IMG/VR virus record: IMGVR_UViG_3300011400_000002 | Location: 1-41,245 of that record | From: a virus | Strand: one strand, 5' to 3' | DNA length: 41,245 nucleotides | In this document: one piece after another, positions 1-41,245 of the stretch | How positions within the stretch are numbered: the stretch's first letter is position 1 | Layout of the letters: every line of letters begins with the position of its first letter | Program-made: the position numbers and the translations under genes | Notes under the pieces: model-generated | The model's database searches: none | Told to the model about the DNA's origin: nothing | Seen by the model: only the letters and a program-made list of their open reading frames with translations

Positions 1-123
1 ACCATTGATAGTAATATTATTCACAGCTGCTGAACCCACTCCATCGCGAATTACAAATGTACGACCTGCCAAGGCATTTGCTGCTGGTAGAGTAACTTGC
101 AAAACTCCTGCGCTTGTATCGCA
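1..123. repeat. Terminal direct repeat (circular closure)
   Basis: The first 123 bases are identical to 41123-41245. The overlap lies inside one continuous tail-fibre reading frame, which continues in phase across it. The simplest reading is an assembly overlap of a circular or circularly permuted genome, as expected of a headful-packaging phage. A true short terminal repeat is less likely, because it would sit inside a coding frame. Confidence 0.95.
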
Positions 124-2433
124 ATTTATTACATAGTCGGTCCCCAAAACAGTATAGGGAGTGTCCGCATTGGCTTTCGTTGTAATTGGAACAACTAAAC
201 CCGTGCCGATTCTAAAAGATCCAGTCCCTGCATCTATTTGAACAGCTGAGGCTGCACCAGAAGCATTGATAACGATGGCATCTGTTACGTTTTCAGTCGC
301 TGTAATATTGATGCTTGACCCTGTGGCTATTATGTCTATATCCTCACCAGCTGCTGCGCCTGAAGCTAGAATATCGATACCTCCAGCAGTAGAAACAATC
401 GTAATCGAATCCGCCGCGCTTTCTGTAGCTGAAATATTTACTGATCCGCCTGTATTTACAATGTCAATGTCTTGACCTGCCGCGCCTGTTGCAAGAATAT
501 CAATACCTCCTGCACCCGCACTTAAAACAATCGCATCCGCTGCATCTTCGCCAGCAGTGATATTAACAGAACCTAGTGAAGATATTAGAGACAGATCAAA
601 AGCACCTGTGACGGTAAAGTTTGAGGCAGCCGCAGAGTCGAGCGAAATAGCGCCTGTAGTATCTACAATCACTCCACCAGTACCAGCGTCTACATTGATT
701 CCTCCAGCAACGCCAGAAGCATTAATAGTGATAGCATTTACATCTGATTCGGTAGCTTGAATATTGACGCTTGATCCCGTAGCTATAATGTCTATATCCT
801 CACCAGCTGCTGCACCAACTGCCAAAATATCGATACCGCCAATTAAAGAAGTGATAACAACTGAATCAGCCGCACTTTGACCTGATGAAAGAGTAACTTT
901 ACCAAGTGTCGATCCAATGTCTAATGAAAAAGCTCCCGTAACTGTAAAATTAGAAGCGGCTGCTGAATCTAGAGAAATTGCACCTGTAGTATCAGCTATT
1001 ATGCCTCCCGTAGAGGCATCGATATCAATACCACCGCCAGCTGTTGAAGCTGTAATATTCACAGCATCAGCTGTACCTAATCCGCCTGCGAGAGTAATTC
1101 CACCTGCTGTAGATGAAATATCTAATGAGGCCGCTCCAGTACCTTGTTGTGACCTGATACGAATAGTTTCAGATGTTCCACCATTTGCATTTAATGTAAT
1201 TGCTAGAGCAGCGTCTTCTGTTGAGGAAATATTTACGCTAGAACCTGAGGCTGAAATGTTGATATCTTCACTAGCTGATGCACCACTTGCCAATATATTT
1301 ATACCACCGACTGTAGATTCAATATTAATTGAATCTGTAGCATTTTCTGTCGCTGTTATTCTTACAGATGAACCAGTTGCCGTAAGGACAATATCTTCAC
1401 CTGGTGCTGCTCCTGGAGTTAAGATTTGTATGCCACCATTTGTTGAAGATAATACGATTGAATCAGTTACGTTTTCTGTGGAGACCAACCTGATTGAAGA
1501 TCCTGTCGCCGTTAATGCAATGTCTTCACCAGCTGCTGCACCTGCTGCATTAAGCTGAATTCCACCAATTGAAGATGTAATAACAATAGAATCAACACCA
1601 CTTTCACCAGCTATAATATTTATCGATCCAGCCGTATTTACAATATCGATGTCTTCGCCAGCTGCTCCAGCGGCTGTAATATCAATACCACCAGCAGAAG
1701 CATTAATTACAATTGCATCGGCAGCATTTTGACTTGATACCATACTCATTTGAAGGGCTACATCAACATCAAGACCTCCTGCTGCTGATAGAATTCTAAC
1801 TGCATCGGCAGCTGCTTCTTCACCGTTAACAACTACTCGCCCCGCATTGCTTGATAATGTTAAATCAACTCCAGCACCTGTTACACCAAGACTTGAGGCT
1901 GTTGTTGAGGTCATTGTTAATGCGCCTGTTGCTCCAGTAAATGAAACTGCTCCTGTAGCAGTTAAATCGGTAAATGAGCCAGGAAATCCACCACTTCCTA
2001 CAAAATTTGCAAGTTTAAGAGGTGTTATAATCTTATCGTCTAACGCTCCAGCATCTGTTTCGATTTGAGTTGCAATTTCCGCAATTCCAGCTTGTGTTTC
2101 TGTAGCTGCTGGGACGGCACCTACTACAATTCCTGCAATTACTGTTGCAACATCATTAGCGAGTGGAACTACAGCCCCAGCGGGCGCGGTGCCTGTTTGT
2201 AATTCTGCCAATGTTGCAAGCTCAACAGTCCCATATGTTGTTGTAGTAGCTGGATTTGCTCCGGCGATAGACCAAGAAACACCATTGTAAACATATTCTG
2301 TTGGTGGCGAAGTAGTCCTATCAAATACTGTTTGTCCAAGCTGTCCTTTAAAGCTCGCTGGAGGAGGGCCATTGATAAATGAAGCTCCAGGAGGAACATT
2401 GAACATACCACCAATTCCATATGCAACAGGCAT
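1..2433 (-). CDS. Repetitive tail fibre/spike protein (N-terminal 811 codons; gene crosses the join)
   Basis: The frame starts at ATG 2433 behind GAGGTGG, runs off base 1 in phase and resumes at 41122, ending at 41003: 850 residues in all. The first 150 or so residues look like a virion-attachment and low-complexity linker region. The middle is built from degenerate repeats of roughly 35 residues, with phrases such as GGIDI, AAGEDIDI, TGSSVNI and ENATDSI recurring; this is the look of an elongated beta-helix or trimeric shaft. The C-terminal domain (VTLPAANALAGR ... NNITINGGG) resembles small beta modules at the ends of phage fibres. Inferred role: receptor-binding fibre. It is the last gene of a minus-strand tail-fibre run that begins near 40.8 kb. 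Confidence 0.85.
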   Translation of the reverse strand, partial: MPVAYGIGGMFNVPPGASFINGPPPASFKGQLGQTVFDRTTSPPTEYVYNGVSWSIAGANPATTTTYGTVELATLAELQTGTAPAGAVVPLANDVATVIAGIVVGAVPAATETQAGIAEIATQIETDAGALDDKIITPLKLANFVGSGGFPGSFTDLTATGAVSFTGATGALTMTSTTASSLGVTGAGVDLTLSSNAGRVVVNGEEAAADAVRILSAAGGLDVDVALQMSMVSSQNAADAIVINASAGGIDITAAGAAGEDIDIVNTAGSINIIAGESGVDSIVITSSIGGIQLNAAGAAAGEDIALTATGSSIRLVSTENVTDSIVLSSTNGGIQILTPGAAPGEDIVLTATGSSVRITATENATDSINIESTVGGINILASGASASEDINISASGSSVNISSTEDAALAITLNANGGTSETIRIRSQQGTGAASLDISSTAGGITLAGGLGTADAVNITASTAGGGIDIDASTGGIIADTTGAISLDSAAASNFTVTGAFSLDIGSTLGKVTLSSGQSAADSVVITSLIGGIDILAVGAAAGEDIDIIATGSSVNIQATESDVNAITINASGVAGGINVDAGTGGVIVDTTGAISLDSAAASNFTVTGAFDLSLISSLGSVNITAGEDAADAIVLSAGAGGIDILATGAAGQDIDIVNTGGSVNISATESAADSITIVSTAGGIDILASGAAAGEDIDIIATGSSINITATENVTDAIVINASGAASAVQIDAGTGSFRIGTGLVVPITTKANADTPYTVLGTDYVINCDTSAGVLQVTLPAANALAGRTFVIRDGVGSAAVNNITING

Positions 2434-2495
2434 AACCCACCTCGTAATAAATTTATGAAACCTCACAATGTTTTATCTTTTCAAATTAATCAATA

Positions 2496-2504
2496 TGTTA
2501 TAAC
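2496..2504 (+). promoter_or_regulatory. Candidate extended -10 promoter
   Basis: TGTTATAAC is an extended -10 element (TGn plus TATAAC) lying about 27 bases before the TTG at 2531, in the divergent gap between the fibre gene and the forward HTH/membrane-protein cluster. No good -35 is visible, as is usual for extended -10 promoters. The same TGTTATAA string occurs at 37740-37747 before another forward gene. Confidence 0.4.
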
Positions 2505-2530
2505 AGTGTATTAACTAGGATGTATCAAGA

Positions 2531-2782
2531 TTGACAATAAACGAGAAATATAGTATGATCGATGAGCCTATGAAGGAATTTTATTCCGTAAAGGAATTTG
2601 CAGTTTTGATAGGTGTGCATTACAACACGGTGATACGATCGATCAAGAATGGAAAACTAAATGCATTCAGGATTGGAATAGGAAAAAAGGCAACCTATCG
2701 AATTGCTAGGATAGAGATAAATCGAATAGCTTTTTGTGATTTAGAGGACCGTGTTAATAAAATTATCGAAGGAAAAAAATAA
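2531..2782 (+). CDS. Small HTH DNA-binding protein (excisionase/MerR-like)
   Basis: Up to 83 residues. The stretch FYSVKEFAVLIGVHYNTVIRSI followed by a basic GKLNAFRIG wing is the classic winged helix-turn-helix layout of excisionase and MerR-type domains (HTH_17), in which the recognition helix is followed by a short hairpin. It probably binds DNA to regulate transcription or direct recombination. The start is uncertain: TTG 2531, ATG 2555 and ATG 2570 are all possible and none has a strong ribosome site. It is the first of three tightly packed forward genes (TAATG overlap with the next), opposite to the surrounding virion genes, so it may control this cluster. Confidence 0.7.
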   Translation: MTINEKYSMIDEPMKEFYSVKEFAVLIGVHYNTVIRSIKNGKLNAFRIGIGKKATYRIARIEINRIAFCDLEDRVNKIIEGKK

Positions 2783-2961
2783 TGGAAATTTTACTTCAAA
2801 CTTTAGCAATCATCGCATCTGTCATTGGATCTGCTTATTATATCCATCGAGAAGTTAAAACCGATATAGATTTGCAGACATCTAGAATAGACGCATCAAA
2901 TTCCAGAATTGATCAATTATATCAAATGTTTATTGATTTAATTAAAGAAGGTAAAAAATGA
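2782..2961 (+). CDS. 59-residue membrane protein with coiled-coil tail (holin-like)
   Basis: Begins at the ATG overlapping the TAA of the HTH gene. Residues 1-22 (MEILLQTLAIIASVIGSAYY) form one hydrophobic membrane segment. The rest is charged and helical, ending in GKK. One transmembrane helix plus a short cytoplasmic helix fits small phage holins, spanin-like or anchor proteins, but no family is recognised. Its pairing with another tiny membrane peptide supports a lysis role by context only. The stop overlaps the next start by 4 bases (ATGA). Confidence 0.65.
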   Translation: MEILLQTLAIIASVIGSAYYIHREVKTDIDLQTSRIDASNSRIDQLYQMFIDLIKEGKK

Positions 2962-3047
2962 GTATCGCCGCTATTGTTGTAAGCTTATTTGTGATAGGGA
3001 ATGTTATGTTTTGGGGGCTTGTGGGAATTGGTATTTTTTGTGATTAA
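2958..3047 (+). CDS. 29-residue hydrophobic membrane peptide
   Basis: Reads from the ATGA overlap with the previous gene. Almost the whole peptide is one hydrophobic segment (VVSLFVIGNVMFWGLVGIGIF), ending in CD. Translational coupling and strong hydrophobicity support it as a real gene; a holin or antiholin partner is possible. Its stop overlaps the convergent 858-residue gene by 4 bases. Confidence 0.55.
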   Translation: MSIAAIVVSLFVIGNVMFWGLVGIGIFCD

Positions 3048-5620
3048 TCCTGCATAAATAAAACCTTTAGATCGTCCAGCATGCCCGCAAGATCTTCTTT
3101 TTCTTTGATTAATAGGTCATAGTTTAATTTATTTTGCTTTCCCATATTATTTATATTTAATTTTTTTTCATAGATTTCTATTTTCTCTTTTACTTTATTG
3201 TACTTTTTCCAAATCGGTTGAGCCATTTTTTCATATTCTTCTTTAGATTTTCCCTTCGAGATAGGTTTTCTTTTATAAGTTTCTTCCTTAGTTGGCAGTG
3301 CTTTTTCAGGCCATTTCTTTTGTATTGTATCTCTAAATTGTTCTAATGCCTTCTTGTCATTATGAATCTTAAACTTTCCGTCACCAGGTACATCTATATC
3401 AATCTTTTCCCCAAATGCTGAAGGGTTTTTGATCGCGTCTTCGAGTCGATCCAATATAAACGCCTTCTGAGTTTGTAACCCTTTTTTGGTAATATCGGGC
3501 CTTTCTGCTGCATGTTCAATCTTCTCTTCGATTTTTTTGGTAGTATCGATTTTGGCTTTAATCTCTGCTTTCTTTTTTTCTTTAGCTTCTTTAACTTTGG
3601 TTGACTTTGATTCTTTGTCAATCTTAGTTTTCTTTTCGGCTTTGGCTATCTTCTGTTTCTCAATAGGTTTATGCTCCAGCCTCTTTCTTTCAGGTTCGCT
3701 TCTCTTGCTTTCAGTAGGAGGTTGCCTTTCTTTCAATTCTTCGATACGGGATTGAGTTTTTTCTAGTGTTGAAGGTTCAGGTTTAATTTTCTCGCCTTTT
3801 ACTTCTAGAGTTTCCGGTTCTTCGAAGAATGTTTTTTTAACTTTTTTTTCGTTTTCTTTTACAGCCTCTTTGAATTCCTTCTCATTAAAAACTTCACTGG
3901 GTCGTATTGCCTCTTTCTCAGCTTCTTCCACTTGTGATTTTAAGAAAGAAAAATCCTTTTCAGCTGTCTTAAAATCACCTTTTTTAAGATTCTTAATGCC
4001 TTCATGCCATTTGATTGTTAATTTGGGTTTGTCTAAAACAGTATTTAAGATAAATCTAGTACCATTTTTCGCGTAATCTATAGCTTTTTTACCCATGGAT
4101 AGTTTAGGACTTATCACAAATAGGCTAGCTGTCTCGACAAGATCTGTAAATCCTTTCTGTTTTGCAACCTGAAGCATTTTGTAGGGCTTTTCTGTAGTCA
4201 ACAAGTCTTTCATTAGTTGTTCAAACTTTGGATAATTTTCTCCTAGAGTTCGCTTGAAAGGTGCATTTTTATGAGGACTATCAAAAAACTTTCTAACTTG
4301 ATTATGATTTAAATTTCCTTTAAACATTTCATTAATAGATTCATTGATTTTTTCAGCGTCTAAAATCTGTGACCATGACTTATTTGTCTCAGGAAATAAC
4401 TTACTAAATTCCGTATTGGGAAATTCTTTTTCAATAACTTTAGCAATAGCTCTGTTGTAGTCCAAAAGTGCGTCTTTTTTAGCTCTATTAAAGTTTTTAG
4501 ACTTTACAGGATCATAAGCACCGGAAAGATCTTTATTATTATTTCTAAAAGCACTCACAAGATCACCAGCTCCGGCATTTCCTGTTGGCGTTTCTTCTAT
4601 AAATTGCTTCATTAATTGATGATATTCTTTCGTATATTCGCTAGGGGCAAGATTAGTCGATATGTTTTTCTTAGCCTGCTCTGCAATAGCTTTTTTCACT
4701 GTCATCGTGTTTATATGTTCAGGTATTTTATCTGCTAATTCTTGAACTTTAGCGAACTGTTCTTGAATTTCCGTCTTAAATAGTGGATTTAATTCTAATT
4801 CTGCGTGAGTCTTGCCTATTGGACTATTCTTAATGATGTCATCAGCTATGTTTTTAAAATCAGATTCTATCGCATTATTTATCTTACCGAATTTCTTTTC
4901 GCTAACTTGTCGTGATTCTTCTAAATTTTCAAAACCTCTTTCCGTTAATCCTGAAGGTTTTTTCTTAGCGCCTATTTCTAATCTCGGCGCATCTTTTGGT
5001 GGTTTTTTCAGAATCCCAAAAGCAAGCAATTCATCGAATGGTTCTGGCACTCCGATCTCTTTGAGGACTTCTCTTGTTGCTTCAACTCCAGCACCTAATA
5101 CGGGCTTAGGAAGTCCGACATTCAATGGTCTAAGCGTTGAACCTGATGGCGCTAGTCTAGTGGCCTCTGTTGCGAATCTAAGTCCTTTCTGAAATCGCGT
5201 TTTAGGTTCAAGCGGGAATCCGGTTCTTTCTTCTATAGCGCTTGCTAGATTCCTAACTGTTGGAATCATACTCATGGCTTTTTCACGTGCTTCTTCAAAT
5301 TCTTGCTCTGGAAATTCTTTACCTTCTTTCTCATACACTTGTTTTAATCTATCCATTTCTTCGTGATCAAGTTCACCAGCAGCTAAAAGTTGCCAAAAAG
5401 AAGCGGCAAGACCTGGGCCAGTTGTTTCTAGAAATCCTTGTATAGGTTGCATAGCACTTCTCAATGAAGATTTCCAAAATCCCTCTTGTTCTTCATCCAT
5501 TCCTTCTTTGAAAACCGGATCTGTGGCAGCTTGTCCAAAAGGACTTGAGAATGGATTACCCTTTCCTTGAGGATCTTCAATATAATCTTCTTCTAATGCT
5601 TGTTGAAAGGGATTAGCCAT
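3044..5620 (-). CDS. Large internal virion / DNA-ejection-type protein, 858 aa
   Basis: Third of three consecutive genes that look like P22-type ejection (pilot) proteins. The N-terminus (MANPFQQALEEDYIEDPQG) is acidic, and residues around 60-200 hold amphipathic, moderately hydrophobic stretches. The last 350 residues are very rich in Lys and Glu with long coiled-coil character (EKTQSRIEELKERQPP, KAEKKTKIDKESK). No enzymatic motif such as a lysozyme domain was seen. The ATG overlaps the previous gene's TAA by one base. The role is inferred from gene order (after tail genes, before lysis-like genes) and composition; specific homology was not established. Confidence 0.6.
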   Translation of the reverse strand: MANPFQQALEEDYIEDPQGKGNPFSSPFGQAATDPVFKEGMDEEQEGFWKSSLRSAMQPIQGFLETTGPGLAASFWQLLAAGELDHEEMDRLKQVYEKEGKEFPEQEFEEAREKAMSMIPTVRNLASAIEERTGFPLEPKTRFQKGLRFATEATRLAPSGSTLRPLNVGLPKPVLGAGVEATREVLKEIGVPEPFDELLAFGILKKPPKDAPRLEIGAKKKPSGLTERGFENLEESRQVSEKKFGKINNAIESDFKNIADDIIKNSPIGKTHAELELNPLFKTEIQEQFAKVQELADKIPEHINTMTVKKAIAEQAKKNISTNLAPSEYTKEYHQLMKQFIEETPTGNAGAGDLVSAFRNNNKDLSGAYDPVKSKNFNRAKKDALLDYNRAIAKVIEKEFPNTEFSKLFPETNKSWSQILDAEKINESINEMFKGNLNHNQVRKFFDSPHKNAPFKRTLGENYPKFEQLMKDLLTTEKPYKMLQVAKQKGFTDLVETASLFVISPKLSMGKKAIDYAKNGTRFILNTVLDKPKLTIKWHEGIKNLKKGDFKTAEKDFSFLKSQVEEAEKEAIRPSEVFNEKEFKEAVKENEKKVKKTFFEEPETLEVKGEKIKPEPSTLEKTQSRIEELKERQPPTESKRSEPERKRLEHKPIEKQKIAKAEKKTKIDKESKSTKVKEAKEKKKAEIKAKIDTTKKIEEKIEHAAERPDITKKGLQTQKAFILDRLEDAIKNPSAFGEKIDIDVPGDGKFKIHNDKKALEQFRDTIQKKWPEKALPTKEETYKRKPISKGKSKEEYEKMAQPIWKKYNKVKEKIEIYEKKLNINNMGKQNKLNYDLLIKEKEDLAGMLDDLKVLFMQD

Positions 5621-6858
5621 TACCAGTGATAACCTTTTTTCTTAGCAATTTTTTCTGCTTCTGCTTGAATTTTCTTGGGGTCTTTCGTGATTAGTTTTGC
5701 TTCTTGCATTATCTGAGAAATAATTTTTTTATGTTCTGGATTATTATAATCTAAAGGAGATTTTTTAATATTTTCTGCATCTTTAAATATTGCTTCCTGT
5801 TCATCCATCATACGATTAAAAAGAGCATCCGTTTTTTGTTTTGCTCTTTCTTGTATCTTTTTTCTAAATTCTAATATTCCTAACGGTTTACCAGAATCTT
5901 CTGATTCTTGTTCAACTTCTTGAGCAGCTTCAGCCATTGTGATATCATTTTGAGAAGCTCGACTCATAGAATTGATAACGGCTATTTTTTGCTCGTCTGT
6001 GAGATAGGTATCGGCAATCTTATTCTCTAAAATTTCAATTTCTTTAACTCTGGTAGCTCCTGCGAAAAGATTTTTTAGAGCTCCATACCCTTGAACAAGT
6101 GATGCTTTATATTGAACAGTCTCAGGTGACAAAAAAGATAAACCCATTTTTCCAGGAAGTGATTCTAAAAAAGTCGCAACCAATGGATGATCTAGTTTTC
6201 CAGAATTAATCAGTTCTAAAGATTCTTTTTTGGCTGTTAAATCTCTTTCAGCAGCTTCTGCCCTTTGTGCTAAATCTTGACGAAATGGAAGCGTTTCGGC
6301 TCGAATTTTATCTTTTCTTCTTTCATCTGCCTTAGTTTCTTCTCGTGCCTCTCTTGTCTCAACATCAGCCATGTGTTCTAATGCTTTTGATGCCTGAGGA
6401 TCTGTAAGTGCAATTTGCGCTCTTTTCTCTTTTGTAATATCCGAATATTTAAATCCTTTTTTCTTTTTAGGCTCTTCATCAATTGTATTTAATTCGGAAG
6501 GTTTTTCTTGTGTTTGAGTTAGTTGTTGCTTATCTTCCCCAAAAAGACCTTTAAGAAGTTCATGTCTCTTTTTTAATTCATCCTCTTTTCTTTGTCCTTT
6601 CAAAGACTCCGCAACAACTTGCTGACGCATTTTTGGATCAGTAATACCAGATAAATCAATACCTAAGCGTTTAGCAGATTCATTTTCTTCTTCATATCTA
6701 GCTTTTTCTTGTTTATCTCGTTCTTCTTTTTCTTTCTTTTCTTGTTTTCCTTTTAAACTATCGGAAACACCTTCTGAAAATCCTTTTCCAAGACCGCCTC
6801 CAAAAGCTCTCCCAAATTCGGAACCAAATGTTCTTTTTGCTGGTAAAACCTGAATCAT
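5620..6858 (-). CDS. Ejection-type internal virion protein, 412 aa
   Basis: The N-terminus is Gly-rich and amphipathic (FGRAFGGGLGKGFSEGVSDSL), a feature of membrane-interacting pilot proteins. Most of the rest is charged alpha-helix with EK-rich coiled coil at 40-80 and 150-215. Its Shine-Dalgarno (GGAGGAGG) is made by the last Gly codons of the upstream gene, so the two are translationally linked. It probably leaves the capsid with the DNA, like P22 gp16/gp20, but this rests on position and composition rather than a recognised domain. Confidence 0.6.
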   Translation of the reverse strand: MIQVLPAKRTFGSEFGRAFGGGLGKGFSEGVSDSLKGKQEKKEKEERDKQEKARYEEENESAKRLGIDLSGITDPKMRQQVVAESLKGQRKEDELKKRHELLKGLFGEDKQQLTQTQEKPSELNTIDEEPKKKKGFKYSDITKEKRAQIALTDPQASKALEHMADVETREAREETKADERRKDKIRAETLPFRQDLAQRAEAAERDLTAKKESLELINSGKLDHPLVATFLESLPGKMGLSFLSPETVQYKASLVQGYGALKNLFAGATRVKEIEILENKIADTYLTDEQKIAVINSMSRASQNDITMAEAAQEVEQESEDSGKPLGILEFRKKIQERAKQKTDALFNRMMDEQEAIFKDAENIKKSPLDYNNPEHKKIISQIMQEAKLITKDPKKIQAEAEKIAKKKGYHW

Positions 6859-6859
6859 A

Positions 6860-7405
6860 TTAACCTCCTCCTAACCAAGCGCCGGCAGCCTTTCCAGCAC
6901 CTTCACCAAAACCTTGTGCTAAACCAACACCAGCTTCATGCAAGAATGACTTTGGTTTTTCTTGTAGACCTTTTTCATAAGGTCTTTGATTAAGTACTTG
7001 ATTACTTAATCCCATTAGATCGGTAATTGCTTGTTTACGCAATCCCATACGGTTAGCTTGAAGTTGACCAGCAAAATCTTGTGAAGCTGTATTCATTGTA
7101 TTTTGGAAACCACTACTTTTCTGAGACCCCATACCCATACCACTGAATCTTGAACCTAAGTTTCCTTGCAAAGCACTAAATTGCTTCATTGCTGGAGCTT
7201 CCATCTCTTCAAATTGAGACTCATCCCCCATTGCAAGCTTGCTTAGGAAACTATTTGGATCTAAGTGGGCAAATTGATTTTTAAAAAGTTCCGTTTGTTC
7301 AGGTTCATATTGAGATATTTGATATTTGTTATATCCTGAAGGAATTTTTTCTTTTGTCTGAGCAGCTTGTTGGGAGGAGAAGGCCCCTCTTGGTAATGAA
7401 TTCAT
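6860..7405 (-). CDS. P22 gp7-like DNA transfer protein (putative), 181 aa
   Basis: ATG 7405 follows GAGGTTTACC. The centre (FSALQGNLGSRFSGMGMGSQ, then SSGFQNTMNTASQDFAGQLQ) and MGLSNQVLNQRPYE are of a type common in podovirus genomes next to portal and tail modules. The C-terminus is Gly/Ala-rich with GAGKAAGAWLGGG. It is the first of the three ejection-type genes, the place gp7 holds in P22-like phages. Function is inferred. The closing GGAGGAGGT also serves as ribosome site for the next gene. Confidence 0.6.
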   Translation of the reverse strand: MNSLPRGAFSSQQAAQTKEKIPSGYNKYQISQYEPEQTELFKNQFAHLDPNSFLSKLAMGDESQFEEMEAPAMKQFSALQGNLGSRFSGMGMGSQKSSGFQNTMNTASQDFAGQLQANRMGLRKQAITDLMGLSNQVLNQRPYEKGLQEKPKSFLHEAGVGLAQGFGEGAGKAAGAWLGGG

Positions 7406-7425
7406 GGTAAACCTCTTTTTTTAAC

Positions 7426-7893
7426 TTATACCTGAGATAGCCACTCTAAAACAATAATTCCTTTAGTCAAAGCAGGCGCTCCGGCACCAACATTAAAAAC
7501 AATCTGAGTTGGAGTTAAGTAAAAGGTAATCTGACCTGCTATTGGAACACTACTTGCTGCAATAATACCATACCAATTTGTTCCATCTGTGTATTGACCA
7601 TACATAGCGGCCATATCAAATATTCCAGTGATATCAATTCCATGGTCAATGTTTGCTGTCGTTATAAATGTATAGGCTTGCCGCAAACTTTGTTGGCGTC
7701 TATTCCTATCTACATAGTAAGAATTACCTGTGATTGCTGGTCTTGTCGAAGGAAAAAGACCGATTGTGCGATCATTAATAGATTGAGCAATCTCAATGTA
7801 AGCACGTGTAAGAATGACAGAAACTTGATTAACATCCGGTGGAAACTCTCTGGATGACTTTATGAAGGGTGATTGATTAATTACTATTGCCAT
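7426..7893 (-). CDS. Virion structural protein, 155 aa
   Basis: Starts at ATG 7893 behind GAGGATAA, 6 bases after the stop of the 943-residue tail protein. It is beta-rich, with an aromatic middle (MYGQYTDGTNWYGI), and has no signal or membrane segment. It lies between the large tail protein and the ejection proteins, so a small tail or neck component is likely. I do not recognise a named family. Confidence 0.55.
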   Translation of the reverse strand: MAIVINQSPFIKSSREFPPDVNQVSVILTRAYIEIAQSINDRTIGLFPSTRPAITGNSYYVDRNRRQQSLRQAYTFITTANIDHGIDITGIFDMAAMYGQYTDGTNWYGIIAASSVPIAGQITFYLTPTQIVFNVGAGAPALTKGIIVLEWLSQV

Positions 7894-7899
7894 TTATCC

Positions 7900-10731
7900 T
7901 CACACAAGCATTTGGGAGGGCGTTACATCTAAAATTAAAGAGTGTAATTCGATCTCTGCTGTTTGATCACGGAATGAACCATTTTCTGTTAAAAATCTCA
8001 TTTGAGGATCTGAAAGAGTAAATCCTACCTGTACAGTATCGCCAATCAATGATGTATTCTTTCTATGCCATACTTGCGCTTGTGATGATGCTGTGGGCAT
8101 CATTATATTTACATTTGCAGGAGTCAAACCTAAATTTGTACTCTCGGGACATGTATAGAGTACAGTGCTATAAATTAATGAACTATTTTGTACACCAGGA
8201 CGAGGTACAATAGCACCATCGTTATATGCATCTGAAGCATTTTGGCTTAAGAATATCAAAAGAGTTATTTGAGCATTAGAAGTCTTAGTCAAAAGATATT
8301 GTTGTACTCCTAGACGAGTCTTACGTCCCATTCCCCAAGCTACTGGAAACTGTTTTGTTTGTATTTGAGGAATATACAGCCTTGTGATTACACCAGTTCC
8401 TAGATAAGTTCCTGTTCCAATTGTTGGATTTAATTCGAAAGTGTCTCTAGTAGGGTTAACGACAGAAAATATTTTTCCATTAACTTCTGTAGCTATTGTT
8501 CCAAGAGCGCCGGAAATAAAAATGTAGTCACCTAGATTTAGTCCGTGATCAGGCGATGTGACTGTGTTTGTTGCTCCATCGATATCTCTTATGTATAAAC
8601 TTTTTTGCTCCCCAGTACCTTCACCACGGATAAATACAAATCCTTGTTGATTTCCTGCAATTACATCTGGTTGCAATAAATTAGATTCACCTGAATCCCA
8701 GGGATCATTCCATGCCGACCATGTAGGATAAACTCGCCCAACTGTAGCCCATGTGAACCCTGTTTGCTTTCTAAACTGACCGTAATGAGTATAGGTCTCA
8801 TTAAAAATGGCCCAAGAATTATCTCGATAGTTAAAAAACAATGTTTGATTTGGAAATTTGTATGTCAATGGGCCTTTAGGAGCCAATTCATTGCTTACAT
8901 ATGAGAAATATACCCATTCATTGATAAAATCACGTTGTGAAGTGACTCTTTCATTACCATTGTTGAATAAATTAAATTGAAAAACCTGATCCGGAATTTC
9001 TAAATCTATCCTAGAACATTGATCTTGCGCTGTGATTACGATACCTCGATTACCTATCGTTATAACGCCTCTATCAAGATTAACCGAGGAAAATGTAGAA
9101 CTAGACCCATATTCAGAGTTAATTAAATAAAAATTGAATGGGACGATATCACTTCCGCTGTAAATAAGCTTCGTTTGAATATTAGGGTCAAAACCAATCA
9201 TCAAAACATCTTCATTTGAAGAAAGTGTCGTGGCAGGTTCATCTAAACCAGCACTAATAAATCCGCCAAAGCCTGTCTGATCTTCAATCCACGCTGCTGC
9301 TGATGCCGTTTGATTTACTGGAACCAATATAGGATTGAATACGATATCTGCTCTAGTAACCGTCGTCTGATCACCTACAAATGAAGCTGTATAATATGGG
9401 GTTCCATTTTGGCTATAGATAACAGTATCTTGAAGATAGATTGGGTTTCCTGTAGATGACTGAATAACTGGGCCTACAAAAAGCAATCGATCTTTGTAAG
9501 GTGTGATCATACGAGCGCCAACAAGATAATATATTGCTGGGGGTGTTTGAGCGATTGAATAGGGGTTCAAAGATAATGGGGGCATGAAATTTACCCAGCC
9601 AAGACCTGTTGAGAACCCAGGTGTGACAATATTTCCATTTGTCGGATCACCATCAAACCATCGTATGCAATCTAAGGTTGGATTTGCCATACTGGTAAGA
9701 TATTGTGATATTCCGCCCGTACTATACACCCCTCCTAAAACAGCATTTGGAAATTCTACTCTAACTATATTTGGTGCTTGAGGATCAGCGCTTATAACAT
9801 ATCCGGTTTGAAAATTTATTCCTGTTATTCCACCAATTTCGTTAAAAAATAGAAAATCTCCTTGAACTAATCCATGACCAACTATAGTTATATCGGCTAT
9901 AGCAGGAACTACAGGAGGTCCTATAGCTCCATTAACAATAATATTCACGCCAGTAACAGGTTTAAACTGCATCCCAATATTTGTTATCGAAAATGGGATA
10001 GTAATTCCATTTGTAACCCATAAAGCGCCTTGGTAATTCACTGACCAAAATTGTTGGTAATCTTGGCCATTCCATATTGTGGGTGTCCAAACAGTTTTAG
10101 GGATATATCCAGGCAAATTTATTGGATCGGCAGATTCATTTTTATAAAAACTTATGTCATATGAGGTGTAGGGTTCTACCGTCAATATATTGTAAGCGTA
10201 TCTTGTATCGAATCCGATTGTTCCAGGAAAGGCATTGTTGGTTCTTTTGAAATCTTCAAGACCCATGACAGGAAGATCAGGATAATAAGTAAAAATAGCT
10301 GATATAGCATCTGCTGCACCTCCAGCAATCGTTATATCTCCGGTGGCATAGTTAATAGTTCCTGAACCACCAGGAACACCAACAAGTATTCCATCAAGCC
10401 CAGGATCTGTATAAACATTCCCTGCGGTTGTATCTGTGATAGTGACAGATCCTGGAATGATATTCCCATTTGTTTGAAGAGAAAATCCAGTCAGAATGTT
10501 TCCTGCTCCAGCGACAAGATTAAATGTTACCGTGGAAGAATATGCAGTAGAATTTGAATTGAAAAATCTTTGCAAGCGAGTAAGAAATTGAGTTCCTCTT
10601 TTACGCCTAATTCTCCCTCTCCATTGATAAGCATTTACCAGTTTGGGAAATGAATCGTTATCGATAATGAAAGGTTCTCGATTGTTTCGTAAGCCTTTAT
10701 CAATAGGACCGACGATGATTTTTTCGCCCAT
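7900..10731 (-). CDS. Large tail hub/stabilisation protein, 943 aa
   Basis: The longest virion gene in the tail block. The N-terminus (KLVNAYQWRGRIRRKRGTQF) resembles the start of P22 gp10-like packaged-DNA stabilisation proteins, which begin with a short segment naming the number of subunits and a basic RKRPG-type motif and continue as a beta-propeller. The body is all-beta with many WxxxDPW and YFSYV-type blades. Two inserted modules of HGL-x-GD-x-x-FI/FF type (near residues 290 and 715) recur in other proteins of this phage. Likely role: tail hub that closes the portal channel. It overlaps the upstream stop by one base. Confidence 0.6.
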   Translation of the reverse strand: MGEKIIVGPIDKGLRNNREPFIIDNDSFPKLVNAYQWRGRIRRKRGTQFLTRLQRFFNSNSTAYSSTVTFNLVAGAGNILTGFSLQTNGNIIPGSVTITDTTAGNVYTDPGLDGILVGVPGGSGTINYATGDITIAGGAADAISAIFTYYPDLPVMGLEDFKRTNNAFPGTIGFDTRYAYNILTVEPYTSYDISFYKNESADPINLPGYIPKTVWTPTIWNGQDYQQFWSVNYQGALWVTNGITIPFSITNIGMQFKPVTGVNIIVNGAIGPPVVPAIADITIVGHGLVQGDFLFFNEIGGITGINFQTGYVISADPQAPNIVRVEFPNAVLGGVYSTGGISQYLTSMANPTLDCIRWFDGDPTNGNIVTPGFSTGLGWVNFMPPLSLNPYSIAQTPPAIYYLVGARMITPYKDRLLFVGPVIQSSTGNPIYLQDTVIYSQNGTPYYTASFVGDQTTVTRADIVFNPILVPVNQTASAAAWIEDQTGFGGFISAGLDEPATTLSSNEDVLMIGFDPNIQTKLIYSGSDIVPFNFYLINSEYGSSSTFSSVNLDRGVITIGNRGIVITAQDQCSRIDLEIPDQVFQFNLFNNGNERVTSQRDFINEWVYFSYVSNELAPKGPLTYKFPNQTLFFNYRDNSWAIFNETYTHYGQFRKQTGFTWATVGRVYPTWSAWNDPWDSGESNLLQPDVIAGNQQGFVFIRGEGTGEQKSLYIRDIDGATNTVTSPDHGLNLGDYIFISGALGTIATEVNGKIFSVVNPTRDTFELNPTIGTGTYLGTGVITRLYIPQIQTKQFPVAWGMGRKTRLGVQQYLLTKTSNAQITLLIFLSQNASDAYNDGAIVPRPGVQNSSLIYSTVLYTCPESTNLGLTPANVNIMMPTASSQAQVWHRKNTSLIGDTVQVGFTLSDPQMRFLTENGSFRDQTAEIELHSLILDVTPSQMLV

Positions 10732-11351
10732 TAATTACCTATTGCTATCCAATAAAATCCTGTATATGCAGCAGAAAATCCTAACGGTTGTGGTTCCCAT
10801 GTAAATTGTGTGGCAGATACTGAAGTAATCGAAATCACTAGAGGCGCAGCATTGGCAGTTGCAAAAGGAGTTGTTAGCACACAAAAACAAGCATTAGGAA
10901 AAGGTATCGTTCCTGTACCGGCATCTCTATCTTTAAATGTTACTGTAGTTGAAACAAATACAATTGGAGTAACAAAACCCCACTGAAGAAGGACTCCGCC
11001 AATCCATTGATATCCTTGAATCGCGGCATGATTACCTGTCAATTGTGATATCCCACCTAAAGCAGTTCTTGAAAATAGTTGAGTATCTGCGACGGCGCCA
11101 GTTGCATCTGCAACAATAGATTTAGTATATAATTGATTAATTTGGGGAGGCCCGGGAATAGCAGCAGGATCAGCCAATTGAGCATCTTGATGAATTATTG
11201 TATGATATCCACCTAAATTATCATTAAATCCATGGTGATCTACTCGGATAAGATCAAAAATGGAGTTTGTATTTACCTCCATAGGCGCTTGATCATTTGA
11301 CGGATTATTGGCCGCATCTGGAATATCTTTCGTATAAATAAAGTTAGGCAT
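10731..11351 (-). CDS. Tail fibre/knob protein with gp53-like C-terminus, 206 aa
   Basis: The N-terminal phrase NPSNDQAPMEVNTNSI followed by VDHHGFND ... GGYHTIIHQ recurs in small tail adaptors of podoviruses. The C-terminal 90 residues (LLQWGFVT, then TIPFPNACFCVL and FYWIAIG) match the layout of the gp53-like fibre-tip beta-domain, seen also at the ends of long fibres. A tail-tip or fibre adaptor role is likely. It sits between the head-tail connector-type gene and the tail hub, with one-base overlaps on both sides. Confidence 0.65.
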   Translation of the reverse strand: MPNFIYTKDIPDAANNPSNDQAPMEVNTNSIFDLIRVDHHGFNDNLGGYHTIIHQDAQLADPAAIPGPPQINQLYTKSIVADATGAVADTQLFSRTALGGISQLTGNHAAIQGYQWIGGVLLQWGFVTPIVFVSTTVTFKDRDAGTGTIPFPNACFCVLTTPFATANAAPLVISITSVSATQFTWEPQPLGFSAAYTGFYWIAIGN

Positions 11352-12784
11352 TAATTATTACCCCCAAGACTGTTAAATGCCGTCTGCCCCTGTGCAAAAC
11401 CTTGGCTATAGATTGTTTCTGTTCTTGTTGCTGTCCATTGCCTTTGACTTCTTTTCCAAACTAGCAATTCTTGCTCTCTAAATAGAGGTTCATAGAATTG
11501 CAATTGCTCGACATCTCCAGTATCACTTAGGATTTTTCTAGCTGAACCTCTAGCTATATATTCACTCATGTATCCATAAGGTATAGAATCACCTGTATTG
11601 AGGAATGCAGCTGGTGTGAGATAGGCATCAAGTTCAACGAGATATTGAATTGCTGGAGGAGCCCTAAGCGTTAAAGTATTGTCATAAAACAGAATAGTTC
11701 GAGGAAGTCCACTCTGAAAGAAAAAGACTTGTACATTGATGTTATTTCCTGCTGGAATATTAACAGGAAAGACGAGATTTATTGTCCCAGTCTGATAATT
11801 TACAAAATTCTGGAAAGAACTTACTGTTCCTCCCCCAATATATGGTGTAAATAATGTTGAATCAACATCTAAGACAATTGTTGTTGGGGTAGCAGAAACG
11901 ACAGTATAAGCATTACCATTAAGTTCCACCATTCCGACAACACCACTAATCTGTACTCTTTGACCTGCTTCAAGAGTATTGACCGCTGTAACAACAGCTT
12001 GTGTTGCTTGCGTTATACCTGTGATTATAAATGAATTTAAATAACCTCCTGGAGCTGCCGTATTTCCAAATGGCGCCTTACCTGGAACCATCAAAAGTCC
12101 GTAATTCGTATCAGATGAAAGAAATTGGCCTGAATCTGAAACGATTACATTTTGTCCATTAGGTCCAATAGTTGTTATATAAACAGCCGGATCAACACTA
12201 GTCACAGGAATAGTCGTTTGAAATGTTGTTCCTATAGGAGGATCTACATTATTTCCAGTCGCCATAATCCCCGCTATATCTACATGTCCTCGTAATAATG
12301 AGTTTATTGGCGGATTAGGTGGAGGCGTTGCAGGCAGAATTGGTAATTGAATCTCATAGAAAGAACCACCATTACCAATAGCAACTGCTTGAAAATTCTG
12401 TACGACATTAGGATAAATATTAAAAAAAGAATTCTTTTGAGTTTGAAAGGGTACAGATACGCCGTTAATATAACATGGCGCCATGAATCCCTGATAAACT
12501 GGATACATCTGTATTAGTTGTTTGTCTGAACTAGGATTATCAACAGGATCAATTCCAATAGCTTCAATCTGCGTGCTATAAAGTGGCATGTTGTATCGGT
12601 CTATACCAGGTGTCGTTTGAAATGAGTACTTCTTTTTAAGATCAAAAAGTTGAAGACGCGCATCGACATCATTTATCCAGAATCTATTGATATAATCAAT
12701 CAAAAGACCATCTGTAATCTCTTCATTCGTAGGTGTTTTTATAATCCTACGAATGTAAGTAATGATATCGCTTAGCAAAAACAT
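11351..12784 (-). CDS. Head-tail connector/neck protein with HGL-GD-type insert, 477 aa
   Basis: Residues 1-70 (DIITYIRRIIKTPTNEEITDGLLIDYINRF) have the start typical of phage connector proteins in the position of P22 gp4. The C-terminal 100 residues (QYLVELDAYLTPAAF, YMSEYIARGSARKIL, FREQELLVWKRSQRQ) form a second helical part of the same domain. Between them lies a beta-rich insert, including EAGQRVQISGVVGMVELNGN, a module of the kind often labelled ubiquitin-activating-E1-like in phage virion proteins. ATG 12784 is preceded by AAGG. Inferred role: adaptor under the portal. Confidence 0.6.
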   Translation of the reverse strand: MFLLSDIITYIRRIIKTPTNEEITDGLLIDYINRFWINDVDARLQLFDLKKKYSFQTTPGIDRYNMPLYSTQIEAIGIDPVDNPSSDKQLIQMYPVYQGFMAPCYINGVSVPFQTQKNSFFNIYPNVVQNFQAVAIGNGGSFYEIQLPILPATPPPNPPINSLLRGHVDIAGIMATGNNVDPPIGTTFQTTIPVTSVDPAVYITTIGPNGQNVIVSDSGQFLSSDTNYGLLMVPGKAPFGNTAAPGGYLNSFIITGITQATQAVVTAVNTLEAGQRVQISGVVGMVELNGNAYTVVSATPTTIVLDVDSTLFTPYIGGGTVSSFQNFVNYQTGTINLVFPVNIPAGNNINVQVFFFQSGLPRTILFYDNTLTLRAPPAIQYLVELDAYLTPAAFLNTGDSIPYGYMSEYIARGSARKILSDTGDVEQLQFYEPLFREQELLVWKRSQRQWTATRTETIYSQGFAQGQTAFNSLGGNN

Positions 12785-12793
12785 GATGATGCC

Positions 12794-13381
12794 TTATTTA
12801 AAGCTTGTCGCTCCCATAAATACAGAACGTCTTGTTGATACGGGCAATGCATCTAAACGCTGAATAGTCGTATCTGCAGCCATTGAACCATAATATTGAC
12901 CCATGCTATCAGCGCCACTAGATTGGTTAGGCTGCATTATAAGACGATGATAATAACAACGTTTAATCTGTTCTGCTAAATATCTTGGGCCCCAAACAGG
13001 TTTATTTACTGGAACTTTCCACCATTCTGCTGGCATACCACCATATGGTCTTGTCCATATATCAATCGTTTCACCAATAATTTCTTTATTCTCAGCTGTA
13101 AACTGAACGTATTCTTTATCAAAATTATAATCTTTACGAAATTTTTCATTGAATTTGTCTTGAGAAGAAACGATTCGATGAGGCTTCAGATAAATATCAT
13201 TAGATTTCGCTAAATCTTGTTGCGAAATCTTTGTTTGAGGTTCTACATCTTGCTTAGGAGCTGCATTCATCCTATCAAGTGTCATTTCTTCAACTTGATT
13301 TGAGAAAGTTTCAAATTGTTCATCAACTCTTGCAAGTTCTTTTTCAGATTCAGAATTCATGTTAGGTTTCTTAACAGTCAT
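12794..13381 (-). CDS. Conserved virion-module protein of unknown function, 195 aa
   Basis: A charged, helical N-terminal half (coiled coil around EKELARVDEQFETFSNQVEEM) is followed by an aromatic conserved-looking block (TRPYGGMPAEWWKVPVN, WGPRYLAEQIKRCYYHRL). ATG 13381 follows AGGT at good distance. It lies between capsid-proximal and connector genes. The family is not recognised; it could be a minor head protein. Confidence 0.5.
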   Translation of the reverse strand: MTVKKPNMNSESEKELARVDEQFETFSNQVEEMTLDRMNAAPKQDVEPQTKISQQDLAKSNDIYLKPHRIVSSQDKFNEKFRKDYNFDKEYVQFTAENKEIIGETIDIWTRPYGGMPAEWWKVPVNKPVWGPRYLAEQIKRCYYHRLIMQPNQSSGADSMGQYYGSMAADTTIQRLDALPVSTRRSVFMGATSFK

Positions 13382-13388
13382 TTTTTAC

Positions 13389-13814
13389 CTATTGCGGTGA
13401 TATGTTTATAAATGCGCCTGGTGGATATGTAATATTATTAATTCTTCCTTGATTATTAGTAGAACCATTATTTATGTCTCCTATAGCTAAAATCTGAGGT
13501 TGCGTAGTAGCAGTAGAACTAGTAAAAGGATCGACATTTTGTGATGAATCTATATTTAATGTAACTTCATTCGGAAGTGGTATTGATACAACGAAACCTG
13601 TCTGATTATTAAGTTGTCTGCATCCAAATGTTGGTGGTATCAATAATCTAACTTCCTGACCTATCTCATAATCCATATCTTCAGTTGTTGTAATTGTCGT
13701 TTCTACACCTAGATCTACTCCTGAAATAAAAAATTGTCTAGGTTTGTAGTTCTGCGGTTCAATAGGCAGATTCTGATATGGAGGAATTGGATAACTTATA
13801 ACCGTACTGACCAT
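13389..13814 (-). CDS. Small beta-rich virion protein, paralogue of the 391-aa protein's C-terminus
   Basis: 141 residues with ATG 13814 behind AAAGG. The segment GQEVRLLIPPTFGCRQLN, then NEVTLNIDSS and QPQILAIGDINNG followed by ITYPPGAF, lines up with GQEVAFRIPNQWGTVELN, NTVIVNIDST, FPQIVAVGDVNTG and VLYPPPH in the upstream 391-residue protein. This shows a tandem domain duplication. Likely a head decoration or auxiliary protein beside the capsid gene; the exact role is unknown. Confidence 0.55.
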   Translation of the reverse strand: MVSTVISYPIPPYQNLPIEPQNYKPRQFFISGVDLGVETTITTTEDMDYEIGQEVRLLIPPTFGCRQLNNQTGFVVSIPLPNEVTLNIDSSQNVDPFTSSTATTQPQILAIGDINNGSTNNQGRINNITYPPGAFINISPQ

Positions 13815-13827
13815 AAATCCTTTCTAA

Positions 13828-13852
13828 GGGAGGTGACAACTCGCCACCTCCC
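13828..13852 (-). other. GC-rich intergenic hairpin
   Basis: GGGAGGTG (13828-13835) and CACCTCCC (13845-13852) form a perfect 8-bp stem with a 9-base loop between the 391-aa and 141-aa genes. In the minus-strand RNA no U-run follows, so it may be an RNA-processing or message-stabilising hairpin, or a weak terminator trimming expression after the capsid genes. Confidence 0.5.
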
Positions 13853-13884
13853 AAAATGCTATAACAAAATATTAAATACAACCA

Positions 13885-15060
13885 TTATCGAGGTACATCC
13901 ATGTCATGAAGATATGCTCTCCATACAACAATATCGCCCTCTTGAATAATTGTAGCTGTAGCATCTACCGCAGCTAGACCATTACCAATGACAAAACCTT
14001 GAGATGTGTTATTTACATAAGCACCTCTAATAGCTGGGCCATTGATTGTGTCTACCGTAGTTGTTCCAATCGGCATTGTATGCGGAGGAGGATACAAAAC
14101 AGAATTTAGAGAAATTAACTCTCCACCTGTATTTACATCACCCACAGCAACAATTTGAGGAAATGAAAGACCTGGAACATTCGTTACAGGAAGATCCATC
14201 ACAAAAGGAGTCATTGCAGTAGAATCAATATTTACAATAACGGTGTTGTAGTCGGTAACAGCTATCACATACCCATATACTGGTGACCCAGGAACAAGAG
14301 TATTTGGAAGCGAGTTAAGTTCTACAGTACCCCATTGATTTGGAATCCTAAATGCAACTTCTTGACCTACAACAAAATTATGAGCATCGGTAGTATCAAT
14401 CGTTGTGACAGCACCGAGAGTAATATTACTGATGAAAGTCGTTCCAGGGAAATACAGATATGGATAAAGAACTTTTTTCCATAATCCTATATTTCCTGTG
14501 GAAGTGGCACTATTGAAAGCAGTATAATTTGTACCGCTAGTATCCCAAGGAATAGTAAATGTTGTAAGACCAGTCACTGTTACAGTAAATGGAATACCAT
14601 TTAATTGTGGCATACCTGTTGTTGCTGTCTGAAATAGACCTTCAAAAATTATTACATCGCCACTCACTAGATTGTGATTGGTTGTTGTAGTAACTGTTGT
14701 TGGGCCACCGGCACCACTGATTGCAATAGAAAAATCTGTTGAAGCAGTATGCTTATAGCTAGGGCCATATTGCAGAAGTTGACCAGCCGAAAAAGCACTG
14801 ATACCATTCAATTGAATAGTGTCAAATACTGATGAGGTGGCACTTGCTGAATACAACTCAATCATTGTCGGGTTAGTACTACCTACAGGATCAATGAGTT
14901 GAGCATCCCACCAAGCTCTTGTGACTGAATTAACAGCCGCTGTCTTGATGTTTGTATAGTTCCAAAGTTCTACAAAATCAGGTCTAAAAGGAAGATTAAC
15001 AATCCTTGAAGTTCCTGTAGCTGTAAATCTACCTTTTGCCATTCTTGAATATTCAGTCAT
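13885..15060 (-). CDS. Head-associated beta-rich protein, 391 aa
   Basis: Lies directly after the capsid gene. Its ATG 15060 is one base past the capsid stop, with GGGGGTG serving as ribosome site. The order is an N-terminal beta domain (residues 1-110, including FRPDFVELWNYTN), an HGL-GD-like module at 120-175 (NHNLVSGDVIIFEGL ... QLNGIPFTVTV), and a C-terminal domain (220-345) duplicated in the next gene. Position just downstream of the capsid gene suggests a decoration or head-stabilising protein. An in-frame ATG at 15042 is a less likely start because it is farther from the ribosome site. Confidence 0.55.
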   Translation of the reverse strand: MTEYSRMAKGRFTATGTSRIVNLPFRPDFVELWNYTNIKTAAVNSVTRAWWDAQLIDPVGSTNPTMIELYSASATSSVFDTIQLNGISAFSAGQLLQYGPSYKHTASTDFSIAISGAGGPTTVTTTTNHNLVSGDVIIFEGLFQTATTGMPQLNGIPFTVTVTGLTTFTIPWDTSGTNYTAFNSATSTGNIGLWKKVLYPYLYFPGTTFISNITLGAVTTIDTTDAHNFVVGQEVAFRIPNQWGTVELNSLPNTLVPGSPVYGYVIAVTDYNTVIVNIDSTAMTPFVMDLPVTNVPGLSFPQIVAVGDVNTGGELISLNSVLYPPPHTMPIGTTTVDTINGPAIRGAYVNNTSQGFVIGNGLAAVDATATIIQEGDIVVWRAYLHDMDVPR

Positions 15061-15061
15061 T

Positions 15062-15394
15062 TTACACCCCCAATGAACTTAAGCGTGTGCTTAAGAGGTT
15101 TCTAATGGCTGTATCTTGCGTAATAGCTTGTGCTTGTGCGAACTTAACCGCCAGCGTAGCATTCTGTGCAAGCATCCCAGAGTAATAAGGATCACGATAA
15201 ATCAAGTTCATGGAATAACCATCTTGATTAATATGCGTGATAGCCTGCTTACCGAGCACAGTATTGTAATAGACATCATTGGTATTGCCAAGATTGTCCA
15301 TTGCAGCATTACGTGCTACTGGAGCCTCAGAACTTGTTAAAATCCTAATATTAAATACGTTACCATATTCAGATGGAAGCGCACTTGTATTGTT
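15062..15394 (-). CDS. Major capsid protein, exon 3
   Basis: 110 codons plus stop. It begins exactly at codon AAC 15394 after intron 2, giving NNTS-ALPSEYGNVFNIRI and then DNLGNTNDVYYN ... HINQDGYSMNLIYRD. The joined exon 2-3 reading WNYP-NNTS-ALPSEYG matches the YP-x4-VLPSEWG block typical of P22-coat-like/N4-gp56-type capsid proteins. The bases NNTS come from form 6 perfect P10 pairs with the intron 2 guide. Translation of the unspliced message would stop inside intron 2, so the C-terminal third is only made after splicing. An internal ATG at 15301 would give a truncated, probably meaningless, product. Confidence 0.85.
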   Translation of the reverse strand, partial: NNTSALPSEYGNVFNIRILTSSEAPVARNAAMDNLGNTNDVYYNTVLGKQAITHINQDGYSMNLIYRDPYYSGMLAQNATLAVKFAQAQAITQDTAIRNLLSTRLSSLGV

Positions 15395-15729
15395 CTTTCT
15401 GTTACTTTATGACCTATTTCTAGGCGGGCCAAATCTTCTCAGCTGGCCTCACTATGTCTCCATAGTGTTCAGAGCACCGCATCTATACTTTCCCATTTAT
15501 ATTTAGTTAAAATGTCTTTATCTATTGGCATTTCAATTTTAGGACACTCGTAACCATTTATAGTAGTAACAGTATAGTCTTCTCGCTTGCTGCGTTCACG
15601 GCCTTGACTTTTTTCCTCTAAATACCCGTGGTTGTTAATCAAGTTCCGCCTTGTTATCCTTTCCCTGCATCATGCAGCGATTAGGAACTCCAAGTCAATC
15701 AGAGAAGATTTTAATACCCCAACAATTCT
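15395..15729 (-). ncRNA. Group I intron 2 in the major capsid gene (335 nt)
   Basis: In the minus-strand RNA the 5' exon ends UACCCU and the intron carries GGGGUA 12 nt later: a 6-bp P1 with U-G at the splice site. The AUUGUU just before that guide pairs perfectly with the 3' exon start AACAAU (P10). The intron ends ...UCAUAAAGUAACAGAAAG with terminal G. It shares UUGACUUGGA, AAGGCGGAA-like and UCAUAAAGUAACAGAA blocks with intron 1, and ends with a CCUA-GAAA-UAGG hairpin (GNRA loop, P9-like). These are group I hallmarks. I did not derive the full P3-P8 core. Confidence 0.88.
15469..15642 (-). CDS. Small ORF inside intron 2 (57 codons, TTG start)
   Basis: Opens at TTG 15642 right after AAGGCGGAAC, the same place relative to the intron 5' end as the ORF of intron 1, and runs to TGA 15469. 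The product is charged (EEKSQGRERSKRE, then INGYECPKIEMPIDKD). No homing endonuclease motif (LAGLIDADG, GIY-YIG, HNH) is visible, so it may be a remnant, or the frame may simply be fortuitous. Confidence 0.3.
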   Translation of the reverse strand: MINNHGYLEEKSQGRERSKREDYTVTTINGYECPKIEMPIDKDILTKYKWESIDAVL

Positions 15730-16032
15730 AGGGTAATTCCATTGACTAATAAATGTACCGCTACCAACGCTTTGAAGCTGGTCGAAATCAGTTTGTAATT
15801 CAGTGCTCGAAAGCATGAAATACGAACTTCTCACGGGCCCAGAACCAAAGCGATCTTCGCCTAAAATACCGCTCATGAACTTATAAGCGTTATTCGTATC
15901 GAGAGTAGTTGCAACCAAACTAAAATCGGTAATTCCGAGGTTAGTTGGGTTGAAACCGTTTGAACCACCACCAGCATTGATCTGAGAGGCAGCAGAAACA
16001 ATGTAGTCTCTAAGGATCAAATCTTCAGCTTG
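15730..16032 (-). CDS. Major capsid protein, exon 2
   Basis: 101 codons from CAA 16032 to CCT 15730. It reads QAEDLILRDYIVSAAS, then GITDFSLVATTLDTNNAYKF, GEDRFGSGPVRSSYFML and ISQWNYP. The QxEDxxxRDxL block (spine helix), the GxDKFG-x-x-PVR-like block and the YP at its end are the recognisable marks of the P22-coat-like/N4-gp56-type capsid family. Both ends fall on codon boundaries, so the exon adds no frame change. Without splicing the frame runs a further 19 codons into intron 2 before stopping. Confidence 0.9.
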
Positions 16033-16419
16033 CGTTCTGTTACTTTATGATACAAATATGTGTCATAATTAACCTGATACATATTTGTATCAGGCGACCA
16101 TCTCATTTCTGGATGATTCTCGGACTTTATTTATTCTCCGAGGTCGGACTATCACATGTGGAAACAAGATTAACAATCCAATCAGGACTTAAAATCCCAT
16201 CTTTTGGATATTTAAAATTATTTACACCCTCTGGGTTTAGTCTCTCACGGTGATATGGAAAATCTTTCTCGCAAACCCAACAATAAAACCAATCTGTATA
16301 TATTTCTTCGGGATCGATTCCTGTTGTGCAACATGGACATTTCTCTTTCATATCTTCCGCCCTGTCATCCTGTCGGATTTCCAAGTCAATTACCAAAGGT
16401 TTTAAATGCGCCAACATTA
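16033..16419 (-). ncRNA. Group I intron 1 in the major capsid gene (387 nt)
   Basis: The 5' exon ends AAUGCGU and the guide GCGCAUU starts 8 nt later, giving a 7-bp P1 whose last pair is U-G at the splice site. UUG before the guide pairs with the 3' exon start CAA (P10). The intron ends ...AAAGUAACAGAACG with terminal G. A CCUGAUAC...GUAUCAGG hairpin and a second A/U-rich hairpin precede the 3' end (P9/P9.1-like). Splicing joins CGT to CAA and restores AVAMR-QAEDLI. Without it the frame stops at the first intron codon (TAA). Class assignment is by these features; full folding was not done. Confidence 0.9.
16127..16351 (-). CDS. Zinc-ribbon-like ORF inside intron 1, 74 aa
   Basis: ATG 16351 follows GGCGGAAG at ribosome-site distance and the frame ends at 16127, wholly inside the intron. 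The product begins MKEKCPCCTTG and continues with FYCWVCEKDFPYH, giving CPCC and CxxC pairs about 20 residues apart, as in a zinc ribbon. No LAGLIDADG, GIY-YIG or HNH catalytic motif is seen. Zinc ribbons do occur at the ends of some intron-homing enzymes, so it could be a degraded endonuclease, an intron-borne regulator or a passenger. It would be made only from unspliced RNA. Confidence 0.5.
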   Translation of the reverse strand: MKEKCPCCTTGIDPEEIYTDWFYCWVCEKDFPYHRERLNPEGVNNFKYPKDGILSPDWIVNLVSTCDSPTSENK

Positions 16420-16773
16420 ACGCATTGCTACGGCTAAACGTTCTGACACCCAAGCCAAAACACCTTCCTGATCTTGCAAAATAACTTGTTCATTTATGAT
16501 ACACCCTGTGCCAAAAAAGGCCATTTGTGCATCTATAATATCCCTTTGAGGCACTTGGGCTGGTGGATCAATTCCACTGTTTCCAAGTTGAATCGTAGGT
16601 GGTTGTAACGCGCGTGGGCGCATAAATCTGCAAGTAGTACCACCATTAGCTGGCATACTAACTTTGTCACAGATAGTAATGTAGTTCATTGTTGGGGTCG
16701 GCACATAGAGCATTGCAGGCGCTAAAGACTGCAAAATCATAGGACCGAGATTCCCCGTGGTCGCAATCGACAT
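16420..16773 (-). CDS. Major capsid protein, exon 1 (spliced product 329 aa)
   Basis: 118 codons from ATG 16773 (GAGGG ribosome site) to CGT 16420. The full capsid frame joins 16773-16420, 16032-15730 and 15394-15062. Exon 1 holds the N-terminal arm and E-loop-like region (VSMPANGGTTCRFMRPRA, then DIIDAQMAFFGTGCIINEQV), ending SERLAVAMR; splicing gives AVAMRQAEDLILRD, the expected family block. About 330 residues is a normal length for P22-coat-like/N4-gp56-type proteins with the HK97 fold. It is transcribed from its own promoter at 16910-16937. Both introns lie in conserved segments of the gene. Confidence 0.9.
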
Positions 16774-16775
16774 AA

Positions 16776-16789
16776 AACCCTCATGGGTT
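16776..16789 (-). promoter_or_regulatory. Hairpin over the capsid ribosome binding site
   Basis: In the message AACCC-AUGA-GGGUU forms a 5-bp stem whose 3' arm contains the GGG of the GAGGG Shine-Dalgarno, 4 bases before the capsid AUG. It could limit translation until melted or bound, a possible feedback or timing control. It is short, so the effect is uncertain. Confidence 0.4.
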
Positions 16790-16909
16790 AGATGTGACTT
16801 AGATATGCGATCGGTAGACGATTCCTATTACGTCTGTTCTCAACATATCGGGCGAGGGGTTGCGATTCCCAATAACGCGAGTATCCTTAACGCTGGATTG
16901 CGTGGTTTA

Positions 16910-16937
16910 ACTATAGATAATTCAAATTTTAAGTCAA
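16910..16937 (-). promoter_or_regulatory. Sigma-70-type promoter for the major capsid gene
   Basis: Minus strand: -35 TTGACT (16937-16932), 16-base spacer, -10 TATAGT (16915-16910). It lies just after the stop of the 83-aa gene and predicts a leader of about 130 nt before the capsid ATG at 16773. The close match to the consensus suggests strong transcription by the host polymerase. Confidence 0.65.
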
Positions 16938-16947
16938 CTAGGGCTTA

Positions 16948-17199
16948 TTACATATTTGATGATTTTGATGAATTTTTAGAAATATCCAATAGTTTTCTGT
17001 ATTTAGAATCACAAACGGGAGTTTGTGCCAATTTCCCATTATTTGAATAAACTAGATTGTCACAAAATGTACATGTGGTGAAAATTCCTTCTTTGTCCTT
17101 ATCATCAAAAAAAATATTTATGAAATCTTTAATTATTTCTTGGTCTCTTCCTGATGCCCAATGCTTTTCCTCGAGATATTGTGTAAGTTTATTTTTCAT
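16948..17199 (-). CDS. Small protein of unknown function, 83 aa
   Basis: ATG 17199 overlaps the scaffold stop by 4 bases (ATGA), which argues for real, coupled translation. It is helical and charged at the N-terminus, with CTFC in the middle (FTTCTFCDNLVY) and one later Cys (TPVCDSKY), perhaps a small metal site. It ends in a Ser/Lys-rich tail. It lies between scaffold and capsid genes; the function is unknown, and an insertion or moron is possible because most related modules run scaffold directly into capsid. Confidence 0.5.
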   Translation of the reverse strand: MKNKLTQYLEEKHWASGRDQEIIKDFINIFFDDKDKEGIFTTCTFCDNLVYSNNGKLAQTPVCDSKYRKLLDISKNSSKSSNM

Positions 17200-17846
17200 A
17201 ATCTTAATCTGCTTTGTAATTCCTTCATCTTATCATAAGCTTGTTTCTGTCCACTTTGACTAAAATCACTAGCGGAAGCATAAGGGGCTGCACCAACGCC
17301 AGTAGGTTGGTAATAAGGACTTCTCTTATTAGCATCAATTTTTTCTTGAATAGATGGTGTTTTTTGCTGTGGCTTATCTAATCCAAGAGCTTTGATATTT
17401 TTATATACCAATTTTTGACGTTCGAAAGATTCCGGCATTTCTAATATTGATTCAGCTAAATCTGGTGCATTAAGCGCCAACGCTTCGGCATGCTCCAACG
17501 TCTGATAGAAATCAGAATGACTTTTAATCCAATTCGATTTTCTTTCATCTTGCAAGGCTTGATGCACAGCTTTCTGAATCTCAGATTGTGTTTGATTTTT
17601 GATCTGTTCCCCATGTTTGGCCAATTTCTTTTCCAATCTTTTGTGATCAACGTAGGGTTCGGAGTCATCTTCTTCTTCAACATGGCTTTTCTGACTGATC
17701 TCTTGAATTTTTTTTTCGGCTTCTTCTCTCTTTGCTTTCTCAATTGACAATTCTTGCTGATATCGTGCTTCCAATCGTCTAAAATTCATCTCTTTATCGG
17801 CTTGTTTATTATCTTGTACTTGATTTTCTTGTGAAGGTACTGTCAT
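17196..17846 (-). CDS. Capsid scaffolding protein (putative), 216 aa
   Basis: Gene order portal - small genes - this - capsid is that of scaffold proteins. The sequence fits: a long charged coiled coil (residues 20-100, RRLEARYQQELSIEKAKREEAEKK), then a helical segment (DFYQTLEHAEALALNAPDL), a Pro/Gly/Tyr linker (SPYYQPTGVGAAPYA) and a basic C-terminal helix (DKMKELQSRLRL) of the kind that binds coat subunits. Start is ATG 17846. The scaffold assembles the procapsid and leaves or is lost on maturation. Confidence 0.75.
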   Translation of the reverse strand: MTVPSQENQVQDNKQADKEMNFRRLEARYQQELSIEKAKREEAEKKIQEISQKSHVEEEDDSEPYVDHKRLEKKLAKHGEQIKNQTQSEIQKAVHQALQDERKSNWIKSHSDFYQTLEHAEALALNAPDLAESILEMPESFERQKLVYKNIKALGLDKPQQKTPSIQEKIDANKRSPYYQPTGVGAAPYASASDFSQSGQKQAYDKMKELQSRLRL

Positions 17847-17915
17847 ATTAAAAAATATCCTTTGAGAGTGTTTACACCATATTTACAACTAAACTTAATT
17901 TTAAGGCAATACACG

Positions 17916-18401
17916 ATGTTAAAAATTGATCCTTTAGATGCTCACGACAGATTAAACCATTTCACCCATCAGTCTTTTTCAATATCTGAGTGCTGTCAAG
18001 ACTTAGTAAATAAAGCTCCCTTTGGAAATAGACCCTTCTATATATTTACACATGCTAGAACTGAAGATGACGGAACAACTAAGCGTTTAATCTGGCAGCC
18101 AAGGCTTACAAAACCTAAAGCTCAAACAAATTCCATGCTTTTTAAGGCATTCCCTCCTTCTGATATCATAAATATAATTTGGATGATCCCAGCAAGAGAA
18201 TTATGGGGACAATTTGAAAAAGGTAAACTTACAGAAAATAAGACAATTTATGATAGTATCCATGCCTTTCAAAATGATAGGATAGAACTTGAAAAACCTG
18301 ATGATGATGATCCTACGGATGAACAAATAAATATGATATATCGAGATATTTGCCAGCAGGTTAAATACGATAAAATGATGGAGAAGCTTTATAAACGTTA
18401 A
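17916..18401 (+). CDS. Conserved phage protein of unknown function on the opposite strand, 161 aa
   Basis: ATG 17916 with AAGG upstream is preferred to an upstream ATG at 17862, because the protein from MLKIDPLDAHDRL is compact and the upstream part is not conserved-looking. The notable block is DIINIIWMIPARELWGQ followed by KGKLTENKTIYDSIHAFQ. There is no membrane segment. It is a lone forward gene between scaffold and small minus genes, and its stop overlaps the convergent gene by 4 bases. The family is not named. Its own promoter must lie in the 69-base divergent gap. Confidence 0.7.
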   Translation: MLKIDPLDAHDRLNHFTHQSFSISECCQDLVNKAPFGNRPFYIFTHARTEDDGTTKRLIWQPRLTKPKAQTNSMLFKAFPPSDIINIIWMIPARELWGQFEKGKLTENKTIYDSIHAFQNDRIELEKPDDDDPTDEQINMIYRDICQQVKYDKMMEKLYKR

Positions 18402-18571
18402 ACAACCGACTTCGGAGGAGTTCCCATCTTCTTCTTAGTCAATGGAATATATCCCACAGAATCTTCACGCATACGGCCAATCTTTTGTTTGATTCCAGTT
18501 CCATAATGGTCACCCATAGGCTTTTTTGTAGGTGATACATGCGCCTGAAAGGGTTTTTTAGGTGTCTTCAT
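18398..18571 (-). CDS. Basic small protein, 57 aa
   Basis: ATG 18571 lies in an ATGA overlap with the upstream gene, and the frame ends at 18398. It is rich in Lys and Pro (MKTPKKPFQAHVSPTKKP, then GDHYGTGIKQKIGRMRED), with a PLTKKKMGTPPKS tail. It shares the style of the next two upstream genes (GxHYGTxxRQ / GDHYGTGIKQ), so these appear to be related small virion-module proteins. Function unknown. Confidence 0.65.
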   Translation of the reverse strand: MKTPKKPFQAHVSPTKKPMGDHYGTGIKQKIGRMREDSVGYIPLTKKKMGTPPKSVV

Positions 18572-18894
18572 CCTAGATCATCATCTTGAGTGGTGTTAAC
18601 TCGTCTGCATGGCAATGTATCAACTTCTTGCTTAGCTGGGCCTTTATGACCAACTGGCTGGCGCATAGCTGTACCATAATGAGAGCCTGCATTTACAAAG
18701 TTACTTGAACGCTGATCATATTGCGGACAGGAAAAATCCCAAGGAGATCTAATACTATCTTTAGGAAAGTCTTTAGGATTCTGATTTTTTATGCGATCAG
18801 GATCAGCGAAACCAGAATTTGTATTCTTTCTTGAAGATCGATTCGTTTCTTTTGCTGTGTTCTTATAACTTTGTACAGTTTTTGTTGTTTTCAT
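18568..18894 (-). CDS. Small basic protein, 108 aa
   Basis: ATG 18894 behind AAAGGAATTT is chosen over an upstream ATG at 18933 because only the former has a ribosome site. It is polar and disordered-looking; conserved-looking phrases are IRSPWDFSCPQYDQRSS and NAGSHYGTAMRQPVGHKG. The GSHYGT motif echoes GDHYGT in the next gene. It is probably a small capsid-module protein; no enzymatic motif. Confidence 0.6.
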   Translation of the reverse strand: MKTTKTVQSYKNTAKETNRSSRKNTNSGFADPDRIKNQNPKDFPKDSIRSPWDFSCPQYDQRSSNFVNAGSHYGTAMRQPVGHKGPAKQEVDTLPCRRVNTTQDDDLG

Positions 18895-19009
18895 AAATTC
18901 CTTTAAAAAAGTACATGGTTGGAATCTAACCAACTCAGGGGGTTTCGTTTATTTATCCCTTCCAGAGCCTTGGCACAGGCGCGGTCCACCATTGACCTTC
19001 ATGTACAAA

Positions 19010-19270
19010 TTAATGACGGTATCCAGGTTGCTTCATTGGAAGTGATTTAGCTTGTTTCACTTGTTCAACCTGGGTTGATCTGATCGCTTGTGTAGTATCT
19101 TCATACTTCATAAGACTTCCTGCGCCTTCAGCACTGGATTCGTCTTTTGTCTTATGAGGGCCATCAGGAAATACACTATCTTTACCTTTAGAGCCCATCC
19201 AACTTGAGTGATCATCAATCCGGCGACCGCCTGAAGCTGCTTTTGATCCCATTTTTTGACTATCTGCCAT
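19010..19270 (-). CDS. Small polar protein, 86 aa
   Basis: ATG 19270 with AGGAGAAATT. It is Gly/Ser/Lys-rich and likely disordered (MGSKAASGGRRIDDHSSW, KGKDSVFPDGPHKTKDES). It follows the portal gene directly and belongs to the same run of short genes as 18398-18894. Function unknown. The 115 bases to the next gene hold only a short GTTGG/CCAAC hairpin followed by a T-rich stretch on the minus strand, a possible weak terminator. Confidence 0.6.
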   Translation of the reverse strand: MADSQKMGSKAASGGRRIDDHSSWMGSKGKDSVFPDGPHKTKDESSAEGAGSLMKYEDTTQAIRSTQVEQVKQAKSLPMKQPGYRH

Positions 19271-19322
19271 AATTTCTCCTATGAGTCATTTGACTCTCTT
19301 TAAAATCTTACCTTTAACTTAC

Positions 19323-21452
19323 TTATATCGCTTGCTGCGTATTTTGTAAATTATCTTGCGCCTGTGGAGGCTGCATTCCACCCATGATTTGTTCTAGAAA
19401 CTTATTTGCTTGTGTACGTCTTTCAACATCTCTCTTTTCCATCTCTTCTTCAGCTCTAATCTTATTCTCTTCAATATCTAACTTGTTTTCTTGATATGCT
19501 GTCTCGATTTCTCCAAACATTTGAATATTCTCAAGCAATGAAGTAAGAGCGGCTTGCTTCTCTTTAAGAGACATTGCTCTGTTTCTCTCAATCATGCTTA
19601 ATCGTTCTTCATATAAACCAAGGTTAGATTCTGATCTAGAATGATCTTCACGAGCTCTAGCTATATTCGCAACAGCTTTACTATACATTTCTTTGAGTTT
19701 AGCTTCTTCAAATGTATGCTTGATGTTCATCTCTTCGGCTTGAGCGGCTTGCATTTGCTGTTCTTGCTGCTGTAGGAATGGAATTATCTCACCTTTACCA
19801 GAAATGTTAAGTTTAGGAATGATCATCGATGGCGGAAATACTTCACGTCCAAAAGCTTGGTTGATCTCCATCATATGCTGAGCTTGGAGATTGTTCTGGG
19901 TAGGTGTAAGGTCTGCTTCTTCTACAATTGTATTAAACTTGCTGAATATGCGGCTGAAAAAGAATGGTGAGGGCTCTTCACCTATCATCAATTGCACTTT
20001 CTCTGCGTTCCAATTGCCTTGCGCTACATTCAAAAGCTTTTCACCAACTAACTTTAGAGAATAATCCCATTGATCAAAGTATTTCTGAAATACCATGAGA
20101 TTTGCAGCCATCTTATGCAGTGCTGTGAGTGTAGAAATTTGTTTATCATCCTGCCCTGCCCAATTCTCTAGATTTATACCTGCTGTTTTCCAGATTAGAT
20201 CGTCCATTTGTTGAGCTAATGCCAGATCTGATTCTGGTACTCCACTAGGAATGATCTTCTGGCAATCAGTCATCTCATAGCCATCATTAATGATGACATC
20301 CCAGCCTTGACCAGATTTCTTTAAGTTATCCTCATTAGCCACAGCACCAATTTTACGCATCCAACCAGCATTAATAGTAGCAGAAACAATATCATTGTTG
20401 GTGATGACCTTGTAATTGAATAGAAATTGAGGATCACGCATTGTGCGGATTAATGACCTCACGCGCAGATCATAGTAATTTATGTGCGGTTCATAGTTCC
20501 AAAATACCGGAATAAACGGGCATCCATCAAATCCTAATGGATTATCTCCTTGAAACATCAATTGCTCATTAAGAACTACAGCTAGTTTCCAACATGGAAC
20601 TTCAACTGTCACCTCTTCAAGATCTGGAATTGCTTGCAAAATCTGTCCTAAATTCTCTTCTCCTCCAGCAAAATCAAAGAATTGATTACGTTTAGCACTA
20701 TAAAGACGCTTCTTTTTCTTTTTCCATTTGTACCATACATATGAAAGTACCATAAGATCATTTCGAGCCATATTGTAGTTCTCAGGCAAGAAATAGAAAC
20801 TACCATATCTTTGTGGTGTTCCAGCCATCGGCGCAATATTCTCAAGCTTATCAGGAAAACGATCTTCTGCTTCTTTCTTAGAGATATATTCTTGACACCA
20901 AACGAACTGAGCGTCCGACATATCAGGCTCTCGAAAGTATGGATCTACAAGAAAGGCGTTATATTCCCAAATTTTAAGCTTGAGTTGTCCTTGAGCATGA
21001 TCATCCCCTGAAAAGTCTAAATAAGGTTGCAACATCACCATTCCAGACACAGCAGCCAGTTCACAAGCTTTAGAAAACTGCTCATGAATAGCGCCGCGAC
21101 TACAAACGCTTTGAATTAATTTCGTGTATTGATCTGTAGTTTGATTGTCTGCACCATCAACGGCTTGATACATGATACTTTTACGATGCTGGCGTTGATA
21201 TCCAGTAATCATGTTGACAGGCTGCTGCACTAAATTGAAGTAATATTGCTGGTATGATGTCGTAGGGCTGAAATTGAAGTACCGATTGACGAAGGTTTGC
21301 GAGCCTGCATAAAAAAGAGTATCTATATTCGATTGGTTCCAGCGACTTTGTTCGATGGGCTGGAATTTGGTATATAGATTATCTAGCCATTGACGAACAT
21401 TGCCTTGATTAGGCTCTAGAGCATTATTCCAAGGTTCGGTATAGAAAGACAA
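19323..21452 (-). CDS. Portal protein (P22 gp1-like), 709 aa
   Basis: Forms the dodecameric ring at one capsid vertex through which DNA enters and leaves. The start is TTG 21452 behind a perfect AGGAGG. P22-type portal features: an N-terminal FNLVQQPVNMITGYQRQHRKS helix region, the clip/stem core (YDLRVRSLIRTMRDPQFLFNY), and a C-terminal third (from about residue 560) that is Gln/Glu-rich coiled coil (QQQEQQMQAAQAEEMN) like the long barrel of P22-type portals. The size fits the family (about 700). It lies downstream of the terminase and upstream of the scaffold, as expected. Confidence 0.9.
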   Translation of the reverse strand: MSFYTEPWNNALEPNQGNVRQWLDNLYTKFQPIEQSRWNQSNIDTLFYAGSQTFVNRYFNFSPTTSYQQYYFNLVQQPVNMITGYQRQHRKSIMYQAVDGADNQTTDQYTKLIQSVCSRGAIHEQFSKACELAAVSGMVMLQPYLDFSGDDHAQGQLKLKIWEYNAFLVDPYFREPDMSDAQFVWCQEYISKKEAEDRFPDKLENIAPMAGTPQRYGSFYFLPENYNMARNDLMVLSYVWYKWKKKKKRLYSAKRNQFFDFAGGEENLGQILQAIPDLEEVTVEVPCWKLAVVLNEQLMFQGDNPLGFDGCPFIPVFWNYEPHINYYDLRVRSLIRTMRDPQFLFNYKVITNNDIVSATINAGWMRKIGAVANEDNLKKSGQGWDVIINDGYEMTDCQKIIPSGVPESDLALAQQMDDLIWKTAGINLENWAGQDDKQISTLTALHKMAANLMVFQKYFDQWDYSLKLVGEKLLNVAQGNWNAEKVQLMIGEEPSPFFFSRIFSKFNTIVEEADLTPTQNNLQAQHMMEINQAFGREVFPPSMIIPKLNISGKGEIIPFLQQQEQQMQAAQAEEMNIKHTFEEAKLKEMYSKAVANIARAREDHSRSESNLGLYEERLSMIERNRAMSLKEKQAALTSLLENIQMFGEIETAYQENKLDIEENKIRAEEEMEKRDVERRTQANKFLEQIMGGMQPPQAQDNLQNTQQAI

Positions 21453-21536
21453 AGAGCCTCCTAGGGTATAGAAAGCTAGAGTAACTTAAAGTTTTAATTA
21501 ACGCAAATTAAGCCTTTTTCTTGCTTGATTGATTGA

Positions 21537-22181
21537 TTAATCCCCTGTAATTGCCTTTCTCAAGGACACATGTGTAATATTACTCACAAGGTGCTTTCTG
21601 GTAGGATGACGCAGTTTTTTCATTCCTCTCAAATAAATCTGTCGAACTCTTTCCTTATCAACCCCTACAATCTCGCCAATTCCTTTCAAAGTCTTTTTTT
21701 TCTGCCCTAGCAGACCTAGCCTATGCACGATAATAAGACTTTCCCTAGGAAGTAACGTATTTAATAGATCTTCCACAGATTTATCAGGATCAACAGATTT
21801 TTCTTCTTCTAATGCCTTATCATATGGATTTACCTTTCTTCGCATTTCATAGCCATCGCAAGTCAAGTCAAGATGTATTTTCTTACTTATCCCTTCTTCT
21901 TTCATTTCTGAAATCATATTTTCGATGTTATTTAAACGGTTTCCAATATATTTTATTTCACCAAGAATCTGGACGAGGTCTAAGTTTTTTATTTCTTCTT
22001 TTATCGATTCTAGTTTTTCAGTAATTTGTCTTACTACATGAGCCAGACCACGGTCATCAATGACCAAAGGATGCTTTACTATATTTAGAAGCAACTCAAT
22101 GGAATGCCAATATTGTCCTAGGTTATCCATAATTCTTTTAAGATGCTCAATCATCTTAAGTTCTATGGGCGTTTCAGTCAT
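21537..22181 (-). CDS. Sigma-70 region 4-like regulator, 214 aa
   Basis: Residues 137-198 resemble sigma region 4: LLNTLLPRESLIIVHRLGL, then TLKGIGEIVGVDKERVRQIY and LRGMKKLRHPTR, compared with the RpoD pattern LEEVGKQFDVTRERIRQIE...LRKLRHPSR. This helix-turn-helix reads -35 boxes. The N-terminal 135 residues are helical coiled coil, with no region 2 (-10 reader), so it is not a whole sigma factor. It may redirect host polymerase to late genes, or bind DNA at packaging. It overlaps the upstream gene by 4 bases, in the terminase-portal gap. Confidence 0.75.
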   Translation of the reverse strand: MTETPIELKMIEHLKRIMDNLGQYWHSIELLLNIVKHPLVIDDRGLAHVVRQITEKLESIKEEIKNLDLVQILGEIKYIGNRLNNIENMISEMKEEGISKKIHLDLTCDGYEMRRKVNPYDKALEEEKSVDPDKSVEDLLNTLLPRESLIIVHRLGLLGQKKKTLKGIGEIVGVDKERVRQIYLRGMKKLRHPTRKHLVSNITHVSLRKAITGD

Positions 22182-22582
22182 CTGACATTTCCTTTTTGTA
22201 ACTTATTCAATAGTTCTTCATATTTAAACATTTCTGAACGCATGGATATGTATATTTTAATAAAGTGAAGATAGTGAAGATGGTTACTAATATAAAATTG
22301 ACAAATACATGAAAATGAATCCCAGATTTCAACAATATGGTGTCCATCTAGATTAATGTAGTCGCATAACTCAAAAATACACTCTTCTTCATTGGAATAT
22401 GAACTGGAAATTCTTCTATACTCTTTACAAAATCCTTGGAAATGTCGAATATCTTCGCAACCATTGATACAATCATCATCAGGAAGATCGAGCTCAATAA
22501 ATTCACAAGAATTAAAATCAGGACTATATCTTTGAATTCTTTCTTTTTTTTGGGTATTATATTTTTTATTCGTTTCAGTCAT
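22178..22582 (-). CDS. Cys-rich protein of unknown function, 134 aa
   Basis: ATG 22582 abuts the TerL stop. Acidic/aromatic with several Cys (FNSCEFIELDLPDDDCINGCEDI, EECIFELCDYINL, SFSCICQFY) and a C-terminal hydrophobic helix. It starts MTET like the following sigma-4 gene (MTETPIE), possibly just a shared ribosome-site context. The family is not recognised. The position between TerL and the sigma-like gene is in the packaging/regulatory run. Confidence 0.5.
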   Translation of the reverse strand: MTETNKKYNTQKKERIQRYSPDFNSCEFIELDLPDDDCINGCEDIRHFQGFCKEYRRISSSYSNEEECIFELCDYINLDGHHIVEIWDSFSCICQFYISNHLHYLHFIKIYISMRSEMFKYEELLNKLQKGNVR

Positions 22583-23881
22583 TTACTTCCTATAGTGATC
22601 ATACTTATTCATTCTCCATTCCTCAGCCAATTCTTTATGCTTGTAAGGATCGTAGACGCTTACCTTGTGACTCGCAATTGCATATCTGAGAGCATCCACA
22701 GCGTGATCAGCTCGTTTGATAGGTTCGTCGTCCCCTCTTTCAGCTTTTCGTTTATCCCATACATAAGTTTCAATTTCTCTAATAAGATTCTTACACGTAT
22801 GCATGACCTCAAGATTCCCTTTTTGCATCTCGCTCGTCGTAATTTGTATACCATCGAATACCTCATTATTAGCGTCTATCGGATGAATACCCATCTTACG
22901 CAATTCTGTCTTAAAAGCTGCTGCTGAAGGATCTATATATAAATGCGTGACGTTGTAAAGCTCCAAGAAGTTGTAGACATCTTTAGCGAATTCGCTATTG
23001 GTTTTGCTTCTCTGTGTAACTGCGGGGTCCCAATAGTATTCTGATTCAACCCAAAGCTTCTTGCCTGTTTGTGTGTGTTTTCCTGTGCTTACGCCAATAA
23101 GAAGGCAACAGAATGGATTAGCAGCGCCGTAATCAATAGATGCAATATAATACTCAGCTGCGCAAGGAGGCTTTCTACAAACGTGTATATTTCTGTCGAA
23201 GAAGTCGAAGATTGCTCCTTCCGCAAGGCACCAGAGACCGAGATAATTACGCTTATAAAATATGCCAGACAGACTGCTACGTATCCGAAGCTTATAATCT
23301 TCAGGAACGAAAGGATTGTCATCGAGAGTAAAGTGCAAGGCATAATAGTTAGGATCTCCTTCGGCAGCTTTATCTATCCATTGTTTGACTTTGTGCGTTG
23401 GAAAACTAGGATTCATCGTCGCATGTGCTTTTGAATGAGAACAGCTCAAGCGTGTATCGATCATGTCAATTATTGACTCAGGATATAAAGTAATCTCATC
23501 GCAATATGTGAGAGAGTGAGTGTCACCTTGAAAGTTCCCAATAGCCCCCTCATCTTTTGCACCTAAAACTGTTATTGTTTTCTCTCTGAAGTAGAGCTTC
23601 TTTCCAGACCAAGTACAGAAAGGTCGGAATATCTCCAGCTCGTTGCTTTCCATGATTAACCGTATAACGTTTCTATATGCAGTGTCAAATGTGTGACCGA
23701 CTATATATATCTTACTATCAGGACATAGTTCAGCATCGATGAGAAACTTAAATACGCTACCTACAGTCTTACCGCAACGAACAGATCCGTGTGATAGATT
23801 CCATCTGCTATTGGCTTCCCTAACGTATTGCATTTGCTTTGGAGCTAAAGGAGATTGACTTTGTGTGATTATTTTTGTCAT
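22583..23881 (-). CDS. terL: Terminase large subunit, 432 aa
   Basis: ATP-driven DNA packaging motor and headful nuclease. Walker A is GSVRCGKT (32-39) and Walker B with catalytic Glu is SLTYCDE (123-129). The RNase-H-like nuclease has D250 (SIDYGAANP), D317 (LYIDPSAA) and the C-terminal DHAVDALRYA (392-401). The layout matches the PBSX/T4-type terminase families at normal length. Start ATG 23881. It works with the portal (19323-21452) and the small subunit (24215-24757). Confidence 0.95.
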   Translation of the reverse strand: MTKIITQSQSPLAPKQMQYVREANSRWNLSHGSVRCGKTVGSVFKFLIDAELCPDSKIYIVGHTFDTAYRNVIRLIMESNELEIFRPFCTWSGKKLYFREKTITVLGAKDEGAIGNFQGDTHSLTYCDEITLYPESIIDMIDTRLSCSHSKAHATMNPSFPTHKVKQWIDKAAEGDPNYYALHFTLDDNPFVPEDYKLRIRSSLSGIFYKRNYLGLWCLAEGAIFDFFDRNIHVCRKPPCAAEYYIASIDYGAANPFCCLLIGVSTGKHTQTGKKLWVESEYYWDPAVTQRSKTNSEFAKDVYNFLELYNVTHLYIDPSAAAFKTELRKMGIHPIDANNEVFDGIQITTSEMQKGNLEVMHTCKNLIREIETYVWDKRKAERGDDEPIKRADHAVDALRYAIASHKVSVYDPYKHKELAEEWRMNKYDHYRK

Positions 23882-23912
23882 AGTCTCGACACACTAACAT
23901 AAAGAAGGGATT

Positions 23913-24290
23913 ATGAGAAATAGAGCTAAATGTAAATTATGTGAAAGCATAATCGAAAGCAAGCATGAACGTGATATTTGTGAGTGTAATTGCGGAGAAA
24001 TAAGCGTAATGGGAGGTGATAGACTAGGATGCACTGCGAAGGATTGGAAACACTTTCTTAGAGTCGATGATAACGATAATGTGATTGTTCCGACTATTCA
24101 AGAATCACCGCCAAAACCTACACGTTATGACTTTCTAGAAGCGTTAGATGAGATGATAAGAAGAATTGAAGCTATGCCACCACAGGCTATGACGATAGCT
24201 ATCAATCATTATGACTATGTATCTTTATTGATTTTGCTTTCTTCATTGTTACGCTGTGATGACAAAGAAGCGCAAACTGGTGGCACATAA
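23913..24290 (+). CDS. Zinc-binding DUF7695-like protein, 125 aa
   Basis: ATG 23913 with AAGAAGGG upstream. The N-terminus KCKLCESIIESKHERDICECNCGEIS is a compact CxxC...CxC ribbon like that of DUF7695 proteins, which are widespread in phages and mobile DNA. The C-terminal half is helical (LDEMIRRIEAMPPQAMTIAI). It is a lone forward gene beside terL. Its last 76 bases overlap the end of the convergent small terminase gene, and both frames look genuine. Function unknown. Confidence 0.7.
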   Translation: MRNRAKCKLCESIIESKHERDICECNCGEISVMGGDRLGCTAKDWKHFLRVDDNDNVIVPTIQESPPKPTRYDFLEALDEMIRRIEAMPPQAMTIAINHYDYVSLLILLSSLLRCDDKEAQTGGT

Positions 24291-24757
24291 TAGTTTGTCT
24301 TTACTGCATCTATTAAACTTTTGAATCTGTCATTCATCTCTGGCGAAAGTTCTTGTTGTTTTTCTTCATCGAGAGATTTTTCAAATTTCTTTTCGTGTTC
24401 CCAACGATTAGCTACAACATTACAATAAGCTCTTAGCGCACCATTATATGCTTGAGTCGATAATGTGCCGTCGGAGTTTTTTTCTTCTCTCCTAGCCGCT
24501 AATACATCTCTAACGAATCGCAAAACATCTTTAAACCCTTCTTCCTTTTCCATATTCAATAGCGTAGTTGAATTAATGGGAGGTTTGCATAAAGCGCAAA
24601 AAGCGTTGAGTGAAATGCTTTTATGAAGCTGTACCCATTCAAGTAATTGCCGAGCAATATCTTTCCGATCGTAGGGATGTCGCCCTGATCCCCTGGGGTT
24701 CCTCATAAATACATCGAGGCATTCTTGTATGTCTAAATTTATTTCCATAAACCGCAT
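24215..24757 (-). CDS. terS: Terminase small subunit (putative), 180 aa
   Basis: Directly upstream of terL on the same strand, except for the opposite-strand gene in between. Helical throughout: an N-terminal part (IARQLLEWVQLHKSISLNAF, then PINSTTLLNMEKEEGF) with a helix-turn-helix look, and a central oligomerisation-type helix (NGALRAYCNVVANRWEHEKKFEKSLDEEKQQEL). This is typical of ring-forming small terminases that recognise the packaging site. Starts ATG 24757 and ATG 24748 cannot be separated by ribosome sites, which are weak. Confidence 0.65.
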   Translation of the reverse strand: MRFMEINLDIQECLDVFMRNPRGSGRHPYDRKDIARQLLEWVQLHKSISLNAFCALCKPPINSTTLLNMEKEEGFKDVLRFVRDVLAARREEKNSDGTLSTQAYNGALRAYCNVVANRWEHEKKFEKSLDEEKQQELSPEMNDRFKSLIDAVKTNYYVPPVCASLSSQRNNEESKINKDT

Positions 24758-24791
24758 TATATAATTCGGGTCGGAAAAATCAACCTATTTT

Positions 24792-25010
24792 TTAGGTTAT
24801 AGATATAAAGTCTGGATGAGAAAAAGGCCCAACAATCGTAGATTCATTAACTTTACCCTTAGTTATATTCTCTACAGCGTTGACAAACTTCTTACTAGGC
24901 CTTAGCTCTCCCTTTATTACTCTAGTCACGTAATTACGATGAAATGCTGTCATTTGGGCGATGTCGTTAATAGAGGTGTTTGTATAAAATAAGTATTCTT
25001 TTAAGTTCAT
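24792..25010 (-). CDS. Small Cro/cI-type HTH repressor, 72 aa
   Basis: ATG 25010 behind AAAGGAGATAT. The stretch LKEYLFYTNTSINDIAQMTAFHRNYVTRVIKGELRPSKKFVNAV is an HTH_3-like fold: second helix INDIAQMTA, turn, recognition helix RNYVTRVI. It faces the forward early operon across a 237-base gap containing promoters both ways and repeated half-sites, so it is the likely operator-binding switch protein. It lacks a C-terminal oligomerisation or protease domain, making it more Cro-like than cI-like. Confidence 0.75.
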   Translation of the reverse strand: MNLKEYLFYTNTSINDIAQMTAFHRNYVTRVIKGELRPSKKFVNAVENITKGKVNESTIVGPFSHPDFISIT

Positions 25011-25030
25011 GTTATATCTCCTTTGCGAAC

Positions 25031-25067
25031 ACTATAGCACAAAGCACGAAATAAGGCAATCGTGCAA
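25031..25067 (-). promoter_or_regulatory. Repressor promoter with half-site operators
   Basis: Minus strand: -35 TTGCCT (25059-25054), 17-base spacer, -10 TATAGT (25036-25031), serving the HTH gene at 25010. The spacer holds two direct half-sites, GCACAAA (25037-25043) and GCACGAA (25044-25050), and a third, CGTGCAA, lies at 25061-25067. These match the arms of the palindrome at 25105-25120, so the repressor could control its own synthesis. Confidence 0.6.
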
Positions 25068-25104
25068 TTTTGTAGCAAATCTTTATTTTTATTCTTTTTA
25101 TCTA

Positions 25105-25141
25105 TTGTGCACTTGCACAAAATTAGATGCTATGCTATATT
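25105..25141 (+). promoter_or_regulatory. Early promoter with palindromic operator
   Basis: -35 TTGCAC (25113-25118), exactly 17 bases, -10 TATATT (25136-25141), pointing into the forward recombination/replication operon. TTGTGCA-CT-TGCACAA (25105-25120) is a perfect 7-bp inverted repeat covering the -35, so a bound dimer would block polymerase. The same arm sequence recurs in the divergent repressor promoter. Confidence 0.7.
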
Positions 25142-25247
25142 GGTGTTATCAAAGCAAGTGCTCTCTGGTGACTAGCCAACCAAAGCTAGCAGATGAGCTG
25201 GCGAAAGTTAAGTAAAGTAACAATAACGACTAAATTTAGGTGACGAG

Positions 25248-25529
25248 ATGAAGACCTCAAGATTGATTAAAGCTTTAGAGAAAGCAGGTTTAAGAGTGGA
25301 GAACGTGAAGCGTTCATTTTATGATCATTTTACGAGTGATTATAAGGAATCTAGAAACGAATATTTTTGCAAGAATGATAAAAACAAAGTTCATTGGTAC
25401 GACCAGGACGGTAGCGCAATTTGTGTCCAGATAATGGGTATAAAGCAAAATAACGATTCTCAATCAGATTATTTTCCTGGTTATTTTTGCAAAAGTATAA
25501 AGCAAGTCGTGAATGGGATGGATTACTAA
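25248..25529 (+). CDS. Early protein of unknown function, 93 aa
   Basis: First gene of the forward operon, ATG 25248 with AGGTGA. The leader from the early promoter holds a small CTAGC/GCTAG hairpin (25172-25189). The protein has a basic helical start (SRLIKALEKAGLRVENV) and then a mixed polar, aromatic part (VHWYDQDGSAICVQI). It resembles small phage proteins with an N-terminal helix and a beta-hairpin core; no family is claimed. First place in the operon suggests an early host- or switch-related role. Confidence 0.55.
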   Translation: MKTSRLIKALEKAGLRVENVKRSFYDHFTSDYKESRNEYFCKNDKNKVHWYDQDGSAICVQIMGIKQNNDSQSDYFPGYFCKSIKQVVNGMDY

Positions 25530-25549
25530 AAAATATAAGGAGAATCAAG

Positions 25550-25840
25550 ATGAATATACCTCAATGGAATGATGTTTACCCGACTGAATATGATGATGGA
25601 GATAGAGAATATCCCCCTTCATGGAGGGATTTTGAAGAAATGCAAAAGAGCTTATCTACGATCGAAGACTTTTTGAAAGGTGTGTTGGATGAGGTTTTTG
25701 GAGAGCAGGAATTAAATCCAGATAGATTGTCTTGGTATTTAGACGAGATCGCTCATCAAGTTGATGTGAAGATTCCTAACAAACAGATAAGACTAAAAAG
25801 ATTAGAAGCGCTAGCACATTCGGCGAATCTGGGAGAGTGA
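25550..25840 (+). CDS. Early acidic protein of unknown function, 96 aa
   Basis: ATG 25550 preceded by AAGGAGA is chosen over an in-frame ATG at 25487, which would overlap the previous gene with no ribosome site. Acidic N-terminus (NDVYPTEYDDGDREYPP), then amphipathic helices (MQKSLSTIEDFLKGVLDEVF) and a basic tail (NKQIRLKRLEALAH). Unknown family. It is followed by a 9-bp hairpin. Confidence 0.55.
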   Translation: MNIPQWNDVYPTEYDDGDREYPPSWRDFEEMQKSLSTIEDFLKGVLDEVFGEQELNPDRLSWYLDEIAHQVDVKIPNKQIRLKRLEALAHSANLGE

Positions 25841-25845
25841 AAGTC

Positions 25846-25873
25846 GGGCACTGACTATGAGTAATCAGTGCCC
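25846..25873 (+). terminator. Strong hairpin after the first two early genes
   Basis: GGGCACTGA (25846-25854) and TCAGTGCCC (25865-25873) pair perfectly (9 bp) around a 10-base loop, 6 bases after the 96-aa gene's stop. No U-run follows, so it is either a partial (rho-type or antiterminable) terminator or an mRNA-stability element. Right after it, AAGGGAGGA (25881-25889) precedes a 5-codon frame, ATG 25896 to TAA 25913. Confidence 0.45.
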
Positions 25874-26003
25874 TAATATCAAGGGAGGATATCCAATGAT
25901 GACCACACAATAATTTTAGGATAAATTTAAGACAATAAAAACCGTAGACTTGCTGTAAATAGCGATGATAAGCAATATAAAAATTTTTCATATGAGGTTA
26001 AAA

Positions 26004-26723
26004 ATGAGACAATCACGAACTGAACAAATAAATGAACTTTTAAAAGCTCTAGCTTTAGCGCAAAGAGAAATGGACGATGCAGGTAAGGATAGTAAAAATC
26101 CATTCTTCAAATCTACATATGCAGATCTGTCGAGTGTAAGAAAGGCTTGCCGTGAGCCATTTGGTAAAAATGGGCTAAGTATTTCACAGGATATATTCAC
26201 TGTAGATGGTAAATATCACTTAGAAACTATGTTGGGCCATGAGTCTGGACAGTTTAAATGCTCGCTTGTTGAAATTCCATTCAACGAGTCTAAGGGATCG
26301 AATTCATTACAGGCTATGGGTTCTGCAATAACTTACATGCGTAGATTTTGCTGGATGGCAATTATAGGTCTAACACCCAGCGACGGTCAGGATGATGATG
26401 GTAATACAGCGGATAGCTTTCAAGGTGGAAAGCCTAGTGAGCAAAAGATTCCCGTAATTACTGCCATACAAGCTAAAGAATTAGCATTGACTTTAGCTGA
26501 AGTATCACCTGAACATAGAGAACATTTTAATAGATATTTAAGAGAACACAAAATAGCAACGATAGCAAGTATTCCTGCGGCGTGGTATCCAAATATTAAA
26601 AAAGCTTTAGATTCTCAAAGACTTGAATGGAGAGAGACAAATGTAATTGTAGATTCGGCTGGATCATCTGGAACGGTTCAATCTACATCAAATGTGAAAT
26701 TGCCTCAAAAAGATATAGCCTAA
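26004..26723 (+). CDS. erf: ERF-family single-strand annealing protein, 239 aa
   Basis: Promotes annealing of complementary strands in phage recombination and genome circularisation, like P22 Erf. Family marks: INELLKALALAQREM at the start, GKDSKNPFFKSTYADLSSVR, then GKNGLSISQDIF, and GSAITYMRRFCW followed by GLTPSDGQDDDGN (the ERF SAxTYxxRY and acidic DDDG block). ATG 26004 with GAGGT upstream is preferred over ATG 25965. It acts with the downstream exonuclease (26890-27738) and RusA. Confidence 0.9.
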   Translation: MRQSRTEQINELLKALALAQREMDDAGKDSKNPFFKSTYADLSSVRKACREPFGKNGLSISQDIFTVDGKYHLETMLGHESGQFKCSLVEIPFNESKGSNSLQAMGSAITYMRRFCWMAIIGLTPSDGQDDDGNTADSFQGGKPSEQKIPVITAIQAKELALTLAEVSPEHREHFNRYLREHKIATIASIPAAWYPNIKKALDSQRLEWRETNVIVDSAGSSGTVQSTSNVKLPQKDIA

Positions 26724-26740
26724 ATGGGAGAAGGATTTTA

Positions 26741-26917
26741 ATGAAACAAGATGCGAAAATCAATGATGTCTTTTATTTAGAAGAAAACTTTAGTGAGTGG
26801 TCTGAGATGGGCTACTCACTTAGCAATTACCTATTTCAACTGCTAAAATTAGAACGTGAAAAGAATGAATATTTGGAACGGAGGTTATCTTGGAACAAGG
26901 ATCGAGTGAGTGGTTAG
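26741..26917 (+). CDS. Small acidic helical protein, 58 aa
   Basis: ATG 26741 with AGAAGGAT. Acidic then helical (NFSEWSEMGYSLSNYLFQLL, LEREKNEYLERRLSW). It overlaps the start of the exonuclease gene by 28 bases, and its GGAGG codons form the exonuclease ribosome site, so it helps set exonuclease expression. Function unknown. Confidence 0.6.
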   Translation: MKQDAKINDVFYLEENFSEWSEMGYSLSNYLFQLLKLEREKNEYLERRLSWNKDRVSG

Positions 26918-27738
26918 AATACAGAAGAAATAAGATAGGCGCATCAGATTGCCCAGTAATCATGAATGTAAGCCCTTGGAAGACACAATACCAACTCTGG
27001 CTAGAGAAGTGCGGGGCAGTAGAGCCACACGTCAATAATAGCATGCGTAGAGGTTCGCAATTAGAAGCGGAAGCCAGGCAGTCTTTCATCGAATATATAG
27101 GCATAGAAGTTTTTCCATCTGTTGAAGTTCATCGTGATCACAGCTGGATGATTGCAAGCCTCGATGGTAGAGATTTAGAGAAGAAGACTATCGTGGAAAT
27201 CAAATGTCCTGGAAAAGATGACCATAATCTTGCTTTAGAAGGTAAGGTACCGGATAAATACTACCCACAGCTTCAGCATCAAATGGAAGTTTGTAATGTC
27301 GATAGGATGTATTATTACAGCTATGACGGTAAAAATGGCGTGTGTGTCGAAATTGAGCGCAACAATTCATATGTTAAGAAAATGATCGAGGCAGAATTGA
27401 AGTTTTATGATTGCATGGTTTCCTTTTATCCTCCGGAATTAGGTGATGGTGACTTTGTTGAACGGAACGATGAGGAGTGGACTACAGTCGCTCTCCAATG
27501 GCGTGATGTTAGCGAAGAATTGAAAGATCTTAAGATTAAAGAAGATGATCTTAGAAGGAAGCTAATTTGGATGGCGGGGGAAAAGGATACGAAAGGTTCT
27601 GGAGTAACATTGAATCGAATAGTGCGGAAAGGAATGGTAGACTATAAAAAAATAGATCAGCTCCAGGGTCTGAATCTGGAGCCTTTCCGTAAACCTAATA
27701 TAATCTGCTGGACTATAAGACCTGAAGACTATCTATAA
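26890..27738 (+). CDS. YqaJ/lambda-exo-type recombination exonuclease, 282 aa
   Basis: Resects DNA ends to make single strands for the annealing protein. TTG 26890 follows GGAGG within the upstream gene. Motifs of the YqaJ family: QGSSEWLEYRRNKIGASD at the N-terminus, RRGSQLEAEARQSF, then the catalytic IASLDG and TIVEIKCPG (D...ExK of the PD-(D/E)XK fold), and YYPQLQHQMEV. About 280 residues is usual. Together with ERF upstream this is a typical two-component phage recombination pair. The C-terminal helical part (ELKDLKIKEDDLRRKL) is also usual. Confidence 0.9.
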   Translation: MEQGSSEWLEYRRNKIGASDCPVIMNVSPWKTQYQLWLEKCGAVEPHVNNSMRRGSQLEAEARQSFIEYIGIEVFPSVEVHRDHSWMIASLDGRDLEKKTIVEIKCPGKDDHNLALEGKVPDKYYPQLQHQMEVCNVDRMYYYSYDGKNGVCVEIERNNSYVKKMIEAELKFYDCMVSFYPPELGDGDFVERNDEEWTTVALQWRDVSEELKDLKIKEDDLRRKLIWMAGEKDTKGSGVTLNRIVRKGMVDYKKIDQLQGLNLEPFRKPNIICWTIRPEDYL

Positions 27739-27911
27739 ATCACTTGCGTAAAGGTGCGAAAGTGATTATAAGATTTAAGACTTAGGTGTCTGCTTATGGG
27801 GAGCAGACACCCTACTAGACAACAACTGGCCGGATTCGAACCCAACGCCTATCTCTACTTTATGGGATGGGCGTAATTTTTATCAACGTTTAATCTTATA
27901 AAGGAATTCCT
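27739..27911 (+). ncRNA. Candidate structured leader RNA/attenuator before the replication gene
   Basis: The 173-base gap is packed with pairing. AATCACTT/AAGTGATT (27738-27745 with 27760-27767). GGTGTCTGCT/AGCAGACACC, a perfect 10-bp stem (27785-27811). An 11-bp stem with G-U pairs, ACGCCTATCTC/GGGATGGGCGT (27845-27874), followed by AATTTTT, an intrinsic terminator. A perfect 10-bp helix, TTATAAGATT (27766-27775) with AATCTTATAA (27892-27901), encloses the last two and its 3' arm abuts the AAAGGA ribosome site of the next gene. GGATTCGAACC at 27832-27842 is a tRNA T-arm string on the other strand. A cis-acting switch controlling the gene at 27912 is inferred. Confidence 0.5.
27845..27881 (+). 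terminator. Intrinsic terminator in the leader
   Basis: An 11-bp stem ACGCCTATCTC/GGGATGGGCGT with loop TACTTTAT, then AATTTTT. It points with the forward operon and lies just before the replication gene, so read-through or antitermination is needed for downstream genes. This supports an attenuator role. Confidence 0.6.
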
Positions 27912-28736
27912 ATGGCAATTTTCCGATCTGTTCATAATAAAAATTACACTTCAGTAAATAATTTTATATGCAAAGATAATCGCTTGTCTTGGAAAGCCAA
28001 AGGAATTTGGTTATATGCTTTCAGTCGACCAGATGATTGGGTATTTTACACAAGCGATTTAGAAAAACATGCTACTGATGGAAGAGACTCCGTGAGAAGA
28101 GGCCTTAGAGAATTAGAAGAATATGGGTATTTAAGAAGAGTTCAGAAAAGAGATGCGGATGGATCATTTACCTCAATTGAATGGCATTTTTTTGAAACCC
28201 CCCAAGAATTAAAGAATTCTTTACCGGAAACGGATTTCCCGTCGACGGATAAAGCGTCGCCGGATAATCGCCCCCTACTAAGTACTGATTGTTTACTAAG
28301 TACTGAAAGAGACCAACAACAGGCTGCGCCGGCTGCTGCTGTTATTTTTGATTGTCTGAAAGAAATTCAGATTCCTTCATCTGAGAAAGAATGGCTGATG
28401 AAGAATTATTCTGAAGGAGAGATTGAAGAAGCAATTGCTTGGACTGAAACTCAGGATGACATCAAGTCTTTGGCTGCTTCGATTAAGTGGGCATGCAAGA
28501 ATAAACCTAAGAAGCCCAAGAAATCGCTATCTATACACGAAGAACTCTCACTACACTTCAAGAATGGCGAATATTACAATGATGCCGAATGCATATTGAA
28601 TTCCGATGTAATATCTTTTCAAAGAGGAATGAAGCACTTCTGGATAAATTTAGATGAATTTTTCTCATGGAAGAAATTAGAAGAAATCTTTATTGCTTTT
28701 GGGATAAAATTCTGTAGAGAAAAAGGACTTTCGTGA
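27912..28736 (+). CDS. HTH replication/replisome-organiser protein, 274 aa
   Basis: ATG 27912 behind AAAGGA. Residues 1-90 form a winged helix domain: NYTSVNNFICKDNRLSWKAKG, then RPDDWVFYTSDLEKHATDG and GRDSVRRGLRELEEYGYLRR, the HTH_36-like pattern of phage and plasmid initiators. A variable linker (residues 95-140) carries an acidic and Ala/Gln-rich stretch (DQQQAAPAAA). The C-terminal helical part (SEKEWLMKNYSEGEIEEAI) resembles the tail of DnaD-like or replisome-organiser proteins. It probably binds the phage origin and loads host replication machinery, since no phage helicase or polymerase is seen. GTGA overlap with rusA. Confidence 0.75.
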   Translation: MAIFRSVHNKNYTSVNNFICKDNRLSWKAKGIWLYAFSRPDDWVFYTSDLEKHATDGRDSVRRGLRELEEYGYLRRVQKRDADGSFTSIEWHFFETPQELKNSLPETDFPSTDKASPDNRPLLSTDCLLSTERDQQQAAPAAAVIFDCLKEIQIPSSEKEWLMKNYSEGEIEEAIAWTETQDDIKSLAASIKWACKNKPKKPKKSLSIHEELSLHFKNGEYYNDAECILNSDVISFQRGMKHFWINLDEFFSWKKLEEIFIAFGIKFCREKGLS

Positions 28737-29326
28737 AAATAATACTGCCAGGAGATCCAATAGCAAAGCAAAGGCCTCGGTTCTTGCGTACAGGACGCAC
28801 ATACGACGTACAGGATGCGATAAAAATAAGCACCCGCAGGGATATGGCTTACATATACCGAGAACCTCCCATTTCAGGGGCTTTGAGTGTTTCTTTGGAA
28901 TTCTGCTTCGAGCCCCCTAAGCGAATGCGTCATGATCTTAGAAATCTCATGCTATGGAATATCGAGCCTCATAATCGCCGTCCCGATTTTGATAATCTTG
29001 AGAAATTTTATTGCGATGCTGGTAACTGTATTCTATGGTGTGATGATTCTCAAATCGTTAAGTGTCACACAGTTAAAAAATGGTCAAATATATCTTGTAC
29101 AATTATTGAATTCAATGAGATAAACAATTCTCATATGGACAAAAAAATTGAAAAAGTTTTTCGTACTTTCTCTCCGGATGAGTTCGATTCTTTGCTCTCT
29201 GATATGGGCTCTATTGAAACCCTTAATATCGGCACGGATTGTTCGAAAGAATTTTTGGCCGCCGGATTGGTAGACTTTTCTAATAAATGGGCGAAAAAAC
29301 TTTGTAAAATTCTAAACGAGGGTTAA
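28733..29326 (+). CDS. rusA: RusA-family Holliday junction resolvase with C-terminal extension, 197 aa
   Basis: Cuts four-way junctions from recombination or replication. GTG 28733 overlaps the previous stop (GTGA). The PGDPIAKQRPR start, EPHNRRPDFDNLEKFYCDA (D85, D87, K91, D95) and WCDDSQIV (D104-D105) match RusA acidic-site motifs. RusA proteins end near 120-130 residues; here about 65 more follow (IEKVFRTFSPDEFDSLLSD, FSNKWAKKLCKIL), a helical extension of unknown use. Confidence 0.85.
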   Translation: MKIILPGDPIAKQRPRFLRTGRTYDVQDAIKISTRRDMAYIYREPPISGALSVSLEFCFEPPKRMRHDLRNLMLWNIEPHNRRPDFDNLEKFYCDAGNCILWCDDSQIVKCHTVKKWSNISCTIIEFNEINNSHMDKKIEKVFRTFSPDEFDSLLSDMGSIETLNIGTDCSKEFLAAGLVDFSNKWAKKLCKILNEG

Positions 29327-29327
29327 A

Positions 29328-29480
29328 ATGAATCAGTTAATTTTTTTATCATCTCTGTTTTGTCTGTCATTTTTATTGTCATGCTCGTATATGACGTGGC
29401 CAGAAATCGTTGAGGGTCTTCACATATTTGAATCTGTAGAAGAGTGCATTGAAAGTGAGGTTGGAGATGCCATTGCATAA
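29328..29480 (+). CDS. Small lipoprotein, 50 aa
   Basis: ATG 29328 after GAGGG, 1 base past the rusA stop. MNQLIFLSSLFCLSFLLSCSY is a lipoprotein-type signal with lipobox LLSC and cleavage before C19. The mature part is about 32 acidic residues. An exported micro-lipoprotein in the replication operon is unusual; possible uses are superinfection exclusion or envelope remodelling (Rz1-like size, but no partner seen). The lack of Lys/Arg near the start is atypical of export signals, so export is inferred. Confidence 0.6.
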   Translation: MNQLIFLSSLFCLSFLLSCSYMTWPEIVEGLHIFESVEECIESEVGDAIA

Positions 29481-29570
29481 GGGTAGGGTGTAAAATTAAT
29501 TTCAAAAAAATAAAACAAAGAAGACAAAAAGAATTAACTTCTAGGAAAAATTTTGCTTTATCAAAGTGGG

Positions 29571-29687
29571 ATGAAGTCATTAATCATTGTAAATGATGGA
29601 ATTTGTCCACCACATGAACAAATTATTAGCTCTATGAATTTGATGAATGATATAGATTTTCTTTTAATAAAAGAGAGGAATAAATGA
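29571..29687 (+). CDS. Micro-protein, 38 aa
   Basis: ATG 29571 to TGA 29687, overlapping the next start by 4 bases (ATGA), which supports translation. Sequence style: MKSLIIVNDGICPPHEQI then MNLMNDIDFLLIKERNK. No family is recognised. Another open stretch on a different frame (29495-29596, basic, no standard start) overlaps its 5' end. Confidence 0.5.
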   Translation: MKSLIIVNDGICPPHEQIISSMNLMNDIDFLLIKERNK

Positions 29688-29896
29688 CTAATAAATCATG
29701 CGAATATGTGTTGAATGCTAAAGAAATTAGAGAAGAAATATGGAATGCAATGGAAGATCTACATTCACAAGATTATGTTCGTTGCGCTTATAAATTAGGA
29801 TTGTTAACTGGTTGCTTAAATTTTAAAATTATGCTGGAGTCGGACGATGGATCGGGAGATCAGGAAGATCAAGAAAGTTGCGAAGAAGGAAGTTAA
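29684..29896 (+). CDS. Small acidic protein, 70 aa
   Basis: ATG 29684 in the ATGA overlap; GAGAGGA lies upstream. Helical N-terminus (NAKEIREEIWNAMEDLHSQD), a YKLGLLTGCLN turn, then a very acidic tail (SDDGSGDQEDQESCEE). The last 50 bases also encode the start of the next gene in another frame. Function unknown. Confidence 0.55.
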   Translation: MTNKSCEYVLNAKEIREEIWNAMEDLHSQDYVRCAYKLGLLTGCLNFKIMLESDDGSGDQEDQESCEEGS

Positions 29897-29987
29897 AGAT
29901 CTAGGTCAATTGGAGAAAATGGACAAGAAACGTGACAAAAAGTGCGACATCGGCGAAAAAATCATGCAAAAACATAAGAAGAAATAA
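29847..29987 (+). CDS. Lys-rich micro-protein, 46 aa
   Basis: ATG 29847 lies inside the end of the previous gene and the frame runs to TAA 29987, which overlaps the next ATG by one base. The product is strongly basic and helical: MDREIRKIKKVAKKEVKDLG then KMDKKRDKKCDIGEKIMQKHKKK. Small Lys-rich proteins with an EKMDKKRDK core recur in phage genomes. Nucleic acid binding is plausible. Confidence 0.6.
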   Translation: MDREIRKIKKVAKKEVKDLGQLEKMDKKRDKKCDIGEKIMQKHKKK

Positions 29988-30295
29988 TGATCGAATGCAT
30001 TAGATATAAGCCTGTTAATAAAGGCGCATTGCTGGGCTTTGCCGATCTCTATGTTCCACAATTTGATCTTGAAATTTATGGTTGTGGCGTTTTCCAGAAG
30101 GATAGTCACATGTGGATTACCCTACCCAGCAAAGAAACTATCAATGATCAAGGCTTGAAACAATACTTCAGTCATTTAAGATTCCGTGACAAAACTCGAA
30201 TGGATTCTTTCAGCCATGAGGCTTTGAAAGCAATTAGACCTTGGATGGAGGCGCCTAGGAGTCATACCCCTATTATGGAGCCTCCACCATTTTAA
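29987..30295 (+). CDS. SpoVG-like protein, 102 aa
   Basis: ATG 29987. The pattern YKPVNKGALLGFADLYVPQFDLEIYGCGVFQKDS then MWITLPSKE matches the SpoVG-like fold found in bacterial division/transcription regulators and in many phages, where its use is unclear. It is the last gene of the forward operon, and its stop overlaps the convergent minus-strand gene by 4 bases. Confidence 0.65.
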   Translation: MIECIRYKPVNKGALLGFADLYVPQFDLEIYGCGVFQKDSHMWITLPSKETINDQGLKQYFSHLRFRDKTRMDSFSHEALKAIRPWMEAPRSHTPIMEPPPF

Positions 30296-30537
30296 TTATA
30301 ACCATAATCAGGTATAACTACATCTTGTGGAATGTGTGCCATCGTACCAATTAACGATGTGAATATATGAATGCATTCGGATGGGCCTATACCGATCTCC
30401 TGGCACATCATCAAAGTAGCAAGCATAGATGTCTTAGCCGGTGATGGCTTATCGACTAATGCATCCCATAATCTTTCAGATAAGATGTTTGCATTTTGTA
30501 AAATAATATCTTGTGTGTGTGTTTCGTCTTTAAACAT
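30292..30537 (-). CDS. Small protein of unknown function, 81 aa
   Basis: ATG 30537, after TTAACC with no strong ribosome site. Helical (DIILQNANILSERLWDALVD, LATLMMCQEIGIGPSECIHIFT). It has its own candidate promoter just downstream of the terminator that ends the accessory operon. Function unknown. Confidence 0.5.
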   Translation of the reverse strand: MFKDETHTQDIILQNANILSERLWDALVDKPSPAKTSMLATLMMCQEIGIGPSECIHIFTSLIGTMAHIPQDVVIPDYGYN

Positions 30538-30582
30538 TTTTTAACCTAGTGATTTTGTATAAAAATTATGAATTGTCGCTAG

Positions 30583-30611
30583 ATTATTTATGAAATAAGA
30601 ATTTTTGTAAA
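30583..30611 (-). promoter_or_regulatory. Promoter for the 81-aa gene
   Basis: Minus strand: -35 TTTACA (30611-30606), 17-base spacer, -10 AATAAT (30588-30583). Each hexamer is one base off consensus, and the position is right for a gene isolated by the terminator behind it. Confidence 0.5.
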
Positions 30612-30618
30612 TGAAAAA

Positions 30619-30642
30619 TGGGACTATTTTTAAATAGTCCCA
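30619..30642 (-). terminator. Intrinsic terminator of the accessory operon
   Basis: TGGGACTATTT and AAATAGTCCCA form a perfect 11-bp inverted repeat with a 2-base centre. In the minus-strand RNA the stem is followed by AUUUUUC. Two more small hairpins (30650-30678 GAGAC/GTCTC and 30683-30698 GGGCA/TGCCC) lie just upstream, between this and the 89-aa gene. Confidence 0.75.
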
Positions 30643-30708
30643 GTGTTATGAGACAGGTGTACCGCATGTAAGCGTCTCTTATGGGCAAAAACGTGCCCCA
30701 CAAAGGAT

Positions 30709-30978
30709 TTATTCTGTTTCGGGATTGTTGGCATCTAATACAGGAGGTAATGGACATTTCCTACATTTACGAATATCTGGCGATTGCTCAACCCAGTTTT
30801 TAGCTTCTAATTCACATGAGAATAATTTAAATAACCATGGTCTTTTATTATCATATTCCTCTGCTTCCCAATATTGTATTTTTGTATTATTGGCATCCAT
30901 ACACACGCAAGACACTAATTCATTTTTAAATTTACAATCCAAGCAATGTGCACCACATCTATCACATTCACCACTCAT
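30709..30978 (-). CDS. Cys-rich zinc-ribbon protein, 89 aa
   Basis: ATG 30978 with TATGAGTG upstream. MSGECDRCGAHCLDCKFK gives CxxC-x3-CxxC and KCRKCPLPP gives a second CxxC, so one or two small zinc sites. The middle is acidic/aromatic (IQYWEAEEYDNKRPW). No family is recognised. It is the last gene of the accessory operon before the terminator. Confidence 0.55.
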   Translation of the reverse strand: MSGECDRCGAHCLDCKFKNELVSCVCMDANNTKIQYWEAEEYDNKRPWLFKLFSCELEAKNWVEQSPDIRKCRKCPLPPVLDANNPETE

Positions 30979-30996
30979 ATCTCAAACTCCATAACC

Positions 30997-31233
30997 TTAT
31001 TGCGCGTCATCTAATGCAGGGAGTAAAGGTAATGGAATCCAGTGAGTGACTTCACCATAATATTCATCTTTAATCCATTCTTTTTTTGGCCAAAAAAAAG
31101 AAACTCGACCATCTGTCAATGACAATGTATAGTCATGAACTTCACAAAGAATAGGAATGCCATTTATCAAACAAACTATAACGCTATCATCTTTAGAAGG
31201 TAACTGATCTCTAACGCTAATCCATTCATTCAT
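30997..31233 (-). CDS. DUF551-family protein copy A, 78 aa
   Basis: Opens MNEWISVRDQLPSKDDSV and closes YYGEVTHWIPLPLLP, the WISV-x2-xLP...THWxPLP frame of DUF551 proteins, which are common and uncharacterised in phages. The middle (CLINGIPILCEVHDYTLSLT then SFFWPKKEWIKDEYYGEVTHW) is nearly identical to copy B at 36030-36257, and 68 bases of DNA match exactly (31037-31104). The start overlaps the metallophosphoesterase stop by 4 bases. Confidence 0.75.
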   Translation of the reverse strand: MNEWISVRDQLPSKDDSVIVCLINGIPILCEVHDYTLSLTDGRVSFFWPKKEWIKDEYYGEVTHWIPLPLLPALDDAQ

Positions 31234-31874
31234 ATCTCAAACTCCATAACTTTATTTCGTGGCTTATAGTTTTCATCTACATATGAGCAATTCACAAATT
31301 TGGTCTGCGTAGTATCTAATATCTTATTTCCGCATTCGTGAATATGGCCAAAGAAATGATATTTTAGGTTTAGTCTAGAAATCGCATGTTCTCTTAAAAA
31401 TTGGCACCCTACATTTCTACCATCTATCGTTTCGTCTAAGATATTTAATGGAGGGCTATGGGTTATTAGAATGTCTGTATCACAAGGGATGGCTTCACAT
31501 TTATCTTGCATAAAAAAATAGTCATCTTCGGCACAGGTAAAAGCGCAACATTTAGGATTGATGCCTTTAAATTGATATGTCCAAGGCATTCCGTATATTT
31601 TAAGTCCTTCGAATTCTGTCGATGAGTCACAAAGATATTCAATATTATCTATTTCAGTGTCGATAGGAAGTTTATGATGAAATATATAATTATCATGACT
31701 TCCAGCAATAACAATTACTTTTGAATAATTTTGATTATTACACCAATTTCTAAAAGCTATATATTCCCAATGTTCATCTCTAGCAGTCAAATCCCCAGCA
31801 ACAATCAATAGATCGCCGCCTGGAAGTTTATTTGGATAGTGACCATGGAGATCGGCAATTGCTGTGATTTTCAT
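31230..31874 (-). CDS. Calcineurin-like metallophosphoesterase, 214 aa
   Basis: ATG 31874 with AGGAAC. Metal-site motifs in order: ADLHGH (D8, H10), VAGDLT (G27 D28), IAGSHDN (58-62), ITHSPP and GHIHECG. The third motif normally reads GNHD; here Asn is Ser (codon AGT), one base from AAT. That Asn is a metal/phosphate ligand in most of the family, so activity may be reduced or altered. The fold suits hydrolysis of phosphodiester or phosphomonoester bonds, perhaps nucleotide metabolism during infection. Confidence 0.85.
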   Translation of the reverse strand: MKITAIADLHGHYPNKLPGGDLLIVAGDLTARDEHWEYIAFRNWCNNQNYSKVIVIAGSHDNYIFHHKLPIDTEIDNIEYLCDSSTEFEGLKIYGMPWTYQFKGINPKCCAFTCAEDDYFFMQDKCEAIPCDTDILITHSPPLNILDETIDGRNVGCQFLREHAISRLNLKYHFFGHIHECGNKILDTTQTKFVNCSYVDENYKPRNKVMEFEI

Positions 31875-31895
31875 TTAACTGTTCCTATAATTTCA

Positions 31896-32072
31896 TCATT
31901 CAATGGAGTCTTCTTCTTGCTCAAAATAAGCAGCTACAGGTCCTTCCATTATGCTGTTTACTTTAACAGCATTATAGATTTTAGATTCTTTATGACTATT
32001 CCAGATCCAATCGGGCCTTTTCGGAAAATCGTTTTCAATTTCAATGATCAAAGTTAAAATTCTTTTTGCCAA
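31896..32072 (-). CDS. Small protein with TTG start, 58 aa
   Basis: TTG 32072 follows GAGAGGTGATTTAA, a strong ribosome site, and the frame ends at TGA 31896. The product begins with a hydrophobic beta-like run (LAKRILTLIIEIENDFPKRP), then DWIWNSHKESKIYNAVKV and an acidic tail (EQEEDSIE). Position between two coding neighbours and the ribosome site support it. Function unknown. Confidence 0.55.
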   Translation of the reverse strand: MAKRILTLIIEIENDFPKRPDWIWNSHKESKIYNAVKVNSIMEGPVAAYFEQEEDSIE

Positions 32073-32077
32073 TTAAA

Positions 32078-32199
32078 TCACCTCTCAACTAAAATTAAAT
32101 CGTTATGTCTAATACGTTCTTTATTTATCATCACAATTTGTCTATGACCTAATGAAGAATGCGATCTGTTTTATCCCAACCAGTTTCATAGTCATTCAT
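32078..32199 (-). pseudogene. Frameshifted micro-gene
   Basis: ATG 32199 reads MNDYETGWDKTDRILH then stops (TAG, end 32149). From 32160 on, another frame stays open to TGA 32078 (SHSSLGHRQIVMINKERIRH then NDLILVER), which lies right at the ribosome site of the next gene. Adding one base near DR would fuse both into one 40-residue protein. A one-base deletion, a sequencing error, or programmed frameshifting are all possible. Confidence 0.4.
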
Positions 32200-32222
32200 T
32201 TATTCGCATCCCATTGACCAGT

Positions 32223-32483
32223 TTATTTATTATACATCCCATCCTGCGCAAATGGCCAATAGGCACCATCATCCATAAATCTTTCTATCGATAATTTTAC
32301 GCAATGTTCTATATAACATTCAGCATGCGCTTGTTCGCCTTTAGGCATATTAATAAATGGTTTAAAATCATGCTTATTACAAAAATGCATACCACGTAAT
32401 TCATTGCTTTTGCAGATCCAACATACTTCTTCTTTTCTAGTATCTTTTATTTCTACTGCGTTGTTTTCATCATAATTATTCAT
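32223..32483 (-). CDS. Zinc-finger-like protein, 86 aa
   Basis: ATG 32483 behind AAGGAAT. Cys/His set: EVCWICKSNELRGMHFCNKH and HAECYIEHC, so one or two treble-clef-like zinc sites. The remainder is polar. No named family; likely nucleic acid- or protein-binding. Confidence 0.55.
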   Translation of the reverse strand: MNNYDENNAVEIKDTRKEEVCWICKSNELRGMHFCNKHDFKPFINMPKGEQAHAECYIEHCVKLSIERFMDDGAYWPFAQDGMYNK

Positions 32484-32520
32484 ATTGTATTCCTTAAATG
32501 GTTTTTTGTTATATAAACTA

Positions 32521-32832
32521 TCATAAATCTATTTTCATTTCCTTGAATTCCTTACTTACCTCATGTATATGAAAGCAGTATTTATGAATGTTTACATATT
32601 CGTACGTCGGAGGAAAAAACATAGCACCATTCATATTTTTAGCATCTGGAATAAGATTATACCAAGCATCTCTAATCTCTTGCCAAATTGGATCTCTAAA
32701 TGGACAAGAAATACTCATATGCCATCCATAATTTCCAGAGGGTGGGGAGACAATAATCTGGCATACTCCTTTTTTATAGGCTTTAGATCCTGTCTGTAAT
32801 CCGAATGAATTTATCGAAATTTCTTTATACAT
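32521..32832 (-). CDS. DUF7694-like protein, 103 aa
   Basis: ATG 32832. The arrangement GNYGWHMSISCPFRDPIWQEIRDAWYNLIPDA then MFFPPTYEYVNIHKYCFHIHE follows a GWHLSIS-x-P-x2-PxWxEIxxARYxLxP...PPxxEYVNxHxxCFHL pattern of DUF7694-type phage proteins often found beside nucleotide or DNA-modification genes. Function unknown. It starts 4 bases after the HAD gene's stop. Confidence 0.65.
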   Translation of the reverse strand: MYKEISINSFGLQTGSKAYKKGVCQIIVSPPSGNYGWHMSISCPFRDPIWQEIRDAWYNLIPDAKNMNGAMFFPPTYEYVNIHKYCFHIHEVSKEFKEMKIDL

Positions 32833-32836
32833 ATTT

Positions 32837-33370
32837 TTAATTAGAATTCTTTACAGACTGATTCACATCGAACACAAATATTCCTTTGCGACGCCACATA
32901 TTGCAACATTTTTCTGAAGCATCAAATACGAAATCAACTGTACGATTTTCTCGTATAGTTTCATCAAGCCATCGTTCTTTTAACTGATCATCAGATGTAA
33001 AGTCTCCGATCGGACGCATTTTTAATTGATGTGATTCAAAACAAAGTAAATGTTTATCTAACCATTCTTCAGTCTTTTTTCTAACAGATTCACATCTGAT
33101 AGACCATATTTTATGTAACCCCATATTGCCTAAGGATATTTCATTATTCCAAAGAGCTATTATCGGCTCAATCGGCTTATCCTGATCGCAAGCCTCATAG
33201 AATGATTTCCAATCGGGTTTCCATTTAACATTTAATTGAATTTGACCATCTTCATAACCACGAAATTCATTTCCGTTGTATCTGCAAAAGTTTTCATTTT
33301 TTTCAGGATCAACAAAATGCCGTCTATGCTCACAATCTGCAAGCGTTCCATCTAAATTAAATATGATCAT
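32837..33370 (-). CDS. HAD phosphatase homologue (Pnkp 3'-phosphatase type), nucleophile lost, 177 aa
   Basis: Starts ATG 33370. The pattern IIFNLDGTLADCEHRRHFV then DWKSFYEACDQDKPI, SIRCESVRKKTEEWL and LKMRPIGDFTSDDQLKERWL follows the phosphatase half of T4 PseT-like proteins. HAD motif I is DxDGT with the first Asp as nucleophile; here it is N5 (AAT), and motif IV reads FVFDASEK where FDDR is usual. Such changes should abolish or weaken 3'-phosphatase activity. It may be a binding-only relative or decaying gene. Confidence 0.8.
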   Translation of the reverse strand: MIIFNLDGTLADCEHRRHFVDPEKNENFCRYNGNEFRGYEDGQIQLNVKWKPDWKSFYEACDQDKPIEPIIALWNNEISLGNMGLHKIWSIRCESVRKKTEEWLDKHLLCFESHQLKMRPIGDFTSDDQLKERWLDETIRENRTVDFVFDASEKCCNMWRRKGIFVFDVNQSVKNSN

Positions 33371-33378
33371 TTAAACCT

Positions 33379-33654
33379 TCATTCTCTCTTTTCTATTAGA
33401 ACAATTTTTCTGTGACTTAAGCGCTTATCATTCCCATCAACAACCTCTAGAAAATACTTTGCCAATAATGTAATAGATTTTAATTCACATCCAATTGATA
33501 CTCCAATAAGAGCAATGGATATCCCAGTACCTATCGTCGTGGAACTTAATAGCGCAAGTTTTACTATTCTCATAGCACAAATCGCAACAATCGAATATTG
33601 TATTGAAGGACTGACTTTTATAAATGACTTAATAATTTCTTTATGTACTTTCAT
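33379..33654 (-). CDS. Small membrane protein, 91 aa
   Basis: ATG 33654 in the run of the minus operon, with no clear ribosome site. Residues 18-36 (IQYSIVAICAMRIVKLALL) and 40-56 (TIGTGISIALIGVSIGCEL) are hydrophobic, so one or two membrane segments. The C-terminus SHRKIVLIEKRE recalls the HRQIVMINKER tail in the frameshifted gene at 32078. Function unknown. Confidence 0.5.
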   Translation of the reverse strand: MKVHKEIIKSFIKVSPSIQYSIVAICAMRIVKLALLSSTTIGTGISIALIGVSIGCELKSITLLAKYFLEVVDGNDKRLSHRKIVLIEKRE

Positions 33655-33661
33655 ATAATTG

Positions 33662-34150
33662 CTATCCTTTCAGTCTTTTTTCATGATTTTCGATCTGTCT
33701 TTCAATATTCTTATGTGCTCGTTTAAGACAGGCGTTATTATGATGAGTCATTTCTTCTTGAACTTCTTCTAGCATGTCCTCTAAGAATGGCAAAGCAACT
33801 GTCGCATTAACATGCTCTCTATACTTTTGTTTCCATGTATCTTTAAGAACCTGTCTTGTCAAAGCTCTTGCACCAATGCCGCCAAATATCCCACCAGCAA
33901 TTACACTGACTGGTAAACTAAAAGGAATCGCAACAGCAATCGTAGTCACAACCAAACCTGTACCAGTTCCGACCCCAGTAAAGATATTTCTGTATAAACC
34001 ATGTCCTTTTTGTAGTGATCGTTTGACAGCTTCTTCATCTTCATAAGCTTCTTTATAAAGTTTAGGAATTTCTTTATTGAAATCTTTAATTTTTTCGTTT
34101 ACTTCGATTAGTGCTTTATATTGAGAGGTTCGGACTTGTTGTATTTGCAT
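33662..34150 (-). CDS. Membrane protein with Gly-rich hairpin, 162 aa
   Basis: ATG 34150 with AAGGCGA. Residues 1-55 are coiled coil (LIEVNEKIKDFNKEIPKLYKEA). Residues 57-98 are a glycine-zipper-like hydrophobic hairpin (FTGVGTGTGLVVTTIAVAIP, then SVIAGGIFGGIGARAL). A helical, His/Glu-rich tail follows. Bacterial proteins of this shape insert in membranes; a superinfection-exclusion or holin-like role is possible but unproven. Confidence 0.55.
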   Translation of the reverse strand: MQIQQVRTSQYKALIEVNEKIKDFNKEIPKLYKEAYEDEEAVKRSLQKGHGLYRNIFTGVGTGTGLVVTTIAVAIPFSLPVSVIAGGIFGGIGARALTRQVLKDTWKQKYREHVNATVALPFLEDMLEEVQEEMTHHNNACLKRAHKNIERQIENHEKRLKG

Positions 34151-34202
34151 TTTTCGCCTTTAAATATTTGTATGTCGTTTTTCGGTGTATAGATTGTTTT
34201 TT

Positions 34203-34499
34203 TTATTCGTCTCCTGCTTTTACTCCACAATTTGCACAGTAGTAATGCCCTGTCCAGTCTCTCTGATTAGACCATTGGCTTGTTCGGCATCGCTTACATG
34301 TCCAGAAAATCCCATCATTATATGAAGATTCTTCATATTCACATACATTGTTGAATGCATGTAATGACATTGCATAAAAAAACAAAGGAATAAGTAAAAT
34401 TAAATATTGAATCATTACATAATTGTCAGTATTTACATTCTTTTTTTTCCGTTCAGTTGAAAGATATCGTGTTTCTTGTTCGATCCAATCATTATTCAT
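34203..34499 (-). CDS. Membrane-anchored zinc-ribbon protein, 98 aa
   Basis: ATG 34499 in an ATGA overlap with the upstream gene; the ribosome site is AAAAGGAGAAGG. Residues 26-45 (MIQYLILLIPLFFYAMSLHA) are a membrane helix. The C-terminal part FWTCKRCRTSQWSN ... HYYCANCGVK is a CxxC-x16-CxxC zinc ribbon. Function unknown. Confidence 0.6.
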   Translation of the reverse strand: MNNDWIEQETRYLSTERKKKNVNTDNYVMIQYLILLIPLFFYAMSLHAFNNVCEYEESSYNDGIFWTCKRCRTSQWSNQRDWTGHYYCANCGVKAGDE

Positions 34500-34696
34500 G
34501 ACGCCTTCTCCTTTTCTATTTTAGGATTCTTTATTTTTTCAATAAATTCCTTGCTGCACTTCACATTGAAAGAACCAGTGATTACGAAATCCACACTAGT
34601 AAGTTTCTCGGCATCTTTTTCATTCAATCCATCTTTTACACAATCAAAATTGTTACATTTTAAGTCTTTGTATCCGTCATTATCCCATTTCATCAT
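34496..34696 (-). CDS. Small Lys-rich protein, 66 aa
   Basis: ATG 34696 follows the same AAAAGGAGAAGGCGTCATGA string found at its own 3' end, so a 20-base duplication supplies two ribosome sites. Sequence style: KDLKCNNFDCVKDGLNEKDAEK then ends NPKIEKEKAS. Unknown function. Confidence 0.5.
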   Translation of the reverse strand: MMKWDNDGYKDLKCNNFDCVKDGLNEKDAEKLTSVDFVITGSFNVKCSKEFIEKIKNPKIEKEKAS

Positions 34697-34718
34697 GACG
34701 CCTTCTCCTTTTATATTT

Positions 34719-35042
34719 TCATTTAGCTGATTTTTTCCAATAATTTCTTATATATTCTATAAAATCATCATAAGTTTCTGGATCAAACATTTGCAATTCA
34801 TCTATATCAACAGGATTTTTCATATTCTTGGTAATAATGTGCATTTTTCCTGTAAATCCAATTGGTGGGATTATATCAGCCCATAAATGTGGTGCATCAT
34901 AAAATGTATATTCTGAATCTACAAATGGAATTGGAACCCATAAATCATCAAATCTCTGAACCACATAAATATCACCTTCCTTAAAATATAGGATTTTTTT
35001 TCCTTGAGGTGGCAATTCGTCTTTAGGATCTATCCATTTCAT
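34719..35042 (-). CDS. DUF551-like divergent protein, 107 aa
   Basis: MKWIDPKDELPPQGKKILYFKE resembles the WISV-KDRLP-x-GK start of DUF551 proteins, but the C-terminal THWMPLP block is missing, replaced by an acidic tail (DPETYDDFIEYIRNYW). Start ATG 35042 shares one base with the recombinase stop (TAATG). Probably an old member of the family array found at 36-37 kb. Confidence 0.5.
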   Translation of the reverse strand: MKWIDPKDELPPQGKKILYFKEGDIYVVQRFDDLWVPIPFVDSEYTFYDAPHLWADIIPPIGFTGKMHIITKNMKNPVDIDELQMFDPETYDDFIEYIRNYWKKSAK

Positions 35043-35620
35043 TATAAAACTTTTTCCTGTTTTTCAAGCGCATTCTTATATGTATAAATTGTCTTTCTAG
35101 AAACACCCAACTCTTTTGCAATTTTATCTTTAGAATCGCTACTTTTTAGACGATCTTTCAAGATTTCAATTTTTTCTGAATTCAACTTCTTTACTCCCCC
35201 TTTGTATTTCCCTGCCTTCTTTGCTAAGTCAATAGCTTCACGTTGACGCTCTCTAATTATAGAAAGTTCGAATTCTGCTACTGCTCCCAGCATAACTAGT
35301 AACAATCTAGATATTGAAGAATCATCACCACTAAATTTAAGATTTTCTTTTACAAAAAATACTGTGGCTTTTTTATAAGTAATCTCATCTATTGTTTTAA
35401 GAAGATCTTTAACATTCCTAGACATTCGATCCATTGAATGAACAAATATAATGTCATCCTCTCGAATATATTCCATCATTAATTTAAATTTTGGACGGTT
35501 AGTGTCTTTCCCTGATGAGTAATCTATAAATGATTTGTCTACTTTTAAACCTTCCAATTGTCTATCGGGATTCTGATCTATTGAGCTAACCCTAATATAA
35601 GCTATTTTCTTTCCTGTCAT
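35042..35620 (-). CDS. Serine recombinase (resolvase/invertase), 192 aa
   Basis: ATG 35620 behind CAGGATCAAG is preferred to ATG 35653, since it places the nucleophile at the usual distance: KKIAYIRVSS (Ser12). Further family marks: QNPDRQLEGL, FVHSMDRMSRNVKDLL, AVAEFELSIIRERQREAI (long E helix), and a C-terminal HTH (DKIAKELGVSRKTIYTY). Size fits resolvases and invertases rather than large integrases. It may invert a phage segment or resolve dimers. The 107 bases upstream are A/T-rich with short repeats and could contain its site. Confidence 0.85.
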   Translation of the reverse strand: MTGKKIAYIRVSSIDQNPDRQLEGLKVDKSFIDYSSGKDTNRPKFKLMMEYIREDDIIFVHSMDRMSRNVKDLLKTIDEITYKKATVFFVKENLKFSGDDSSISRLLLVMLGAVAEFELSIIRERQREAIDLAKKAGKYKGGVKKLNSEKIEILKDRLKSSDSKDKIAKELGVSRKTIYTYKNALEKQEKVL

Positions 35621-35760
35621 CTTGATCCTGAACTTTTTTTGTGAAAAGAGCATCTTAGATTAGGGGTTACATTTTGTAAAGATGAAAAAAAACAACTCTG
35701 TTTACATTTATGTTAGGCAATTTAAAAGTATGTGAAACGGGTGTACCCTATTGTGACACG

Positions 35761-35952
35761 TTAGGCGTACCATTTTTCAATCTGGTCAAACAAATGCGAT
35801 ATTTCTTTGTCATTCAAATATTCTAAAATGCTTTTATCTGCTGTTTCATGCCAATCCATAGGATCACCGTCAACTTTAAATGGATCTTCTGCGTAAACAT
35901 TGCTTTTTGCAACTAAATCTTTTAATATATTGATTAATTCATCTCTATTCAT
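35761..35952 (-). CDS. Small acidic protein, 63 aa
   Basis: ATG 35952, just after a short coding frame. Helical and acidic (MNRDELINILKDLVAKSNV, DGDPMDWHETADKSILEYL). There is no known family. Stop at 35761 is followed by the recombinase upstream region. Confidence 0.5.
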   Translation of the reverse strand: MNRDELINILKDLVAKSNVYAEDPFKVDGDPMDWHETADKSILEYLNDKEISHLFDQIEKWYA

Positions 35953-35955
35953 TTA

Positions 35956-36015
35956 TCAACCCATTTTTGGGACATAAGTGAATCCACACTCGCATGGTAC
36001 TTCTCTATATTCCAT
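35956..36015 (-). CDS. Micro-ORF with CxC motif, 19 aa
   Basis: ATG 36015 to TGA 35956: MEYREVPCECGFTYVPKMG. It fills the space between two operon genes, with a weak AGAGA ribosome site. The CxC and aromatic pattern is like half a zinc ribbon. Too short to be sure. Confidence 0.3.
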   Translation of the reverse strand: MEYREVPCECGFTYVPKMG

Positions 36016-36029
36016 TCTCTGAACTATTT

Positions 36030-36257
36030 CTATTCCTCAAATTTAGGCTGTTTCGGTAACGGCATCCAGTGAGTGACTTCACCATAATATTCATCTTTAA
36101 TCCATTCTTTTTTTGGCCAAAAAAAAGAAACACGATTATTTGTCAATGACAATGTGGCGTCATGAACTTCACAAAGAATAGGAATGCCATTTATCAAACA
36201 AACTATAATTTTTTCATTTTCAGAGGGTGATCTTTCTTTAACTCTAATCCATTCCAT
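36030..36257 (-). CDS. DUF551-family protein copy B, 75 aa
   Basis: MEWIRVKERSPSENEKIIVCL... ends GEVTHWMPLPKQP. Nearly the same as copy A at 30997-31233: the block CLINGIPILCEVHD and SFFWPKKEWIKDEYYGEVTHW is shared, with 68 bases exact (36064-36131) and about 50 more exact further on. This is a recent duplicate inside the same operon. Ribosome site AAGGATTAAG. Confidence 0.75.
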   Translation of the reverse strand: MEWIRVKERSPSENEKIIVCLINGIPILCEVHDATLSLTNNRVSFFWPKKEWIKDEYYGEVTHWMPLPKQPKFEE

Positions 36258-36259
36258 TC

Positions 36260-36496
36260 TTAATCCTTTTTAGGCGGAAAAGGCTTATCTAGATTTGACG
36301 CATCAACCCTTTTCCACCATTTTGTCCATCTGCACTTATCATCTTCAAACGAATACCATCCTTCGGAGGGATCTGTTTTATACCTTTCATCATTGTCATA
36401 TGTTCGACATCCGAGCAATACTTCACGATCTCTCCAATAAATCCAAACAACCTCAAAAGGTTGAGGCAAATTATCTTTAACGCTAATCCATTCCAT
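36260..36496 (-). CDS. DUF551-family protein copy C, 78 aa
   Basis: ATG 36496 (preferred over TTG 36502), with the GGATTGAG ribosome site embedded in the preceding gene's stop. MEWISVKDNLPQPFEVVWIYW starts as a DUF551 protein but ends WWKRVDASNLDKPFPPKKD instead of THWMPLP, so the C-terminus is divergent. It shares the start string ATGGAATGGATTAGCGTTA with its neighbours. Confidence 0.7.
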   Translation of the reverse strand: MEWISVKDNLPQPFEVVWIYWRDREVLLGCRTYDNDERYKTDPSEGWYSFEDDKCRWTKWWKRVDASNLDKPFPPKKD

Positions 36497-36498
36497 AC

Positions 36499-36726
36499 TC
36501 AATCCTTCAGTGGTGAGGGTAAAGGCATCCAGTGTGTAACATTATCCAGTCTTTTATGATCGCCAGAAGACTCCCACCAATTCGATGTTTTTTGACCATA
36601 AAAACTAATCCACGCCATTGCATCGGCATAATAAAATGCGTCTTTTTCATCATTATTCTGCATTCTGACACGAAATTTTCCTGCAAAGCACTTTGGAAGA
36701 TGATTATCAACGCTAATCCACTCCAT
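36499..36726 (-). CDS. DUF551-family protein copy D, 75 aa
   Basis: ATG 36726 (an upstream ATG at 36795 lies within the previous gene and has no ribosome site). MEWISVDNHLPKCFAGKFRV ... RLDNVTHWMPLPSPLKD shows both ends of the DUF551 pattern, with an aromatic middle (FYYADAMAWISFYGQKTSN). The spacing to neighbours is 2 bases (GGATTAAGA-ATG). Confidence 0.75.
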   Translation of the reverse strand: MEWISVDNHLPKCFAGKFRVRMQNNDEKDAFYYADAMAWISFYGQKTSNWWESSGDHKRLDNVTHWMPLPSPLKD

Positions 36727-36728
36727 TC

Positions 36729-36944
36729 TTAATCCTCTGGTAGGGTTGGCAATGGCATCCAGTGTGTTGGGATTGACAAAACCGAATAAGGACATCCATA
36801 CTCATTATTTTTTTTACGTTTGTGATCTGGATGAGAAGCCATCCATACATTTTTAAAATAAGAAGCAACCCATTGTCTTTCACCGTCACTCACTAAAACA
36901 TCTTCGAATTCTTTGGGAGGTTTACTAACGCTTATCCATTCCAT
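36729..36944 (-). CDS. DUF551-family protein copy E, 71 aa
   Basis: ATG 36944 within GGATTGAAG-ATG. MEWISVSKPPKEFEDVLVSD ... SIPTHWMPLPTLPED. The same ends as copies A-D but different middle (GERQWVASYFKNVWMASHPD). This completes a tandem run of four, B-E, in about 900 bases. Confidence 0.75.
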   Translation of the reverse strand: MEWISVSKPPKEFEDVLVSDGERQWVASYFKNVWMASHPDHKRKKNNEYGCPYSVLSIPTHWMPLPTLPED

Positions 36945-36946
36945 CT

Positions 36947-37144
36947 TCAATCCTTAAATACCTTTTTAAAAATATTAGGCATTGGCATGGAAATTAATTT
37001 TTTATAATTTTCCAGTCTCATTTCTTTAGAAATGCCTAATTCTGGATCGCATCCCGGACATGCTTTTTTTCCATCGACATATCTATCAATATACATATCT
37101 GCCCCACATGAACATTTTTGAGCACAAATAGTTGTTGTTTTCAT
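36947..37144 (-). CDS. Zinc-ribbon protein, 65 aa
   Basis: ATG 37144 with AAAGGATTGAG is preferred to ATG 37219. The AQKCSCGADMYIDRYVDGKKACPGCDPE part gives CxC-x-x...CxxC, a ribbon. It ends KKLISMPMPNIFKKVFKD. The 128 bases upstream (37145-37272) hold no good gene but include a frame ending MECPELPKD, which looks like the last piece of a lost DUF551 copy. Confidence 0.55.
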   Translation of the reverse strand: MKTTTICAQKCSCGADMYIDRYVDGKKACPGCDPELGISKEMRLENYKKLISMPMPNIFKKVFKD

Positions 37145-37272
37145 TCTCAATCCTTTGGTAGTTCTGGACATTCCATATTTACCTAAAATAGATTTACAAA
37201 TACCTTCTGTGAAGGCCATAAATCTATACGGAGTTCTTATGCACTCTATATATTTTTATATCCATACCCATA

Positions 37273-37500
37273 TCATTTCTCCATGAATCTCGTTTTTTTC
37301 GTAAATGGCACAATCGTATCTCCACAGACCCATGCTTGTTTATCAACACAAGCGACATACTCCCTTCCATCCCGCTCATTAAACCAGATGTCGTTATACC
37401 ACACATATATAGGCGGATCTTTACTTATCCAGCGCTTTGATGCCATGTAATCTTCCTCTATGTACTTTTGCATGTAGTAGTTTGATGATAACCCATTCAT
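37273..37500 (-). CDS. Small aromatic protein, 75 aa
   Basis: ATG 37500 abuts the previous stop (TAA-ATG). Polar and aromatic (ASKRWISKDPPIYVWYNDIWF, REYVACVDKQAWVCGDTIV). The RWISKDPP start loosely recalls DUF551. A second frame at 37224-37406 is judged a shadow. Function unknown. Confidence 0.5.
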   Translation of the reverse strand: MNGLSSNYYMQKYIEEDYMASKRWISKDPPIYVWYNDIWFNERDGREYVACVDKQAWVCGDTIVPFTKKTRFMEK

Positions 37501-37728
37501 TTAATTTGAAATATTCCTATCAGAAATTAATTTTTTAATCTTCTTTATCTCGGTTGAAATTTCTAAATATTGTCTTCTTAAATCATCTTGAGTATCACAT
37601 ATCCTAAATACCATGGAATTTATTTCATCAACGATATTCAATTTTTCAGATATTACATGATATTTGCAGAATAGATATAGAATGGCAGCAGCTTCCACAA
37701 AAACAGTATACATGAGAATTTTTTCCAT
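37501..37728 (-). CDS. Small membrane protein with coiled-coil tail, 75 aa
   Basis: First gene of the minus accessory operon, ATG 37728. Residues 3-22 (KILMYTVFVEAAAILYLFCK) form a membrane helix. The rest is a coiled coil (DEINSMVFRICDTQDDLRRQ, STEIKKIKKLI). No family is recognised; the layout resembles the 59-aa protein at 2782. Confidence 0.55.
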   Translation of the reverse strand: MEKILMYTVFVEAAAILYLFCKYHVISEKLNIVDEINSMVFRICDTQDDLRRQYLEISTEIKKIKKLISDRNISN

Positions 37729-37739
37729 TTAAAAACCTG

Positions 37740-37748
37740 TGTTATAAT
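37740..37748 (+). promoter_or_regulatory. Extended -10 promoter for the 93-aa forward gene
   Basis: TGTTATAAT (TG at 37740-37741, -10 at 37743-37748) in the divergent gap 37729-37810, about 60 bases before ATG 37811. It matches the consensus extended -10. No good -35 is seen. A minus-strand promoter for the accessory operon must also lie here, but I could not fix it. Confidence 0.55.
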
Positions 37749-37810
37749 TTATTTTACTTGTTTGTTTTTAAGAATTGTCGCACACTTGATCGCCCAAGGA
37801 GATCAAAGTT

Positions 37811-38092
37811 ATGAATGCTATACAACTTGAATTTAAATTTGACAATGAAGAAATGATTGAACCTGAAATTGGTTCACTTTTACATGCTCATACCCGAATC
37901 GATGACGCGAATAAAAGCAGCGAAAAAGTCCGAAAGTCACTTTTTATGAAGGTAGGTATGTTGGAAAAAATGATAAAATCTCTTCAAACTGAAGTTTATG
38001 AAATGAAGGAAATATTGAGAGAGCTCAAAAATGAGCCCTCTCCATGGAAATATAAACAAGATGAATCGTTATTTGTAATAACTAATAACTAA
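37811..38092 (+). CDS. Small coiled-coil protein, 93 aa
   Basis: ATG 37811 with CAAGGAGAT. Opens MNAIQLEFKFDNEEM, then acidic/polar, with a heptad-rich helix in residues 35-73 (SSEKVRKSLFMKVGMLEKMIKS, VYEMKEILRELKN). The stop lies within the heptanucleotide repeat (38078-38105). A lone forward gene between two minus blocks; function unknown. Confidence 0.6.
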   Translation: MNAIQLEFKFDNEEMIEPEIGSLLHAHTRIDDANKSSEKVRKSLFMKVGMLEKMIKSLQTEVYEMKEILRELKNEPSPWKYKQDESLFVITNN

Positions 38093-38105
38093 TAACTAAT
38101 AACTA
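38078..38105. repeat. Tandem 7-base repeat, 4 copies of ATAACTA
   Basis: Four perfect copies of ATAACTA run from 38078, spanning the stop codon of the 93-aa gene. Slippage would move the stop by changing frame. Such short tandem repeats vary in copy number. Confidence 0.85.
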
Positions 38106-38126
38106 ATAATTTAAATCAGTGATAAT

Positions 38127-39752
38127 CTAAACGAAATAACATCCTGCAATAACCATAGCTGACGTATTTCCAAAAGCAGTTTCTGTTAATAAAGCAGCAA
38201 CTGCAGCTGTTGCGCAATTAAAAAATGTTATACCTCCAGCAAAGTTCACTTGTCCCACAAGCTCATTTCCTACATAAGTTATGTTAGAATATTTTAAAGG
38301 AACTTCTGAAATTGATGCTGGTGAAATAGGTAATGTTACAGATGCTGTTCCTGTTGAAGATCCTTTTGCCGTTAAAGTAAAAGAAGCTTGAAAAAACACT
38401 AATGATCCAATTCTCATATAAAATCCAGTAAATGTACCTGTCATTCCTGTCGCAGTTCCACCGAAAGTCAATGCAGGAGTCCAAGAAGTTGTCGTCACAT
38501 AGTTTCCTAAAGCACTTCCTCCACCTAATGTAATTGATGTTACACTTGGCGTTGCTGAAAATGATGGATCTGCTCCAGTCGAACCAGCTAAAACAGTCCC
38601 TGTGGCTCCAACAGCAGCCGCTACTATGCTTGAAGTACCCTCACCAATAAGTACGCCATGTGCAGTGTATGTAGATGGCGTGTATGGGCCAATAAGCGAG
38701 ATTACTGGAGTTGTAGTTCCTGTAGCTACTGCAACCTGGTTTGCTGTTCCTGTGACGTTTGTGACAGTTCCAGCAGCAGCGGCTTGCCATGTAGGACTAA
38801 CACCTGCGCCATTACTCGTTAAAACTTGTGTGCTCGAACCAAAACCTAAATCGCTGAATTTCCCTGTTGATGAAATTGCTACAGGAGATCCAACCGAAGT
38901 TACACCAGTAATACCAGCCATAAAGGCTTGATTTTGTTGCCCTGGACTAGATCCCTGTGTACCTATGCGGATAGTATTTGATTCCCCTAAAGTACCTAAA
39001 TTCGAGATCGTAATATTGCTACTTTCTGATCCTGTATAGTTAGACCCAGAATCTAGTCCTATCCCGACGCAGAAAGATCCTGTAGTAATACGATTTAGAG
39101 CACCTGATCCGAGGCCAGTATTTGAAAATCCTGTATTTAATGTACTTCCTGAACCTGCTCCAATAAATGTATTTGTGCCAGCTCCAGTTGATATAAATCT
39201 TCCTGAAGCATATCCTATACAAACGTTTTGAACTGAGGATGTAATTGTTTGTAAACATAAATTTCCAATTCCAACGTTTTGACTTGCGCTCGTACTTGTT
39301 CCAAGTACTCCAGGTCCTACTCCAACGTTCGAAGTTGCGCTAGTTATAGAAGGCATTGCACTGCCCAGCGCTAAATTTGTGAGATTAAAATCTAATGTTA
39401 ACGTTGATCCTGAACCTACAAATAGAGGAGTAGAGTTAGCGGTAACTATATTCCAATTACCCCCAGTTGGAGAGATCGCACCCCCTGTATTCCCAGTAAT
39501 TGTCTTACCGACTGTAGTCCCTCCAGCAATCACTGCCGTTATATTAGGTGATGAATAACTGAATGTAATACTTGAGTCAGGAGAGCTTAATGAACCTACG
39601 TTGACATGTGTTCCTCCTGCATTTACAGCAGTTGTACCAATCCAAAGCTGGCCATTAGTTGCTAATCCATTTGCTTCTACGGGAGCTTGATTATCTGATT
39701 GTGTAAAATCAAAATTCTTAGCAAATCCTATATCATTTTCGAAGCCAGCCAT
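38127..39752 (-). CDS. Tail fibre/spike protein with GIG repeats, 541 aa
   Basis: ATG 39752 with GGGGTA is preferred over ATG 39791, which lies in the upstream gene. The N-terminus FAKNFDFTQSDNQAPVEANG is a likely virion anchor. Residues 140-240 hold repeats (SNVGVGPGVLGT, NVGIGNLCLQT, NVCIGYASG, NTFIGAGSG, FCVGIGLDSG) like the NVxIGxxAG turns of YadA-type beta-rolls. The remainder is low-complexity Gly/Thr/Ser with a beta C-terminal domain (WTPALTFGGTATGM then FYMRIGSLVFFQASF). Likely receptor-binding. Confidence 0.75.
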   Translation of the reverse strand: MAGFENDIGFAKNFDFTQSDNQAPVEANGLATNGQLWIGTTAVNAGGTHVNVGSLSSPDSSITFSYSSPNITAVIAGGTTVGKTITGNTGGAISPTGGNWNIVTANSTPLFVGSGSTLTLDFNLTNLALGSAMPSITSATSNVGVGPGVLGTSTSASQNVGIGNLCLQTITSSVQNVCIGYASGRFISTGAGTNTFIGAGSGSTLNTGFSNTGLGSGALNRITTGSFCVGIGLDSGSNYTGSESSNITISNLGTLGESNTIRIGTQGSSPGQQNQAFMAGITGVTSVGSPVAISSTGKFSDLGFGSSTQVLTSNGAGVSPTWQAAAAGTVTNVTGTANQVAVATGTTTPVISLIGPYTPSTYTAHGVLIGEGTSSIVAAAVGATGTVLAGSTGADPSFSATPSVTSITLGGGSALGNYVTTTSWTPALTFGGTATGMTGTFTGFYMRIGSLVFFQASFTLTAKGSSTGTASVTLPISPASISEVPLKYSNITYVGNELVGQVNFAGGITFFNCATAAVAALLTETAFGNTSAMVIAGCYFV

Positions 39753-39754
39753 TT

Positions 39755-40309
39755 TTACCCCACATATGTATATAATCCAACTGCTGACCAATTTATTGTC
39801 TTTGCTGCTATTCCAACGGCATTGACTAAAATATTAGCCCCTGAAACTGTGAAAGTTACCGAAGCTGTTTCCATTCCGACTTCTTCATTAACGATTCTGT
39901 CAGCAGTTCCGCATAACGTAGAAGTAACGCCATTAAATCTTGCTGTGCCAAAAAGACTATATCCAGCACCAAGAGTATCCGTGCTATTAAAAGCACCAAT
40001 TCTTGTTTCAATTGTATATGTGCCTACCAAAGTGGGAGTAAATGTAATTATTGATGTTGGGGTTGCGTCAGCTGTCGTAACAACTCCCTGTAATCGATTC
40101 GTAATCACAATATCAACTTCATTTGAAGTGCCTGTGCCAACAACACCACCTTTTGAGATGATTCCATTATTATTATTTTCTATAGAATCTATGGCATTAA
40201 CTATAAGAATATTAGCAGCCGGAACAGCAGTACCGTCTTGTGTAACAAAACTTGTTGGAACTGCTGGAGGTAGACTTCCACCGCTAACAGGAACGATAAT
40301 TTGACTCAT
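39755..40309 (-). CDS. Tail-module structural protein, 184 aa
   Basis: ATG 40309; stop 3 bases before the next start. All-beta, Thr/Val-rich (ITFTPTLVGTYTIETRIGAF) with a QIIVPVSGGSLPPAVPTSF start of a kind seen in trimeric fibre heads. It lies between two other fibre-module genes. No named family. Confidence 0.6.
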   Translation of the reverse strand: MSQIIVPVSGGSLPPAVPTSFVTQDGTAVPAANILIVNAIDSIENNNNGIISKGGVVGTGTSNEVDIVITNRLQGVVTTADATPTSIITFTPTLVGTYTIETRIGAFNSTDTLGAGYSLFGTARFNGVTSTLCGTADRIVNEEVGMETASVTFTVSGANILVNAVGIAAKTINWSAVGLYTYVG

Positions 40310-40322
40310 TTATCATACCTTT

Positions 40323-40655
40323 TTATTTTGCATATAAAATGCTTACTTTAAAAGCCCCTGTTCCCGCTGTACCTGTGACAAAAAAAGGTGTGCCTATAGG
40401 AAATCCCATATTTACAGCCAAACCATGATTAGATCGACAATCCATAATGATTTCTTCTCCTGCAATCATTGTCGTCCCTTTAGTTGAACCGTTATTATCG
40501 GCTAAAAAAACAGAAACATCAGATTGATTTTTGAAAAGTATCAAAACTGGCTCATTGGCTAATGTTCCTAAATATTGGGAAACCCCAGTAAATGGGGCTG
40601 TAACAGATAATTCTGTATCAAAAGCCAACCTTTGATCTAATGGAAGATTTGTCAT
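40323..40655 (-). CDS. Tail-module structural protein, 110 aa
   Basis: ATG 40655 starts 2 bases after the previous stop. Small beta-sandwich look: NEPVLILFKNQSDVSVFLADN, MIAGEEIIMDCRSNHGLAV, FFVTGTAGTG. Phages encode such domains as baseplate or fibre collars. The function is by position only. Confidence 0.55.
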   Translation of the reverse strand: MTNLPLDQRLAFDTELSVTAPFTGVSQYLGTLANEPVLILFKNQSDVSVFLADNNGSTKGTTMIAGEEIIMDCRSNHGLAVNMGFPIGTPFFVTGTAGTGAFKVSILYAK

Positions 40656-40656
40656 C

Positions 40657-40773
40657 TTATTTTTTCCCAGATTTTACTTTTAAAAAAGGTGTCTTTGCAA
40701 TCATTTGCTCTTTCTTATGCTCTAAGGGGTGTTTTTCTTTCTTATGTTTTTCTTCATGCATTTTCTTGGTCAT
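40657..40773 (-). CDS. Lys/His-rich micro-protein, 38 aa
   Basis: ATG 40773 with AGAGGT; the frame ends TAA 40657. MTKKMHEEKHKKEKHPLEHK then KTPFLKVKSGKK. It overlaps the upstream gene by 20 bases and abuts the next start. Strongly basic; function unknown. Confidence 0.55.
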   Translation of the reverse strand: MTKKMHEEKHKKEKHPLEHKKEQMIAKTPFLKVKSGKK

Positions 40774-40987
40774 CGGATACCTCTTCAATTACTTGTTGAT
40801 CTTCTTCTTTTGGTGATTCTTCAGTTTGTTGTTGAACTGATTTTGCAGCGTCTTCAATCTGACCAATCCATTTTAGACATTCAAATAAAGATTCTTTAGC
40901 GATATCTATAGGGCAATTTGAATCAAAATAAAAATAGTTTTCGATTCCTTGGATTGTCGACTTGAATTGAGTAAGATTTTTATTCAT
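40754..40987 (-). CDS. Small acidic protein, 77 aa
   Basis: ATG 40987, next to the end of the long fibre gene. Helical N-terminus (QFKSTIQGIENYFYFDSNCP, ESLFECLKWIGQIEDAAK), then a Glu/Gln-rich acidic tail (QQQTEESPKEEDQQVIEEVSDDQ). Possibly a fibre-assembly helper, by analogy of position with phage chaperones. Family not recognised. Confidence 0.5.
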   Translation of the reverse strand: MNKNLTQFKSTIQGIENYFYFDSNCPIDIAKESLFECLKWIGQIEDAAKSVQQQTEESPKEEDQQVIEEVSDDQENA

Positions 40988-41002
40988 ATCTAATTTTCCT
41001 AT

Positions 41003-41245
41003 TTATGCTACATAAGCGTAAAGCCATACGGTTCCATTCGAATATACCGTCGCCCCTGAATAAGCGGCAGATAACACCTTAGTTGCTGCTGCTGCTCCCC
41101 CACCGACTAAGTTAGTACCACCACCATTGATAGTAATATTATTCACAGCTGCTGAACCCACTCCATCGCGAATTACAAATGTACGACCTGCCAAGGCATT
41201 TGCTGCTGGTAGAGTAACTTGCAAAACTCCTGCGCTTGTATCGCA
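41003..41245 (-). CDS. Tail fibre protein, C-terminal end (continues from base 1)
   Basis: The 3' part of the 850-residue fibre gene listed at 1-2433, with the 123-base overlap repeated. It holds the terminal domain VTLPAANALAGRTFVIRDG, then NNITINGGGTNLVGGG and SGATVYSNGTVWLYAYVA. Frames agree across the join. An internal TTG (41224) is not a real start. Confidence 0.85.
   Translation of the reverse strand, partial: CDTSAGVLQVTLPAANALAGRTFVIRDGVGSAAVNNITINGGGTNLVGGGAAAATKVLSAAYSGATVYSNGTVWLYAYVA

Follow-up and report, generated by a model that had tools for sequence, protein, structure and literature searches.

What purpose is served by a strongly folded stretch of RNA that lies directly ahead of the replication initiator gene of an uncultured phage? 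The window, by which we mean the whole 41,245-nucleotide stretch of IMG/VR virus record IMGVR_UViG_3300011400_000002 analysed here, is probably a complete genome of about 41 kb, circularly permuted or closed, since the first and last 123 bases of the record (1-123 and 41123-41245) are identical. Pfam and PHROG searches show that the window encodes a P22-like portal, a terminase, and, on the plus strand, a gene block in the order erf, yqaJ, rep, and rusA. The 173 bases that separate the yqaJ stop codon (27736-27738) from the rep start (27912) are most likely a spacer without coding function, dividing the recombination genes (erf and yqaJ) from the replication genes (rep and rusA). The original prediction had read this spacer as a nested-hairpin leader of riboswitch or attenuator design, closed by a long-range helix and ending in an intrinsic terminator.

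Folding the 174-nt stretch 27738-27911, we obtained -59.9 kcal/mol, compared to -36.3 ± 3.95 kcal/mol for 200 dinucleotide shuffles (z -6), none of which folded as well as the spacer (0/200). The spacer is also among the three best-folding places when both strands are scanned in 150-nt windows with GC content corrected for. Because the individual stems are located as predicted, the fold is far beyond that of the shuffles, and the scan ranks the spacer in its top three, the presence of a strongly folded RNA stretch before rep is confirmed. The prediction had also recognized no known RNA class, and this was borne out by the Rfam scan, in which no family reached gathering score anywhere in the window and only chance matches appeared at E values up to 10. 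Retrons, T-boxes, and other nested-hairpin systems were set aside: the neighbors of the spacer are yqaJ and rep, no reverse transcriptase was found among the scanned proteins, and there is no Rfam T-box match. The features of the spacer and its surroundings are collected in Table 1.

Table 1. Positions in the window of the spacer elements and of the genes and repeats around them.
Feature	Position	Strand	Basis
yqaJ, RecE-like/YqaJ exonuclease, last gene of the erf-yqaJ block	26890..27738	+	Pfam YqaJ 1.2e-27; PHROG 434 2.7e-53
P0 hairpin on the yqaJ stop codon, AATCACTT..AAGTGATT	27738..27767	+	sequence and fold
P1 5' arm, TTATAAGATT	27766..27775	+	exact inverted repeat with 27892-27901
P2 hairpin, GGTGTCTGCT-TATGGGG-AGCAGACACC	27785..27811	+	27785-27794 pairs with 27802-27811
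26-codon ORF MGSRHPTRQQLAGFEPNAYLYFMGWA, possible leader peptide	27796..27876	+	AUG in P2 loop, stop at P3 base
17-nt exact match to tRNA T-arm, GGTTCGAATCCGGCCAG	27826..27842	-	sequence search
P3 intrinsic terminator: 11-bp stem, 8-nt loop, tail AATTTTTATC	27845..27884	+	fold and terminator scan
P1 3' arm, AATCTTATAA	27892..27901	+	exact inverted repeat with 27766-27775
rep ribosome site AAGGA within palindrome AGGAATTCCT	27901..27911	+	sequence
rep, HTH_36 replication initiation protein	27912..28736	+	Pfam HTH_36 1.1e-5; PHROG 4707 replication initiation 8.2e-27
Probable replication origin inside rep: CGTCGMCGGATAA twice and TACTAAGTACTGA twice, short direct repeats	28240..28307	+	direct reading and repeat listing
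rusA Holliday junction resolvase, downstream of rep	28733..29326	+	Pfam RusA 1.3e-18

The helices differ in how far they depart from chance, as judged by inverted-repeat counts compared with those in 30 shuffles of the window. The closing helix P1 is present exactly as predicted, a perfect 10-bp pairing whose 3' arm abuts the rep ribosome site, with the Shine-Dalgarno AAGGA sharing the last P1 base. It is not unusual, because perfect 10-bp inverted repeats with a gap of 20-200 number 17 in the window and 11.2 ± 3.4 in the shuffles; P1 is thus of the kind expected by chance in an AT-rich genome. Extending the transcript upstream by the final 138 bases of yqaJ lowers the probability of P1 to about 0.28. 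P2, likewise found as the perfect 10-bp hairpin described before (11 bp counting a U.G), is unusual, since four hairpins of this type (perfect 10 bp, loop 3-10) were observed and 0.37 expected; it is not a terminator, because no T run follows its stem on the 3' side. A pseudoknot had been proposed between the UAUGGGG loop of P2 and a downstream ACCCA, and the pairing is possible as UGGG/CCCA, but at only 4 bp it carries no weight. P1 and this possible pseudoknot need not do anything. P0 is an extra hairpin beyond those of the original prediction.

P3 has the properties of an intrinsic terminator. Its arms (27845-27855 and 27864-27874) form 11 bp, including two G.U pairs and 6 GC pairs, with a hairpin energy of -17.6 kcal/mol, giving the stable, GC-rich, short-loop stem of such elements. 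The U-rich tract that follows, AAUUUUUAUC, holds 5 U in 8 and is only moderate because it starts with AA. The hairpin with U-run that had been predicted here is present and above chance, and by strength P3 ranks in the top three of the terminator-like sites of the window. The strong hairpin terminators of the plus-strand block are P3 and a site at 30619-30642, the latter lying just beyond the block end and scored on the minus strand. Because two of its pairs are G.U, P3 makes a good stem only as plus-strand RNA, and the plus strand is the coding strand for both flanking genes. The stem ends 37 nt before the rep start. We consider it probable, at roughly 0.6, that P3 is an intrinsic, probably partial, terminator that ends the erf-yqaJ unit at this distance from rep.

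If so, P3 would be the working part of the spacer. Polymerase arriving from yqaJ would make P0 and P2, two locally formed hairpins that would probably protect the 3' end of the mRNA or give it its shape; P3 would then form on its U tract and stop a share of the transcripts, and those that read through would run on into rep and rusA. Since only read-through would reach rep, initiator would be made in a smaller amount than recombinase, and partial termination would in this way set the ratio of the two gene blocks. With complete termination, rep would need a promoter of its own; the promoter scan found none on the plus strand of the spacer, where TTGCGT-N17-TATAAG (27744-27772) is a sub-threshold candidate. 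Against the terminator reading speak P2, which is unusually stable although termination does not need it, and the only moderate U tract. Most likely, this is a common type of element, a transcription stop between gene blocks, found in a new place; it likely marks a transcription boundary within what appears to be a single early operon of an uncultured phage group, splitting recombination from replication genes.

Comparison with related phages bears on which of the two flanking genes the structure goes with. A terminase scan gave 80 related-phage loci, with portals mostly 57-90% identical, and the replication block proved mosaic, the relatives' erf and yqaJ lying mostly on the strand opposite rep and rusA. 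In the nearest yqaJ relative, L007 (IMG/VR record 3300047160_018329; YqaJ 45% identical), two hairpins, the first of them small, come after the yqaJ stop and then a terminator at +82..+112 (-17.8 kcal/mol); in the present phage two hairpins likewise precede a terminator at +106..+136 (-17.6 kcal/mol). Like P3, the L007 terminator consists of a GC-rich stem and a U tract on the coding strand, soon after the last gene of the block and with extra hairpins ahead. The two differ in that the next gene here begins 37 nt past the stem, whereas the next same-strand ORF in L007 is 569 nt away, and in that P2 is unusually stable here. We did not find rep in the L007 record. A terminator likewise comes directly behind yqaJ in two further relatives, L067 and L074, and yqaJ genes with another ORF immediately next to them have none within about 200 nt. 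Because terminators follow yqaJ in L007, L067, and L074 and are missing where yqaJ lies inside an operon, the structure is apparently a feature of the end of the erf-yqaJ unit and not of rep. There are exceptions, however: the same scan detected no terminator in four relatives whose next gene is distant (L085, L069, L096, and L071). Terminators are also found just ahead of other genes in relatives, e.g., L061, L063, L076, L084, and L044.

Homologues of the leader itself were sought more widely. BLAST returned only chance pieces from 46 records (43 terminase relatives and three from other scans) and from phage and plasmid collections, with no homologous leader among them. Some 30 Rep homologues were collected by profile, and their leaders are unlike the present one. 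Rep scans gave five distant partial matches in viral contigs and none in genome contigs; ten Reps, once aligned, proved too diverse to serve as a query for scanning. The P2 stem sequence was rejected as a marker of leader homology: the same stem occurs as a terminator in AT-rich phage contigs, where the remaining leader is unrelated. The hairpin GGTGTCTGC-N4-GCAGACACC with T runs is a recurrent terminator-like element in AT-rich phage contigs (L008, L011-L018, L020-L021, and others), and its sister elements read GTGTTTGC..GCAAACAC.

A usual riboswitch or attenuator requires two mutually exclusive folds, one making and one abolishing the terminator. In the growing transcript of the spacer, P0 folds, then P2, then P3 once its second arm emerges, and prefix folding leaves the 5' arm of P3 unpaired or weakly paired before the 3' arm appears. 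Forbidding P3 takes the energy from -60.6 to -41.1 kcal/mol, a cost of 19.5 kcal/mol; the arms stay single-stranded, and among the nested folds of the RNA by itself no antiterminator or alternative helix is freed. P1 closes only after P3 and is compatible with it. With no nested pairing to compete with P3, these folds are not those of a switch. The structured spacer with a terminator before a replication gene is confirmed, while its interpretation as a riboswitch or attenuator design is not supported as a switch: there are no exclusive nested folds, and P1 forms after the terminator, does not exclude P3, and has a low probability in the extended transcript. A simple attenuator that answers to no known signal is possible. 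For the ligand-sensing riboswitch of an undescribed class that was suggested earlier, the high fold stability, a terminator that could serve as expression platform, and the lack of an Rfam match speak in favor, but besides the missing alternative fold, no search made returned a homologous leader, the initiator homologues closest to this one (identity 20-33% over alignment A2, and 38% in the best local match, L065) carry unrelated leaders, and the location beside a phage initiator gene points to no metabolite, so that we give this explanation only a very slight probability.

More generally, we regard it as improbable that the spacer is a replication-control leader whose read-through at P3, and with it the timing of initiator synthesis, depends on some signal, be it an antisense RNA, translation of the 26-codon leader, or a tRNA fragment that pairs with the 17-nt T-arm complement of the plus-strand RNA. 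Regulated read-through would make the locus a rare parallel in phages to the attenuation that controls plasmid copy number; nothing in the present evidence calls for regulation. In plasmids pT181 and pIP501, an antisense RNA forces a terminator just before rep, and in pSK41 the origin lies in the middle of rep and the rep leader is regulated (PMC5703833). An attenuator of the pT181/pIP501 type, in which antisense RNA from inside the leader would pair with P2 or the spacer, set termination at P3, and limit initiator supply, fits the order described for those plasmids, in which a structured leader and a terminator come immediately ahead of the ribosome site of the initiator gene (PMC5703833). 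Likewise, the short repeats within rep are a probable origin, or iterons, midway through the initiator gene, as in pSK41 (PMC5703833), and some phage relatives of rep are annotated as "replication initiator A family". Pfam above cut-off gives HTH_36 only for the present initiator and NCBIfam gives nothing, so the likeness to RepA_N plasmids such as pSK41 stops short of established membership in RepA_N. A 9-of-12 promoter-like site does lie on the minus strand (27886-27857), but such sites occur at chance frequency compared with shuffles of whole window halves, and a minus-strand RNA would have no terminator except a weak stem. Nor is a pre-emptor for the P3 5' arm seen, which is at most weakly paired in prefix folds, with P2 holding its own arm. 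The lack of a competing pairing, of a convincing antisense promoter or terminator, and of a rep leader promoter sets the spacer apart from pT181 and pIP501, and antisense attenuation is in our judgment unlikely. The spacer as the replication origin itself is disfavored, because the repeats are located inside rep.

The remaining candidates attach to single elements of the spacer. Control by a leader peptide, in which a ribosome on the 26-codon ORF would open P3 for polymerase or couple translation to rep, could draw on an AUG that lies within the P2 loop and has AGGTG 7 nt ahead of it, a UAA stop that overlaps the last P3 pair, and a codon score that lies between real genes and off-frame sequence, above 93% of the latter. 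That score is below about 87% of real gene pieces, an ORF this long arises in 17% of shuffled spacers, a degenerate-codon search for the peptide core matched no viral contig, and the start and its Shine-Dalgarno are locked within the 11-bp hairpin, all of which makes such control quite unlikely. The T-arm-like 17-mer, read as an attP core or tRNA relic (an attachment site or tRNA-derived element), matches GGTTCGAATCCGGCCAG exactly and occurs in 86 viral stretches, the matches listed lying for the most part in tRNA genes or in 3' ends that resemble tRNAs. Extended by 3 nt, the resulting 20-mer is found in four genomes of the genome collection, none of them at a tRNA, and the phage genome has no tRNA genes. 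Tyrosine integrase (PF00589) is absent from the window and present in only 1 of 34 related records, the recombinase that is encoded being a small serine enzyme of invertase/resolvase type (35042-35653); the T-arm motif GGTTCRAAYCC recurs in only 6 of 34 relatives, and leader BLAST finds nothing around it. An attachment site or relic is accordingly highly improbable. As functional elements, plasmid-type rep attenuation, the leader ORF, and the T-arm-like 17-mer are all weakly supported. Finally, P1 and the palindrome AGGAATTCCT could be DNA operators through which Rep or another regulator acts (autoregulation), with no role as RNA structure. Perfect dyads with the 3' arm within 32 nt of the start and a score of at least 19 precede 5 of 23 other rep genes (L065, L072, L036, L070, and L105), compared to 7.8% of 591 gene starts, but this test was devised post hoc and the enrichment is mild; moreover, the dyad sequences all differ from one another and bear no resemblance to the repeats inside rep, and P1 alone is at chance frequency. 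We consider operators unlikely and retain the partial terminator at the end of the erf-yqaJ unit as the preferred reading of the spacer.

Several other elements were observed in the relatives and in the window. Upstream of rep in L105 (minus strand, start 9907), ACTTTAATATAGG is followed by its complement CTATATTAAAG and then by a second ACTTTAATATAGG adjoining the rep start; this arrangement allows two exclusive pairings and is a better switch candidate than the present spacer. In L070 (minus strand, rep start 14998), the rep upstream region holds a 12-bp perfect dyad, CTCCTAAAAGTT/AACTTTTAGGAG, whose 3' arm contains the rep ribosome site. The window itself also encodes a polynucleotide kinase-like phosphatase (32837-33370) and a sigma-70 region 4 protein (21537-22181). 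Two 230-nt copies that are 84% identical (30998-31227 and 36025-36254) each carry a palindromic hairpin, TTCTTTTTTTGGCCAAAAAAAAGAA. On the minus strand at 36239-36955, a 30-nt unit, AAGGATTGAGTATGGAATGGATTAGCGTTA, occurs four times and spans the ribosome site and first codons (MEWISV) of adjoining small genes. At 241-1812, a 48-nt unit is repeated in 11 diverged copies, often spaced by 126-129 nt, and these probably belong to a repetitive protein that reads across the record ends.
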